Shown here one piece after another: positions 1 through 64,000 of a DNA stretch of 64,000 nt. The DNA lies in contig JAJEFE010000147.1 of NCBI GenBank assembly GCA_022820625.1, forward strand, positions 97,831 through 161,830, written 5' to 3'. The DNA comes from Gammaproteobacteria bacterium. GTDB taxonomy: Bacteria; Pseudomonadota; Gammaproteobacteria; Steroidobacterales; Rariloculaceae. The notes under the pieces are model-generated. The model made no database searches and had not been told where the DNA came from. It saw only the letters and a list, made by a program, of their open reading frames with translations. The translations under genes were made by a program, and so were the position numbers. Within the stretch, counting starts at the first letter, position 1; every line of letters starts with the position of its first letter.

Positions 1-863
1 CCCTCGACATAGATGGTCGTGAGCGCGGTTTCGTCGGTGGGGCAATTGGTTGTTTCCACCGCGATGGTGCCGCGAAGGTTGGGATGCAGCGCCCGGGCTG
101 CCGAGAACATCGCCGATCCGCCGGCGGAATGGGCGAGCACCACCGCCGGGCCGATCTCGTCCAGCAGCGAGCGAAGATGATCCGCGCCGCCGGGCGCCCG
201 GGCGATGTAGAAGGAGGCATGCAGATTGTCGATGGCCTCGACAGGGTGCTTGCCGTCCGGGTAGGGGGTCCCGAACTCCGGCCCCATGCCCCACAGCGGC
301 CAGACGGTTTCCCTGTTCCAGCGCCCGAGTTCCTCGCGGAAACCAGCCGGCGGATTCATCAGGTAGACCGGCACCCCGGCGCGGGCGAACTGCTGCGCCC
401 AGCCCTCGCGGCCGTCGGGAGTGGCGGTATAACTCCACGACGGCAGTCCGCCGCCTGGAATCATTACGACGGCGACTTCGGAGCGGCGTTCCGCGGGCAT
501 GAAGAACTGCACCGGCGCCGGATCCTCGCTCGCGGCGCCACCACCCATGCCGCCTTGTCCACCAGCTCCCATCGCGCCCTGTCCGCCGCCGCCCGCAGCG
601 CCAGTGCCTGCATCATTTCCGGCCGCACCCATGCCCATGCCGCGCTGGCCGCCACCCATGGCGTTACCGGCGCCGACCGGTACGACCACTTCGGCGGGCG
701 GAGCGGGCTCCACCAGGAGAACGCCTTCGAAGAAAAGGTCTGCGGACTGCGCGTGAACGGCTTCGAGACTCGTTGCCAGGAGGAACCAACCCACGGCTCG
801 GAAACCGGCGTTTCGGCGTAGGCGCCCTGTGCTGCCTGTAATCCTGTGCTGGCTTGAATTCAT
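1..863 (-). CDS. Secreted alpha/beta-hydrolase, C-terminus truncated by window edge
   Basis: Manual minus-strand reading from ATG at 863: MNSSQHRITGSTGRLRRNAGFRAVGWFLLATSLEAVHAQSADLFFEG... then HSAGGSAMFSAARALHPNLRGTIAVETTNCPTDETALTTIYVEG; nucleophile-elbow-like AHSAGG. Absent from the ORF track because it runs off the edge. Confidence 0.75.
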   Translation of the reverse strand, partial: MNSSQHRITGSTGRLRRNAGFRAVGWFLLATSLEAVHAQSADLFFEGVLLVEPAPPAEVVVPVGAGNAMGGGQRGMGMGAAGNDAGTGAAGGGGQGAMGAGGQGGMGGGAASEDPAPVQFFMPAERRSEVAVVMIPGGGLPSWSYTATPDGREGWAQQFARAGVPVYLMNPPAGFREELGRWNRETVWPLWGMGPEFGTPYPDGKHPVEAIDNLHASFYIARAPGGADHLRSLLDEIGPAVVLAHSAGGSAMFSAARALHPNLRGTIAVETTNCPTDETALTTIYVE

Positions 864-1044
864 GTCTTCCGTGTCGCACTCGCGCGAAAGAAGGTCGTAT
901 CAATACTATTTTCGGGCGTATTCCGACTCAATCGCCCAAGCATAATGAATTGTCAAGGACGAGCGGTGGCTTGAGCTATAATCGGTGCCCCTTCGCCGTC
1001 GGGCGGGGATCATCGGGCGGAACGCAGACGAGGAGTCAACGCGC

Positions 1045-2781
1045 ATGATACGCAACTACCTTCCGGGAATTGTAATCGGCTTGCTGCTGGGAGGGACTGC
1101 ATCGGCCCAGACCGTGGAGGAATTGGTGGCGCGAGGCGGCGAGTTGTTTCACGCGGACATCGGATGCCACGTTTGCCATGGTCCGAACGCCCAGGGGCTG
1201 GTGGGTCCCACGCTGCACTTCGGGCCCACGCCGGTGGACATCTTCGATCAGCTCGAAAGCAACCCGATGATGGGCGTGATCGTCGCGGAAATGGATCCCA
1301 GCGACGCCGACCTCGAAGCCATCGCCATGTACATTCGCACCCTGGCGGACCTCCCGCCGGACCTTGGGCTGGTGGAGGGCTGGCGCACGGCGCTGGCGAC
1401 GGTCAAGGCGAACCAGGCGCAGCAGTTGGAGTTCATGAAGACGCCGCGGGACCTGCAGGTGGAGGCCATCGAGACCTTTGCCTCCGTGCAGGAGACCTGG
1501 ACCCGGCGGGCCAGGGAGGGCAACCTCACCAGCCACTACCAGACCGAGGTTATCGCCACGTTCGATCCCGGCGAGCCCAAGTTCACGCCCGAGCCCGGCA
1601 AGACCTACTTCTACGAGAACGTGGGCACGACCAGTTCGCCGTCGGTGCTGTACGACGGCTACGTGCCGCCGCCCAGCAACCAGATCGTGGTCGGCGATGC
1701 CGAGACCAAGGAAATCATCGCCAGCTACATGTTGCCGGAGAGCCTGCGCGCGACGGTCCACGGTACGGTCATGTCGCCCGACGGCCGCTACGTGTACATC
1801 ATCGGTGCGAGGCCCGGGCAGGCGGACAATGAGCCCACGGTGAATTCGTCGGCGACGCTGATCAAGGCGGACGCCCTCACCCTGCAGCCCATCAAGCAAT
1901 TCACCATCGGCGGGCGGATCCATCATGCGCAGGCTTTCCGCGATCTCGTGCTCGTCGACATGTTCGCGCGCGACCCGGACGGGCTCGGCGTCTTTCTGCT
2001 GGACCCGGAAACCGACGAGGTTGTCGGCGGCATCCGCGATGTCGACCTGGGCGGCTTTGCCTACACTGCGTGGTCCGACAAGGACTACGAGTACATCTAT
2101 GCGCTGGTTGAGCCCGCCGGTTACGCGCCGGGCCGCGCGACCGGCATGTTCGCTGCGGTGAGCATGTATCAGGGCCGGTTCACGGCCTTGCGCCCGTTCT
2201 GGATCGCCAAGATCGATCCGGACACCTGGGAGGTGCTGCGCGAATACCCCATCCCCGGCTATCGGCCCAACTGGCTCGTCGTGGATTCGGCCAAGGAGAA
2301 CATGTACGTCATCAACTCGCTCTCCAATGCTGCCAAGATCAATATCGAAACAGGCGAGGTTGTCTGGACCAATGGCACCGGTATCGGTCCGTACGGCGCA
2401 TCGCTCAACATCGACGAGACCGAGCTCTGGGTCGCGGACAAGGGAGAAGGCGCTCACCACCTGGGCCGCACCGTCACCATCATCGATACCCAGACCGGAC
2501 ATGCCACCGAAACCCTCTACGGCGCCTACAAGGTGGACCATGTGCTGCTTGACCCCACCGGCACGGAAATGTGGGCCACCAGCAACGGCGAGGGCCGCAT
2601 CTACGTCTACGACGCCGAGTCCAGGGAACTGACGAACATCATCGACATGCCCGGCAACGGCGACGCCCACGGCCTCGTGTGGGTGCACTACGACGATAAC
2701 GGCGAACCCCGCGTGGTTCGCGACCAGGGGAATTTCCACGGCGGCGTCAATCCCGTCCTGGGGAATGCGCTGAATTTCTAG
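1045..2781 (+). CDS. Secreted c-type cytochrome domain fused to beta-propeller (copy 1)
   Basis: Signal peptide MIRNYLPGIVIGLLLGGTASAQ, heme motif CHVCH, repeated propeller-like blades; AGGAG RBS upstream; strong similarity to 12362..14101. Confidence 0.85.
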   Translation: MIRNYLPGIVIGLLLGGTASAQTVEELVARGGELFHADIGCHVCHGPNAQGLVGPTLHFGPTPVDIFDQLESNPMMGVIVAEMDPSDADLEAIAMYIRTLADLPPDLGLVEGWRTALATVKANQAQQLEFMKTPRDLQVEAIETFASVQETWTRRAREGNLTSHYQTEVIATFDPGEPKFTPEPGKTYFYENVGTTSSPSVLYDGYVPPPSNQIVVGDAETKEIIASYMLPESLRATVHGTVMSPDGRYVYIIGARPGQADNEPTVNSSATLIKADALTLQPIKQFTIGGRIHHAQAFRDLVLVDMFARDPDGLGVFLLDPETDEVVGGIRDVDLGGFAYTAWSDKDYEYIYALVEPAGYAPGRATGMFAAVSMYQGRFTALRPFWIAKIDPDTWEVLREYPIPGYRPNWLVVDSAKENMYVINSLSNAAKINIETGEVVWTNGTGIGPYGASLNIDETELWVADKGEGAHHLGRTVTIIDTQTGHATETLYGAYKVDHVLLDPTGTEMWATSNGEGRIYVYDAESRELTNIIDMPGNGDAHGLVWVHYDDNGEPRVVRDQGNFHGGVNPVLGNALNF

Positions 2782-2825
2782 GAGCCTGCGCGGATCCATT
2801 GAGGGAACTCGAAGAGCGCAAAAAG

Positions 2826-3827
2826 ATGTTCAGAGACCTCGCAATCGCCGCCGTCACTGCCGCCTTGGTGGCCGGCGCGTTCCATTTCCTGGATGACGCC
2901 GGCGAGTCTGTACCGCGGCCCGAACCCGAGGCCGCCGCCGCGCCCGAGCCGGCGGTCGACTTCCCGAGGACAGCCGACGGGCGGCCCGACTTCAGCGGCA
3001 TCTGGCAGACCAACAGCACGGCGAACTGGGATCTCCAAACCCACGACGCACGTCCGATGGTCGCGCAGGCCGGCGTCTACGAGGACGTCCCGGTGCTCGC
3101 GGCGCCCGTCGTCGCGCTCGGCACGGTCGGCTGGGTGCCGCCGGGCCTCGGCGTCGTGGAGGGCGGCGAGATTCCATATCAGCCCTGGGCCGCGGAGCGC
3201 AAGCGCGACAACCAGGCGAACTGGCTTGACCGCGATCCCGAACTCGGCTGCTACATGCCGGGCGTGCCGCGCGCGATGTACATGCCCTACCCGTTGCAGG
3301 TCATCCAGGGCACCGACAAGATCATGATGGTGTTCGAGTTCGCCAACGCGCAACGCACGATCAATCTCGACGAGGTCGCCCCCTACCCGGGCGAGGCGTT
3401 CATGGGCTACTCGGTCGGGCGCTGGGAGGGCGATACGCTGGTCGTGGATGTCACCGACTTCTCGCCCTATACCTGGTTCGACCGGGCAGGCAACTTCCAC
3501 AGCGACGCGCTGCACGTTGTCGAGCGCTACACGCCGATCGGCCCCAACGCGATCCGGTACGAGGCGACGATCGAAGACGAGAAAGTCTTCACCCGCCCGT
3601 GGACAATCAGCGTACCGCTGCTGCGCCGCCTGGAGCCCGATGCGCAGATTCTCGACTTCAAGTGCATCGAGCAGGCCGAGGAGACGATCTACGGGCACCT
3701 GCGCAAGGAGCCGCTCGTCGAAAGATGGGAAGGCGAGACGATGATCATCGACGTCACGCGCAAGATTCCGCCGGAGGACGTACTCTACGAGCTGCTATGG
3801 TCGGGCAACCCGCCCGGGGAGCAATGA
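2826..3827 (+). CDS. Uncharacterised secreted protein of the 'GRPDFSGIW...VGRWEGDTLVVDV' family
   Basis: N-terminal hydrophobic segment; motifs GRPDFSGIW and VGRWEGDTLVVDVTDF shared with 4354..5484 and 10129..11163. Alternative TTG start at 2799. Confidence 0.8.
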   Translation: MFRDLAIAAVTAALVAGAFHFLDDAGESVPRPEPEAAAAPEPAVDFPRTADGRPDFSGIWQTNSTANWDLQTHDARPMVAQAGVYEDVPVLAAPVVALGTVGWVPPGLGVVEGGEIPYQPWAAERKRDNQANWLDRDPELGCYMPGVPRAMYMPYPLQVIQGTDKIMMVFEFANAQRTINLDEVAPYPGEAFMGYSVGRWEGDTLVVDVTDFSPYTWFDRAGNFHSDALHVVERYTPIGPNAIRYEATIEDEKVFTRPWTISVPLLRRLEPDAQILDFKCIEQAEETIYGHLRKEPLVERWEGETMIIDVTRKIPPEDVLYELLWSGNPPGEQ

Positions 3828-3850
3828 TAATGACCGGGAGGATCGAGCCG

Positions 3851-4261
3851 ATGAACGCATCATGGTATTTCGGAATTGCCGCCGCGTTGCCCTTGACCTT
3901 CGGCGCAGGGGCCGCGCAGGCACACCACGCGTTCGCGGCCGAATTCGACGCCAATCAGCCGGTGCACTTTACCGCGACGGTCAAGCGCGTACGCTGGACG
4001 AATCCGCACACCTGGTTCTTCGTCGAGGTCACGCAGCCGGACGGCACCGTCGAGGAATGGGCCATCGAGGCCGGCACGCCCAACGTGCTCTACCGGCGCG
4101 GCTTCACGAAGGACTCGCTGGCCCCGGGGACGGAAGTCATCATCGACGGCTACCGCGCCAAGGACGGCTCGCGCCGGGCCAACGGCAGGGACATCACGCT
4201 GCCGGACGGGCGCACGCTGTTCATGACCTCGCCCAGGACCGGCGCGCCCGAAAGACCCTGA
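3851..4261 (+). CDS. DUF6152-like secreted protein
   Basis: Signal peptide ending QA|HHAFAAEFD; motif WTNPHTWFFVEV; GGGAGG-like RBS upstream. Confidence 0.8.
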   Translation: MNASWYFGIAAALPLTFGAGAAQAHHAFAAEFDANQPVHFTATVKRVRWTNPHTWFFVEVTQPDGTVEEWAIEAGTPNVLYRRGFTKDSLAPGTEVIIDGYRAKDGSRRANGRDITLPDGRTLFMTSPRTGAPERP

Positions 4262-4262
4262 T

Positions 4263-4352
4263 CGCCTGACGCGCCGCACGCCGTCGCGCTGCACTCCGGC
4301 GCACGGTACTCTGACGCACCGCGCTCCAGCGCGCCGTCCTCCGGCACGCCGC
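4263..4352. repeat. Six degenerate 15-bp tandem units filling the convergent intergenic gap
   Basis: cgcctgacgcgccgc / acgccgtcgcgctgc / actccggcgcacggt / actctgacgcaccgc / gctccagcgcgccgt / cctccggcacgccgc. Confidence 0.6.
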
Positions 4353-4353
4353 G

Positions 4354-5484
4354 CTATTCGACGTTGCCGCCCGTCGCGTTGTCCTGCGTTGCCGGGTCCG
4401 GGCCGTGCCCCTCCGCGAACGCCCGCTCCGCAGCCCGCGTATTGGCCAGCATGCCGATCATGCCGTAGTTGCCTTCGTGGCAGCCGCCCTCGAAGACCTG
4501 GTTCTCGTAGTCGCTGTTCTTCGTCAGCTCCTGAACCATCGTAAAAGGCCGCGTAAACGTGGTCGGGTCATCCACCGTGACTTCGTAGCGCAGCGTCTCG
4601 GCGTCGAGCCGGGTGAAGCGCTCGACCAGGTGCAGGTTCTCGCGCGAGCCGTGGAAGTTCGTCGTCTCGGTGAAGTTCCTGACGTCGACGACGAGCGCGT
4701 CCCCCTCCCAGCGGCCGCGCGCGTCGCCGTAGCGCAGGCGCATGGACGCCGGCAGGTGCGGACGGTCGGTGATCGGGACGATGCGCGTGAAGCCCTGCCC
4801 CTGGCCCGCGTCGTAATGTATGCCGAGCGCTTCCGCCGATTGCACGAGCCGCGCAACGCCGCCGAAGGTGCCCGACTCGAGCATGAGCGGCATGCCGTAG
4901 CCGAAACAGCGCTCGGTTCCGCTGCGGTCCTCGGGTCCGTCGGCGCGGTTGATTCGGTCGAGGTTGTAGTCGGGCGACGGCTCGCCGCGGCGCGGCGAGA
5001 TGGGTCCGGGCCGCCCGCCCGACGTTCCCTGCAGCAGCGCCGCCAGGAACTCGGTCTTCTCCGCGATCCGCGCCGCGGCTTCGGGGGTCAGCGGCGGGAG
5101 CCGGCCGTCGGGCGGGTCGACGATGAGCGACGTGCGCCGCCCCCGCTGCAGCGAAGGATCGCCGAACCAGTGCTGGTTGTACGCCCGTGCGACGTCCCTC
5201 TCCGTGCCCGCAAACTCGCGGCCGTCGCGGCCCGGCCGCTGCGCCCGTTCTACAAGTTCCGCTTCGGCGGCGGCGATCTCCTCCTCGGTCAGAAATTCGC
5301 GCTCCCCGTATTCCCCGGGCCGCTGGAGCGGCGTGACGAAGGGATTGCTCCAGATGCCCGCGAGGTCGGGATCGCCCCAGGGCGTTCGGCTCTCTTGCCC
5401 GGCGGCCGGCGAACCGGAAAGCAGGGCGGCCGCGAGTACGCCCGAAGCAGCGAATCGGATAGATCTCATCTCATGCTCCCTCAA
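4354..5484 (-). CDS. Uncharacterised secreted protein, 'GRWEGDALVVDV' family
   Basis: Signal peptide (MRSIRFAASGVLAAALLSGSPAAGQ); GDPDLAGIW and RGRWEGDALVVDVRNF motifs. Start may be the internal ATG at 5469. Confidence 0.8.
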   Translation of the reverse strand: MREHEMRSIRFAASGVLAAALLSGSPAAGQESRTPWGDPDLAGIWSNPFVTPLQRPGEYGEREFLTEEEIAAAEAELVERAQRPGRDGREFAGTERDVARAYNQHWFGDPSLQRGRRTSLIVDPPDGRLPPLTPEAAARIAEKTEFLAALLQGTSGGRPGPISPRRGEPSPDYNLDRINRADGPEDRSGTERCFGYGMPLMLESGTFGGVARLVQSAEALGIHYDAGQGQGFTRIVPITDRPHLPASMRLRYGDARGRWEGDALVVDVRNFTETTNFHGSRENLHLVERFTRLDAETLRYEVTVDDPTTFTRPFTMVQELTKNSDYENQVFEGGCHEGNYGMIGMLANTRAAERAFAEGHGPDPATQDNATGGNVE

Positions 5485-5518
5485 GGTCTTCCGTGATCAT
5501 AGCAACTCGGTGCAGCGG

Positions 5519-5595
5519 CATCCCGCGGCATCCCGCGGAGTCCCGGGCATGCCGGGGAGTCCCGGGTATTCGGCGGAGTCCCGGGTATTCGGCGC
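5519..5595. repeat. Compound tandem repeat: 2 x 10 bp then 3 x 19 bp
   Basis: catcccgcgg x2 (5519-5538), then agtcccgggcatgccgggg / agtcccgggtattcggcgg / agtcccgggtattcggcgc (5539-5595). Confidence 0.8.
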
Positions 5596-5677
5596 TGTTT
5601 GCCGGGGCGACGGTAACGTAATATCGGCGCCTGGAACAGCGATTGGGGCATTGGCGTGTCCTTCCCGGGAGACGAGC

Positions 5678-6751
5678 ATGGCGAACCGCAGAGAGTTTCT
5701 GAAAACCATCGGTGCCGCGGCCGGCAGCGCATGGCTCGCGGGTCGCGGGCTCGATGCAGGCGCTCAGTCGGCCCGCCGCGAGATCACAATCAACGGCCGC
5801 CGCGTCACCACCGTCGACATTCACGCCCACGCTGTGTTCCCGGAGTTGTCCGAGGTGATCGCCGGCACGCCGCTCGACCGAAGCTTCCCGGACTGGCAGG
5901 TACTCGGACCTTCGCGCATTGAGGCGATGAACGAGCGCGGCATCGATTATCAGGCGCTGTCGATGACGATTTCGGGCCACTGGTGGTATGGCGCGGACGA
6001 GGCGCTCGCGGACCGTATCGTGCGCACGGCCGATGAAGCCCTCGCCACCTGGGTCGAGCGGCACCCGGACCGCTTCGTCATGTTATCGTCTCCGGCGCTG
6101 CCCTACCCGGAGCTCGCCGCCGCGCAGCTCGAGTACGCGGTCACGCAACTGGACGCCCGGGGCGCGTGCGTCGGCGGCCAGGTCGAAGGCGAGTTTCCTT
6201 CAACCGTACGCTTCGATCCGTTCTGGGCGAAGTGCGAGGAGCTCGACGTGCCCGTCTTCATGCACCCTGCGCTCGGCGCGCCGAACCTCGTCATGGAGCA
6301 CACGTTGCAGGGGCGCGGCGGGCTGTTCAATGTGGTCGGTGGCCCATTCGAGACGACGCTGTTTCTGACGCACATGATGTTCGACGGCACGCTGGACCGT
6401 TTCCCGGGGCTCAGGATCGTCGGCGCACACGGCGGCGGCTATCTGCCGTCCTATCTCGGCCGCACGGAGGTCGCCTGCGAGCGTTTCCCGGAGGATCCCT
6501 GCCTCAACACGAAGCAGCCTAGCGAGTACATGCGCACGCAGATCTTCGTCGACTCGATGGTGTTCTCGGAGGAGGGTATCCGGCATCTAGTCGAGGAGAT
6601 GGGCGCGACACAGGTCGTCTATGGCACCGACATCCCGTTCCCGTGGCCCGAGACCATGCATCACATCGTCGACTCGCCGAACCTGAGCGACGAAGACAAA
6701 ACGCTGATCCTCGGCGGCAACCTCATGCGGCTGCTCCGCATCGAGGCGTAG
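5678..6751 (+). CDS. Amidohydrolase-2 (ACMSD-like) family protein with Tat-like signal
   Basis: MANRREFLKTIGAAAGSAWLAG signal; VDIHAHAVFPE, FMHPALGAPN, IVGAHGGGYLPS, VVYGTDIPFPW metal/catalytic motifs. Confidence 0.85.
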   Translation: MANRREFLKTIGAAAGSAWLAGRGLDAGAQSARREITINGRRVTTVDIHAHAVFPELSEVIAGTPLDRSFPDWQVLGPSRIEAMNERGIDYQALSMTISGHWWYGADEALADRIVRTADEALATWVERHPDRFVMLSSPALPYPELAAAQLEYAVTQLDARGACVGGQVEGEFPSTVRFDPFWAKCEELDVPVFMHPALGAPNLVMEHTLQGRGGLFNVVGGPFETTLFLTHMMFDGTLDRFPGLRIVGAHGGGYLPSYLGRTEVACERFPEDPCLNTKQPSEYMRTQIFVDSMVFSEEGIRHLVEEMGATQVVYGTDIPFPWPETMHHIVDSPNLSDEDKTLILGGNLMRLLRIEA

Positions 6752-6761
6752 GGACGCCGCC

Positions 6762-7940
6762 GTGTCCGAACCCTTTGTCATCGACAGGCAGCAGGCGGCC
6801 GTGCTCGACACCGTGCGCCGCTTCAATGCCGAGGTTGTCGCGCCGGTCGCCGCCGAGCTGGACGCCCGTGCCGACCCCGAAGAGAGTTTCTCCTGGGAGA
6901 TCGTCGAGAAGGCCGACGAGTTCGGGTTGCGCACGATGACGCTGTCGGAGGACTGGGGCGGCGGCGGCGCGGACTGCGTGACGACTGCGATGATTATCGA
7001 GGAACTCGCCAGGGCCGACATCGGCATCTCGGTCGTCATGGCGCAGACGCTGAAGATCGCGCAGATCCTCCAGTGGGCGCTGACGCGCGAGCAGCAGGAG
7101 AAGTTCATCCCGATCTTCCGTGATGACCCGCGGGGCGTGCTCGCGATCGGCATCAGCGAGCCGGATACCGGCTCAAACTACTTAATCCGGCAGGACGTGC
7201 CCTTTCACACCAAGGCCGAGAAGGTCGACGGCGGTTGGCGTATCAACGGCATGAAGCGTTTCATCTCCAACGGCAATCGCGCCGGCGTCTACCTGTTGTT
7301 CGCCCAGACCGCGGCGGACAAGTCGCTCTTCGACGGCTCTACCTGTTTCGTCATCGATCGCGGGCTCGAGGGTTTCACGATCGGCCGCGTGCACGACAAG
7401 ATGGGCGAGCGCCTCGCGAACAACGCGGAGCTCATCTTCAAGAACTGCTTCGTGCCCGACGGGCAGGTCGTGGGCGAGGTGGGCAACGGCTTCCAGGTGC
7501 TCGTCGATTTCTTCCCCGCGTCGAACGCCTACGCGGCGGCGAGCGTGCTCGGCGCCGCGACTGCCGCCTATGAGCGCTCGCTTGAGTGGTGCCGCAATCG
7601 CGTACAGGGCGGCAAGCCGCTGATCGAGCACGACGGCATCAGGACACAACTGGCCGAGATGCACATGCTGCTCGACGTCGCTCGCACCTACGTGCGCAAG
7701 GCCACCTGGATGGCCGATCACCGCGAGACCGCCTGGGACCCCGCGCTGTCCGCCTTCCCGAAAGTGTTTGCGTCGCACGCGGCGTGGAAGATCGTGACCT
7801 GGGCCGCTGAGCTGCACGGCGGATCGGGGTACATGAAGGAGACGGGTATCGAAAAGCTCGTGCGCGACGTGGCAGCGTTCCTGCACTCTGACGGCGTCAA
7901 TCGGACCCTACTGCTCAAAGCCGCGCAGATGATCTTCTAG
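6762..7940 (+). CDS. Acyl-CoA dehydrogenase family protein
   Basis: GTG start; AIGISEPDTGSNY, INGMKRFISNGNRAG, C-terminal ELHGGSGYMKETGIEKLVRDV typical of the ACAD fold. Confidence 0.9.
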   Translation: MSEPFVIDRQQAAVLDTVRRFNAEVVAPVAAELDARADPEESFSWEIVEKADEFGLRTMTLSEDWGGGGADCVTTAMIIEELARADIGISVVMAQTLKIAQILQWALTREQQEKFIPIFRDDPRGVLAIGISEPDTGSNYLIRQDVPFHTKAEKVDGGWRINGMKRFISNGNRAGVYLLFAQTAADKSLFDGSTCFVIDRGLEGFTIGRVHDKMGERLANNAELIFKNCFVPDGQVVGEVGNGFQVLVDFFPASNAYAAASVLGAATAAYERSLEWCRNRVQGGKPLIEHDGIRTQLAEMHMLLDVARTYVRKATWMADHRETAWDPALSAFPKVFASHAAWKIVTWAAELHGGSGYMKETGIEKLVRDVAAFLHSDGVNRTLLLKAAQMIF

Positions 7941-7942
7941 CC

Positions 7943-8044
7943 ATGGCGAAAGTCCTCCTGCATGGGGTGGATGGCCGCTTGGCCAAAGACCGCCTGACTG
8001 AAGACTGCCTGGCCGAAGACGGCCTATCGACTGACGACGCATGA
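7943..8044 (+). CDS. Candidate 33-aa small ORF with pentapeptide repeats, ATGA-overlapped with the next gene
   Basis: MAKVLLHGVDGRLAKDRLTEDCLAEDGLSTDDA*; stop TGA 8042-8044 overlaps ATG at 8041. Not in the ORF track (below length cutoff). Confidence 0.35.
   Translation: MAKVLLHGVDGRLAKDRLTEDCLAEDGLSTDDA
7976..8035. repeat. Four 15-bp degenerate tandem units
   Basis: cgcttggccaaagac / cgcctgactgaagac / tgcctggccgaagac / ggcctatcgactgac. Confidence 0.75.
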
Positions 8045-9072
8045 AAGCACTCGTCCTGCATGCGCCGAACACGCCGTTCGATCGGACCGACGTTCCCGAT
8101 CCCGTTGCGGGGCCGGGAGAAGCCGTCGCCAGGGTCTTTGCCTGCGGCGCCGGGCTGACGATTCAGCACTTCAAGGCCGGCCGCGTGCCGGCCGTGTTCC
8201 CGCGCATCATCGGTCACGAAATCTGCGCGGAGATCGTCGAGGCAGGCGCCGGCGTTACGTCGCTCGAAGTCGGTGACATCGTCACATCGTACTTCTATCT
8301 CAACTGCGGCCACTGCCGGATGTGCGTCGAAGACTTCCAGCCGCTCTGCGACAACTTCGGCGGTTACGTGGGCCGCGAGATCGACGGCGGTTATGCCGAG
8401 TACATCAAGCTGCCGGAGCGGAACTTCATCCGCCTGCCGGACGGGCTCGACTGGCAGGGGCAGCCCGCGCATGTGGGCGTGGCAATGGACGCGCTCGCGA
8501 CCCCTTACAAGGTGCTGCGCCACGCGAGAATCCGCGAGGGCGAAACCGTCGCCGTGTTCGGCGCGGGCGGCGGACTCGGCATCCATCAGGTCATGATGGC
8601 GCGATGGGCCGGCGCGCGGGTGATCGCGGTGGATACAAAGGCGTCAAAGTTCGAAGCGTGCCGCGACGCCGGCGCCGACGAGGTCGTCGATGCGTCTGCG
8701 GTGGAAGTCGTCGAAGCGCTCCTGGAGCTGACGGGCGGCGCGGGCGTCGACGCCGCCGTCGACTACGTGTCCGCGAAGAGCACGCTGGAAGCCGGCGCAC
8801 GTGCGCTCGGCAAGCGCGGCCGGCTGGTAACGCTCGGAGGCGCGGGCGAGGCGTTCAGCTTGAGCGCGAGGGAACTCCTCTACAAGGAGCTCGCCGTCCT
8901 GGGCAGCCGCTACGTGACGCCGATGGAGATCCGCGAAACCTACGACCTCATGGCCCGCGGCGAGGTCTGGCCGATCGTGACCGAAATCCGGCCGATGGAA
9001 GAAGCCGAGCAACTGCACGAACTCGTCGAGAACGGCGAAGTAACAGGTCGGGCGGCGCTCAGGATCGCGTAG
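8041..9072 (+). CDS. Zinc-type alcohol dehydrogenase family protein
   Basis: GHE zinc motif (IIGHEICAEIVEAG), structural-zinc-like Cys cluster CGHCRMCVEDFQPLC, Rossmann VFGAGGGLG. Confidence 0.9.
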   Translation: MKALVLHAPNTPFDRTDVPDPVAGPGEAVARVFACGAGLTIQHFKAGRVPAVFPRIIGHEICAEIVEAGAGVTSLEVGDIVTSYFYLNCGHCRMCVEDFQPLCDNFGGYVGREIDGGYAEYIKLPERNFIRLPDGLDWQGQPAHVGVAMDALATPYKVLRHARIREGETVAVFGAGGGLGIHQVMMARWAGARVIAVDTKASKFEACRDAGADEVVDASAVEVVEALLELTGGAGVDAAVDYVSAKSTLEAGARALGKRGRLVTLGGAGEAFSLSARELLYKELAVLGSRYVTPMEIRETYDLMARGEVWPIVTEIRPMEEAEQLHELVENGEVTGRAALRIA

Positions 9073-9124
9073 ACTGTTGACGCGAATACAAGTCTTCAAG
9101 AATGCGCTACCGGGGAGGACAGCA

Positions 9125-10027
9125 ATGCCAACCAACGAATTATCCTGGTCACTCTTCCGATGTCTCGCGCGCCTCGTCCCGGCCAGCCTGCTGCTGGCGG
9201 CTCCCATGGCCGGATTGCAGGCGCAGCCCGCAGATTGGGTGGAGCCGTTCCCGGGACATCGGATCATCGGGAATCTGTACGCGGTTGGTACCGCCGGCCT
9301 GGGCGTGTTCCTGATCACATCGGACGAGGGTCATATCCTGATCAACACCGGATTGGAGGACTCCACGTCCCTTATCAGGGAGAACATCGAGTCGGTGGGC
9401 TATCGCCTGGAGGATGTGAGGATTCTCTTGACCATGCAGGCGCACTGGGACCACACGGCTGCGTTGGCGGAAATCAAGGAGATCGCCGAGGCCGAGATGT
9501 GGGCCACGGAGGGCGACGGCAGGGTGCTCGAGGACGGCGGTTTCAGCGACCCGCATTTCGGCGGCCGCGTGTCGTTCGAACCGGTGGAAGTCGACCGGAT
9601 CATCAGCGATGGCGAGATCATCGAACTGGGGGACATTCGCCTGCTGGTTCACCATCATCCGGGACATACGGAGGGCAGCTCCAGCTACTCCATGCAGGTG
9701 ACCGAAGACGGCCGCGACTACAACGTCGTGGTCGCGAACATGGGCACCATCAACGACGGCAAGCGGCTGGTGGTCGATCCCACGTACCCCGGGGTGGCGG
9801 AGGATTTTGCGAACACCTATGCAAGCCAGAAGGCCATGGATGTGGACGTCTGGGTCGCTGCCCACGGCGGCCAGTATGGGCTGCTCGACAAGTACCAGCC
9901 GGGCCAGGCATACAGTCCGGATACCTTCGTCGATCCCGAAGGGTTTCTCGCCGAGGTTGAGCGACTTGAGCAAATCTACGAGGAACACATTGCGGCAGAG
10001 CGCGCCGAAGAGGGCCGCGCGGAGTAA
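9125..10027 (+). CDS. Secreted MBL-fold hydrolase, subclass B3-like (QxHxDH variant)
   Basis: LLTMQAHWDHTAALAEIKE, HHHPGHTEGSSSYSM, AAHGGQYGL; signal peptide present. Confidence 0.85.
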   Translation: MPTNELSWSLFRCLARLVPASLLLAAPMAGLQAQPADWVEPFPGHRIIGNLYAVGTAGLGVFLITSDEGHILINTGLEDSTSLIRENIESVGYRLEDVRILLTMQAHWDHTAALAEIKEIAEAEMWATEGDGRVLEDGGFSDPHFGGRVSFEPVEVDRIISDGEIIELGDIRLLVHHHPGHTEGSSSYSMQVTEDGRDYNVVVANMGTINDGKRLVVDPTYPGVAEDFANTYASQKAMDVDVWVAAHGGQYGLLDKYQPGQAYSPDTFVDPEGFLAEVERLEQIYEEHIAAERAEEGRAE

Positions 10028-10072
10028 CGCTGCGGAATGTCGGCGCGGAGTAACGCCCTGGAATGGCGCCGG
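10021..10072. repeat. Imperfect 26-bp tandem duplication spanning the stop codon
   Basis: ggagtaacgctgcggaatgtcggcgc / ggagtaacgccctggaatggcgccgg. Confidence 0.6.
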
Positions 10073-10128
10073 GCGAACTCGGCACCCTTTGCGCTGAAGC
10101 CACGATAACGAAAAAACTGGAGGGGAAC

Positions 10129-11163
10129 ATGCCGAGACTGGCCCTGTATTGCTTCGCGATCGTCCTGATCGCCCCTGTCAACGCATCGGCGCATCACTCC
10201 CGCGCGTACTTCTACGATACCAACCGCGTGATCGAGGCCGAGGGCGTCATCACCCGAATTCTCTGGCGGAATCCGCACACGCGCTTCTGGCTGCAGGATG
10301 ACAACGGCGAGGAGTGGGAGCTTGAAAGTACGCCGCCGGCGACACTGCTCCGCCACGGGTTGGGACCGGAGGCACTGGCCGAGGGCACCCGGGTCCGCGT
10401 CGCCGGTCCGGCCGCGCGTTTCGAGGCCCACGCGATGGAGGTCCACAATGTCCTGCTTCCGGATGGCCGGGAGCTGCTTATACAGACCGTGGCGCGACCG
10501 CGCTGGACGGAGGACGCGCCGATTCTGCAACCCAGCGAATTTGCGGAGGCCGATGTAGCGGCGGCCGAAGCGTCGGCGAACGGCATTTTCCGCGTTTGGA
10601 GCCGTGAATACGGCCAAACATTCAGCCTGCGCCCCGATAACGACTACCCGTTGACGGAAGCCGCGCTGGCCGCGAGAGAGGCCTACGATCCGGTGGCGGA
10701 CAATCCGATTCCCGGCTGCACCGCCAAGGGCATGCCGATGATCATGTCCAATCCGCTGCCCTTTGAATTCGTCGACGAAGGTGACGAGATTCACCTGAAG
10801 ATCGAGGAGTATGACCTGGTGCGCATCATCCACTTGGATACGGGCGCGGACACGGACACGGGCGCCGACGTGGGCGCGGCGAGCCCGTCGATCCTGGGGC
10901 ACTCCGTCGGGCGCTGGGAGGATGGCGACCTGGTCGTGACCACGACGCAGATCAACTTCATGCACTATGGTTCAAGTATCGCCTTGAGCGCGGACGCGCA
11001 CGTCCTTGAGCGTTTTGAATTGAGTGGCGTCGAGCGGCGGCTCGACTACACGTTGACCGTCACGGATCCGGAGACGTTTACCGAGCCGCTGACCGCGCGC
11101 AGGCACTGGGTGTGGATGCCCGGGGAAACGGTCAAGGACTGGTCCTGCGTGGAGTCTCCCTAG
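10129..11163 (+). CDS. Fusion: DUF6152-like domain + VGRWE-family domain, secreted
   Basis: Signal peptide ending NASA|HHSRAYFYD; LWRNPHTRFWLQD then PGCTAKGMPMIM...GHSVGRWEDGDLVVTTTQINF...WSCVES. Confidence 0.85.
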   Translation: MPRLALYCFAIVLIAPVNASAHHSRAYFYDTNRVIEAEGVITRILWRNPHTRFWLQDDNGEEWELESTPPATLLRHGLGPEALAEGTRVRVAGPAARFEAHAMEVHNVLLPDGRELLIQTVARPRWTEDAPILQPSEFAEADVAAAEASANGIFRVWSREYGQTFSLRPDNDYPLTEAALAAREAYDPVADNPIPGCTAKGMPMIMSNPLPFEFVDEGDEIHLKIEEYDLVRIIHLDTGADTDTGADVGAASPSILGHSVGRWEDGDLVVTTTQINFMHYGSSIALSADAHVLERFELSGVERRLDYTLTVTDPETFTEPLTARRHWVWMPGETVKDWSCVESP

Positions 11164-11250
11164 AAGCAGTCGCGGAAGTCCGGTCGCCTGTTTCGCGACA
11201 CTGAGTGGCCGCACTGAAACGGCGGCAGCGCACAACACGGAGTAGCCAGC

Positions 11251-12153
11251 ATGAAGACGGACCATATTGCAGTGACAATCGCAGCAATGCTTGCCGCGTT
11301 CGCGGCGTACGGGCAGTCGGGAGGGGCGCCGGAACTGCCCGAAGGGGCCACGGTCACGGCCGACGTCCCGTTCGCGAACGTTGACAGACACGAACTCGCG
11401 CTCGATCTCTACATGCCGGCCGCTGTCGAGCACCCACCGCTGCTCGTGTGGGTGCACGGCGGCGCGTGGCGCGCGGGTAGCAGAAAATCGGTATCGACGC
11501 TTGCATTCGTCGAGGCGGGTTATGCGCTGGCCAGCGTCAGCTACAGGCTTTCCGGCGTGGCGCCGTTTCCCGCCCAGAGCCACGACATCAAGGGGGCGAT
11601 TCGTTTCCTGCGTGCCCACGCCGCCGATTACGGCTATGACGCGTCGCGAATCGGGATTCTCGGTTCATCGGCGGGCGCGCATCTCGCCGCACTCGTGGGC
11701 GTAACCAACGGGAACGCCGAGCTTGAGGGCAACGTCGGCGGCAACCTGGAGCAGTCTTCGGACGTCCACGCAATCGTCGCCTACTACCCGGCGACGAATC
11801 TGGTCAGCATTCTCGATCAGTCGACACCGTTCGGGCTGAACGTGCGCGTGCCGGCGCTGGAGGCGCTGCTCGGTGGTGCGATGGATGAGAAATCCGAGCT
11901 TGCGCGCCTTGCAAGCCCCGTGTTCCACGTCGATGCCGACGATCCGCCGTTGTTCCTGCTGCACGGCGACCAGGACCCGCAGATGCCGATCAACCAGTCC
12001 CACGAACTGCACGGCGTGTACAAGCAGCATGGCCTGGCCGCAGCATTCGAGGTGGTTCACAGTTCGCCTCATGGCGGCCCGGCCTTCTACGACGCCGACC
12101 GCAACGCCATGGTCGGATCGTTTCTGGATGCGCATCTGCGCGGCGGTCACTGA
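11251..12153 (+). CDS. Secreted alpha/beta hydrolase (carboxylesterase/BD-FAE-like)
   Basis: LVWVHGGAWRAGS oxyanion motif, GILGSSAGAHLAAL nucleophile elbow, LFLLHGDQDPQMP, HSSPHGG catalytic His. Confidence 0.85.
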   Translation: MKTDHIAVTIAAMLAAFAAYGQSGGAPELPEGATVTADVPFANVDRHELALDLYMPAAVEHPPLLVWVHGGAWRAGSRKSVSTLAFVEAGYALASVSYRLSGVAPFPAQSHDIKGAIRFLRAHAADYGYDASRIGILGSSAGAHLAALVGVTNGNAELEGNVGGNLEQSSDVHAIVAYYPATNLVSILDQSTPFGLNVRVPALEALLGGAMDEKSELARLASPVFHVDADDPPLFLLHGDQDPQMPINQSHELHGVYKQHGLAAAFEVVHSSPHGGPAFYDADRNAMVGSFLDAHLRGGH

Positions 12154-12361
12154 CGCCCGGATCATGGGTCGTCTCCGAGAAGATTCGCCGAACAGCGGCG
12201 CTGGGGCCGACAGGAAGAATCTGCAGGCGCTCCCAGGCAGGCACTCCCACCAGGGCTCGCGTGAAAATCCCGTAACCGGGGGACCCGGATCGCCTGCGCT
12301 ATACTTTCCCGTCCAGCCGCATCCACAGCGGCCACCGAACATTGACGCGGAGAAAACCGGT

Positions 12362-14101
12362 ATGAAACGCAGCCATTTGTCGGGACTGGTCATCGGCCTG
12401 TTGTTGAGCGTGACCGCATCGGCGCAGGATTCCGTGGAGGCGCTCGTGGAACGGGGCGCAGAGCTATTCCACGCCGACATCGGTTGCTGGGTCTGCCACG
12501 GCGAGACGGCCGAGGGCCTGGTGGGGCCCACGTTGCACTTCGGACCTGAGCCGGTGGATATCTTCGATCAGCTCGAGAACAACCCGATGATGGGCGTGAT
12601 CGTTGCGGAAATGGATCCCAGCGACACCGATCTTGAGGCGATCGCCATGTACATTCGCACCCTGGCGGACCTGCCGCCGGACATCGGCCTGGTGCAGGGC
12701 TGGCGGGACGCGCTGGCGGCGGTGCGGGCGAATCAGGGCGAGGAGCAGGAGTTTGCGAAGACGCCGCGGGACCTGCAGGTGGAGGCGGTGGAGACCTTCG
12801 TCTCGGTGCAGGAGACCTGGACGCGGCGCTCCATCGAAGGCAGCGTCTGGAGCGAATACCCGTCGCGGATCGTGGCGACCTGGGACCCCGGCGAGCCCAA
12901 GTTCACGCCCGAGCCCGGCAAGACGTATTTCTACGAGAATGTGGGCACCACCAGTTCGCCGTCCGTGCTGTTCGACGGCTACGCGCCCCCGCCAAGCAAC
13001 CAGCTGGTGGTGGGCGACGCCCAGACCATGGAGATCATCGCCACCCACATGATCCCCGAGCGTCTCCGCGCCGTGGTGCATACCTCGGCCATGTCGCCGG
13101 ACGGCAAGTACGCCTACATGGTCGGTCCCCGCGAGCCCACCGCCGACGGCACGCCGGACCCGGCCGGCGCCTGGACCATGCTCAAGCTCGACGCCATCAC
13201 CCTGCAGCCGGTGGCGCAGGTCACCATCGGCGCGCGGCTCCACCACGGCCAGGTCTTCAGGGACAAGGTGCTCTTCGACGTCTTTGTGCGCGACCCCGAC
13301 GGGCTGGGGCTGTTCCTGTACGACCCCGAGACCGACGAGATCTTGGGCGGCGTCAGGGACGTCGACATGGGCGGCTTCATCTACACGGTGTGGACCGACA
13401 AGGACTACGAGTACATCTACGCGCTCATGGAGCCCGCCGGCTACGCGCCGGGACGCAGTACGGGCATGCGGGGGGTGACGATGATGTACCAGGGCACGCT
13501 GCTGGCCATGCGCCCGTTCTGGGTCGCCACCATCGACCCCGACACCTGGGAAGTGGTCGCCGAATATCCCATCCCCGGCTATCGCCCCAACTGGGCCGTC
13601 ATCGACAACGCCAAGGAGTACATCTATCCGATCATGAGCAGTTCCGTGGCCGCCAAGGTGGACATCAGGACCGGCGAGATCATCTGGACCAACGGAACCG
13701 GCATCGGGCCCTACGGCGCCGCACTCAACGCGGAAGAGACCGAGCTCTGGGTCGCCGACAAGGGCGAGGCGGCGCATCACCTGGGCCGTACCATCACCAT
13801 CATCGACACCCAGACCGGCCACGCCACCGAGACGCTCTACAGCGCCTACAAGCTGGACCACGTCCTGCTCTCGCCCAACGGCAAGGAGATGTGGGCGACC
13901 AGTAACGGCGAGGGCCGGATCTACGTCTACGATGTCGACACCAAGGAACTGATCCGCAAGATCGAGATGCCCGGCAACGGCGACGCCCACGGGCTCATCT
14001 GGGTGCACTACGATGAGAACGGGGAGTCCCGTACCGTGCGCGACCAGGGCAATTTCCACGCCGGTATCAATCCCTTCGAGGGGGTTATACTCGATTACTA
14101 G
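12362..14101 (+). CDS. Secreted c-type cytochrome domain fused to beta-propeller (copy 2)
   Basis: MKRSHLSGLVIGLLLSVTASAQ signal, CWVCH heme motif; near full-length similarity to 1045..2781. ORF-track start at 11873 is an artefactual extension. Confidence 0.85.
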   Translation: MKRSHLSGLVIGLLLSVTASAQDSVEALVERGAELFHADIGCWVCHGETAEGLVGPTLHFGPEPVDIFDQLENNPMMGVIVAEMDPSDTDLEAIAMYIRTLADLPPDIGLVQGWRDALAAVRANQGEEQEFAKTPRDLQVEAVETFVSVQETWTRRSIEGSVWSEYPSRIVATWDPGEPKFTPEPGKTYFYENVGTTSSPSVLFDGYAPPPSNQLVVGDAQTMEIIATHMIPERLRAVVHTSAMSPDGKYAYMVGPREPTADGTPDPAGAWTMLKLDAITLQPVAQVTIGARLHHGQVFRDKVLFDVFVRDPDGLGLFLYDPETDEILGGVRDVDMGGFIYTVWTDKDYEYIYALMEPAGYAPGRSTGMRGVTMMYQGTLLAMRPFWVATIDPDTWEVVAEYPIPGYRPNWAVIDNAKEYIYPIMSSSVAAKVDIRTGEIIWTNGTGIGPYGAALNAEETELWVADKGEAAHHLGRTITIIDTQTGHATETLYSAYKLDHVLLSPNGKEMWATSNGEGRIYVYDVDTKELIRKIEMPGNGDAHGLIWVHYDENGESRTVRDQGNFHAGINPFEGVILDY

Positions 14102-14102
14102 G

Positions 14103-14166
14103 CGGCCGGGCGAAGAGCAGGCCAGGTGTGGAACCGGCCGGGCGAGGAAGCGGTCAGGTGCGGAAC
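14103..14166. repeat. Imperfect 32-bp tandem duplication
   Basis: cggccgggcgaagagcaggccaggtgtggaac / cggccgggcgaggaagcggtcaggtgcggaac (about 26/32 matching). Confidence 0.7.
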
Positions 14167-14246
14167 GGGTCGCGCACGGCGGTGTCCAATCCCTTGATTT
14201 GTCCGGATAAGGGCCTGGACATGGGTTGAGCCTGCGAGGAAGCCAC

Positions 14247-14948
14247 ATGGAACGGATAAACGCGATTATGCGGGCGATACCGCTCCCGGTGTTTGTGTTG
14301 GCCTGGGTGGGCGTCTGGATCTGGACGTTTGTTCTCGTGGCCCGCGTGGCCGATGCGCAGCATGGCGAGGCCGGCGCCCCTCCGGAGGCCGGCATCGCCC
14401 CGAGGGTCACCGTCCAGGGCAGCGATGACGCCTCCGAACACGTCCACGAACACGCCATGAGTTCCGAGCCGACGCTCGGCAACCCGCTTGAGGACATCGT
14501 CGTGGACTTCGAGCTGGTGGACCGCGACGGCCGGACCGTCACGGCAGCGGACTTCCGCGGCAGCCACGTGCTCCTCGGGTTCGGCTTCACCCACTGCCCC
14601 GACGTGTGCCCGCTGATGGTGCTGAACATGGGCGAGGCGGTCCGGGACACCGACGCCGTGGGCATCTTCATCAGCGTCGACACCGAACGCGACTCCCCCG
14701 AGATCACCGACCGGTACGCCTCGCGCTTCGGCGAGCGCATGGTCGGGCTGAGCGGCAACGTCTCCCAGATCAATGCCGCCGCCAATAATTTCAGGGTAAG
14801 CTATGTGGTCACCAAGTCGCACAACAACTACACCGTGCAGCATTCCGCCAACGTGTTCCTGATCGACCCCGACGGCCAAGTGGTCGACGTCTTCAATTTC
14901 TCCACGCCGGGCGAAGAACTGACGGCGGCCATCAGCCAGGGAAGCTAG
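14247..14948 (+). CDS. SCO1/SenC-family copper chaperone / thioredoxin-fold protein
   Basis: FGFTHCPDVCPLM (CxxxC) and downstream VQHSANVFLIDPDG His; N-terminal TM; GCGAGGA RBS. Confidence 0.9.
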   Translation: MERINAIMRAIPLPVFVLAWVGVWIWTFVLVARVADAQHGEAGAPPEAGIAPRVTVQGSDDASEHVHEHAMSSEPTLGNPLEDIVVDFELVDRDGRTVTAADFRGSHVLLGFGFTHCPDVCPLMVLNMGEAVRDTDAVGIFISVDTERDSPEITDRYASRFGERMVGLSGNVSQINAAANNFRVSYVVTKSHNNYTVQHSANVFLIDPDGQVVDVFNFSTPGEELTAAISQGS

Positions 14949-14960
14949 ACGCGATCCGCC

Positions 14961-16334
14961 ATGACCACGACCACCGCAACCCGCCGCGTAAACCCCGTCC
15001 AGCTCGGCGCGCTCCTGTTCGTGGCGTTCGCCATCGCCCTGACGTGGCTCGTGTTCCCTTACTTCGTGCAGGGACAACAGCTACTGCGAGGCGTCGGCGA
15101 CCAGGCGCGCCTGATGAAGGCCGGCACCGTATCCCAGTACCTCACCCGGGAACTCATCCGCACACCGGACCTGGAGATCACGGCCACCTTCGCGACGGAC
15201 GAGTATTTCCAGTACGTGGACCGCGCCGCCATCATCGCCAACCTGCGCCCGGACCGGAACCTGATCTTCTTCGTCGCCGAAACCATCCACCGCGGCGACC
15301 TCATCGACCAGGTGCCCACCGCGACGCTGCGGGTCGGCGAGCAGGAGTACCTGCCCGAGATCTCCGACGGGCCGAGCATCGCCGAGCACCACCGGCTGAG
15401 CGTCTACAGCTTCCCCAAGCGGGACGCCGCGGGCAACGAGATCCTCAATCAGGCAGACGCCGACCGGCTGCGCCTCTACGTCTCCAATCCCTATCTGGGC
15501 AGCGAGCGCGACCTGACCTTCGTCGGCATCTGGGAAGCGCCCTACAGCCTGCCGGAAGAGCTCAAGTCCCGGGCGGACATCACCCCCGTGGCCGTCCTCG
15601 CCCTGGGGGCAGGGCTGCTGTCGTCGGTACTGACCCCGTGCCTGCTGCAACTGGTGGTGGTCTTCGGCGGCGTCATCGCCGGTTTCTCCACCGTGCCGGG
15701 CGCCACCGCGGGCGGCGCGGCGCAACTGACGCCCGTGATCCGGCGCAAGATCATGCAACTCGCCTTCGCCTTCGTGCTCGGGTTCCTCAGCCTCTACGCA
15801 CTGGCGGGCGCCTTCATCGGGGCCGTGGGCCACCAGGCCCAGCTCGCCTTCTCCGAATACAGCCGCATGGTGGCCGTCATCTCGGGGTTGCTCGTCATCC
15901 TCCTGGGCCTCTGGGTGGGCTTCCGCGGCACCCGCGACTTCGCCTGCCGCATTCCGGACCGCCAGGCCATGAACTCCCTGTCCCTGCGCGACCGGGCCGG
16001 CGCCCTGCTGACCTCCGCCGGCTACGCCCTGGGATGCACCGCCTGCTTCGGCGGCGCCATCGTCGCCACGCTCGTGGTCTACGTGGGCGCCATCGGCAGC
16101 CCCTACATCGGCGCCGCCATCATGATGATCTTCGGCATCGGCGTGGCGATCCCGTTCCTGCTCTCGGCCTGGTACATCTCCAAGGTGGACAGCATCCTCA
16201 CCTTCCTCGCCGGCAACGCCCGGCCGCTGAGCCTGGCCAGCATGGCCATCATCATCATCTTCGGCCTGATCCTCGTCACCGACAACTTCCACACCGTCAG
16301 CGACCTCATCTACCCGTACCTGGGACTGAGTTAG
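14961..16334 (+). CDS. CcdA/DsbD-type transmembrane electron-transfer (cytochrome c biogenesis) protein
   Basis: Multiple TM segments with paired Cys: SSVLTPCLLQLVV and GYALGCTACFGGA. Confidence 0.8.
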   Translation: MTTTTATRRVNPVQLGALLFVAFAIALTWLVFPYFVQGQQLLRGVGDQARLMKAGTVSQYLTRELIRTPDLEITATFATDEYFQYVDRAAIIANLRPDRNLIFFVAETIHRGDLIDQVPTATLRVGEQEYLPEISDGPSIAEHHRLSVYSFPKRDAAGNEILNQADADRLRLYVSNPYLGSERDLTFVGIWEAPYSLPEELKSRADITPVAVLALGAGLLSSVLTPCLLQLVVVFGGVIAGFSTVPGATAGGAAQLTPVIRRKIMQLAFAFVLGFLSLYALAGAFIGAVGHQAQLAFSEYSRMVAVISGLLVILLGLWVGFRGTRDFACRIPDRQAMNSLSLRDRAGALLTSAGYALGCTACFGGAIVATLVVYVGAIGSPYIGAAIMMIFGIGVAIPFLLSAWYISKVDSILTFLAGNARPLSLASMAIIIIFGLILVTDNFHTVSDLIYPYLGLS

Positions 16335-16336
16335 CG

Positions 16337-17491
16337 ATGAATCCGGGTGCGCACATGGGTCTCTTTGCGAGAAAGGCCGGACTGACCGGTGCGGTGGCGG
16401 CGCTTGTGCTGGCCCCGCTCCCGCTGACCGCCCAGGACGTGGACATCTCCAACACCCAGCGCCTGATGTTCGCCGCCGACGCCGAAGACCCCATCATCGA
16501 TGTGATCGATCTGACCCGGAACGAGGTCGTGTACCGCATCGAGACCGAGGACCGCGTCGACCACATGGTCGCGACCCCGTTCGCCCCCGTGCTCATCTAC
16601 ACCAACCTCGAAAAGCGCCTGGTCGGCATGTACGACCTGCGAAACAAGACCGTCGCAAAGCAGGTCGAACTGCCCATCGCCCCCCGCCACATGGTGCTCG
16701 ACACCACCGGCTCCAAGATCGGCTTCAGCGACAGCGAGGACGGCGGGTTCGTGCTGTTCTCCGCCTACGGCGGACAGATCCTGTTCGCGCTGGAAGACCT
16801 GCCGCCCACCTCCGACGTGCTCTTCGACCCCAACGAGGTGGACATCTGGTACAGCAACAGCCGCGACGGCACCGTCGGTCTGATCGACAGCAACGTGCAG
16901 CGGACTTACGAGATCCCGGTCGCCGACGAACCGGGGCAGGCGCTGTCATCGCCAAGCCGCAGCCTGGATGGCCGCTATGTCTATGTCGCCAACGAGACCA
17001 CGGGGGAGGTCTACGGGGTGAACGCGTTCTCAAAGGTCATCTACAAGACCTTCGAGGTTGGGGCTTCGCCGGCGCGGCCGTATACGACGCCCGAAGGCGT
17101 GTTCCTGTACATGATGGACAAGGACACGGGGCGGTTTGTCTCCATCGAGCAGCATCTGTTCACGGAGTTCAGCGATGTTGTGGTTGGGGAGGGGATCGAC
17201 CTGGTCACCGTGGGGCGGTTCGACCGGATGAATCTGCTGGCCAGTTCGGAGAATCGCAATTACTACATTTTCGATAACAACGTGCGGTCGGTGGTGGATT
17301 CGGGGGAGCTGAATTTCACGCCGTTGGATGCGGCGGGGTCGGCGGATGGGCGAAGGGCGTATCTGGCTTCGGCGGATAGTCCGGAGGTGGCGGTGGTTGA
17401 TCTTGAGCGGCAGCGGTTGAGTTATATCGCGGCGGCGAACAATCGTATCGGCGCGTTTACGATCGGGCTATCGAACAACGTCTGCCACTGA
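16337..17491 (+). CDS. Secreted beta-propeller (YVTN/NirF-like repeat) protein
   Basis: MNPGAHMGLFARKAGLTGAVAALVLAPLPLTAQ signal; blades such as IDVIDLTRNEVVYRIETEDRVDHMV and RYVYVANETTGEVYGVNAF. The upstream part of ORF 15044..17491 is a shadow frame of the preceding gene. Confidence 0.75.
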   Translation: MNPGAHMGLFARKAGLTGAVAALVLAPLPLTAQDVDISNTQRLMFAADAEDPIIDVIDLTRNEVVYRIETEDRVDHMVATPFAPVLIYTNLEKRLVGMYDLRNKTVAKQVELPIAPRHMVLDTTGSKIGFSDSEDGGFVLFSAYGGQILFALEDLPPTSDVLFDPNEVDIWYSNSRDGTVGLIDSNVQRTYEIPVADEPGQALSSPSRSLDGRYVYVANETTGEVYGVNAFSKVIYKTFEVGASPARPYTTPEGVFLYMMDKDTGRFVSIEQHLFTEFSDVVVGEGIDLVTVGRFDRMNLLASSENRNYYIFDNNVRSVVDSGELNFTPLDAAGSADGRRAYLASADSPEVAVVDLERQRLSYIAAANNRIGAFTIGLSNNVCH

Positions 17492-17640
17492 GGGGCTGCA
17501 AAACCGTAATAAATTCAATCGCTTTCCGTCAGGAAAAGCGGCTCTTGGTCCATGCGGCGCAGTTTTTCAACATTCGAATTTGCGTGTTTTCACCAGTTTT
17601 AGGGTTAGTAGGCGGCAACGCCACTCGGTATAGTCGTCTC

Positions 17641-18102
17641 ATGGTCTCAACAAGCTACCTGATGGAGAACGAATCTCCCCTTGAATGTCGAGTGCAGAAG
17701 CGGCTTGAGGACAAGCTGCGCGCTGCATTTGAGGAGGACCCTCTTGAAGACGGAATGCATCATCCAGCCGAGAAGATCATTGCTGACGCGCTAAGGGGAA
17801 CGGACGATTCAAAGGTTCTGACCTGGCTCAAGGCATTCTCGCTAGACTCCGCACGCGCAAGCATTGCGGCCTCGGTTCTTCAATGCCTGGGGCGTCAAGA
17901 TCATCCAGGAACCGAACGCTGGCGCGTTGGACTCGTCCGAGACGGACTGGCCGCAAGGGATGTGGAAATCCGGGACGCGGCTGTGCAGGCAGCGGAACTG
18001 TGGGGCGACCGAGGCATGCTAACTGTCCTTTCGGCTCATACTGAACCCGAGCCCTGGCTTCGCGACTACGTAAGGGACGTCGCCGGGGATCTTGGAGAGT
18101 AA
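17641..18102 (+). CDS. Hypothetical protein, HEAT-repeat-like helical pattern
   Basis: MVSTSYLMENESPLECRVQKRL...; alpha-helical repeats (ASIAASVLQCLGRQ..., VEIRDAAVQAAELWGDRGML). Confidence 0.6.
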   Translation: MVSTSYLMENESPLECRVQKRLEDKLRAAFEEDPLEDGMHHPAEKIIADALRGTDDSKVLTWLKAFSLDSARASIAASVLQCLGRQDHPGTERWRVGLVRDGLAARDVEIRDAAVQAAELWGDRGMLTVLSAHTEPEPWLRDYVRDVAGDLGE

Positions 18103-18111
18103 GCGACTCCA

Positions 18112-18609
18112 GTGTTCGTCGCTCGCAAGATCAGGAGGGCCAAATGGCGTGATCGGCCAGGTATGGCGGACGGAGAAATTTCGGCTGATGCGGTGACCGG
18201 GGACCTCCGGACGCAAGGAGACGCACTCTCATTTTGGCGGTGCCATACAGATGCCAGCAACGACATTGAGGAAGCCGTGCTGGCGATCGCGGCGGCCGGC
18301 GAACGTGTCGACAAGCTTGATGTCGTCTGGCTGGCGGATGAGGAACTACGGAGTGACGGTCTTTCCTTGGCCGATACCAACGGACGAACGCCGGTCGAGG
18401 ATCTCGTGACACGGCACGTCGACGTCCGCAGTCTCGACTACGTACGGCTGGGAAAAATTGCTCACCATGTGGATAGGGCGATCAAGGACACACGGCATCA
18501 TCGCTTCGCGAAAGGACACGTCAAGAAACTCCTATTGGCCGCCGTTGGGCAAGGCCGCATCAATGTCTACGACCTTAAGGATGGAATTCGGGCGGAAATT
18601 TCATCCTGA
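18112..18609 (+). CDS. Hypothetical protein, likely partner of the preceding gene
   Basis: Close spacing (9 bp); coherent sequence DALSFWRCHTDASNDIEEAVLAIAAAGERVDKLDVVWLADEELRSDGLSL...; start uncertain (internal M at 18163 possible). Confidence 0.6.
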   Translation: MFVARKIRRAKWRDRPGMADGEISADAVTGDLRTQGDALSFWRCHTDASNDIEEAVLAIAAAGERVDKLDVVWLADEELRSDGLSLADTNGRTPVEDLVTRHVDVRSLDYVRLGKIAHHVDRAIKDTRHHRFAKGHVKKLLLAAVGQGRINVYDLKDGIRAEISS

Positions 18610-19223
18610 GTGACGCCCGGAGGTTCAGCTGTTTACTGTCTTTATTTTGGCGGTTTTCTCGATTAACTCTTTGATTTTCGGACTATTCAGCAGAGCTTGG
18701 GTATCTTCGACATACAACCCTCCCCGCCGATTCACACGAATGATTACGCTATCTGCTGATTTCTTCGATTTCGAGCGCTGCGATTTTCCAAGAGAAACGT
18801 TCATGCTCGTTGAGTCTCCATCAGGACGCGACTTCAGTTTACAGCAGGTGATGACAGCGCAGAACTGTCTGATGCTGGGCAGTTAACCTAATTTAAGCGG
18901 CGGGCTGCCTCTGCCAGTACAAGCAGATCATCGCCTGCGAAATCGATGGACTTGCCGACTTCCAGCAAGCGGCCTCTGGAAAACTCCCCTTGACGGTATG
19001 CCTCGATCCCCAGGTACGCCACTTCGGTGCGCAATTCACGATTCTATCGTCTTGGGTTGTCCTCCGGCGCTTCCAGGTCGTCATAAAGGTCCAGTGCCCT
19101 CAGATACTCCCGCCCGTAGTGCTCGCTGTTCAACAGCTCCCGGGATTGCGCCGCTGAGACATGCCGAAGGCTCTTCAATCGGTAGACGGCGGCCTGGTAC
19201 GCAAGACAGGGCACCGCTCGCCG

Positions 19224-19964
19224 ATGGACACGCCGCGGGACAACCAGGACCGCTTCATGAAGCTCATGCTGAGCCGCCCGCGCATGGTGCGGGACCTGCT
19301 CACGCTGCTGCCCGCCGAATGGACGGCGGCGGTGGACGCCGCGCGCCTGCGCGAGCTTCCCACCGAGTTCATCGGCGCGGGCGGTGAAAAGCGCATCGCC
19401 GACCTGTGCTGGCTTGATTAGCGGGACCCTGCGGCGCAGTATCCTGAGCAAGGCAACCGCATGGCGGCGCTGGCTCGGTTGATATTCGCGAAGTCGTATG
19501 TCGACGCCATCGGTCTTCTCGGCGAAGTGCGCGGATGGCTGGACTTCGGGGACGAGGACGAGACGCGCCTGTTCCAGTGCTACCTGGACTGGTTCCACGC
19601 GACCGCGCCGGAATTCCGTCCTCGGGATTGGAACCCGGAGCGCGAGAGGAAATTGGAGGAACTTATGGCCGAACAATCGATACTGCAGAGGAACAACGAG
19701 CGCTGGCTGGAAGGTTACCGCCGGGACGCGTTCGCTGAAGGGCACACCGACGGCCGGCGGGAAGGGCTGGCGCACGAGCGCGCCCTCCTCGTGCAGCTGG
19801 CGGTGCGGCGTTTCGGCGCCGACACCGGACGGCGTCTCAAAGCTCGATTGCGGGTCGTGGAGGACCCCGGGCATCTTGAGCGGGTGGGCGTTCTGATCGT
19901 GGACAGCGAAACCGGCGAGCAGTTGCTCGGCACTGTCGACGGCGCCGGCATGAACTCAAGCTGA
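19224..19964 (+). pseudogene. Decayed Rpn-family (PD-(D/E)XK recombination-promoting nuclease / transposase-like) gene
   Basis: N-part MDTPRDNQDRFMKLMLSRPRMVRDLLTLL...FIGAGGEKRIADLCWLD*, in-frame TAG 19419-19421, then C-part RMAALARLIFAKSYVDAIGLL...RDAFAEGHTDGRREGLAHERALLVQLAVRRFG in the same frame; expected middle segment missing. Confidence 0.6.
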
Positions 19965-20068
19965 GGCGGCAGCGCTTTCCCGGCGCTGACCGAACCATTC
20001 GCGCCCAGACCGCGACGGGACTATGGAGGAGCTAACGGCGGAACAATTGATTCAAGTGTCGACGCTGC

Positions 20069-20266
20069 TCATTCCTCGGGGTCTGGCTCACTCCGGGGCT
20101 CGGACCTCCCCGGTGCATCGGGTGCATCGGGACCCTCGAATACCACGCGGCCATCTCTCCAGAATACGGCGTATTGTCCCAATAGGCGCTTGCGCTCCAG
20201 CGCCTCGGCCACCGCGCGCCGCAGCGACTTGAGTCCTTCCATTGCGAAATCGTCGTCGTCAATCAT
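20069..20266 (-). CDS. Small hypothetical protein
   Basis: MIDDDDFAMEGLKSLRRAVAEALERKRLLGQYAVFWRDGRVVFEGPDAPDAP...; protein-like composition, no further support. Confidence 0.4.
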   Translation of the reverse strand: MIDDDDFAMEGLKSLRRAVAEALERKRLLGQYAVFWRDGRVVFEGPDAPDAPGRSEPRSEPDPEE

Positions 20267-20485
20267 GGCGCTTCATTTCCTCCAGCGCTTGTAGCCTCGC
20301 CGGTTCTGTTACCTCCCGCTGCGCGCCGTGCTGCTTGAATACTATTACACGGAGACAAATATGAAGTTCGCGAATCTTCGCCAGTTGTTTCTTGCACCCT
20401 GTGTGCTCGCCCTCGCATCACCATTTCCCGCCACCCAGGCGCAGGAAACCGACATCGCCACTATCGCCGCAAGAATTTCCGGTGA

Positions 20486-20521
20486 GTGCGTTAACGTGTA
20501 TATACTTAAGTATAAACGCAC
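20486..20521. promoter_or_regulatory. Candidate TA-module operator: palindrome plus inverted-repeat arms
   Basis: Perfect 14-bp palindrome tatacttaagtata (20501-20514); inverted arms gtgcgtt (20486-20492) / aacgcac (20515-20521); 13 bp before the antitoxin ATG. Confidence 0.55.
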
Positions 20522-20533
20522 GAGGGGTTTGCG

Positions 20534-20761
20534 ATGCACGCGCTCAAGGTCCACAAGGTAGGAAACTCGCTGAATCTGCGGCTCCCCAGGGACGCCGCCA
20601 ACACCCTGCGCGTGAGCGAGGGGGATGTGATTTACCTGACTGAAACGACCGATGGGGGGTACCGGATAACCCCCTTCGATCCCGAGTTCGAGCGGCAGAT
20701 GGAGCTCGCCGAGGAAGGCATGAGACGGTACCGGAATGCATTGCGCGAACTGGCGAAATAG
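20534..20761 (+). CDS. AbrB/MazE-family antitoxin
   Basis: MHALKVHKVGNSLNLRLPRDAANTLRVSEGDVIYLTETTDGGYRITPF: swapped-hairpin AbrB pattern. Confidence 0.85.
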   Translation: MHALKVHKVGNSLNLRLPRDAANTLRVSEGDVIYLTETTDGGYRITPFDPEFERQMELAEEGMRRYRNALRELAK

Positions 20762-21144
20762 TGAATCCGGTCTGGTTGAGCAAGGCGGTGGTGGTGGCCT
20801 TCCACGGGCGGATGCTGGCGGCCCATGGCGGCGGTCCGGGTCTTCGGGATGCCGGCCTGCTGGATTCGGCTCTTGCCCGCCCGAGGCAACTGCATGCGTA
20901 CGGTGAGCCCGATCTCTGCGACATGGCTGCGGCATACGCAGCCGGAATCATCCGCAATCATCCCTTTGTCGACGGCAACAAGCGGGCGGGCTTCATGTCT
21001 GCATATGTCTTCCTGGCGGCGAACGGATTGCGGTTGACGGCTGCCGAGGTGGACGTCGTGCAGGTCGTGACCCTGCTGGCCTCACGCGAAATCGATGAAG
21101 CCGCGTTTGCGGCCTGGTTGCGCGACAACAGCGAGCGGGTCTGA
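20761..21144 (+). CDS. doc: Doc/Fic-family death-on-curing toxin
   Basis: GTG start overlapping antitoxin stop (TAGTG); Fic-type motif HPFVDGNKRAGF. Confidence 0.9.
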   Translation: MNPVWLSKAVVVAFHGRMLAAHGGGPGLRDAGLLDSALARPRQLHAYGEPDLCDMAAAYAAGIIRNHPFVDGNKRAGFMSAYVFLAANGLRLTAAEVDVVQVVTLLASREIDEAAFAAWLRDNSERV

Positions 21145-21282
21145 AAGCATCCTTACCTGAAATTCGCCGTAACCGTCAGAATCCGGTCCCCGATATCGAT
21201 GGATTTTTCGTTCCGGGATTCACACGCATTCCCCCGTTACACAGCGTTCCCGAGTTCATTCGATTCCGGTTCGCGGTCTTTC

Positions 21283-21786
21283 CTATAGCGATCCGAAAAA
21301 CGGATGCCTCACCCGGTCGCCCGGTTGGATCCCCAGCCGAGCAGCCAGTCCGCCATTGATCTCAAGCACCGCCAACGCCGGCCGCATCGAGCTGATGGTG
21401 TCAAGCGAACCGGGGACCGTGTTCTCTGCGATGTGGGTGACGACGCCCGAGCGGTCCATGAACACCATGTCCAGCGGGATCAGCGTGTTCTTCATCCACA
21501 TGGAGATCATTCGCTCGCTGGGGTGGATGAACAGCATGCCGACGTCATCGGGCATCTCGGGCACGTACATCAATCCGCGGGCCTGGGCGTTACGCTCGGA
21601 CGCGATGAAGATCCCGAAGTGCTCGCAGCTGTTGACGGAGGTGTCGATGATGAGCGAGGACTGGGGGAAATCCTGCACCAGCGGCCGGCCCTGGGCGGTG
21701 ACCGTGTCGAGGGTCTGTGCCTGGACCGAGGCGGCGAGCAGCCACATGCACACGATCGCTGACAGCCGCCGTATGTTGAATGTCAT
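21283..21786 (-). CDS. DUF192 family secreted protein
   Basis: Signal peptide; ARGLMYVPEMPDDVGMLFIHPSERMISMWMKNTLIPLDMVFMDRSGVV. Confidence 0.85.
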   Translation of the reverse strand: MTFNIRRLSAIVCMWLLAASVQAQTLDTVTAQGRPLVQDFPQSSLIIDTSVNSCEHFGIFIASERNAQARGLMYVPEMPDDVGMLFIHPSERMISMWMKNTLIPLDMVFMDRSGVVTHIAENTVPGSLDTISSMRPALAVLEINGGLAARLGIQPGDRVRHPFFGSL

Positions 21787-21876
21787 GACTCAGGCCCTCC
21801 AGTGCTCGACCGACTCAACAGGCCACGAAAGTCCGGATCAGCCCGGCTTGCGCCGTTACTGGCCCACGAGTCGCAA

Positions 21877-23370
21877 TCACTCGGGTTCCGAATCGTAGCC
21901 CATTCCGTGCGAGCCGACATGCCGTTCGACGTCCAGGCCATGGTAGCGGACGGCGGTGAAAAGGGCTTGCATCGATATGGGGAATTGCAGCTCCCGGCCG
22001 GGCGAATAGAGATCCGAGTTGAAAAACAGCCTGGTATCGGGCACGTAGGCGCCCACGTGCGCATCGGCATGCGGATTCGGGATGTCGTATACGCCGATGG
22101 CGCGTCCGATGCCGTCCAATTCGGCGTGACCGTCCACCGCAATGGCACTCATGCCGCGGAAGCCTGCCAGCGCCAGCGCCTCTTCGTAGAACGATATGGC
22201 GTCCTCATGGGCGACCAGCGTTGCGCCGGCTTCGACAAAGCTTCGGAAGCCGCCGGAATGATCGAGATGGTGGTGGGTCATGATGATGTATCGTACCGGC
22301 AGTTCCGGCCAGCGTTCCTCCAGCAGCCGGAGCAGGGTGTCGGAGCGTTCCGGATACCAGGGTGCATCGACCACGGCGATGCCTTCAGGGCCGACGACGG
22401 CCAGCCCATGATGACTGCCGCCGATGACCTGATAGATGTCGGGACCGACTTCGAGGAACTCTACGTTATCGAAATGAGGAGTGTCCGAAGGACCTCCGAG
22501 CCCGGCGCGGGCGAGCAACAGGTGCGACATGCTCCATCCCCAGTCCCGGTGCGCGGCATCCCCGGGCTCGATGTCGCCCGGCACCGCGAGCACGCTGGCC
22601 GCGTCGGCGGGGTTCACCTCGATGGCGGATCGAATCTCCCGGCGCAGCAACCCACCGTTCAGATACTGTTCGACCTGGAATGGGAACGGCACGCCGGCTA
22701 CCTCCCGCCAGTCGGAGAACACCACGCGATTCGGGCCCTCGCCGTTCAGGGGGTCCTGTTCCATGACGGTGACTGCCTCCGGCAGGCCCATGGCGGGATC
22801 GACGACCAAGGTCCACTCCGTGCCGTGTGCCGATAACACGATCCGTTGCCGGGAATTGCCGCCGCTTACGAACTCCACGGGCGGCAGCGCTGCTTCGGCG
22901 TGCGCGGCCAGGATGAGCGGATTGGTGAGCCACAGGTCCTTGAAGTTGGCGCCGATCCTCGCCGCCGCCAGAGGGGTCGGACCATCGAGGGCTGCACGGA
23001 AGTTGTCCTGCCCATCCTTGACGCCGGCGGACTCGCCGTACGTCATGTTGTAGGCGAAGCTGGTCTCGATCGGATACACCGTATCGAGTTGCCATTCCTC
23101 CCGCGCCTGCCACCCGCCGGGATTCCAGGTCACCCTGACGTCGTAGTTGGCGGTGTGCCGGGGCGCCCCGCCGGGGGTAAGGCTCTGGCGTGGCACAAAG
23201 CGCTGACCCGAGGCCGTGATCCGCACGGTCTCCACCGCTTCCGTGAGGCTCGGATCGAAGGTCGTCTGGGAGGTGGCAGCGTGTCCGAATAGCAGTGCAA
23301 GCGCAGCAATGACGGAGCTCAGGGTGTCCCCGCAAGGTTCAAGGCGTCGGTTTCCAATTGGCATGATCAA
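21877..23370 (-). CDS. Secreted MBL-fold metallo-hydrolase
   Basis: IIMTHHHLDHSGGFRSFVEAGATLVAHE; long N-terminal domain before the MBL domain. Confidence 0.85.
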   Translation of the reverse strand: MIMPIGNRRLEPCGDTLSSVIAALALLFGHAATSQTTFDPSLTEAVETVRITASGQRFVPRQSLTPGGAPRHTANYDVRVTWNPGGWQAREEWQLDTVYPIETSFAYNMTYGESAGVKDGQDNFRAALDGPTPLAAARIGANFKDLWLTNPLILAAHAEAALPPVEFVSGGNSRQRIVLSAHGTEWTLVVDPAMGLPEAVTVMEQDPLNGEGPNRVVFSDWREVAGVPFPFQVEQYLNGGLLRREIRSAIEVNPADAASVLAVPGDIEPGDAAHRDWGWSMSHLLLARAGLGGPSDTPHFDNVEFLEVGPDIYQVIGGSHHGLAVVGPEGIAVVDAPWYPERSDTLLRLLEERWPELPVRYIIMTHHHLDHSGGFRSFVEAGATLVAHEDAISFYEEALALAGFRGMSAIAVDGHAELDGIGRAIGVYDIPNPHADAHVGAYVPDTRLFFNSDLYSPGRELQFPISMQALFTAVRYHGLDVERHVGSHGMGYDSEPE

Positions 23371-23605
23371 AAAAACTCCCTTACAACAATTAGGTCAATA
23401 CCAGCCGCTCACCTCGGCCGACCCTTTGCCGTACGCTTTTCGCGTCGCGTCAAAATTCCACCCAGAGTACGAATGTCATCAGAATTGCACATGAGGTTCA
23501 GGTGAAGGTCAACCATACGCGGCCGTGCGCAAGTTTCAACCGCTGGCAGTCCGTCGCATCGGAATCGTCCGTGGTATAACCCCCCAAACGGAATTGATCG
23601 AACCG

Positions 23606-24022
23606 ATGTCACAACGCAAGACAACGCAAAACGACGCGGACGTGAACGCATTCCTCGACAGGGTTGAGAACCCGCGGCGTCGGGCGGATGCCAGACATCT
23701 TCTCGCGTTGATGCAGGCGGTGACCGGGGAGCCCCCGAAGATGTGGGGTTCCAGCATTGTCGGATTCGGCAGTTATCACTATCGATACGCCAGCGGCCGG
23801 GAGGGCGACTCGCTTGTGGTCGGTTTTTCGCCCCGCAAGCAGAACCTGGCCATCTACATCATGCCGGGATTTTCGGACTATGGTGAGATTCTGAGCAGGC
23901 TGGGCAAGTTCCGGACCGGCAAGTCCTGTCTGTACGTCAACAAGCTCGACGATGTGGACCTGGGGTTGCTTGAGGAACTCGTGCGCGAATCCGTCGCCGA
24001 GATGGGGCGCCGCTACGGATAA
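23606..24022 (+). CDS. DUF1801 family protein
   Basis: MWGSSIVGFGSYHYRYASGREGDSLVVGFSPRKQNLAIYIMPGF...LGKFRTGKSCLYVNKLDDVD. Confidence 0.85.
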   Translation: MSQRKTTQNDADVNAFLDRVENPRRRADARHLLALMQAVTGEPPKMWGSSIVGFGSYHYRYASGREGDSLVVGFSPRKQNLAIYIMPGFSDYGEILSRLGKFRTGKSCLYVNKLDDVDLGLLEELVRESVAEMGRRYG

Positions 24023-24262
24023 CTCACGCGTGGCCACAATGAAGCGTCGCTACGTGTAAGTCGGTGCGAGGCCGCGTGTAGGGCTGGGAGATCTGGAGAA
24101 TCCGCCGGCAGGAACCTGGCATCGTTCGTCATCGCACACCGTGGCCCCTGAACCGCGTGCAACATCGAGTTCTTGTCTTCAAGTGAAGGGAGCCAGGTTC
24201 CGGGAGTTGGACTGTAACACTCTGAAAGGTAAGATTTCCCGCCTTGGACTACCGTCACGCCG

Positions 24263-25236
<974 letters not shown>

Positions 25237-25237
<1 letters not shown>

Positions 25238-26166
25238 TGAACGCGGCCGGTGCAGTACGATCGACGTCCTCGCCCGCCCGTATCGAACTGGCCGAACTCA
25301 TCCGGCTGAAACCGGCGGGCGAGTCCCTGAAGATCGGGGCGCTGCGGGTGCGCGCCATTGAGGCCGGGGGCCACCTCTCAAGGCTCAAGGGCCGCGGTGT
25401 GGAGTTCGACGAGTCGCGGCCGTATCAGCCCGGCGACGATCTGAGAACCATGGACTGGAAGGTGACGGCGCGCACCGGCAAACCCCATACCAAGGTGTTC
25501 AGGGAGGAGCGGGACCGCCCCGTAATCCTATGGCTCGACCTGCGCAGGCCCATGCTGTTCGCCACCAAGGGCGTGTTCAAGGCGGTGCGCGCCGCCCAGA
25601 CGGCGGCGCTGGTGGCCTGGAGCGCCGTGGCCAATGGCGACCGCCTGGGCGGGCTGATCTTTTCCGACCGCGAGCATGTCGAACTCCGGCCACGCCTGGG
25701 CCGCCGCGCCGCGTTGCGCATGTTGCGGGTGATCTGCGACACGGCGTTCTGGGAACCCCCGTACGCTGCCGCCGCCGCGGCACAACCTCATTCGCTGGAG
25801 CGCCTGACCCGGGTTGCACGCCCGGGGAGCCAGATCTTCCTGCTCAGCGATTTCCGCTCGCTGGACGCTTCCTTCGAACGCCACCTTCGCCAGTTGGCCC
25901 GCCACAGCGACGTTTCCCTGGTGCATTTCTTCGATCCGGTGGAGCAAAGTCTGCCGCCTCCGGGGCGTTACCGGGTTCTGGCCGGCAGCCGCTCGGTCGC
26001 CATCGACACCGGCGGCGCCGCCGAACGCCGCGCCTACCGGGATCGGTTCCTGGAGAGGCGCGCGACGCTTGCGAAACTGGCGCGCTTTCCGGGTGTCCAA
26101 CTCCTGGAATGCGGCACCGACAATGACCCGCAGAAAGTCCTCAGCGCACGATTTGCAGGCAGATGA
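25237..26166 (+). CDS. DUF58 domain protein
   Basis: KGRGVEFDESRPYQPGDDLRTMDWKVTARTGKPHTKVFREERDRPV; TGATG overlap with MoxR gene. Confidence 0.9.
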
Positions 26167-26651
26167 ATCCGGCACTGGACCCAGCACAGCTCCCGTTGCG
26201 GGATATCCACCTCCCCGAGGCGATCGGCTTGTGGCCTCCCGCCATCGGCTGGTGGATACTTGCGGGAGCGGTGCTCCTGGGCGTGGTTGTCTGGGCGCTG
26301 CGTTATCGTGCCGGCTGGCGCCACCGGGCTGCCTCGGTAGAATTGAAGGCGGCGCTGGCGACGTTGCAGGGCGGCGGCGATCCCGTACTCTGCGCGCAAC
26401 GGTTCTCCACGACGCTGAAGCGATTCGCCATGACGTCGAGCGATGAGCCCGAACGGGTGGCCGGCCTGACCGGGGAACCGTGGCTTGCCTGGCTCGACAG
26501 CCGCTGGGAGGGCGAGGCGTTCTCGCGGGGAGCCGGCAGAGGGTTGTTGTCGGCGCCCTGGGTCGGCGCAGGACGCCTCGACCGCGAGCGTTGCCTTGAG
26601 CTCGGGCTGCTTTGCCAGGCTTGGGTCAGGGCCCAGAAGAGGGGGGTTTAG
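26163..26651 (+). CDS. DUF4381 domain protein
   Basis: LPLRDIHLPEAIGLWPPAIGWWIL; operon position between DUF58 and BatA-like genes. Confidence 0.85.
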   Translation: MNPALDPAQLPLRDIHLPEAIGLWPPAIGWWILAGAVLLGVVVWALRYRAGWRHRAASVELKAALATLQGGGDPVLCAQRFSTTLKRFAMTSSDEPERVAGLTGEPWLAWLDSRWEGEAFSRGAGRGLLSAPWVGAGRLDRERCLELGLLCQAWVRAQKRGV

Positions 26652-26654
26652 GAC

Positions 26655-27677
26655 ATGTGGCACTTGGCCTGGTGGTGGATGTTGCTGGCACTGCCGCTGC
26701 CGTGGCTGGTGCGCCGCTGGTCGACCCCCGATCCTGTCGACCGCGACGCTGCGCTCAGGGTCCCGGACCTTGCGGAGTTCGACGGCCTCGGCGGTGCAGG
26801 CGGCGCAGAGAGCGGGACCCGGGGCCGATTGATCCTGCTGTGGTGCATCTGGGCGCTTGTGATTCTGGCGGCGGCAAGGCCTCAGTACGTGGGGGAGGCG
26901 ACCGCCTTGCCCGCAACCGGCCGGGACCTGCTCCTGGCCGTGGATCTCTCCGGAAGCATGGAGGAACAGGATTTCCAGTTGAACGGCGAGTGGGTGGACC
27001 GGCTGACGGCCACCAAGGCGGTGGCGCGCGACTTCATCGACCGCCGGGTGGGGGATCGCATCGGCCTGATCCTCTTCGGGCGCGAAACCTATCTCCAGGC
27101 GCCTCTCACCTTCGACCGCAGGACCGTGCAGACGCTCCTGGACGAGGCGGTCATCGGACTCGCGGGCAAGGAAACGGCCATCGGCGATGCGATCGGGCTC
27201 GGCATCAAGACCCTGACCGACGCCGGCATCGACGAGAATCGCCGCGTATTCATCATGCTGACCGACGGCGCCAATACCGCCGGGGCCGTGGATCCGCTGA
27301 AGGCGGCGGACCTGGCGCGGGAACGGGGGATGGTGATCTACGCGATCGGCATCGGCGCCGATGCGCTGATGGTCCGTTCGCTGTTCGGCGTCCGGCAGAT
27401 CAATCCCTCCGCGGACCTCGACGAGGAGACGCTCACCACCATCGCGGCGGGGACGGGTGGGCGCTACTTCCGGGCGCGGAATACCGAGGAATTCGAACAG
27501 ATCTACGCGCTGCTGGACGAACTGGAGCCGGCCGCCAGCGACGAGACCGGATTCCGGCCCATCGAGGAACACTTCTTCTGGCCATTGGGCGCCGCGCTTG
27601 CGCTGAGCCTGATGTGGGCCGCGGCGGCACTGCGAAGGAGCGCCCGGGAGGCGGTCCCGGAAGCGGCCGATGGCTGA
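26655..27677 (+). CDS. VWA-domain membrane protein (BatA-like)
   Basis: LLLAVDLSGSMEE MIDAS motif, VFIMLTDGANTAG; terminal TM. Confidence 0.9.
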   Translation: MWHLAWWWMLLALPLPWLVRRWSTPDPVDRDAALRVPDLAEFDGLGGAGGAESGTRGRLILLWCIWALVILAAARPQYVGEATALPATGRDLLLAVDLSGSMEEQDFQLNGEWVDRLTATKAVARDFIDRRVGDRIGLILFGRETYLQAPLTFDRRTVQTLLDEAVIGLAGKETAIGDAIGLGIKTLTDAGIDENRRVFIMLTDGANTAGAVDPLKAADLARERGMVIYAIGIGADALMVRSLFGVRQINPSADLDEETLTTIAAGTGGRYFRARNTEEFEQIYALLDELEPAASDETGFRPIEEHFFWPLGAALALSLMWAAAALRRSAREAVPEAADG

Positions 27678-29430
27678 CTTTCACTTCGTCCGCCCGTTCT
27701 GGCTGCTGCTGTTGCCGGTGGGCATCTGGCTGGTCTGGCGCCTGGCGCGCGGCAGTTCGACCTCAGGCCGATGGCGGACCTGGGTGGACGATGCGTTGAA
27801 ACCGTTCGTCCTGACAGCCGCCGACACCGCGCAGCGCGGCAAGCGCTGGCTGCTGTGCGGTGCGGCAGCGGCGTGCGCACTAGCCATCCTCGCGCTTGCC
27901 GGGCCCACCTGGGAGCGAATGCCGGTGCCGGCGCTGCGGTCATCCGAAGCCCTCGTGGTCGTCCTCGACCTGTCCCGGTCCATGGACGCCGGTGACGTGG
28001 AACCGAGCCGGCTGGAGCGCGCCAAGCTGAAACTGCTGTCGCTGCTGCAGCGGCGCGACAGCGGTCAGACCGGCCTGGTGGTCTTTTCGGCGCACGCTTT
28101 CACGGTAACGCCGCTGACTACCGATACACGGACCATCGCCGCGCTGGTGTCGAGCCTGTCCAGCGACATCATGCCCAGCCGTGGAAGCTATCCGGAGGCG
28201 GGAATCGTCCGCGCCGCGCAACTGCTTCGCCAGGCTGCGGCGAGTCGCGGGGAAATACTGCTGGTCGGCGACTCGGGCGTGTCGCCGGCCGCCTTGGAAC
28301 TGGCCCGCGAGTTGCGCGGCGAAGGCATGACCCTGCACGTGATGGCCGTGGGAACCGCCCAGGGCGGTCCCATCCCGCAGGCCGGCGGTGGCTTTCTGAG
28401 CGACGCCAGCGGCCAGGTGGTGGTCAATCGCGTCAATCTCGCCGCACTGCAGCGTCTTGCGGAAGCCGGCGGCGGGCAGTTCTCCGGGCTGACGCCCGAC
28501 GACCGCGACCTGGACCGGCTGTTCGCCGGGGCATCCTCGTTCGCCGGTGTGCTTGCCGAGGACGGTGAGGAACTGCGCACGGAGATCTGGCGGGACCAGG
28601 GCGTGTGGCTGGTGCTCCTCCTCCTGCCCTTGCTCGCGATGTCGTTTCGGCGCGGATGGGTGGTGGTATGGGTCATGATGCTGACCCTGCCGGGCCAGCG
28701 CGCGGAGGCGCAGACCTGGACCGACCTGTGGCAACGCCGGGATCAGCAGGGGCAGACGGCCTTCGAGGCGCAAGACCACGAACGGGCCGGCGAACTGTTC
28801 GAGGATCCCGCCTGGCGTGCCGCAGCGCAGTACCGCGCCGGCCAGTTCGAGTCCAGCGCCGAGACGCTGTCAGCGGCGCGGAGCGCGGACGGGCACTACA
28901 ACCGCGGGAACGCCCTGGCGCGGACGGGCGCCTTCGCCGAGGCGATCCAGTCCTACGATCAGGCGCTGGAGATCGACCCGGAACACGAGGACGCCCTGTT
29001 CAACCGGGAGCTTCTCATGCAGCAACCGCCGCAGCAGTCCCAGGGCGACAGCGGCGGAGAAGGCGAGTCCGGGGACGAAAGCGAGTCGCAGCCATCGGCG
29101 CAGAACCAGGGGTCGGATCAGCCGGAATCCTCGCCGGGCGACGAATCGCAGCCCCAAGGCGAACTGGGCGCCGAAGAGGGTGACGAGCAGGCGCAGCAGC
29201 AGCCGGTGCCCGCCGAGGCGGGGGACGAACCGCCGGAAGGAGACCCGGTACCAACCCCGGGCGATCTGGAAGAGTGGGCGTCCGAGCAGGCGGCGGAGCA
29301 ATGGCTGCGGCGAATTCCGGAGGATCCCGGCGGACTGCTGCGGCGCAAGTTCCTCTATCAGTACCAGCGCCTGGGAATCGATCAGGACGGCAACTACGTC
29401 TGGCCCGGCGACGAGGAACAGCCCTGGTGA
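27670..29430 (+). CDS. VWA + TPR membrane protein (BatB/BatC-like fusion)
   Basis: VVVLDLSRSMDAGDVEPSR MIDAS; C-terminal TPR (HYNRGNALARTGAFAEAIQSYDQALEIDPEHEDALFNRE) and acidic Q/S/G-rich linker. Confidence 0.9.
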   Translation: MADFHFVRPFWLLLLPVGIWLVWRLARGSSTSGRWRTWVDDALKPFVLTAADTAQRGKRWLLCGAAAACALAILALAGPTWERMPVPALRSSEALVVVLDLSRSMDAGDVEPSRLERAKLKLLSLLQRRDSGQTGLVVFSAHAFTVTPLTTDTRTIAALVSSLSSDIMPSRGSYPEAGIVRAAQLLRQAAASRGEILLVGDSGVSPAALELARELRGEGMTLHVMAVGTAQGGPIPQAGGGFLSDASGQVVVNRVNLAALQRLAEAGGGQFSGLTPDDRDLDRLFAGASSFAGVLAEDGEELRTEIWRDQGVWLVLLLLPLLAMSFRRGWVVVWVMMLTLPGQRAEAQTWTDLWQRRDQQGQTAFEAQDHERAGELFEDPAWRAAAQYRAGQFESSAETLSAARSADGHYNRGNALARTGAFAEAIQSYDQALEIDPEHEDALFNRELLMQQPPQQSQGDSGGEGESGDESESQPSAQNQGSDQPESSPGDESQPQGELGAEEGDEQAQQQPVPAEAGDEPPEGDPVPTPGDLEEWASEQAAEQWLRRIPEDPGGLLRRKFLYQYQRLGIDQDGNYVWPGDEEQPW

Positions 29431-31202
29431 CGGCGATGCCAACCGGTCGATCTGTTGTCTTCGGCAAGGCGGTCTTTCGTCCCATGCAGCGGGACTCGCG
29501 CCACGGGCTCGCATGGAACATCCCTGTTCCTGCGCGCAGGCGCGATGCGGCGAACCCGCCCCGAATACTGCTGGCGATCTTGCTGTTGGCGACCACGTGC
29601 GTCGCGGGCGCCCAGGACGTGACTCTGCGCGCCAGCGTGGACCGGTCCACGGTCAGGGAAAACGAGTCCTTTACCTACGTACTGTCCGTGGAGGGCCAGG
29701 TTCGCGACGAACCCGATGTCTCGTTGCTCGCGGCCGACTTCGAGGTCCTGCAGCGTAGCCGCAATACCAGCATCCAGATGTTGGGTGGACGCACATCCCA
29801 GATCACCGAGTGGCGCTACCAGTTGATGCCCACCGGCCCCGGCTCGTTCACGCTCCCGCCCGTGGAAATGGCCGGCGCGCTCTCCAACCCCGTGGAATTG
29901 CAGGTGCTGCCGGCTCTGGCGAGCGACGCTCCGGGCGATATTTTCCTCGAGGTGGAGATCTCGCCGGCCACCGCCTACGTCCAGTCCCAGGTCATCTATA
30001 CGCAGCGGCTGTACCGCGCCGTCAGCACGGGGCGCTCGAGCCTCACGCCGCCCGACGTGACCGGCGGCGAATCCATTGTCGTGCCGCTGGGAGAGGACCG
30101 GGAATACCAGACCGTGCGCGACGACCGGACCTTCATCGTGCTGGAGCGCCGTTACGCCGTGTTCCCCCAGGTCGCCGGTGAACTGACCATCCAGCCCATG
30201 GTGTTCGAGGCGGTGGTCATTACCGCATCGGGGTTCTCCAGCCTGCAGCGATTCCGGTCCGATCCGGTCAGCCTGTCGGTATTGCCGGCGGTGGCGCCCC
30301 CGCCGGAACTGGCCGGGGCCGCCTGGTTGCCGGCCCGCGGGGTATCGATCGAACAGCGCTGGAGCGGCGATCCCGAAGAGTTCACGGCCGGCATACCCCA
30401 GACCCGAACCCTGAGAGTCGAGGTGGAGGGTGTACTGGAGACGCAGATTCCCGACTTGTCGCTGTTCGAGACGGCCTCCCTGCAGCAGTATGCTGATCAA
30501 CCGGAACTGGCCCGCGAAAGCAGCGCCGACGGCACCCGCGCGGTGCGCACGGAGCGGTTCGCCGTGATTGCCCAGACGGCCGGGGGACTGATCATCCCGG
30601 CGGTCGAGTTGCCCTGGTTCAATGTAGACAGCCGGGAATGGGAGGTGGCTCGTATAGAACCCAGGCCGGTTACGGTCCTTCCGAGCCGCGAACCGGGCGC
30701 GGAGCCGGCGCCTGCACCGACACCGGACGCGCCGACGGTGGAAGCCGGACAGACCGGGCAGCGCGTGTGGCAGGGGATCAGCGCCGCGCTGCTCGCAGCG
30801 TGGATGCTGACGCTCCTGGCCTGGCGGCAAAGCGGGCGGGCCAGGCAAGCCGCCGTGCTTCAGCGACCCGTGGCCGAGGCACCCAGGGTATCCGAGCGCC
30901 GGCTGTTGCGGCAGTTACGGGCCGCATGCAACACCAACGATGCCGGGTTGACGCGCCGGCTGTTGCTCGCGTGGGGGGCGGCCCGTTTCGGAGAGGAACC
31001 CAAGAGCCTCGGCGGGCTGGCGGCGATGCTTCCTGCGGATCTTGCTGCGGCGATCGGCGACCTTGAACGAAGCCTCTACGGCCCGGGATCGCCCGAGTGG
31101 AACGGCCGTGCGCTCAGGGCGGCCCTGGCTCAGGCCGACGCAGTGACGCGTTCAGGCGCGTCGAAAGCCGGCGAGCGGGAACTGCTGCCGCTGTACCGTT
31201 GA
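29427..31202 (+). CDS. BatD-like protein
   Basis: AQDVTLRASVDRSTVRENESFTYVLSVEG... with C-terminal TM; start GTG at 29427 (GTGA overlap) or later. Confidence 0.85.
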   Translation: MTAMPTGRSVVFGKAVFRPMQRDSRHGLAWNIPVPARRRDAANPPRILLAILLLATTCVAGAQDVTLRASVDRSTVRENESFTYVLSVEGQVRDEPDVSLLAADFEVLQRSRNTSIQMLGGRTSQITEWRYQLMPTGPGSFTLPPVEMAGALSNPVELQVLPALASDAPGDIFLEVEISPATAYVQSQVIYTQRLYRAVSTGRSSLTPPDVTGGESIVVPLGEDREYQTVRDDRTFIVLERRYAVFPQVAGELTIQPMVFEAVVITASGFSSLQRFRSDPVSLSVLPAVAPPPELAGAAWLPARGVSIEQRWSGDPEEFTAGIPQTRTLRVEVEGVLETQIPDLSLFETASLQQYADQPELARESSADGTRAVRTERFAVIAQTAGGLIIPAVELPWFNVDSREWEVARIEPRPVTVLPSREPGAEPAPAPTPDAPTVEAGQTGQRVWQGISAALLAAWMLTLLAWRQSGRARQAAVLQRPVAEAPRVSERRLLRQLRAACNTNDAGLTRRLLLAWGAARFGEEPKSLGGLAAMLPADLAAAIGDLERSLYGPGSPEWNGRALRAALAQADAVTRSGASKAGERELLPLYR

Positions 31203-31271
31203 CCGCGCGTGACCGGAATACCTGCTGAGACGGTTGCCCATCCGTTCGCGTGCCTCGCAGGCGCGCCGCCG

Positions 31272-31691
31272 CTACCAATGACCGGTATTGCCCATGGAAG
31301 CCCAGGGTTCGACGGGGGCCTGGGCGGCGCCCTTCTGCAGCAATTCGATGGAGATGTTGTCGGGGGAGCGGATGAAGGCCATGCGCCCGTCCCGGGGCGG
31401 CCTGTTGATGGTGACGCCGGCCTGCATCAGCCGCTCGCAGGTGGCGTAGATGTCATCGACTTCGTAGGCGACGTGGCCGAAGTTCCGGCCTTCGCCGTAG
31501 GCCTCGGGGTCCCAGTTGTAAGTGAGTTCGAGCGGGCATTCTTCCTGCCCTTCCGGCGCCACGAAAATGAGAGTGAACCGGCCGGCTTCGAAATCGCTGC
31601 GCCGGGTCTGCTTCAGCCCCAGCTTGTTGCAGTAGAAGTCCAGGGACTCTTCAAGGTCGCTTACTCTGACCATCGTATGCAGATATCGCAC
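31272..31691 (-). CDS. gloA: Lactoylglutathione lyase (glyoxalase I)
   Basis: MRYLHTMVRVSDLEESLDFYCNKLGLKQTRR...ELTYNWDPEAYGEGRNFGHVAYEVDDIYATCE. Confidence 0.9.
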   Translation of the reverse strand: MRYLHTMVRVSDLEESLDFYCNKLGLKQTRRSDFEAGRFTLIFVAPEGQEECPLELTYNWDPEAYGEGRNFGHVAYEVDDIYATCERLMQAGVTINRPPRDGRMAFIRSPDNISIELLQKGAAQAPVEPWASMGNTGHW

Positions 31692-31816
31692 CGTTTATCC
31701 TCCAATGTGTTCAGGCAAATTTACGCAATGCGGGCGGCCGGGCGCCGCACCGGCTTCGGCGGGGCGCGGAATTCCATCCACGGATCGCCGGGCGCCATAG
31801 TCTATACCACCCACTC

Positions 31817-32734
31817 ATGAGCAGGCCCGCACGAATCATCTTCGTTCCCGGGATGAAACCCAAGCCGCCGGAACGGATTCACCGCCAGGTGCTCGGCCGG
31901 TGCATGCGGGCGGGGCTCGAACGCGTCGATCCGGATGCGGCAGCGCCGCTGCGGGACGGCGCCAGGTGCCTGACCACGGCGGCGTGGAATCACGCCTTTT
32001 ATCGAAGGCACCGCAACATCGAACTGGACAAGCGGAGCATCGAGCGCATCCTCGAGCAACCGGAGCCCAGCAACGGAGATATCGTGGATATCGAAGCCTT
32101 CGCCAGGCGCAAGACACGGATCCTGCTCCGGATGGGTCACGCGGCGCCCCTGTTCTCAAGCCTGTTTGCAAGGCGCTCGATGCGTCTGACCGTGACCGAA
32201 ACCCACCGGTATCTCATGAATTGGGGCGGGGTCGCCACGGCCGTGCGCGAGATCGTGCGCAAGGCGCTGGTCGATGCCTGGTCCGTGGGCGAGCAGGTGC
32301 TGTTGATCGGCCATAGTCTGGGCTCGGTCATCGCCTACGACACACTCTGGGAACTTTCCCACGGCGAGCGCCGCGAGAACGGTCGAATCAGCCTGTTCAT
32401 GACCCTGGGCAGCCCGCTGGCAAGCCCGATGATCCTGAGGGGTGTCCAGGGCGCCCGGCTATCCGGCCGGAATCGCTACCCGGAGATCGTCGACCGGTGG
32501 CAGAATTTTTCGGCTCGCGGCGAAATCACCGCGCTGCATCCGCGGCTGGGACCGCACTACGGTGAGATGGTGGAGTTGGGCTCGCTGGAGGCGCTGCAGG
32601 ACTGCACCGGCTTCTACAATCACTACCGGGATCGCGGACGCCTGGACGTGCACACGTCCTACGGCTATCTCATCACCCGGCCGGTGGCCGAATCCATCGC
32701 CGGATGGTTGCAAACGGCAAACGCGGCAGGCTGA
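31817..32734 (+). CDS. Lipase-like alpha/beta-hydrolase, unassigned
   Basis: VLLIGHSLGSVIAYDTLWEL nucleophile elbow; MTLGSPLASPM. Confidence 0.65.
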   Translation: MSRPARIIFVPGMKPKPPERIHRQVLGRCMRAGLERVDPDAAAPLRDGARCLTTAAWNHAFYRRHRNIELDKRSIERILEQPEPSNGDIVDIEAFARRKTRILLRMGHAAPLFSSLFARRSMRLTVTETHRYLMNWGGVATAVREIVRKALVDAWSVGEQVLLIGHSLGSVIAYDTLWELSHGERRENGRISLFMTLGSPLASPMILRGVQGARLSGRNRYPEIVDRWQNFSARGEITALHPRLGPHYGEMVELGSLEALQDCTGFYNHYRDRGRLDVHTSYGYLITRPVAESIAGWLQTANAAG

Positions 32735-32758
32735 ACTGCGCTGTGCGGCGGGGTGCCG

Positions 32759-34237
32759 TCAACCTGTCGGCTGGGGCGTGATCCGCACTTCGATGCGCCG
32801 GTTTCGGGCCCGCCCCTGGGCCGTTTCGTTGTTGGCGACGGGGCGCGTTTCGCCGTAGCCCAGTGCGCTGATCCGCTCGCCTGCGATTTCCAGCCGGTCG
32901 CTCAGGTAGGCGCCCACCGCCTCGGCACGGGATCGTGACAGGGACATGTTGGAAATGGCGCCGCCGTAGGAATCGGTGTGCCCTTCGACCACGACGCTGG
33001 ACTGCGGGAATACGTCCGCGGCTTCCCCGACCGCCGCAAGCAGTGGCGCGTGGGCCGGGTCGATCTGGGATGAACCGCTGGCGAACGTCAGGCCCGTGAG
33101 CGTGATGACGACGCTTTCGCCTTCCCGCGTTACCTGCGCCTGGTCGACGGAGAACAGGTTCTCGATCCGGAGAAACCGTTCGCGAATCCGCTCTTCGGCT
33201 TCGAGCTGCTGCACGAGGGCGACGCGTTCGCGAAACACCCCGCCGAGCTGTTCGTCCAGCTCCCGGATTTCGTCCTCGAGCCCGGCGATCCGGATGCGGT
33301 TTTCTTCGGCATCGGTCTCGAGTTGCCGCTCCCGTTGGCGAAGCGCTTCGATTTCCGCCACCAGGTCCTCGATTACCGGACCCGGTCCGGCGTCCAGCCG
33401 CGCTTCGCGGTCCGCCGCCGCGGCGATCGCCGCAAGACCCTGTTCATGTTCCAGAATGAGGTCTTCGACGGTCCTGTCCAGGTCCACCAGCTCGCGTACG
33501 CGCTCGGTCATGGAAAAGGCGCGCCGTATTTCGTACGTAGCCTGTTCGGCCAGCTGGAGGGCGGGTTCGACGTCGTAACGGCTTTCATTCAGCGCTGCCT
33601 CGGCCTGCGCGAGCAACGCCTGGGCCTGGGCATGGGTGCGTGGCGCATATTGCGGCACGCGGTCGAGCGCCGCCTGGGCCAGCAGCGCACGGGTCTGGCT
33701 GAGATGCTGGGCCTTGATGGCGGTGAGTTCCGCGTCACGGTACAAACTTTCCACTGTCAAGGCCCGGTCGCCCAAATCAGCGGAGGGGGACGATTCCAAT
33801 CGCCGGCTGACCGCCCTGAAGGCGTCTTCCGCATCGTCCCATAGCTCAGCCGCAAACAGGTCTGCCCTCGCTTCCATAGCGTTCACACGGACCTCCAGCA
33901 GGGGCGCGAAAGTGGCCGCAGCCGTTGCAGCGGTCGCCGCGGCCTGGCTGAAGGCCGCTTCCGCGTCCGCCAGCCTGCCCTGAATCCGGTTGATGCTGCG
34001 CCCGCGGGCGAGGTCGTTTTCCGCGGCGTTGTAGTCGCTCATTCCCGACTCGTAAGCTGCCGGCGCCAGTACGGTTGCGTTGGCCGCGTCTGCGGCGGCC
34101 AGGGCCGCGTCCGCCGCCTGAAACAGCGGGCTGCGCAGATCCTGAGCAAGTGCCGGCTGCGCCACCGCCAGGGCGACCCACAAGATGGCAGCCAACCCGC
34201 GCCGGAGCGCGCCCCTGTCGTGCATCTCGGAAAGCAT
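32759..34237 (-). CDS. OmpA-family protein with DUF4398-like N-terminus and coiled coil
   Basis: Signal peptide; C-terminal [31 protein letters not shown]...[25 protein letters not shown]. Confidence 0.85.
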
Positions 34238-34338
34238 GCGATAATCATACGTCAACGTACTGCCGGCCTGCAGGACGCGCCTTGCCAGGGGTGGGCCTGC
34301 GGCCAATGGCGCGCAATTATCGGTTGGATAGAGCACCA

Positions 34339-35325
34339 GTGAGCGAATTTCGCGGCATACCCGTGGTCGAGAGCGGCCGGAAATACCGGACGCCGGTGGG
34401 CTTCATGGCCGTCAAGAACGGCGTCAAGCCGGGCGGACCGGGCGCCGACGGCATGGTTCTCCCCAAGCCGCCGTGGTTGAAGGCCAGAATTCCTTCGGGG
34501 GCGAAATACGCCAGGGTCAAGCGCACCGTGCGCGAGCATCGGCTGGCGACGGTGTGCGAGGAGTCCATGTGTCCCAACATCGGCGAGTGCTGGTCCGCCG
34601 GCACCGCGACGCTGATGCTGATGGGGTCTGTGTGCACCCGCGCGTGCCGGTTCTGTGCCGTGGACACCGGCAATCCGCAGGGCTGGCTGGACCCGGAAGA
34701 ACCGGATCACGCCGCGGCTTCGGTGGAGTTGATGGGATTGAAGTACGTGGTCATCACGTCGGTGGACAGGGACGACCTCGACGACGGCGGCGCCGGGCAC
34801 TATGCGGCCTGCGTCGCGGCCATCAAGCGGCGAAACCCCGCGACCGCGGTGGAAGCGTTGACGCCGGATTTTGCGGGGAACCGCGCAAGCGTCAGGACGG
34901 TGATCGACTCGGGCGTGGACGTGTTCGCGCAGAATATCGAGACCGTGCGCCGCCTGACCCATCCGGTCCGGGACCCCAGGGCCGGCTACGATCAGACTCT
35001 GGGCGTATTGGCCTGTGCCAAGCAGTATCGACCCGGCGTGTTGACCAAGTCCAGCGTGATGCTGGGGCTTGGCGAGGCCGATGTGGAGATACGGGAAACG
35101 CTGGACGATCTGCGCGACAACGGCGTGGATATAGTCACGTTCGGACAGTACCTCCGGCCGACAATGAACCACCTCCCGGTGGAGCGTTACGTTCCACCGG
35201 AGGATTTCGCGATGTATCGCCGCTGGGGCCTTGAGCGTGGGTTCCTGGAGGTCGTGGCGGGACCGCTGGTGCGCTCGAGTTACCGGGCGGAGAGAGTCTT
35301 CGAAAAGGATAACGTCGGTCTGTGA
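34339..35325 (+). CDS. lipA: Lipoyl synthase
   Basis: [13 protein letters not shown] and radical-SAM [16 protein letters not shown] start at 34339 or ATG at 34303. Confidence 0.95.
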
Positions 35326-35342
35326 CTGGCTAGAGCGTCATC

Positions 35343-36317
35343 ATGCTTGAGTATGCATTCGACTATGGGTTGTTCCTTGCCAAGCTCGGCACGGTGGTCG
35401 TGGCGATCGTCGTCGTCGGCGGGTTCATCATCTCGGAAATGCGCCGGGGCGCCGAACAGCGCGGGCTGACAGTCGAACACCTGAACAGGCGCTTCGAGGA
35501 GTTGGGCGATACGGTCAGCCGCGCGGTCCTGGGCAAGGCCCAGTTCAAACAGACGGCCAAACAGCGCAAGGCCGAGCGCAAGGAGCTCGACAAGAAGGGC
35601 TCCCGGCGCCAGCGTGTCTTCGTCATCGACTTCAAGGGGGACATCCGTGCGACAGCGACGACGTCGCTTCGGGAAGAGGTGTCGGCGATTCTCGCGGTGG
35701 CCTCGGAGGGCGACCGGGTGCTGGTGCGGCTGGAGAATGCCGGCGGCACCGTACACGAGCATGGACTCGCCGCATCGCAGTTGTTGCGAATACGTCAGAA
35801 GGAGTTGCCGCTGATCATCGCCGTGGACAAGGTGGCGGCGAGCGGGGGTTACCTGATGGCCTGCGTGGCCAGCCACATCATCGCCGCGCCGTTCGCGATC
35901 ATCGGATCCATCGGCGTAATCGCCCAGCTGCCCAATTTCAACCGCTGGCTGGAGGACAAGGGCGTCGATTTCGAGCAGGTGACCGCCGGGCGTTTCAAGC
36001 GCACCCTGACCCTGTTCGGCAAGAATACGGAAGAAGGGCGGGAAAAACTCCGGGAAGAAATCGAGGACGTTCACGACCTGTTCAAAACGCAGATCGCCAC
36101 CCACCGCCCGCAACTCGATGTCGAGCAGGTGGCCACCGGCGAGTACTGGTACGGCAGCCGCGCCCTGGAACTGGGACTGATCGACGAAATTCGGACCAGC
36201 GACGATTTTCTAGCAGAGGCGGTGGCCGAGTCGGATCTCTACAAGGTTTCATACAAGCGCCGGATGCCCTTGCCGGAGCGCATACTGGCGGGTGCGGAGA
36301 GCCTGTTGAGGCGCTGA
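35343..36317 (+). CDS. sohB: S49-family protease SohB
   Basis: VFVIDFKGDIRATATTSLREEVSAIL, VDKVAASGGYLMACVASHIIAAPFAIIGSIGVIAQLPN. Confidence 0.9.
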   Translation: MLEYAFDYGLFLAKLGTVVVAIVVVGGFIISEMRRGAEQRGLTVEHLNRRFEELGDTVSRAVLGKAQFKQTAKQRKAERKELDKKGSRRQRVFVIDFKGDIRATATTSLREEVSAILAVASEGDRVLVRLENAGGTVHEHGLAASQLLRIRQKELPLIIAVDKVAASGGYLMACVASHIIAAPFAIIGSIGVIAQLPNFNRWLEDKGVDFEQVTAGRFKRTLTLFGKNTEEGREKLREEIEDVHDLFKTQIATHRPQLDVEQVATGEYWYGSRALELGLIDEIRTSDDFLAEAVAESDLYKVSYKRRMPLPERILAGAESLLRR

Positions 36318-36380
36318 CCAACCCATTCGTGCGTTCAAGTCCCCGGTGGCGCGGCAAATGTATGCTGTTCGCGTTTGTTA

Positions 36381-36409
36381 TTGACAATCATTCCTATTTG
36401 TCATACTTT
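36381..36409 (+). promoter_or_regulatory. Candidate sigma70 promoter, overlapping AT-rich Fur-like sequence, for bfd
   Basis: TTGACA (36381-36386), 17 bp spacer, TACTTT (36404-36409); ATTGACAATCATTCCTATTTG overlaps. Confidence 0.5.
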
Positions 36410-36415
36410 CGCATC

Positions 36416-36622
36416 ATGTTTGTCTGTATCTGTCGCCGATACCGGGAGCAGGACATCCGCCGCGCCGCCCACGCGGGGTTGCGGTCCGCTCGGGACATAT
36501 ACAGGGAACTGGGCGCGGAACCCAGCTGCGGCCGGTGCCTGGAATTTGCCGAAGAGGTGATCCGCGACGTTCATGTGGGCACGCCGGCCACCGATGCGAC
36601 CGGCGCGGCCCAGGCCGCGTAA
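36416..36622 (+). CDS. bfd: Bacterioferritin-associated ferredoxin
   Basis: MFVCICRRYREQDIRRAA...GAEPSCGRCLEFAEEV; [2Fe-2S] Cys pattern CxC...CxxC. Confidence 0.85.
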   Translation: MFVCICRRYREQDIRRAAHAGLRSARDIYRELGAEPSCGRCLEFAEEVIRDVHVGTPATDATGAAQAA

Positions 36623-36712
36623 CCCGGCCGACTCCATTCGTTTCAGCCAGCCTGAGTCGTTGCAGCGAAACCGTGCAGGATCGGTCGTGCTGAGCCGAAT
36701 CGGCTGGTGAAA

Positions 36713-37186
36713 TCAGGCGGCGCCGCTGCGGAGCTGTACGTAGTTCTCGATCCCCATTTTTTCAATCAGGTCGAACTGCGCTTCCAGCCAGTCGACGTGT
36801 TCTTCCTCGTTCTTCAGAATATCGTCCAGTAGCTGGCGGCTGACATAGTCGCTCTCGCGCTCGCACAGTTCGATGCCTTCGCGCAGGTCCGGTATGGCGG
36901 CTTGCTCAAGCCGGAGGTCGCACTCGAGCATTTCGCGGACGTCTTCACCGATCATGAGTCTGCCTATGTCCTGCAGGTTGGGCAGTCCATCGAGGAAGAG
37001 AATCCGCTCCACGAGGCTGTCCGCGTGCTGCATCTCTTCGATGGATTCCTTGTACTCATGCTCCGCCAGCTCGCTGATGCCCCAGTCCCTGTACATCCGG
37101 GAGTGCAGGAAGTACTGGTTGATCGCGGTCAACTCGTTGCGCAGCACCCGGTTCAGGATCGCGATGATCTCGTCGTTGCCCTTCAT
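36713..37186 (-). CDS. bfr: Bacterioferritin
   Basis: MKGNDEIIAILNRVLRNELTAINQYFLHSRMYRDWG...EEHVDWLEAQFDLIEKMG. Confidence 0.93.
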   Translation of the reverse strand: MKGNDEIIAILNRVLRNELTAINQYFLHSRMYRDWGISELAEHEYKESIEEMQHADSLVERILFLDGLPNLQDIGRLMIGEDVREMLECDLRLEQAAIPDLREGIELCERESDYVSRQLLDDILKNEEEHVDWLEAQFDLIEKMGIENYVQLRSGAA

Positions 37187-37321
37187 TTGAATTCCCTTGT
37201 TCGGTGAAGGGCGCAATTCTGCCAAAGGTGAGCCCAGGGGTCGAATTCCGAATGCGTCAATCGCGGAAGTACCGGACGCAGGTCCGTCATGGCCTCGATG
37301 CGGTTGCCTGCTTGTCCGGTA

Positions 37322-40300
37322 TCAGTCATCGCCTGAAGATCTGGCCGGGCCGTATCCTCCGCCTCCCGGTGTCTCCACCACGAAGCGGTCGTTCGTCTGA
37401 AGTTGCACCTCCGCCGTTGCGGTCAGCTGCTCGACTTCTCCGTTGGCGCGGATCACGTAGTTTCGTCCCGGCTGTCCATCCGCGCCGCCCTGCAACCCGA
37501 ACGGCGCCAGGCGCCTCCGGTTGGAAAGGATCGATACGTTCATGGGTTCGAGAAATCGCAACTCCCTGATCACGCCGTCGCCGCCGTTACGGCGCCCCCG
37601 GCCGCCGCTGCCGGAACGAATGCAGAACCGCTCGAGGCGAACCGGAAACCGCCATTCCAGGACTTCCGGATCGGTCAGCCGGGAATTGGTCATGTGCGTA
37701 TGCACGGCGCTCGCGCCGTCGAATCCGGGGCCGCCTCCGGAACCGCCGCAGATCGTCTCGTAATACTGATGCCGCTCGTTGCCGAAGGTGAGGTTGTTCA
37801 TGGTGCCCTGGGACGCCGCGCAAACATTCAGCGCCGCCAGCAGCGCATCGGTAATGCACTGGGACGTCTCCACGTTGCCGGCCGCCACGGCGGCGGGATA
37901 GCGGGGACTGACCAGCGACCCATCGGGCAGGCGGATCGTCAGCGGTTTCATGCAGCCCTGGTTCAGGGGGATGTCCTCCTCGACCAGGGTTCGGAACACG
38001 TACAGCGCGGCGGCGCGGGCGATCGAGGCGGGCGCATTGAAGTTGCCCGGGCTCTCCGGCGAGGTGCCCTCGAAATCGATAAGGGCACTGCGTTGTCCGT
38101 GATCGATGGCGATGCGCGCGCGAATCGTCTCGCCGCCGTCGAGTCCCACCGACCACTTGCCGTCGCGCAATGTGGCGATGGCGTCACGGACGCATTCCTC
38201 TGCGTTGCGCTTGATATGGCCCATGTAGGCGTGAACCACGTCGAGCCCGAAGTGCTCCACCATCGCGCCGATTTCCGTCACGCCGCGGGTATTGGCGGCG
38301 ATCTGAGCCTTGAAGTCCGCCACGTTCTGATCCGGATTGCGGGCAGGATACTCGCCCGAGGCCAACAGCCTGCGGACCGCGTCCTCCCGGAACCCGCCGC
38401 TCTCCACCAGCCGGAAGTTGTCGATCAGGACGCCCTCCTCGTGAATCGATGCGCTGCTGGCAGGCATCGACCCCGGCGAGCATCCGCCGATGTCGGCGTG
38501 ATGGGCGCGGCAGGCCACCGAAAAGATCAGTTCCCCGCCTTCGGCATCGAATACCGGGGTCACCACCGTGACGTCGGGCAAATGGGTTCCGCCGTTGTAC
38601 GGAGCATTCAACATGAATGTATCGCCGGGCTTCATGGAGTCGCCGCGATGGGCGAGTATGGTCCGGACGCTGTCGCCCATGGAACCGAGATGTACCGGCA
38701 TGTGCGGTGCGTTGGCGATGAGGTCTCCCTCCGGATCGAACACGCCGCAGGAGAAGTCCAGGCGTTCCTTGATGTTCACCGAATGGGCGGTGTTCTCCAG
38801 CACGACGCCCATCTGCTCGGCGATGTGCATGAAGAGGTTGTTGAAGACCTCGAGCATCACCGGGTCCGCCTCCGTGCCGATGCGTTCCGAGGCGGGCCGC
38901 GGCGTGTGCCGGGCCAGAATCACGTGGCCGAATTCGTTGACCGTGGCGCGCCAGTCCGGCTCGATGACCAGGGTGGAGTTGTCCTCGACGAGGATCGCCG
39001 GCCCGTCGATCCGGCACCCGGCGGCAAGACGCTCGCGACGGAATATACGGGTCGGCACGCGCCGGTCTCCGAACCAGGCGTCCCGAACGGCTTCCGCCTC
39101 GGGATCGCGCTCGCCGCCGGTCCAGCGGGGTTCCGCCACCCGGGCGCCGGGCACCGTCGCTTCGGACTCCACCGACTCGACGATCAGCGCGGTACGGCCG
39201 GGTTCGAATCCGAAACGCGCCTGGTGCGCACGGCGGAACTCCTGCGCCATTCGGCGGGCGTCGCCATGCCAGGACACGATCAGAGACGTGTCCGATCCGG
39301 CCACCCTGAACATCGCGCGCCGGACGAAACGCAGCTGCGCGGCGTCCACGCCCTGGCGTGCCAGCAACCGCGCATTGGCGGCCTCGAGTTCGGCGTACAC
39401 CGATTCAAGTTCCGGCAGCAGTTCTTCGCTCAGGGACTGCTCGACGCTGCGCTGCTGGAGCGAGCGCATCTCCGCCATGCCCATGCCGTAGGCGGACAGT
39501 ACCCCGGCCAAGGGGTGCAGGAAGACCTGCTCCACGCCCAGCGCGTCGGCCACCTGGCAGGCATGCTGTCCCGCCGCGCCGCCGAAGCAGCACAGCGTGA
39601 AGCGGCTGACGTCGTGCCCGCGCTGGGTGGAAATCCGCTTGATGGCATTGGCCATGCGCTCCACGGCGATGCGCAGGAAACCGGCCGCCAGCCGATCGAT
39701 ATCCACCGGCTTGCCGGTTTGCCGACGGACCTCCTTTGCGAGTTGCTCGAAGCGCCGTGAAACCACTTCGGCATCGATACCCTCGTTCCCTTCCGGGCCG
39801 AAAACCTCGGGAAAGTGGTCCGGCTGTATGCGGCCCAGGAGCACGTTTGCATCGGTGACGGTGAGAGGCCCGCCGTTGCGGTAGCAGGCAGGTCCCGGAT
39901 ACGCGCCGGCGGATTCGGGCCCAACCTGGAGCCGCTGGGAAGCGAACCTGAGGATCGAGCCGCCACCCGCCGCCACGGTTTCGACCCGCATCACCGGGGC
40001 GCTGAAACGGACGCCGGCGATGGTCATGTGGCCTGAGCGTTCGAACTCGCCGTTGTATAGCGATACGTCGGTGGACGTGCCCCCCATGTCGAATCCGATC
40101 AGGCGTCGAAGCCCCGCCGCCGAAGCGGTCTCCGCCATACCCACCACGCCGCCTGCGGGACCGGAGAGAATGCTGTCCTTGCCGCGAAACGCATCCGCGC
40201 TCACCAGCCCGCCGTGACTCTGCATGAACAGCAGCGGCGCGTCACCCAGCCGCTCGGCCAGCCCCTCGCGCACCTGGCGCACGTAGCGGCTCAGCACCGG

Positions 40301-40948
40301 GGAGAGGTAGGCGTCGGCCAGCGTGGTATCGCCCCGGGAGATGAGCTTCATCAGGGCGCTGGTGTCATGGGATACGGAAATCTGCTCAAACCCCAGGTCG
40401 CCGGCGATCCGGCCGGCCAGTCGTTCGTGCTCGGGGAAGCGGTAGCCGTGAAGAAAGACGATCGCGACGCTGTTCACGCCGCCGGCCCGCGCCTGGGCAA
40501 GCTCGCTGCGCAGTCTCGCCTGGTTCAGGGGCGTAATCACCTCGCCCGTCGCAGAGATGCGCTCCTCCGCCTCGATCACCTGGCTGTAGAGCATCTCGGG
40601 CAGCTTGATTTCAAGCGCGAAGATATCCGGGCGGTTCTGGTATCCGATCCGCAGCGCGTCGCCGAAACCCCTGGTCGTTACCAGCGCTGTGGACGCGCCG
40701 CGGCGCTGCAGCAGGGCGTTGGTGGCCACCGTGGTTCCCATGCGAACCGCGGCAATGGGTGCGGGGTCCTCACCGGCGGAGAACAGGCCGATGCCGTGAA
40801 CGGCGGCGTCGGCGTAGTGCCCCGGGTTTTCCGACAGCAGCTTGACGGAGGCGATCTCGCCTTGCGGACTCCTGGCGACCACGTCGGTGAAGGTACCGCC
40901 GCGGTCGATCCAGAACTCCCAGCCCCTTGTGTTGTCCGCTGCCTTCAT
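37322..40948 (-). CDS. Hydantoinase/5-oxoprolinase family, HyuA+HyuB fused (1208 aa)
   Basis: [63 protein letters not shown] and C-terminal HyuB-like [36 protein letters not shown]. Confidence 0.9.
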
Positions 40949-41088
40949 CGGAAACAGGGCAGGGCGCCGCTAACTCATCTGCGGCCGCAAGCGCAGCTCA
41001 CTGGGCGACCTGATGCTTTCGCCACGGACTCGCATGGATCAACATCCGCTTCCTTTGCGTCTGCGCGATGATGCCGTCGCGACAACGG

Positions 41089-43146
41089 CTATGAATCCTC
41101 CGCGTCGGGCTGCTTGTAGCTTCTCTCCAGCTCCTTCTGCACCGGTTGCGGCACGATCTCGTAGTGATCGAAATCCATCGTGAACATGCCTTCGCCGCCC
41201 GTCAGCGACTTGAGGGTCGTCTGGTAATCGCCCAGCTCGGCAAGCGGCACCCGGGCGGAAATCTTCACCCGGTTCCCCGGCACCGAGTCGCTGCCGGCGA
41301 TGCGCCCGCGGATACCCGACAGATGGCCCGTGATGTCGCCCACCGACGTGCTCGGGGTAGTCACCTCGATCTTGACGATGGGTTCCAGCACGATCGGACG
41401 CGCCTTGGTGATGGCATTGACGAAGGCGCGCTTGCCGGCGGCCACGAAGGCCACCTCCTTGGAATCCACCGGATGGTGCTTGCCGTCGTAGACGATCACC
41501 TTCACGTCCTGCAGCGGATAACCCGCGATGGCGCCCTCCTCGAGCACCTGCTTGACGCCTTTCTCCACCGCCGGAATGAACTGGCCGGGGATCGAGCCGC
41601 CGACCACCTTGTTGGAGAACTCGTAACCGCCCCCCCTGGGCAGCGGTTCGATCTTCAGGAAGACCTCGCCGAACTGCCCCGCGCCGCCCGTCTGTTTCTT
41701 GTGGCGGTGGTGTCCCTCGGCCGGGCGCAGCACCGTCTCCCGGTAGGCGATTTTCGGCGGCCGCGTGCTGATGTCGATGCCGAATTCGTCCTTCATGCGC
41801 TGCATGACGACCCGCAGGTGCAACTCGCCCATGCCGCGCAGGACCGTTTCATTGGCCTGTGCATTGAATTCGATCTGCAGGCTCGGGTCTTCGGCAGTCA
41901 TCTTGTGCAGCGCGTCGGAGAGCTTCTTCTCCTGACCGCGCTGGGTCAGCTCCAGGGCGACACCGTACATGGGCGCAGGGATGGCCACCGGCCGCATTCG
42001 CACTTCATCGTCGTCATGACTGGAATGCAGGATGTCGTCGAAGCCGATGTCCTCGATCTTGGAAACGGCGCAGATGTCGCCCGCCACGGCCGCCGGCACT
42101 TCCTCGAGTTGCTTGCCCTGGACGCGATAGATGTGCGCCAGCTTCACGCCCTTGCGCTGGTCGCCGATATACACAAGCCCGCCGGTCCTGACTTCGCCCT
42201 GGTGCACGCGGAACGTGGCCAGCCGGCCCACGTAGGGATCCACATTGATCTTGAACACGTGTCCAAGGAAGTTGCCGTTCGCATTCGACGGATCGATCTT
42301 GTGCGGTGTCGCGGACTCCCCTTCGCCGGTGTGGAACTCGGAGGGGTTACCCTCCAGCGGGCTCGGCATGAGCTCGGAAAACACCCGCAGCAACTGTTTC
42401 AGGCCGGCGCCGGTGTGGGCCGAAACGAAACAGACCGGAATCAGGTGACCGCGCCTGAGCGCCCGTTCGAAGGGATCGTGGAGTTGTTCCAGCGAGATTT
42501 CCTCGCCCTCCAGGTACAACATCATGAGGTCGTCGTCCAGTTCCACGACCTGGTCGACGATTTGCGTATGGGCTTCCTCGACGGAGGAGAAATCGGGCGT
42601 CGAGTCGGCGGGCTCGAAGAAGCAGTCGGCCACGGTCGTGCCGCCGTTGGCGGGAAGGTTCACGGGCAGGCAGCCCCGGCCAAAGGTTTCTACGATCGCC
42701 GCCAACACCCCCTCGAGATCCGCATCCGGCGCGTCGATCTTGTTGACGATGATCAGCCGGCAGAGATTGCTCTGGGAAGCGGACTCCATCATCCGCTGGG
42801 TGAGCAGCTCCACACCCGCCTGGGCGCTGACCACGATCGCGGCCGTCTCCGCGGCGGGCAGCGCCCCGAGGGCGCGGCCCATGAAGTCGGGATAACCCGG
42901 GCTGTCCAGCAGATTGATGAGGCGGCCGTCGTGTTCCAGGTGCGTGACCGCCGTGTCCAGGGAATGCCCCAGCCTTTTCTCGTGATCGGTGAAATCGCAG
43001 ACCGTGGTGCCCCTGTCTATCGAACCCGCCGAGCGAATGGCGCCTGCCTGCTTCAGCAGTGCCTCGATCAGGGTTGTCTTGCCGGACCCGGCGTGTCCGA
43101 CAATGGCGATGTTTCGTATTTGTTCAGTCCTGTGCGATGCAGCCAC
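41089..43146 (-). CDS. Elongation factor G-like translational GTPase
   Basis: NIAIVGHAGSGKTTLIEALL, LLDSPGYPDF, IIVNKIDAPD; EF-G domains IV/V (GGAGQFGEVFLKIEPL, DVKVIVYDGKHHPVDSKEVAF). Confidence 0.9.
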   Translation of the reverse strand: MAASHRTEQIRNIAIVGHAGSGKTTLIEALLKQAGAIRSAGSIDRGTTVCDFTDHEKRLGHSLDTAVTHLEHDGRLINLLDSPGYPDFMGRALGALPAAETAAIVVSAQAGVELLTQRMMESASQSNLCRLIIVNKIDAPDADLEGVLAAIVETFGRGCLPVNLPANGGTTVADCFFEPADSTPDFSSVEEAHTQIVDQVVELDDDLMMLYLEGEEISLEQLHDPFERALRRGHLIPVCFVSAHTGAGLKQLLRVFSELMPSPLEGNPSEFHTGEGESATPHKIDPSNANGNFLGHVFKINVDPYVGRLATFRVHQGEVRTGGLVYIGDQRKGVKLAHIYRVQGKQLEEVPAAVAGDICAVSKIEDIGFDDILHSSHDDDEVRMRPVAIPAPMYGVALELTQRGQEKKLSDALHKMTAEDPSLQIEFNAQANETVLRGMGELHLRVVMQRMKDEFGIDISTRPPKIAYRETVLRPAEGHHRHKKQTGGAGQFGEVFLKIEPLPRGGGYEFSNKVVGGSIPGQFIPAVEKGVKQVLEEGAIAGYPLQDVKVIVYDGKHHPVDSKEVAFVAAGKRAFVNAITKARPIVLEPIVKIEVTTPSTSVGDITGHLSGIRGRIAGSDSVPGNRVKISARVPLAELGDYQTTLKSLTGGEGMFTMDFDHYEIVPQPVQKELERSYKQPDAEDS

Positions 43147-43322
43147 GGGCGTCTCTTCGGTTCATGCGGAAAGCGGAATCTATACCACAATGCATTGCGA
43201 GTCGACGCCTGGCCTGGCGCGGAGCAAAAGAGGAACAGTTTGAATTCTCAACGCCTAAGGGATTGCATTGTGCGTTTCTTGCCGGGGTCAACGCATGTCC
43301 GCAGCCGAAACGAGCGGATTGG

Positions 43323-44753
43323 TCAGCGCTTCATCGCCTCGAAGAACTGCGCGTTCGTCTTCGTATCCTGCAGCTTGTCCAGCAGAAACTCCACGGCCGC
43401 CAGTTCGTCCATGGAGTGCAGCACCTTCCGCAACACCCACATTTTCTGCAACTCGTCCGGCAGAGTCAGCAACTCTTCCTTGCGGGTGCCCGAGCGATTG
43501 ATATGGATCGACGGGAACACGCGTTTTTCCGAAATCCGCCGATCCAGGTGGATTTCCATGTTGCCGGTGCCCTTGAACTCCTCGTAGATGACTTCGTCCA
43601 TCTTCGACCCGGTGTCCACCAGCGCCGTGGCGATGATCGTCAGGCTTCCGCCCTCCTCGATGTTTCGCGCCGCCCCGAAGAACCGCTTGGGCCGCTGCAG
43701 CGCATTGGCGTCCACACCGCCCGTGAGCACCTTGCCGGATGATGGCACCACCGTGTTGTAGGCCCGCGCCAACCGCGTGATCGAATCCAGCAGGATCACC
43801 ACGTCGCGCTTGTGCTCGGTGAGACGCTTGGCCTTCTCGATCACCATCTCCGCCACCTGGACGTGCCGCGTGGCCGGCTCGTCGAAGGTGCTGGAAACCA
43901 CCTCGCCCCTGACCGTGCGCTCCATCTCGGTGACTTCCTCAGGCCGCTCGTCGATGAGCAGCACGATCAGGTCGCACTCCGGCTGGTTGGCGACGATGGG
44001 AGCGGCGATGTTCTGCAACAGCATGGTCTTGCCGGCCTTGGGCGGTGAGACGATCAGCCCCCGTTGCCCCTTGCCGATGGGCGCGACCATGTCGATGACC
44101 CGCGCCGTCAGGTCTTCCGTACTGCCGTTGCCCTGCTCCAGCTTCAACCGGTTGGTGGGGAACAGCGGCGTCAGGTTCTCGAACAGGACCTTGCTTCTGG
44201 CGTTTTCGGGCGCGTCGTGATTGATCTCCCCCACCCTGAGCATGGCAAAGTAGCGCTCGTTGTCCTTGGGCGGTCGAATCAGTCCCGATACGGTATCGCC
44301 GGTGCGCAGGCTCAGGCGGCGGATCTGACTCGGCGACACGTATATGTCGTCGGGACCCGCCAGGTAGGAACTGTCGGATGAACGCAGGAAGCCGAAACCA
44401 TCCTGCAATATCTCCAGAACCCCCTCACCGTAGATGTTCTCGCCATTTCTGGCATGGGCCTTGAGGATGGAGAAGATCATGTCCTGCTTGCGGGAGCGGG
44501 CAAGATTCTCCAAACCCATGGAATGCGCCAGTTCCACGAGTTGCGACGCCGGCCGATTCTTCAGATCGGCAAGCTTCATGGCGGTCTTCGTCTGCTCGAG
44601 TTCGGCAGCCGGGATCACATCGAAATCGTCGTCGTCCGGGAACTCGTCCCGACGGCGGCGGCGCGGCGGGCGTTTTTTCCCGTCGTTGCTGCGCTGCTGC
44701 CGCGGACTGTTCTTCGACCGGGCTCGTCCTGGATTACCCAAGTATCCCCTCAC
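43323..44753 (-). CDS. rho: Transcription termination factor Rho, with possible charged N-terminal extension
   Basis: Canonical core from [18 protein letters not shown] (ATG at 44579); [40 protein letters not shown] at 44753 would add 58 aa. Confidence 0.95.
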
Positions 44754-44775
44754 TGATAGCTATCCAAACCTGTGT

Positions 44776-45120
44776 TTACGACTGCGTGCCCACGTGCTGG
44801 TCGATGAACGCGGCCAGCCTGCCTCTGCCGACGGCCCCGATCTGCTGACCCTCCACGGAACTTCCCTTCATGAGAATCAACGTGGGTATGCTGCGAACGT
44901 TGTATTTCATCGGCGTCTGCGGATTCTCGTCGACGTTTACCTTCACGACCTTGAGGCGATCCCTGTACTCGTCCGCGATCGCATCGAGCGTCGGCGCGAT
45001 CATCTTGCAGGGCCCGCACCATTCCGCCCAGAAGTCGACCAGGACGGGACGCTCCGAATTGAGCACGTCTTCCTCGAAGCTGCTGTCCGACGTATGGACG
45101 ATATTCTCGCTCACCTGCAT
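44776..45120 (-). CDS. trxA: Thioredoxin
   Basis: VLVDFWAEWCGPCKMIAPTLDAIADEY. Confidence 0.95.
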   Translation of the reverse strand: MQVSENIVHTSDSSFEEDVLNSERPVLVDFWAEWCGPCKMIAPTLDAIADEYRDRLKVVKVNVDENPQTPMKYNVRSIPTLILMKGSSVEGQQIGAVGRGRLAAFIDQHVGTQS

Positions 45121-45335
45121 GATCCTCCGATATTCCTGTATCCAGTGATTCCGCTCGCCGGAAGGAATCGCCCAATAGCGCGAGCACGCAAGGCTTAAGT
45201 GACGCCGCCCGCCCCATCAGGCAAAATGCCGCTACCTAAAGCTTCCTTGCGACAGTCGTTGGGAACGTAGTGGGTATCCGGGAAGGCGAGTACGCTCGCC
45301 CTGTAGGCGCTATTCTGAACCTTTGAGAACGTAAT

Positions 45336-46649
45336 TTGCAAGTCCTTCCCCCGGAGTCCGATGTCCCGGCTGCTGCGGACCATCATCTGACCGAGGTTCC
45401 GTTCACTTCCCTGCCTCTCCCCGAAAAGGTTCTGGCAGGGATCGCCGATGCGGGTTTCAGGCGTTGCACGCCGATACAGGAGCAGACCCTGCCTCTCGCC
45501 CTTGACGGGCAGGACGTGGCCGGACAGGCGCAGACCGGTACCGGGAAGACCGCCGCCTATCTCGTAGCGCTGTACACGCGTCTTCACGACAGCAAGCCGA
45601 TCGCCCCGCAACACAACGGCCCCAGGGCCCTGATCCTTGCCCCGACCCGGGAACTGGCCGTGCAGATCCATGCCGATGCCGAACAGTTGGGCAAACACCT
45701 CGACTTCAGGCTGGGCCTGGCCTTCGGCGGAACCGACTACGAAAAGCAGCGGCGTGAACTGGCCGAAGGCGTCGATATCCTGGTCGGTACTCCGGGACGG
45801 ATCATCGACTATTTCAAGCAACGCGTGTTTTCCTTCAGGCGCGTCCAGGTGATGGTGCTGGACGAAGCCGACCGAATGTTCGACCTGGGCTTCATCAGGG
45901 ACATTCGCTTCGTACTGCGGCGCCTGCCGGATCGGGAGAAGCGCCTTAATCTGCTGTTTTCCGCCACTCTCTCCCATCGCGTGCTGGAGCTTGCCTACGA
46001 GCACATGAACGACCCGCAGCTCATACGCATCGAACCGGAAAAGGTCACGGTCGACAGCGTCAGACAGAGCATTTACTTTCCGGCCAACGACGAGAAGATC
46101 CCGCTGCTGCTCACGTTGCTCAAGCAGATGGATGCGCGGCGAACCATGGTCTTCGTCAACACCCGGCGCGAAGCGGATCGTCTGGGCCGATTCCTGGCGC
46201 ACAACGGGGTCAACGCCAGGGCCATCTCCGGCGACGTCCCGCAGAAAAAGCGCCTCCGGATGTTCGGGGATTTCCTGTCCGGGAAACTCGCCGTGTTGAT
46301 CGGCACCGATGTGGCTTCCAGGGGACTGCACGTTCCCGACGTGAGCCACGTCTTCAATTTCGACCTGCCCCAGGATCCCGAAGATTACGTGCACCGGATC
46401 GGCCGTACGGCCCGGGCCGGCGCTTCCGGCGACGCGATCAGTTTCGGGTGCGAGAGTTACGCCGCTTCGCTGCCGGATATCGAGGCGCTGATAGGCCGCA
46501 AGATTCCGGTCGAGAGGATCGACCCGGAGGCCCTGGTCACCGTCAGCAAGCCACCCCGACGGCCGCGACGGCCGCCACCCCACCGTCGAAGCGGCGGGAA
46601 GCCTTCCCACAGGTCCGCACGCAGGGGCAGGCGGCGCAGCAGGCGCTGA
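45336..46649 (+). CDS. rhlB: DEAD-box RNA helicase RhlB
   Basis: AQTGTGKTAAYL, VLDEADRMFDLGF, SAT, HRIGRTARAG; divergent from trxA-rho as in other Gammaproteobacteria; Arg-rich C-tail. Confidence 0.85.
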   Translation: MQVLPPESDVPAAADHHLTEVPFTSLPLPEKVLAGIADAGFRRCTPIQEQTLPLALDGQDVAGQAQTGTGKTAAYLVALYTRLHDSKPIAPQHNGPRALILAPTRELAVQIHADAEQLGKHLDFRLGLAFGGTDYEKQRRELAEGVDILVGTPGRIIDYFKQRVFSFRRVQVMVLDEADRMFDLGFIRDIRFVLRRLPDREKRLNLLFSATLSHRVLELAYEHMNDPQLIRIEPEKVTVDSVRQSIYFPANDEKIPLLLTLLKQMDARRTMVFVNTRREADRLGRFLAHNGVNARAISGDVPQKKRLRMFGDFLSGKLAVLIGTDVASRGLHVPDVSHVFNFDLPQDPEDYVHRIGRTARAGASGDAISFGCESYAASLPDIEALIGRKIPVERIDPEALVTVSKPPRRPRRPPPHRRSGGKPSHRSARRGRRRSRR

Positions 46650-46703
46650 ATCCCGACGGCAGGCTTGCCGTGCATGCGATCGCGCCCGACCGCTTTCGGC
46701 GGC

Positions 46704-47453
46704 TTATGAATTGCAGCTCGCCGCAGCGACCGGCGGGTGGGCTGCCTGGGCGGGGTTCAACAATTCGCGGACGCCGTCCACAGACGGGTAGCCGTCTATC
46801 TGACGGGGCGGGCGCCGCGAGTCGGGGCGCCGAATGGCCACGGTGGACGCCAGGCCGAACTCGGTAGCCGCCTGAAGTACGGGCAGACTGTCTTCGATGA
46901 GCACCGTGCGACTCGGATCGAACGGTTCCCCGGCATGAAACCGATGCCAGAACAGACGTGTTTCCTTGGGTGCAAGAAAATTGTGCGAGCTCACCATGTC
47001 ATGGACATGCGCGTCCAGGCCGGTCTCGGCGACCTTCAGCGCCAGCGTGTAAGGATGCGCATTGGTAACCAGGAGCACCCGCTTGCCCGTTTCGCGCAGC
47101 CACGCGAGAAAATCCGTGGCGCCGGGCAGGTAGCAGACGCGATGGCGCTGGGTTCGCTTCAGGGCACGGATGTCCAGGTCCAGGGCTTCGCTCCAGTGGT
47201 CGATGCAATACCAGGCGAGTCTGCCCTCGATTGAACGGTAACGGTCCAGCAATGCTTCCCGTGCATCCTTCTCGCGCATACCGCGCACTTGTGCATAATG
47301 CGCGGGAATGAATTCGGTCCAGAAGTAATTGTCGAACGCCAGGTCCAGAAGTGTGCCGTCCATGTCCAGCAGGACGGTGTCCACGCAGTCCCAGGCGACC
47401 ACGGGATCGCCGTTGTGCAGGGATGTGGTGGAGGGAGCCGACATGGACGGCAT
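46704..47453 (-). CDS. yrfG: HAD-family GMP/IMP nucleotidase-like
   Basis: DTVLLDMDGTLLDLAFDNYFWTEFIPAHYA...LLVTNAHPYTLALK...VLIEDSLPVLQAA. Confidence 0.85.
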   Translation of the reverse strand: MPSMSAPSTTSLHNGDPVVAWDCVDTVLLDMDGTLLDLAFDNYFWTEFIPAHYAQVRGMREKDAREALLDRYRSIEGRLAWYCIDHWSEALDLDIRALKRTQRHRVCYLPGATDFLAWLRETGKRVLLVTNAHPYTLALKVAETGLDAHVHDMVSSHNFLAPKETRLFWHRFHAGEPFDPSRTVLIEDSLPVLQAATEFGLASTVAIRRPDSRRPPRQIDGYPSVDGVRELLNPAQAAHPPVAAASCNS

Positions 47454-47483
47454 GATGATACTCAAACCCGGGGCGCGGCGGGC

Positions 47484-48302
47484 ATGAATTTCATCACGAT
47501 CCTCAAGGAAGTCCGGCTGATCGCCCGGGTGGCGGGCGATGCGATCATGTCGGTCTACGCGCGCGACTTCAGCGTGGAACTGAAAGCCGATCATTCGCCG
47601 GTCACCGAAGCGGACCGCGCCGCCGACGGCATCATTTCCTCGAGACTCGCGCAACTGCATCCCGTCCTGCCGGTTCTGTCGGAGGAGTCCGTGCCCACGC
47701 CCTGGGAGGAGCGGCGGCGGTGGCGCCGATACTGGCTGGTGGACCCGTTGGACGGAACGAAGGAATTCGTCAAGAGGAACGGCGAATTCACGGTCAACAT
47801 CGCGCTGGTGGAGGACCATCGGGCGGTGCTCGGTGTGGTGCTCGCGCCCGCGCTGAACCTGGAGTACTCGGGCGCGCTCGGCGAGGGCGCCTGGCGCCGG
47901 GAAACAGGCGGGCCGCTGATGCCGGCGCGCGCCGCCGCAACCGCGCACGCCTCCGAAGCCCGGTCTGCGCCGCTTAACGTCATGGGCAGCCGCAGCCACC
48001 CCGGCCCCGGATTGTCGGCTTTCCTTGCACGGCTCGGCCCATACGAAATGAAACCCATGGGCAGTTCGCTCAAGGTCTGCATGGTCGCCGACGGCCGGGC
48101 CGACATCTACCCCCGTCTGGGACCCACCTCGGAATGGGACACAGCGGCTGCACAGGCTATCCTGGAGAGTGCCGGTGGGGGTATGATTGACCTGGCGGGC
48201 CAGCCGCTCAGGTACAACACGAAGGATCGCCTTTTGAACCCTCATTTCCTGGCGGTCGGCGACCTCGGGCGGGACTGGCTCAGCGCGGTGCAGAATAGTT
48301 GA
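47484..48302 (+). CDS. cysQ: 3'(2'),5'-bisphosphate nucleotidase
   Basis: SPVTEADRAAD, LSEES, WLVDPLDGTKEFVKRNGEFTVNIAL, TSEWDTAAAQAIL. Confidence 0.93.
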   Translation: MNFITILKEVRLIARVAGDAIMSVYARDFSVELKADHSPVTEADRAADGIISSRLAQLHPVLPVLSEESVPTPWEERRRWRRYWLVDPLDGTKEFVKRNGEFTVNIALVEDHRAVLGVVLAPALNLEYSGALGEGAWRRETGGPLMPARAAATAHASEARSAPLNVMGSRSHPGPGLSAFLARLGPYEMKPMGSSLKVCMVADGRADIYPRLGPTSEWDTAAAQAILESAGGGMIDLAGQPLRYNTKDRLLNPHFLAVGDLGRDWLSAVQNS

Positions 48303-48305
48303 GTA

Positions 48306-48521
48306 GTGACAGACAAAATAGAAACTGACGCATTCAAGAACGTGGCGCGACTGAAGCAGTTGCGAATAGAGCACCAGGACCTGGACCAGGTAATCTCCCG
48401 GTTGGCGACCGATCCCTATGTCGACCAGATCATGTTGCGGCGCCTGAAGAAGCGCAAGCTCATGATCAAGGACATGATCACGCACCTGGAGAGTTCCCGG
48501 ATCCCGGACCTGAACGCCTAG
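48306..48521 (+). CDS. DUF465 (YdcH-like) protein
   Basis: LRIEHQDLDQVISRLATDPYVDQIMLRRLKKRKLMIKDMI. Confidence 0.85.
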   Translation: MTDKIETDAFKNVARLKQLRIEHQDLDQVISRLATDPYVDQIMLRRLKKRKLMIKDMITHLESSRIPDLNA

Positions 48522-48670
48522 TCGCAGCCAGGTCGGGCCACGAGGCTTCGCCGCCGTTGTGGCGGAGTCGGTCATATTGATACTCCGGCAGCACGCTTCG
48601 ATGCGAGCCATCCGCGCCGGTGATTGTGCGCTGAGCCGCACCGGCCGCCGTTGCGGGTTAGAATCGCCGC

Positions 48671-49606
48671 GTGAATCTGATTGCCGATATTGGCGCCACG
48701 CAGTCGCGATGCGCCGTGATCGATGGCGACGGCCGGATACAGGCAGCCGAAGTCTTCCAGAATCGCCATTTCGACAGCCTTCAGGAACTCTTGCGAGGCT
48801 ATCTGCGTCAGTGCCCCGACTGCCCCGGTTCCGCCGCCCTGGCTGTCGCCGCACCCATACTCGAAGACGATGTGAGCATGCCGAACCTCGGCTGGCGATT
48901 CTCCCAGGGATCGCTCATGGGCGAACTCGACTTGCGGGAACTGGTCGTGGTGAACGACTTCGCAGCCGTGGCCTGGGGATTACCGGCGCTCACCGCCGCC
49001 GACCTGCACAAGGTGGGCGGCGGCGCTGCAGTGGCCGGAACTGCGATGGCGACGCTGGGTCCGGGATCCGGCCTCGGGGTAGCCACCGTGGCGCCCTGCG
49101 GCGACCAATGGGCGGTGGTCGAGGGCGAGGGCGGCAACATCACCTTTACCGGCGTCACGCCCGAACAGCAGGCGGTGAGCGACCGTATCCGGGCGCAACA
49201 CGGGCACTGCTCGGCGGAAAGCCTTTTGTCCGGACCCGGCCTGGTCAATGTCTACATGGCGCTGGCCGCATTGCAGGGCCGAAACGCCGACCGCCCCAGT
49301 CCGGCACAGGTGAGCCGGGCTGCGGCGGACGGCGAGGCGCTGGCTTGCGAGGCGCGCGATATGTTCTTCGAGGTCCTGGGTGCGGTGGCGGGCAACCTGG
49401 CGCTGACCGTCGGCGCCAGGGGCGGCGTGTTCATCGCCGGCGGCATCGTACCCCGGCTGCTGGAGCCGCTGGAACGGTCAGGCTTCAGGGAATGCTTCGA
49501 AGCAAAAGGGCGCTATCGTTACTACCTGGAAGCCATCCCCACCTACGTGATCACGGAACCCTACCCCGCCTTTCGTGGCCTACGGAGGCTTCTCGGATAC
49601 GGCTGA
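48671..49606 (+). CDS. glk: Glucokinase
   Basis: MNLIADIGATQSRCAVID, VVVNDFAAVAWGLP, LGPGSGLGVATV, EGEGGNITF, GVFIAGGIVPRL. Confidence 0.85.
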   Translation: MNLIADIGATQSRCAVIDGDGRIQAAEVFQNRHFDSLQELLRGYLRQCPDCPGSAALAVAAPILEDDVSMPNLGWRFSQGSLMGELDLRELVVVNDFAAVAWGLPALTAADLHKVGGGAAVAGTAMATLGPGSGLGVATVAPCGDQWAVVEGEGGNITFTGVTPEQQAVSDRIRAQHGHCSAESLLSGPGLVNVYMALAALQGRNADRPSPAQVSRAAADGEALACEARDMFFEVLGAVAGNLALTVGARGGVFIAGGIVPRLLEPLERSGFRECFEAKGRYRYYLEAIPTYVITEPYPAFRGLRRLLGYG

Positions 49607-49658
49607 GCGAGGGCTCAGAATCGACCCGGCACGCCTCGCCGTCCTCGTCGACACCCGT

Positions 49659-51242
49659 TCAGGTCGCCGCCTGACGTTGCGGCACCGCAGCGATCGCATC
49701 GCCCTCGGCGACATCGACCCCGACCGTCCTGCCGAAGACCCGGCCGAGATAGACGCCCGCAGCGCCCCAGACTGCTGCGATGCCCGCGCCGATGGCGGCC
49801 ATGGCCGCGATGCCAAGTCCAAGTCCGTCGGTCAGGCCAGCGAAGGCGATGCTGCTTGCAGCGTCGCCGCCGCGATAGACGGCCACGTCGATTACCGGTT
49901 TCGCCTTGAAGCGCGTCTCGCGGTCGACGTTCGTGAACAGCATCTCGCGTGCAGGACGCGTGATGCCGTAGTTGCCAGCCTGCCGAGCGACCTGAAGTGC
50001 CAGCAGGACCGTCAGAATCGGTGCGAAAGCGAGAATCAGCAGTCCCGCGCAGATGAACACCGGCACGAGCGCGAGCGTCGTCGGCATGCCGAATCGGGTG
50101 ACGATTCGGCTGGTCGCGAAGAGACCGAGCCCGAAGGTCAGCAGGTTCACGACAAAGGCCAGGCCTGCGAGGATTTCGGTTCGCTCCTCGCGGGTGAATT
50201 CCCTGAGCAGGTCCGTCTGCTGGAAGTAGACGAACGAGCCGATCGTCGTGTAGAGCAGGATGAATGCGCCGATCGCGAGCAGGTAGGGATTCGTGAAGAA
50301 GGTCTTGAAGCCCGCGAGCGGATTGCCGCCGATCCTTGCGGCGCTGAGATCTGCGGCGACATCCTCATTGTGCAGGTCGACGCGCTTCAGACGCTGCAGG
50401 TAGAGCACCACCGGGGTCGCGATCAGCAGCATACCGGAGGCCAGGAGCATGAGGTTGTCCGTCCCGATGCCGGAGACCAACTGGTTCGCAACCAGCGGTC
50501 CCGTTGCGGCGCCCGCGCTCGCGCCCGCGGCGATGAACGCGAACGCGCGGCGCGACTGCTCCTTGCTGAACGTGTCGGCCATGAAACTCCAGAAGACCGA
50601 GACGTGAAACAGGCTGAAGAGGCTGACCCACAGGTAGAAGCTCTTGTCCAGCAAGATGTTGCTGGTGACCGGGCCTCGGGTCAGGGTCTCCAGAAAAGTC
50701 GCCAGACCACCTTCAAGCGGTACGCCGTCGGTGACGAAACCCGAGCCGAAATAGAACATGCAGAACGTTACGGCGAAGAAGATGTAGACGGCGGGCACCA
50801 GCAGCCTGAAACGCACGTGCGAGCAGGCGAGCCCGTACAGGGCGACGACGGCCGTGCTCAGCACCAGTTGCATGTTCCAGAGAACGCTGATCTCGGTGTT
50901 CGTCCAGTCGCTCGCCATCGCGTCGCGGACGGGTCTCAGGATGTAGTAGGCCGCCATGAGGATGAACACGAACGAGAACGAGATAATCACCGTTCTGATC
51001 TCGTTCGGCTCGATCATCGTCGCCGCCCTGACGAGTCGCGGCGCCATGAAGATCCGGACGATCAGGGCGACGGCGGCCAGCGTCCCAAGCAACCCGAGGT
51101 TCGACAGGTCGAACACGCTCCACAGCGGCTGGCCCTGCAGCACGCCGGCAGTTTTCGAGATGACGAATAAGGCGATGACGAGCCAGCAGGCTGTCTTGAT
51201 CCAGTCGCTGGACGATCGTTCGGCAAGAGACCTTGTTATCAT
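49659..51242 (-). CDS. MFS-like / ATP:ADP antiporter (TLC)-like carrier
   Basis: About 12 TM segments; AAYYILRPVRDAMASDWTNTEI and following pattern resemble NTP/NDP exchange transporter-like proteins of free-living bacteria. Confidence 0.65.
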   Translation of the reverse strand: MITRSLAERSSSDWIKTACWLVIALFVISKTAGVLQGQPLWSVFDLSNLGLLGTLAAVALIVRIFMAPRLVRAATMIEPNEIRTVIISFSFVFILMAAYYILRPVRDAMASDWTNTEISVLWNMQLVLSTAVVALYGLACSHVRFRLLVPAVYIFFAVTFCMFYFGSGFVTDGVPLEGGLATFLETLTRGPVTSNILLDKSFYLWVSLFSLFHVSVFWSFMADTFSKEQSRRAFAFIAAGASAGAATGPLVANQLVSGIGTDNLMLLASGMLLIATPVVLYLQRLKRVDLHNEDVAADLSAARIGGNPLAGFKTFFTNPYLLAIGAFILLYTTIGSFVYFQQTDLLREFTREERTEILAGLAFVVNLLTFGLGLFATSRIVTRFGMPTTLALVPVFICAGLLILAFAPILTVLLALQVARQAGNYGITRPAREMLFTNVDRETRFKAKPVIDVAVYRGGDAASSIAFAGLTDGLGLGIAAMAAIGAGIAAVWGAAGVYLGRVFGRTVGVDVAEGDAIAAVPQRQAAT

Positions 51243-51427
51243 CGCGTACTCCCGATTCGAAGCGAGGCGTCGGCAAGGCGACATCCCAAATGCGCAGCAG
51301 CAGCCCCGCATTGGCCGGCCGGTCATCGGCAGACCGGCCGAATCCAGAATACTACCCGAAAAGCCGACTACGATGGCCGCTCACGTCCACGCGGCGCAAG
51401 AACGGCCGTTATACCCGGGAACGACCG

Positions 51428-52723
51428 CTATTCCGTTGAGTCGCGCTCGCGGCGGATGGCCCGGTAGCCGATGTCGCGGCGGTAGTAGACGTCTTTCCAG
51501 TCGATGCGGGCCGCTGAGGAGTAGGCTACTTTGGCTGCGCTTGCGACCGTGCTGCCGAGGCCGACGACGCACAGGACGCGGCCGCCGCTGGTGACGATGG
51601 CGCCGTCGTCTTCGCGGGTGCCGGCGTGGAAGACGAGGGCATCGTCGCCGAAGTCGGTGTCCAGGCCGGAGATGGGGGCGCCGGTGTCGTAGCTGCCGGG
51701 GTAGCCGCCGCTGGCCAGCACCACACCCAGCGCGGCTCGCGGGTCCCATTCGACATCGATCGAGTTCAGTGAGCCGTCGAATGCGGCCAGGCACAATTCG
51801 GTGAGGTCGCTGCGCATGCGGGCCAGGACGGGCTGGGTTTCGGGGTCGCCGAACCGGCAGTTGTATTCCAGCACCCTTGGCTTGCCGTGCGGGTCGATCA
51901 TCAGGCCGGCGTAGAGGAAGCCCCGGTAGGCCATGCCCTCGGCGCTCATCCCGGTGACCGTGGGGATCATGATTTCGTCCATGACCCGGCGGTGCATTTC
52001 GGGTGTCAGGACGGGCGCCGGAGAATAGGCGCCCATGCCGCCGGTGTTGGGGCCGCGGTCGCCCTCGTCGCGGGTCTTGTGGTCCTGGGAGCTTGCCAGC
52101 GGCACGATGCGGGTATCGTCGACCACGGCGATGAAGCTGACCTCCTCGCCGCGGAGGAACTCCTCCACGACGACCGTGGCGCCGGCTTCGCCGAAGGTGC
52201 GTTGTTCGAGCATGCCCCGTACCGTGCGTTCCGCCTCGCCGAAGGTCTCGGCAATGGTCACGCCCTTGCCGGCGGCCAGTCCGTCGGCCTTGATGACGAT
52301 GGGCGGCGTGCAGGAGCGTATGTAGGCGAGCGCGGCGTCCGGTTCGGTAAAGGTCTCGTACGCAGCGGTGGGTATGTCGTGGCGGGCCAGGAAGGCCTTG
52401 GTGAAGGCTTTCGAGCCCTCCAGGCGAGCGGCAGCGGCCTGCGGCCCGAAGCACTTCAGTCCGGCCGCCTCGAAACGGTCGACCACGCCGTCCACGAGCG
52501 GTTGCTCGGGTCCGACGACGGTCAGGTCGACGTCCTCGGATTGCGCAAGGTCCAGCAATCCGTCCAGGTCGTCGGCAGCCACGGCGACGTTGCTGGTCCC
52601 TGGCTCCATCGCCGTGCCGGCGTTGCCGGGCGCCGCGAGGATTTCCGTGACGCGCGGCGACTGCGCGAACTTCCAGACCAGGGCGTGTTCCCGCCCGCCG
52701 CTGCCTATGACCAGAATCTTCAT
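51428..52723 (-). CDS. purD: Phosphoribosylamine--glycine ligase
   Basis: [25 protein letters not shown]...[11 protein letters not shown]...[11 protein letters not shown]...[12 protein letters not shown]. Confidence 0.97.
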
Positions 52724-54282
52724 CAGTGGCGAAAGTGGCGCATGCCGGTGAATACCATGGCGATATCGTGCTCGTCCGCTGCCTTGATGACTTCTGCGTC
52801 GCGAACGGAACCTCCCGGCTGGATCACGCAGGTAATACCGTGTTCGGCGGCGATGTCGATGCCGTCGCGGAAGGGAAAAAAGGCGTCCGACGCCATGGCT
52901 GCGCCGGTCAGTTTCAGGTCCTGGTCGGCGGCCTTCATGGCCGCCACCCGCGCGCTCACCACGCGGCTCATCTGTCCGGCGCCCACCCCGAGCGTCCGGC
53001 CCTCCCGTGCGTAGACGATGGCATTGGACTTCACGTACTTGCAGACGATCCAGGCGAATGCCAGGTCGTCCATTTCGTCGCTGGACGGCGCGCGCCGGGT
53101 GGCGATCTTCAGTTCCACGTCTTCCGGCATCCCCGGATCCCGCTCCTGCACCAGCAGGCCACCCGCGACACTCCTCAGATCCCAGCCGCTGGAACGGTCG
53201 ACGGGCACGCATGCGGCCTCCAGCAGACGAACGTTTTTTTTCGCTGCCAGGGCGTCCCGGGCGGCGGGCAGGACGCTCGGTGCAACCACCACGTCAACCA
53301 GTTGCCGGGTGACGATTTCCCGCGCCGTTTCGGCGTCCAATGGCCGGTTGAAGGCGATGATGCCGCCGAAGGCGGAGGTGGGATCGGTCTCGTAGGCCAG
53401 TTCGTACGCCGCTTTCGGCGTGGCGGCGATGGCGCCGCCGCAGGGGTTGGCGTGCTTGACGATCACGCAGGCGCAATCCTGGAAGGCGCCAACGCACTGT
53501 ATCGCCGTATCGGCATCCGCCAGGTTGTTGAAGCTGAGCGCCTTGCCCTGTAGCTGGTTTGCGGCGGCGATGCCGGTACCCTCGGCGGCCGCCAGCCGAT
53601 AGTACGCGGCCCGCTGATGCGGATTTTCGCCATAGCGCAGCTCGCCCGTCTTGGTTCCCGCCAGCACCAGGGTGTCGGGGAACGAGTCCGTGAGATCGTC
53701 GCGCAGATAGTTGCTGATCAGGGCGTCGTAGCGGGCGGTGTGGGTGAACGCCTTTGCAGCCAGTTCCCGCCTGAGATCGGCCGTTGCATCGTCATTGCGA
53801 ATTGCCGCCAGTACTCGCGAATAGTCGGCTGGATCGCAGACCACCGTGAGTCGGGCATGGTTCTTCGCTGCGGCGCGCAGCATGGCCGGACCGCCCACAT
53901 CGATCTGCTCCACCGCGCTTTCCTCGGTGCAATCCGGATCCAGGATGGTGGCTTCGAAAGGGTAGAGATTGACGGCCAGGAGATCGATCCAGTGGATGCC
54001 GTGTGCTTCGGTGGCGGTCTCGTCCACTCCGCGGCGCGCCAGCAACCCGCCGTGTATGGCCGGGTGAAGCGTCTTGACGCGGCCGTCCATCATTTCGGGG
54101 AAGCCGGTGAGTTCGGAAACGTCCAGTACTTCCAGTCCCGCCTCGCGCAGCGCGCGGGCCGTGCCTCCGGTGGAAACCAGCTCGAATCCGAGGGCGGCCA
54201 GACCCCCGGCGAAGTCGGCAACGCCGGCCTTGTCCGAGACGCTGATAAGGGCGCGGCGGGGCCGCGTCGGGCGGCCGTTCAT
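52723..54282 (-). CDS. purH: Bifunctional AICAR formyltransferase / IMP cyclohydrolase
   Basis: [32 protein letters not shown]...[16 protein letters not shown]...KHANPCG. Confidence 0.97.
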
Positions 54283-54599
54283 TCCTCCAGCAGATCGTAA
54301 AGCTTCAGCTTCTTGCGCAACGTACCGCGATTGATGCCAAGGATTTTCGCCGCCTGGCTCTTGTTGCCGCCGGCGTAGTCCATGGCGTTCTTCAGCAGCG
54401 GCCGCTCGACCTCGCCGATCACCAGTTGATAGAGGTTGGCGGGGTCGTGACCGTTCAGGCTCTTGAGGTATCGCTTGAGCGCCTTGTCCGTGATTTCGCT
54501 GAGCGGCTTGTTACTGAGTTTCCCCTTGATGGCCGATTTTGATCGCTTGCCTATTGTTCTTCTCGCTGGCTCTGGCTTTCGGGCGTCCGGCACTCCCAC
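54279..54599 (-). CDS. fis: Fis-family DNA-binding protein
   Basis: [45 protein letters not shown] overlap with purH. Confidence 0.9.
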
Positions 54600-54761
54600 G
54601 GACGCTTCGGAATGCAGTGAATCTGACGGATGATCGGGTACGAAAACGAGAGCGAATCATATCACGGTCAACGGTCAAGGGAAGAGATCGCCACGCCTCG
54701 GATGAGCGGACCGAAAATCGTTTCAGGGGACGGTTCTGCGGCGTTCCCGCGGGCTGCGCCG

Positions 54762-56105
54762 CTACTTCAGCCCGAGCCTTTTTTCCAGGTAGTTGATGTC
54801 GGTGCCGCCGGCCTTGAACGCCGCGTGCTGGCAGATTTCCTGGTGCAGCGGAACGTTGGTCCGGATACCCTCCACCACGATCTCGCTCAACGCAGTGCCC
54901 ATCCTCGCGATGGCCGCGGCCCGGCTGTCCCCGTGCGCGATCACCTTGGCGATGAGGGAGTCGTAGTAGGGCGGTACGGCATAGCCGCTGTAAAGGTGGC
55001 TGTCTACGCGGATACCGGGACCGCCGGGGGCGTGCCAAAGATTCACCGTGCCCGGTGAGGGCATGAAAGATTTTGGATCTTCGGCGTTGATGCGGCATTC
55101 GATGGCGTGCCCGGACCAGCGAATGTCTTCCTGGCGTATATCGAGCGGTTCGCCGGCGGCAACCCGCAGTTGGGCCTTGACGATATCGATCCCGGTGATC
55201 ATTTCGGTCACCGGGTGCTCTACCTGGACCCGGGTGTTCATTTCGATGAAGAAGAACTCGCCGTCCTGGTACAGGAATTCGAACGTGCCCGCACCCCGAT
55301 ACCCGATCTCCCGGCAGGCCCGGGCGCAACGCTCGCCCATGCGTTCGCGCGTCTGTTGCGAAATACCCGGTGCGGGCGCTTCTTCCACGACCTTCTGGTT
55401 GCGCCGCTGCATCGAGCAGTCTCGTTCACCGAGATGAATCGCGTTGCCATGGTGGTCGGCGAGCACCTGGAATTCCACGTGCCTGGGCTGTTCGAGGTAG
55501 CGCTCCATGTAGACCTGTTCGTTCCCGAACGCAGCCAGCGCCTCGGCCCTGGTGATGGTGATGGCGTTGAACAGCGCGGCTTCGCTGTGCACCACCCGCA
55601 TGCCGCGCCCGCCGCCGCCGCCCGCGGCCTTGACGATGACCGGGTAGCCTATTTCCCGGGCGCATCGGGCATTCTCTTCGTTGTCGTCGGACAGGGGACC
55701 GTCGGAACCGGGGACGCACGGCACACCTGCCTCCCGCATGGCGCGGATGGCGGAAACCTTGTCACCCATCAGCTTGATGGTTTCCGGCTCAGGGCCGATA
55801 AAGATGAACCCGCTTTCCTGCACACGCTCGGCGAAACCGGCGTTCTCGGACAGGAATCCGTAGCCGGGATGTATGGCCACCGCGTCGGTCACTTCGGCGG
55901 CGGCAATCACCGCGGGCATGTTCAGGTAACTGTCGGTGGATGCCGCCGGACCGATGCAGACGGTTTCGTCCGCCAGCAGCACGTGCTTGAGCGTGGCATC
56001 CGCGGAGGAGTGCGCCGCGACGGTCTTGATCCCCAGTTCCCGGCACGCCCTGAGGACACGCAGGGCGATTTCGCCCCGATTCGCGATAAGGACCTTGTCC
56101 AGCAT
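54762..56105 (-). CDS. accC: Biotin carboxylase subunit of acetyl-CoA carboxylase
   Basis: [37 protein letters not shown]...[15 protein letters not shown]...[13 protein letters not shown]. Confidence 0.97.
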
Positions 56106-56111
56106 GCGCGT

Positions 56112-56573
56112 TTATTCTTCGATGAGGAACAGGACCTGGCCGAACTCTACCGGGGCGCCGTTTTCCACGAGGATGCTCACGATGGTCCCATCCACGTCGG
56201 CTTCGATGGGGTTCATCATCTTCATCGCCTCGACGATGCACAGCGTATCGCCCACTTCGATCCGGGAACCCAGGTCGACGAACGGTTTGGCCCCCGGGGC
56301 CGGACCGGCGTAGAACGTGCCGACCATGGGCGAGGTGATTTCATGACCGCCGGAGGCAGCCTCCGCCGGGGCGGAGTCCGGCCGCTCGGAGGCCGGTGGC
56401 TCGGGCACGTGGACCGGAACCTGCGCCGGCGCCGGGGGCTGAGCTGCCGGAACGACCGGCGCGGCCGTCAGCCGCGTCACGCGGATGGACTGGTCGCCCT
56501 CGGAGATTTCGATCTCGGCGATCTCGTGCGATTCCACGAGCTCCATGAGTTTCTTGATTTTCCTGACGTCCAC
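56112..56573 (-). CDS. accB: Biotin carboxyl carrier protein
   Basis: C-terminal biotinyl motif [33 protein letters not shown]. Confidence 0.95.
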
Positions 56574-56609
56574 GAGAGCCTCCTCCGGCAGTCCGCGGCG
56601 AAAGATTCC

Positions 56610-57047
56610 CTAGGCCAGATGACGCGAGGCGGCGACAAGGGCCAGTTCGTAACTGGCGACGCCGAACCCGGCAACGGTGCCCAGGGCCACGTCGGAGAAA
56701 AACGAGCGATGCCTGAAATCCTCGCGCGCGGCGACGTTGGACAGATGTATTTCAATGAACGGTATGCTCACGGCCAGCAGCGCATCCCGAAGCGCTATAC
56801 TGGTGTGGGTGAAGGCTGCCGGGTTCAGCAGGATGAGTTCGACGCCTTCGTCGCGGGCCGAGTGAACGCGCCTGACCAGTTCATGTTCGGCATCGCTCTG
56901 GTAGCAGAGCAGGTCGTGGCCCTGCCGTTCTGCAGACTGCGCCAGGCGCGACTCGATATCCGCCAGGGTATCCGCACCGTAGATTTCCGGTTCGCGCTGT
57001 CCCAGCAGGCCGAGGTTGGGGCCATTGATCAGAAGCAAACGTGCCAT
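56610..57047 (-). CDS. aroQ: Type II 3-dehydroquinate dehydratase
   Basis: MARLLLINGPNLGLLGQREPEIYG...LNPAAFTHTSIALRDAL...EIHLSNVAAREDFRH. Confidence 0.95.
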   Translation of the reverse strand: MARLLLINGPNLGLLGQREPEIYGADTLADIESRLAQSAERQGHDLLCYQSDAEHELVRRVHSARDEGVELILLNPAAFTHTSIALRDALLAVSIPFIEIHLSNVAAREDFRHRSFFSDVALGTVAGFGVASYELALVAASRHLA

Positions 57048-57178
57048 TTTTCATGATCGACGAAATTTACGCGCTAATTTAGCACAAATCGGAGCATGTT
57101 TGTGAATTTTTACCAGGCTTTGCTTGGAGCGATATCAGTTCCCTCCGTGCCTGCGCGGCGATGCTGCCGGGAATATTG

Positions 57179-57784
57179 CTAGTGGTTCAAACGCGCCCGG
57201 GCTGCATCGATGTCCATCGTGCCGGCTTCCAGAGCGTTCAGGACCAGGAGGAAGTCGTCCATGTGCTCCGCATGCAGTTCTCCGTTATGGACGCCCAGGA
57301 TGCGTTTGTGGTGATCCGTGAATACAGTAAAGGGCAGAACGAAGAACTCGAGCCCGAATTCGGCGGCGGCTTCCATGGCCGCCAGTTGTCCCACCAGCAC
57401 CGGGTAGTTGAAGCCCATGTCTTCGGCGAATGCCTGCACCGCTTCCAGGTGATCCACGGCGATGCCGACGACCTGCACCCCTGCGGACCCGTTGGCATCC
57501 TGGAACTCCTTCAGCAGGGGGATTTCCCGCAGGCACGGCGCACACCAGGTGGCCCAGAAGTTGATCACCAGGGCGTTGCCCTCCCAACCATGAATGGAGC
57601 GCAATTCCCCGGTGAGATCTTCGAGCGCGAAATCCGGTAGCGTTTCTACGCTGACGGATGCCGCGGTATTTCCGGCGCCGTCCGGTAGATTCCCCGGAAC
57701 CACGGCACGGTAGCCCACGTAGGCGAGCAGCGCGGCAGCGCTGAGCGCCAGCGTCAGCAGCGCGGACCGGGCCATGTCACTCAT
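57179..57784 (-). CDS. TlpA-family thiol-disulfide oxidoreductase
   Basis: LVINFWATWCAPCLREIPLLKEFQ; N-terminal membrane anchor. Confidence 0.9.
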   Translation of the reverse strand: MSDMARSALLTLALSAAALLAYVGYRAVVPGNLPDGAGNTAASVSVETLPDFALEDLTGELRSIHGWEGNALVINFWATWCAPCLREIPLLKEFQDANGSAGVQVVGIAVDHLEAVQAFAEDMGFNYPVLVGQLAAMEAAAEFGLEFFVLPFTVFTDHHKRILGVHNGELHAEHMDDFLLVLNALEAGTMDIDAARARLNH

Positions 57785-58226
57785 CGCCCGCCAGCCTCAC
57801 GCGCTTGTCCCAGCTTGCGGGGAGGTAGCAATAGCCGATGTCGGCACAACCCTGAAGTTCCAGCCGGACCAGCATTTCGTTCGCGGCGCCCGCGCTCCGG
57901 TAGGGAATGCGAATCTGGAAATCGCCGCGATAGATTTCCACGGCGCCGAAGAATTCGTCCACGTGGGGACGGCCCTCGGGAAGCTCCGGCGTGCCGAGCA
58001 TGATGCCGTCGGTCAGGCTCTCGAAGCCGAACCGGTGCCGGTACAGGTAATAACCCTCGGGAATCTGAAAGCTCAGTACCACCGAGCCGGCATCGGCGAA
58101 AGCAATCCAGGGAAAGGCTTCCTCGGGCGGTAGTGGTTCATTGAACTGGGCTGCGGCGACGGCCACGGCGGCAAGCACGGCGAGAAGCAGCCGGCGCGCA
58201 GTCGACCGTGTCGTGGTGTTTGTCAT
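57777..58226 (-). CDS. Stand-alone DsbD N-terminal (alpha)-domain protein
   Basis: Signal peptide; LSFQIPEGYYLYRHRFGFESLTDG...VEIYRGDFQIRIPYRSAGAANEMLVRLELQGCADIGYCYLP (QGCADxGxCYLP motif) with no downstream TM domain. Confidence 0.85.
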   Translation of the reverse strand: MTNTTTRSTARRLLLAVLAAVAVAAAQFNEPLPPEEAFPWIAFADAGSVVLSFQIPEGYYLYRHRFGFESLTDGIMLGTPELPEGRPHVDEFFGAVEIYRGDFQIRIPYRSAGAANEMLVRLELQGCADIGYCYLPASWDKRVRLAGDE

Positions 58227-58239
58227 GCGAAGGGTCTCC

Positions 58240-58560
58240 TCATGACACCGATTCCGCGAGCCAGCCCAGGTAGGCCCTGGAACCCCTGCAGACCGGAACG
58301 GCGATGATTTCCGGCACGTCATAACTCGACAGCCGCCTGATCGCGATCTGCAATTCGTCGAATCGGGCATCCGTGGTCTTGATCAACAGCAGAGTTTCCT
58401 TGTCCCGTTGCAGCCGGGATTCCCATGTGTACGTGGACAAGACTCCATCCACCCGGTTGACACAGGCGGCGAGCCGCTTTTCCACCAGAGCGCCGGCGAT
58501 TTCGTCCGCTTCGTCCGCGTTTGCACAGGTCGTCAGTACCAGAAGAGCGGAATTACTCAT
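58240..58560 (-). CDS. cutA: Divalent-cation tolerance protein CutA
   Basis: LVLTTCANADEADEIAGALVEKRLAACVNRVDGVLSTYTWESRLQRDKETLLLIKT. Confidence 0.93.
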   Translation of the reverse strand: MSNSALLVLTTCANADEADEIAGALVEKRLAACVNRVDGVLSTYTWESRLQRDKETLLLIKTTDARFDELQIAIRRLSSYDVPEIIAVPVCRGSRAYLGWLAESVS

Positions 58561-58677
58561 TGCCGATCGATCCTGACCTGCCGTACGCCTGTCTGTTCGG
58601 AAGCATAGCGGCACTGCCGTCCCGTGTCATTGATCGGCGAACGCAGTGAGATTTTTTCGCGCCACGCGCAATTGGGT

Positions 58678-58706
58678 CTTGAAATCTCTCAATTCGCCCC
58701 TATCAT
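58678..58706 (+). promoter_or_regulatory. Candidate sigma32-type heat-shock promoter of groESL
   Basis: CTTGAAA (58678-58684), 12 bp, CCCCTATCAT (58697-58706). Confidence 0.6.
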
Positions 58707-58732
58707 TAGCACTCGTTTCGACCGAGTGCTAA
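58706..58732. promoter_or_regulatory. CIRCE operator (HrcA binding site)
   Basis: Perfect TTAGCACTC-N9-GAGTGCTAA. Confidence 0.95.
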
Positions 58733-58798
58733 CAAGTGCGACGGCGTACAAGGTTTTTTCCAACGTAGTTCAATGAGTTATCAAAGGGAGACCCATCA

Positions 58799-59089
58799 AT
58801 GAAGATACGTCCCTTACATGATCGCGTCGTCATCAGGCGCACCGAGGAAGAGCGAACCTCTCCCGGCGGAATCGTGATCCCCGACGCCGCGGCCGAGAAA
58901 CCCATCAAGGGTGAAGTTCTCGCCGTAGGTAACGGAAAGCTGCTGGAAAACGGCGACATTCGGCCCCTTGACCTCAAGGTGGGCGACCAGGTCCTGTTCG
59001 GCAAGTACTCCGGCACGGAGGTCAAGATGGACGGCGAGGAACTGCTGGTGATGCGTGAGGACGACATCATGGCGGTGATCGAGGGCTGA
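58799..59089 (+). CDS. groES: Co-chaperonin GroES
   Basis: [40 protein letters not shown]. Confidence 0.98.
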
Positions 59090-59113
59090 GGCCCCGCTGC
59101 AACGATTTTTTGA

Positions 59114-60763
<1,650 letters not shown>

Positions 60764-60786
60764 CGTCGCCGACTTCAGCCGAACGG

Positions 60787-60815
60787 AAAAGCCCCGCCCC
60801 TGCGCGGGGCTTTTT
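60787..60815 (+). terminator. Rho-independent terminator after groL
   Basis: aaaaGCCCCGC-ccctgc-GCGGGGCttttt. Confidence 0.92.
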
Positions 60816-60944
60816 CATGGTGCGGGCCCGCATGTCACGGACGGCACGCGTTGATGATAGAGTTCCGGTCTGCGCCGGCGGGCGGCGGCAGCAGTCTTCC
60901 TGCAATTCACGCATGAGGCGCTTTCGTACCCGCCGGCTTGTGGA

Positions 60945-63863
60945 ATGCCGATGAACCTGACCGCTCCGTCCGATCTGCCGCACCATCTCGCTGGCCGTTG
61001 GCAACGCGTCAGGGAGCGCCTTGCCGGGATTCCCGAAGTTCTGTTGGCCGAACATCCGCGGGCGGCGGAAACGCTGCCCCGCGTGGCCATCTGCAGCGAC
61101 TTCGCCCTGACCACGTTGCTTCGCCATCCCGAGGCCTTGCTGGAACGCCTGGCGGACGCGGAACCGCTCTCCCCGGAACGCCTGGCGGAGCGGTTCCGCG
61201 TCCGCGACCGCTCCCAGGCCGAGGCGATGACGGTGCTCCGGCAGGTGCGCCACGTGGAGATGGCGCGCCTCGCATGGCGGGACCTGGCGGGATGGTCGGA
61301 CCTGGACACGAACCTCGCCGACCTGTCCCTGCTGGCCGATGGCGCCATCGTGGCCGCTCACGACTATGCGCAATCGCAGTTGCTTCAGCGTTTCGGGCAG
61401 CCCGTGGACGGCGACGGTACGCCGGTGGAAATGATGATCCTGGCCATGGGCAAGCTGGGCGGCAGCGAACTCAACTTTTCATCGGACGTGGACCTGGTGT
61501 ACCTGTACCCGGAAGGCGTCGTCTTCGAGGATCGCCCGAGGACCCGGCCGGACGAGTACTTTCGCCGCCTGGGGCAATGGTTGATCAAGCTGCTCAACGA
61601 AGCGACGGCGGACGGCAGGGCGTTCCGCGTGGACACGCGCCTGCGGCCGTTCGGTTCCAGCGGGCCGCTGGCGATGAGCGTGTCGGCGCTGGAGAACTAC
61701 CTGATCCGGCATGGCCGGGATTGGGAGCGCTATGCCTACCAGAAGGCCCGGCTCATCACCGGCCGGCGCCACGGCGCCGAACTTTTCGACGAGGTGCTGA
61801 CGCCTTTCGTCTATCGCCGCTATATCGATTTCGGCGTGTTTCGCTCGCTGCGCCAGATGAAGGCGCTGATCGCCGAGGAAGTGGCCAGGCGCAACCTGGC
61901 GGACAATATCAAACTCGGTCCGGGCGGCATCCGCGAGATCGAGTTCATCGTGCAGGTGTTTCAACTGGTCCGGGGCGGGCAGAATCCTGCGCTGCGGACC
62001 CGTTCGCTGCTGCGGTCGCTGCGGCGGCTCGAATTCACGGACGTCCTCGAGTCCGGCGCCGTCACCGGACTGGAACAGGCGTATCGATTCCTGCGCACCC
62101 TGGAAAATCGCCTGCAGGCGATGGAGGACCATCAGACGCAGCGCCTGCCCGGGGATGCCGATTCGCGGGCAATCCTGGCCTGGGCGATGGGCAAATCCGA
62201 ATGGGAGGAGCTGGCCGCCGAACTGGAGGTTCATCGGCAACTCGTCGATGCGGAGTTCGCCCGGCTGGCGTTCGACGAGCGCGGCGAGCGCCGCGGGGAA
62301 GGGGAGGCTTCAGACAGCGGCGCGGACCGGGACACGAGCGCGGGCGAGGCTCCGGGCGGGTCCGGCGCGGAACAGGATGAACGCTGGGCGGCCGCATGGG
62401 AGCGCGCGGACATGGCGGGGCTCCTTCAAAACGCCGGCGTCCGGGAGGCCCGGGCGGTGGCGGACGACCTCCACGGCCTGCGCAACAGCAACCTGTACGG
62501 GCGGATGGACGAGGTGTCGAGGCAGCGGCTGGCCGAAGTCGTTGCCCGCCTGGCGCTGCGGCTGCGCGAGTACCGGAACCCGTCGTGGATTGTCAGCCGC
62601 CTCATTCCGCTGTTGCGGGCCATCTGCCGGCGCAGCGCCTACCTTGCGCTGATCGGCGAGAATCCCGGTGCGCTGACGCGCTTGCTTACGCTGGCAGAAC
62701 GCAGCGAGTTCCTGGTGACGCTGGTCGAACAGCATCCCCTGCTGCTCGATGAACTGCTTGACGAGCGCATCTTCGACGCCGCACCCACGCGCGGGGAACT
62801 GGAAGACGCGCTGGAGCGGGCGGTCCGCCTGCGCGTGACCGACGACGTCGAATCGCAGCTCGAGGTCATGCGCACGTTCCAGCGCGGCGCCGTGTTTCGG
62901 ATCGCGGTGGCCGACCGGATGGCCAACCTGCCGCTGATGAAGGTCAGCGATCGACTCACGGACACTGCCGAGTTGATCCTGGCGTATGCGCTGGACATGG
63001 CGTACTCGGAACTGGCCGAACGCCATGGCGCGCCGATGTGCAGTACCGGGAAAACTCAGCGGCGGGTCGGCTTCGCGATAGTCGGTTACGGCAAGCTCGG
63101 CGGCATCGAGACAGGTTACGGTTCCGATCTCGACCTGATCTTCCTGCACGATTCCCGTGGCGATGCGCAGCGGACTTCGGGGGCCAGGCCGGTCGAGAAC
63201 CGCGTCTTCCTGGTGCGGCTGGTGCAGCGGCTGATCAGCCTGCTGAGCATCCAGACGCGCTACGGCCGCCTCTACGAGGTGGACATGCGGTTGCGTCCCA
63301 ACGGACAGTCGGGCGCGCTCGTGTCGAGCATGGACAGCTTCCGGTCGTACCAGCGGACCCAGGCCTGGGTATGGGAGCACCAGGCGCTGCTGCGCAGCCG
63401 TTCCGTGGCGGGGGATGCCGGCGTGCGCGAGGAATTCGAGAACGAACGGCGCGAGATCCTCATCCATCATGTGAATCGGCGGGACCTGAAGGCCGAGGTC
63501 GTCAAGATGCGCCGGCGAATGCGCTCCGAACTGTCACGCAGCCGCGGCGGCGAGTTCGACATCAAGCAGGACGCCGGCGGGATGGCCGACATCGAGTTCC
63601 TGGTCCAATACTGGGTGCTGGCGCACGCGGCGCAATACCCGGACCTGGTGGAGTATTCCGACAACGTTCGCCAACTCGAGGCGCTGGCGCGCAACGGGCT
63701 GGTTCCGGGCACCACGGCCGACCGCATCAAGTCGATCTACCTCAACCTGCGCGGCAGCGCCCACGAACTGGCGTTGATCGGCAGCGGCCGCGTCGTTTCC
63801 GGCGATGCCTTCGCCGACGAGCGCGCCTGGATCAGGAACCTGTGGGGCGAAGTTCTGGGCTAG
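60945..63863 (+). CDS. glnE: Bifunctional glutamine synthetase adenylyltransferase/deadenylase
   Basis: MAMGKLGGSELNFSSDVDLVYLYPEG and second IVGYGKLGGIETGYGSDLDLIFLHD nucleotidyltransferase motifs. Confidence 0.95.
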   Translation: MPMNLTAPSDLPHHLAGRWQRVRERLAGIPEVLLAEHPRAAETLPRVAICSDFALTTLLRHPEALLERLADAEPLSPERLAERFRVRDRSQAEAMTVLRQVRHVEMARLAWRDLAGWSDLDTNLADLSLLADGAIVAAHDYAQSQLLQRFGQPVDGDGTPVEMMILAMGKLGGSELNFSSDVDLVYLYPEGVVFEDRPRTRPDEYFRRLGQWLIKLLNEATADGRAFRVDTRLRPFGSSGPLAMSVSALENYLIRHGRDWERYAYQKARLITGRRHGAELFDEVLTPFVYRRYIDFGVFRSLRQMKALIAEEVARRNLADNIKLGPGGIREIEFIVQVFQLVRGGQNPALRTRSLLRSLRRLEFTDVLESGAVTGLEQAYRFLRTLENRLQAMEDHQTQRLPGDADSRAILAWAMGKSEWEELAAELEVHRQLVDAEFARLAFDERGERRGEGEASDSGADRDTSAGEAPGGSGAEQDERWAAAWERADMAGLLQNAGVREARAVADDLHGLRNSNLYGRMDEVSRQRLAEVVARLALRLREYRNPSWIVSRLIPLLRAICRRSAYLALIGENPGALTRLLTLAERSEFLVTLVEQHPLLLDELLDERIFDAAPTRGELEDALERAVRLRVTDDVESQLEVMRTFQRGAVFRIAVADRMANLPLMKVSDRLTDTAELILAYALDMAYSELAERHGAPMCSTGKTQRRVGFAIVGYGKLGGIETGYGSDLDLIFLHDSRGDAQRTSGARPVENRVFLVRLVQRLISLLSIQTRYGRLYEVDMRLRPNGQSGALVSSMDSFRSYQRTQAWVWEHQALLRSRSVAGDAGVREEFENERREILIHHVNRRDLKAEVVKMRRRMRSELSRSRGGEFDIKQDAGGMADIEFLVQYWVLAHAAQYPDLVEYSDNVRQLEALARNGLVPGTTADRIKSIYLNLRGSAHELALIGSGRVVSGDAFADERAWIRNLWGEVLG

Positions 63864-63956
63864 ACATCATGGATTGACCTGCCCTGGCCTCAAGCATCGT
63901 GGGTTATGTTTGGGGTCGGAGCCTTTAGCACAGAGCCACATTGAGGAGGGCAGGCC

Positions 63957-64000
63957 ATGAAGGAGTATAACGCGTACGTGGGTTTGGACGTTCACAAGGA
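63957..64000 (+). mobile_element. Start of IS110-family transposase, truncated by window edge
   Basis: Manual translation MKEYNAYVGLDVHK...: N-terminal DEDD-type 'VGLDVHK' motif; GAGGAGGG-like RBS upstream. Confidence 0.75.

Follow-up and report, generated by a model that had tools for sequence, protein, structure and literature searches.

Does the cluster of cytochrome, propeller and copper-related genes at this locus encode a redox enzyme together with the proteins that assemble it and, if so, what kind of enzyme? We examined a window of 64,000 nucleotides (the whole stretch of DNA that was analysed), for which an earlier note had named five genes and described them as a single block spanning 1045–17491. 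All five genes are present as open reading frames on the plus strand, with the starts and stops given there:

1045–2781, plus strand: cytochrome c–beta-propeller protein, second copy, 578 aa (open reading frame; a paralogue that is not in the conserved cassette)
12362–14101, plus strand: cytochrome c–beta-propeller protein, 579 aa (open reading frame; CxxCH at 42–46, Met77, five invariant propeller histidines)
14247–14948, plus strand: SCO1/SenC copper chaperone-like protein, 233 aa (PF02630, 1.5e-37)
14961–16334, plus strand: CcdA/DsbD-type membrane protein with a periplasmic beta-sandwich domain, 457 aa (DsbD_TM, PF02683, 3.6e-10)
16337–17491, plus strand: YncE-like periplasmic beta-propeller without heme, 384 aa (profile matches below cut-off; C-terminal Cys-His)

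The duplication claimed for the cytochrome c-propellers was also borne out, as the 1045–2781 and 12362–14101 proteins are 73% identical. The extent of the block was only partly right. The last four genes, arranged head to tail with gaps of 145, 12 and 2 bp, form a conserved cassette (12362–17491) in the order cytochrome c-propeller, SCO, CcdA-like, YncE-like, while the gene at 1045–2781 lies outside this unit and is a dispersed paralogue.

Both long proteins consist of a signal peptide-like start, an N-terminal c-type heme domain and a C-terminal predicted beta-propeller. The heme domain contains a CxxCH motif (C42, C45, H46) together with M77, which is conserved in the alignment, and AlphaFold predicts a beta-propeller for the 12362 protein (mean pLDDT of 89.8). 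Neither protein scores above any cut-off in Pfam or NCBIfam, and the cytochrome c-propeller family is without a name in either resource. The source genome contains nine members, some of which have no heme domain in the aligned part. In the family tree, the 12362 gene groups with the SCO-linked copies, which are set opposite the SCO-less, CcdA-linked copies across one weakly supported branch; the 1045 gene falls in an adjacent group that is mostly without the cassette. A search of plasmids found no match, a search of a viral fold library returned generic propellers only, and a search of the literature for Rariloculus, DUF6152 or a YVTN-SCO-cytochrome enzyme found nothing relevant.

Outside the genus, only the order of the four cassette genes is kept. 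In many Gammaproteobacteria of other genera, an orthologue of the 12362 gene is followed by SCO, CcdA-like and YncE-like genes, as at L038–L040, L042, L043, L048, L050, L056 and L065 (the sequences of L038 and L042 end before the last gene of the cassette), and at L044 no SCO was detected. The four loci of Rhodobacteraceae Alg231_30 are arranged as a CcdA-like gene, a YncE-like gene and one to three cytochrome c-propellers, with a LysR-type gene adjoining the first of the four, and in Acidobacteria the propeller precedes the CcdA-like gene; no SCO adjoins the loci of either group. The occurrence of two gene orders in three lineages argues for selection instead of recent descent.

Among 20 related genomes, the propeller was present in 11 and absent from 9, with 1–15 propellers in those that have it. 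The CcdA-like and YncE-like proteins were present in 9/11 genomes with the propeller and in 0/9 without it, a split expected by chance with a probability of about 3e-4 (hypergeometric, calculated by hand and ignoring kinship). Each of the two occurs once per cassette-bearing genome, although they are split across two contigs in G001. The exceptions, G005 and G008, have propellers with no cassette detected, and G005 appears to match L041, whose contig stops just before the expected start of the cassette. When 369 genomes were sampled across the class, neither the CcdA-like protein nor the propeller turned up in any of the 368 other than the source genome. The earlier note had proposed an uncharacterised periplasmic redox family with its own maturation genes, and had held that propellers occurring elsewhere without SCO or CcdA would speak against it. 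The reverse was found. The linkage to SCO, CcdA-like and YncE-like genes across genera, that to the CcdA-like gene in Alphaproteobacteria and Acidobacteria, and the co-occurrence across genomes support the proposal.

Considering 61 sequences of the family, including those from Acidobacteria at ~33% identity, the only propeller histidines conserved in 100% are H240, H294, H295, H500 and H543, with H294-H295 forming an adjacent HH pair; H566 is conserved at 90%. When the seven repeats are stacked, the innermost strands begin with VH, HH, YT, NW, YG, DH and AH. Going by this repeat pattern and the predicted strands, the invariant histidines would occupy equivalent innermost-strand starts on four consecutive of the seven motif strands. 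The metal site that the earlier note had envisaged is thus plausible at the level of sequence only, as five invariant histidines fall at equivalent putative hub positions. We consider it likely that the hub carries a metal site. Its metal is probably copper, most likely as two or three His-ligated ions. For comparison, all blades but one of nitrous-oxide reductase (NosZ) donate histidines to CuZ, and one blade donates two consecutive residues (PMC11573801). With the HH pairs matched, the histidines of the family would fall on the HH blade and the three preceding blades, and two other NosZ blades would be without one, their hub positions being Thr and Tyr/Gly in the family. By itself, this match to a subset of the NosZ pattern counts for little: roughly one in two random patterns with as many positions would agree equally well.

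In profile comparisons with hhalign, the family matched YncE-type propellers at 99.7%, cytochrome d1 at 80%, thiocyanate dehydrogenase at 38%, SBP56 at 23% and NosZ at 2%. The nearest overall profile is therefore that of the YncE/TIGR03866 propellers associated with PQQ catabolism, yet the family is far under the TIGR03866 cut-off, and we know of no YncE-type protein with a cytochrome domain or a five-His hub. In our view, the family is one branch within the wide group of YncE/cd1 propellers, and has a His hub of its own; it is not a member of NosZ, thiocyanate dehydrogenase, SBP56 or cytochrome cd1. The H240–H295 segment of the hub, which was picked after the full profile had given an E-value of 0.005, matches solved thiocyanate dehydrogenases with a best E-value of 9e-8. 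Thiocyanate dehydrogenase, a copper-dependent enzyme that uses a c-type cytochrome as electron acceptor, is likewise a periplasmic propeller with hub histidines that include an HH pair (PMC9456337, PMC6504805). However, its active site comprises seven histidines along with Lys103, Gln156, Glu288, Asp314, Asp529 and Arg544 (PMC6504805), a set that is incomplete in our family with its five invariant histidines, and its signal is of the Tat type and its cytochrome a separate protein, whereas the proteins described here have a Sec-type signal and a fused cytochrome.

If electrons instead passed from heme c to the hub, the family would be a copper-site reductase, a cytochrome c-fused and distant analogue of nitrous-oxide or other oxyanion reductases, which we consider unlikely. 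SCO adjoins the gene, and NosZ resembles the family in that several of its blades contribute hub histidines, among them a single consecutive HH pair, but its seven CuZ histidines lie on six of seven blades (PMC11573801), as opposed to five histidines on a predicted four motif strands. NosZ also has a C-terminal CuA cupredoxin domain, whereas our protein ends at the propeller, carries heme c instead and has no CuA match in Pfam; nos_propeller (PF18764) matches nothing in the genome or among the locus proteins, and a reductase of a single gas would not be expected in as many as 15 paralogues per genome. The NCBIfam model for clade III L-NosZ (NF052460) matches 20/61 members, with a best E-value of 1.1e-14, but against its cut-off of 700 bits the best family score is 53.8 and that of the window protein is 17.3. 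This lead was dropped because the scores reflect repeats common to propellers in general, which match YncE and hydrazine synthase beta as well. A thiol or organosulfur oxidase resembling the methanethiol oxidase SBP56/MtoX, a copper propeller matured by an adjoining SCO, is also an unlikely identity. These enzymes are copper-dependent propellers with SCO1/senC adjoining and an HH pair among the proposed ligands (PMC5739008, PMC10362175), which in mtoX are His89, His90, His140 and His412 (PMC5739008), and here too an SCO1/SenC-type gene lies beside the propeller gene (14247–14948), as it does at the orthologues. However, SBP56 is without a cytochrome domain, no match to PF05694 was found among the locus proteins or in the genome, the MauG neighbour was not seen at the present cassettes, and the other neighbours give no consistent sulfur signal.

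The family shares its domain order, with an N-terminal cytochrome c followed by a propeller, with cytochrome cd1 (NirS/NirN, PF02239), and NirN and NirS lead the Foldseek list, with low TM-scores of ~0.4. Half of the family's members give a weak match to Cytochrom_D1, and H240 aligns with the conserved GYAVH histidine of the d1 family, which we take to be an axial heme d1 ligand. Even so, a NirS/NirN relative with heme d1 in its propeller is very improbable. The conserved histidines of LHDGGWD and PHPG are not retained (position 404, equivalent to the PHPG histidine of the distal pocket, is His in only 7/61), nothing in the d1 set corresponds to HH294-295, H500 or H543, and the PF02239 cut-off of 25.5 bits is reached by neither locus protein (20.7 and 16.9), although one acidobacterial relative reaches 32.5. 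As the genome is without a full D1-family protein, there is no NirF to make heme d1, and the heme d1 reading was dropped on this ground and for the missing ligands. Another metal in the hub, with SCO and CcdA serving a different target, seems improbable to us as well. Propellers with iron sites exist too, and carotenoid oxygenases, which are non-heme iron oxygenases, have four histidines from four blades. A zinc chaperone would have a precedent in AztD, a propeller protein of the periplasm with zinc bound at two sites (PMC6689063). However, the fused c-type heme and the linkage to SCO/CcdA point toward redox copper, and 9–15 paralogues would be needless for a chaperone. Finally, SCO and CcdA are classic maturation factors of cytochrome oxidase and cytochrome c, and could be terminal-oxidase assembly genes that adjoin the propeller by chance, all the more as the sole other SCO found in the genome sits outside any oxidase operon. 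This is highly unlikely given that the linkage persists across distant phyla and under two arrangements of the genes, that relatives without the propeller are also without the cassette, and that the block has no oxidase subunit genes.

The three other cassette proteins have features that would suit copper handling. In SCO, the copper-binding CxxxC motif (C117, C121) and distal H199 that mark SCO1/SenC are invariant in 10 sequences, and the N-terminus has a His/Met-rich stretch. The CcdA-like protein belongs to the CcdA/DsbD transmembrane family (PF02683, 39.9 bits against a cut-off of 27.1), with C227, C329, C359 and C362 invariant in its membrane part. Its extra periplasmic beta-sandwich domain, however, is not a feature of CcdA. 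E107, H110, H143 and H144 are invariant in this N-terminal domain, and H444 lies near the C-terminus; the acidobacterial CcdA-like proteins have His/Met-rich stretches in the outer domain. A fold search with the outer domain found no clear solved relative (best E-value of 1.4e-3). The YncE-like propeller has matches below cut-off to TIGR03866 and hydrazine synthase beta, has no cytochrome domain, and ends in an invariant C383-H384, which is kept even in the distant Rhodobacteraceae copy. We infer that SCO, the CcdA-like protein and the YncE-like propeller are jointly responsible for delivering copper to the hub and for its reduction.

Taken as a whole, we give about even credence to a family of undescribed periplasmic oxidoreductases in which a His/Met cytochrome c is fused to a propeller with a His hub, likely holding copper, and in which one maturation set serves several paralogues. 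As for direction, we lean slightly toward oxidation of a substrate, with the electrons going to the fused heme. In such a scheme, the hub would oxidise the substrate and electrons would travel through the fused heme c to the respiratory chain. SCO would supply copper to the hub, and the CcdA-like protein would move electrons across the membrane, thereby maintaining SCO, along with the C-terminal Cys-His of the YncE-like propeller, in the reduced state, while its His-bearing outer domain may join in handing over copper. The same maturation set would serve several enzyme paralogues of differing substrate range. More tentatively, and with some doubt, we suggest that this would be a copper enzyme of a new kind: a dehydrogenase that unites cytochrome c and propeller in one self-contained protein, has a five-His hub cluster smaller than the CuZ or thiocyanate dehydrogenase site, has radiated into many paralogues that differ in substrate range, and is matured by a dedicated set of SCO, a CcdA-like protein and a propeller with a Cys-His tail.

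The surrounding dehydrogenases and hydrolases had been put forward in the earlier note as a clue to the substrate, and this did not hold up. The flanking genes of the window (amidohydrolase, acyl-CoA dehydrogenase, alcohol dehydrogenase, metallo-beta-lactamase fold and hydrolase) accompany the propeller in close relatives alone (L041, L038) and, being conserved only within the genus, do not identify the substrate. A 2-oxoacid dehydrogenase E1/E2 adjoins the Woeseia-clade copies and a PQQ dehydrogenase lies near others, with no consistent signal overall. The placement of paralogues beside differing catabolic genes fits several substrates better than one. A link between DUF6152 and the propellers was considered (20/73 loci) and rejected as mostly background, because the genome holds 148 DUF6152 genes.

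As the cassette is present in a single copy, copper-site assembly could be tested by simple genetics. Few copper propeller enzymes are known, namely nitrous-oxide reductase, thiocyanate dehydrogenase and methanethiol oxidase, and each of them acts on a molecule that matters in nitrogen or sulfur cycling. Another family whose members have a heme fused to them, number as many as 15 in a genome and share a conserved maturation set of their own would broaden the copper propeller class.

The genes around the cassette (cytochrome c-propeller, SCO, CcdA-like protein and YncE-like propeller) that are considered here are as follows.

2826-3827, +, secreted-looking protein, no Pfam match
3692-4261, DUF6152 (PF19649) gene
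4354-5484, -, secreted-looking protein, no Pfam match
9125-10027, metallo-beta-lactamase-fold protein
10126-11163, DUF6152 (PF19649) gene
from 24263 on, MoxR AAA+/DUF58 gene group

The product of 9125-10027 matches the NCBIfam subclass B3 beta-lactamase model at 286.7 bits (cut-off 240). The MoxR AAA+/DUF58 group lies 6.8 kb downstream of the cassette in the window and follows it after ~95-165 bp in the related loci L039 (15107-20255) and L040 (15091-20253); it was not found downstream of the cassette in the remaining loci checked. AAA+ proteins of the MoxR type can serve in metal-enzyme activation. Elsewhere, in loci L059-L063 of a Woeseia-related group, a member of the propeller family sits immediately after, or overlaps, the genes encoding 2-oxoacid dehydrogenase E1 alpha, E1 beta and lipoyl E2, and three or more of the loci have a TonB receptor downstream.

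DUF6152 proteins had 148 matches in a search of the whole 4.56-Mb source genome and none in 14 control genomes, and our literature search found no mention of the family. Both secreted-looking proteins are kin to the long DUF6152 protein family (in related loci, the same segments are hit by both). Among 38 related DUF6152 proteins, HH follows the apparent signal peptide in 90%, and an NPH motif is found further along in 86-97%. Considering this placement of HH, the mature N-terminus may be His-His, a putative arrangement that resembles the copper histidine brace.
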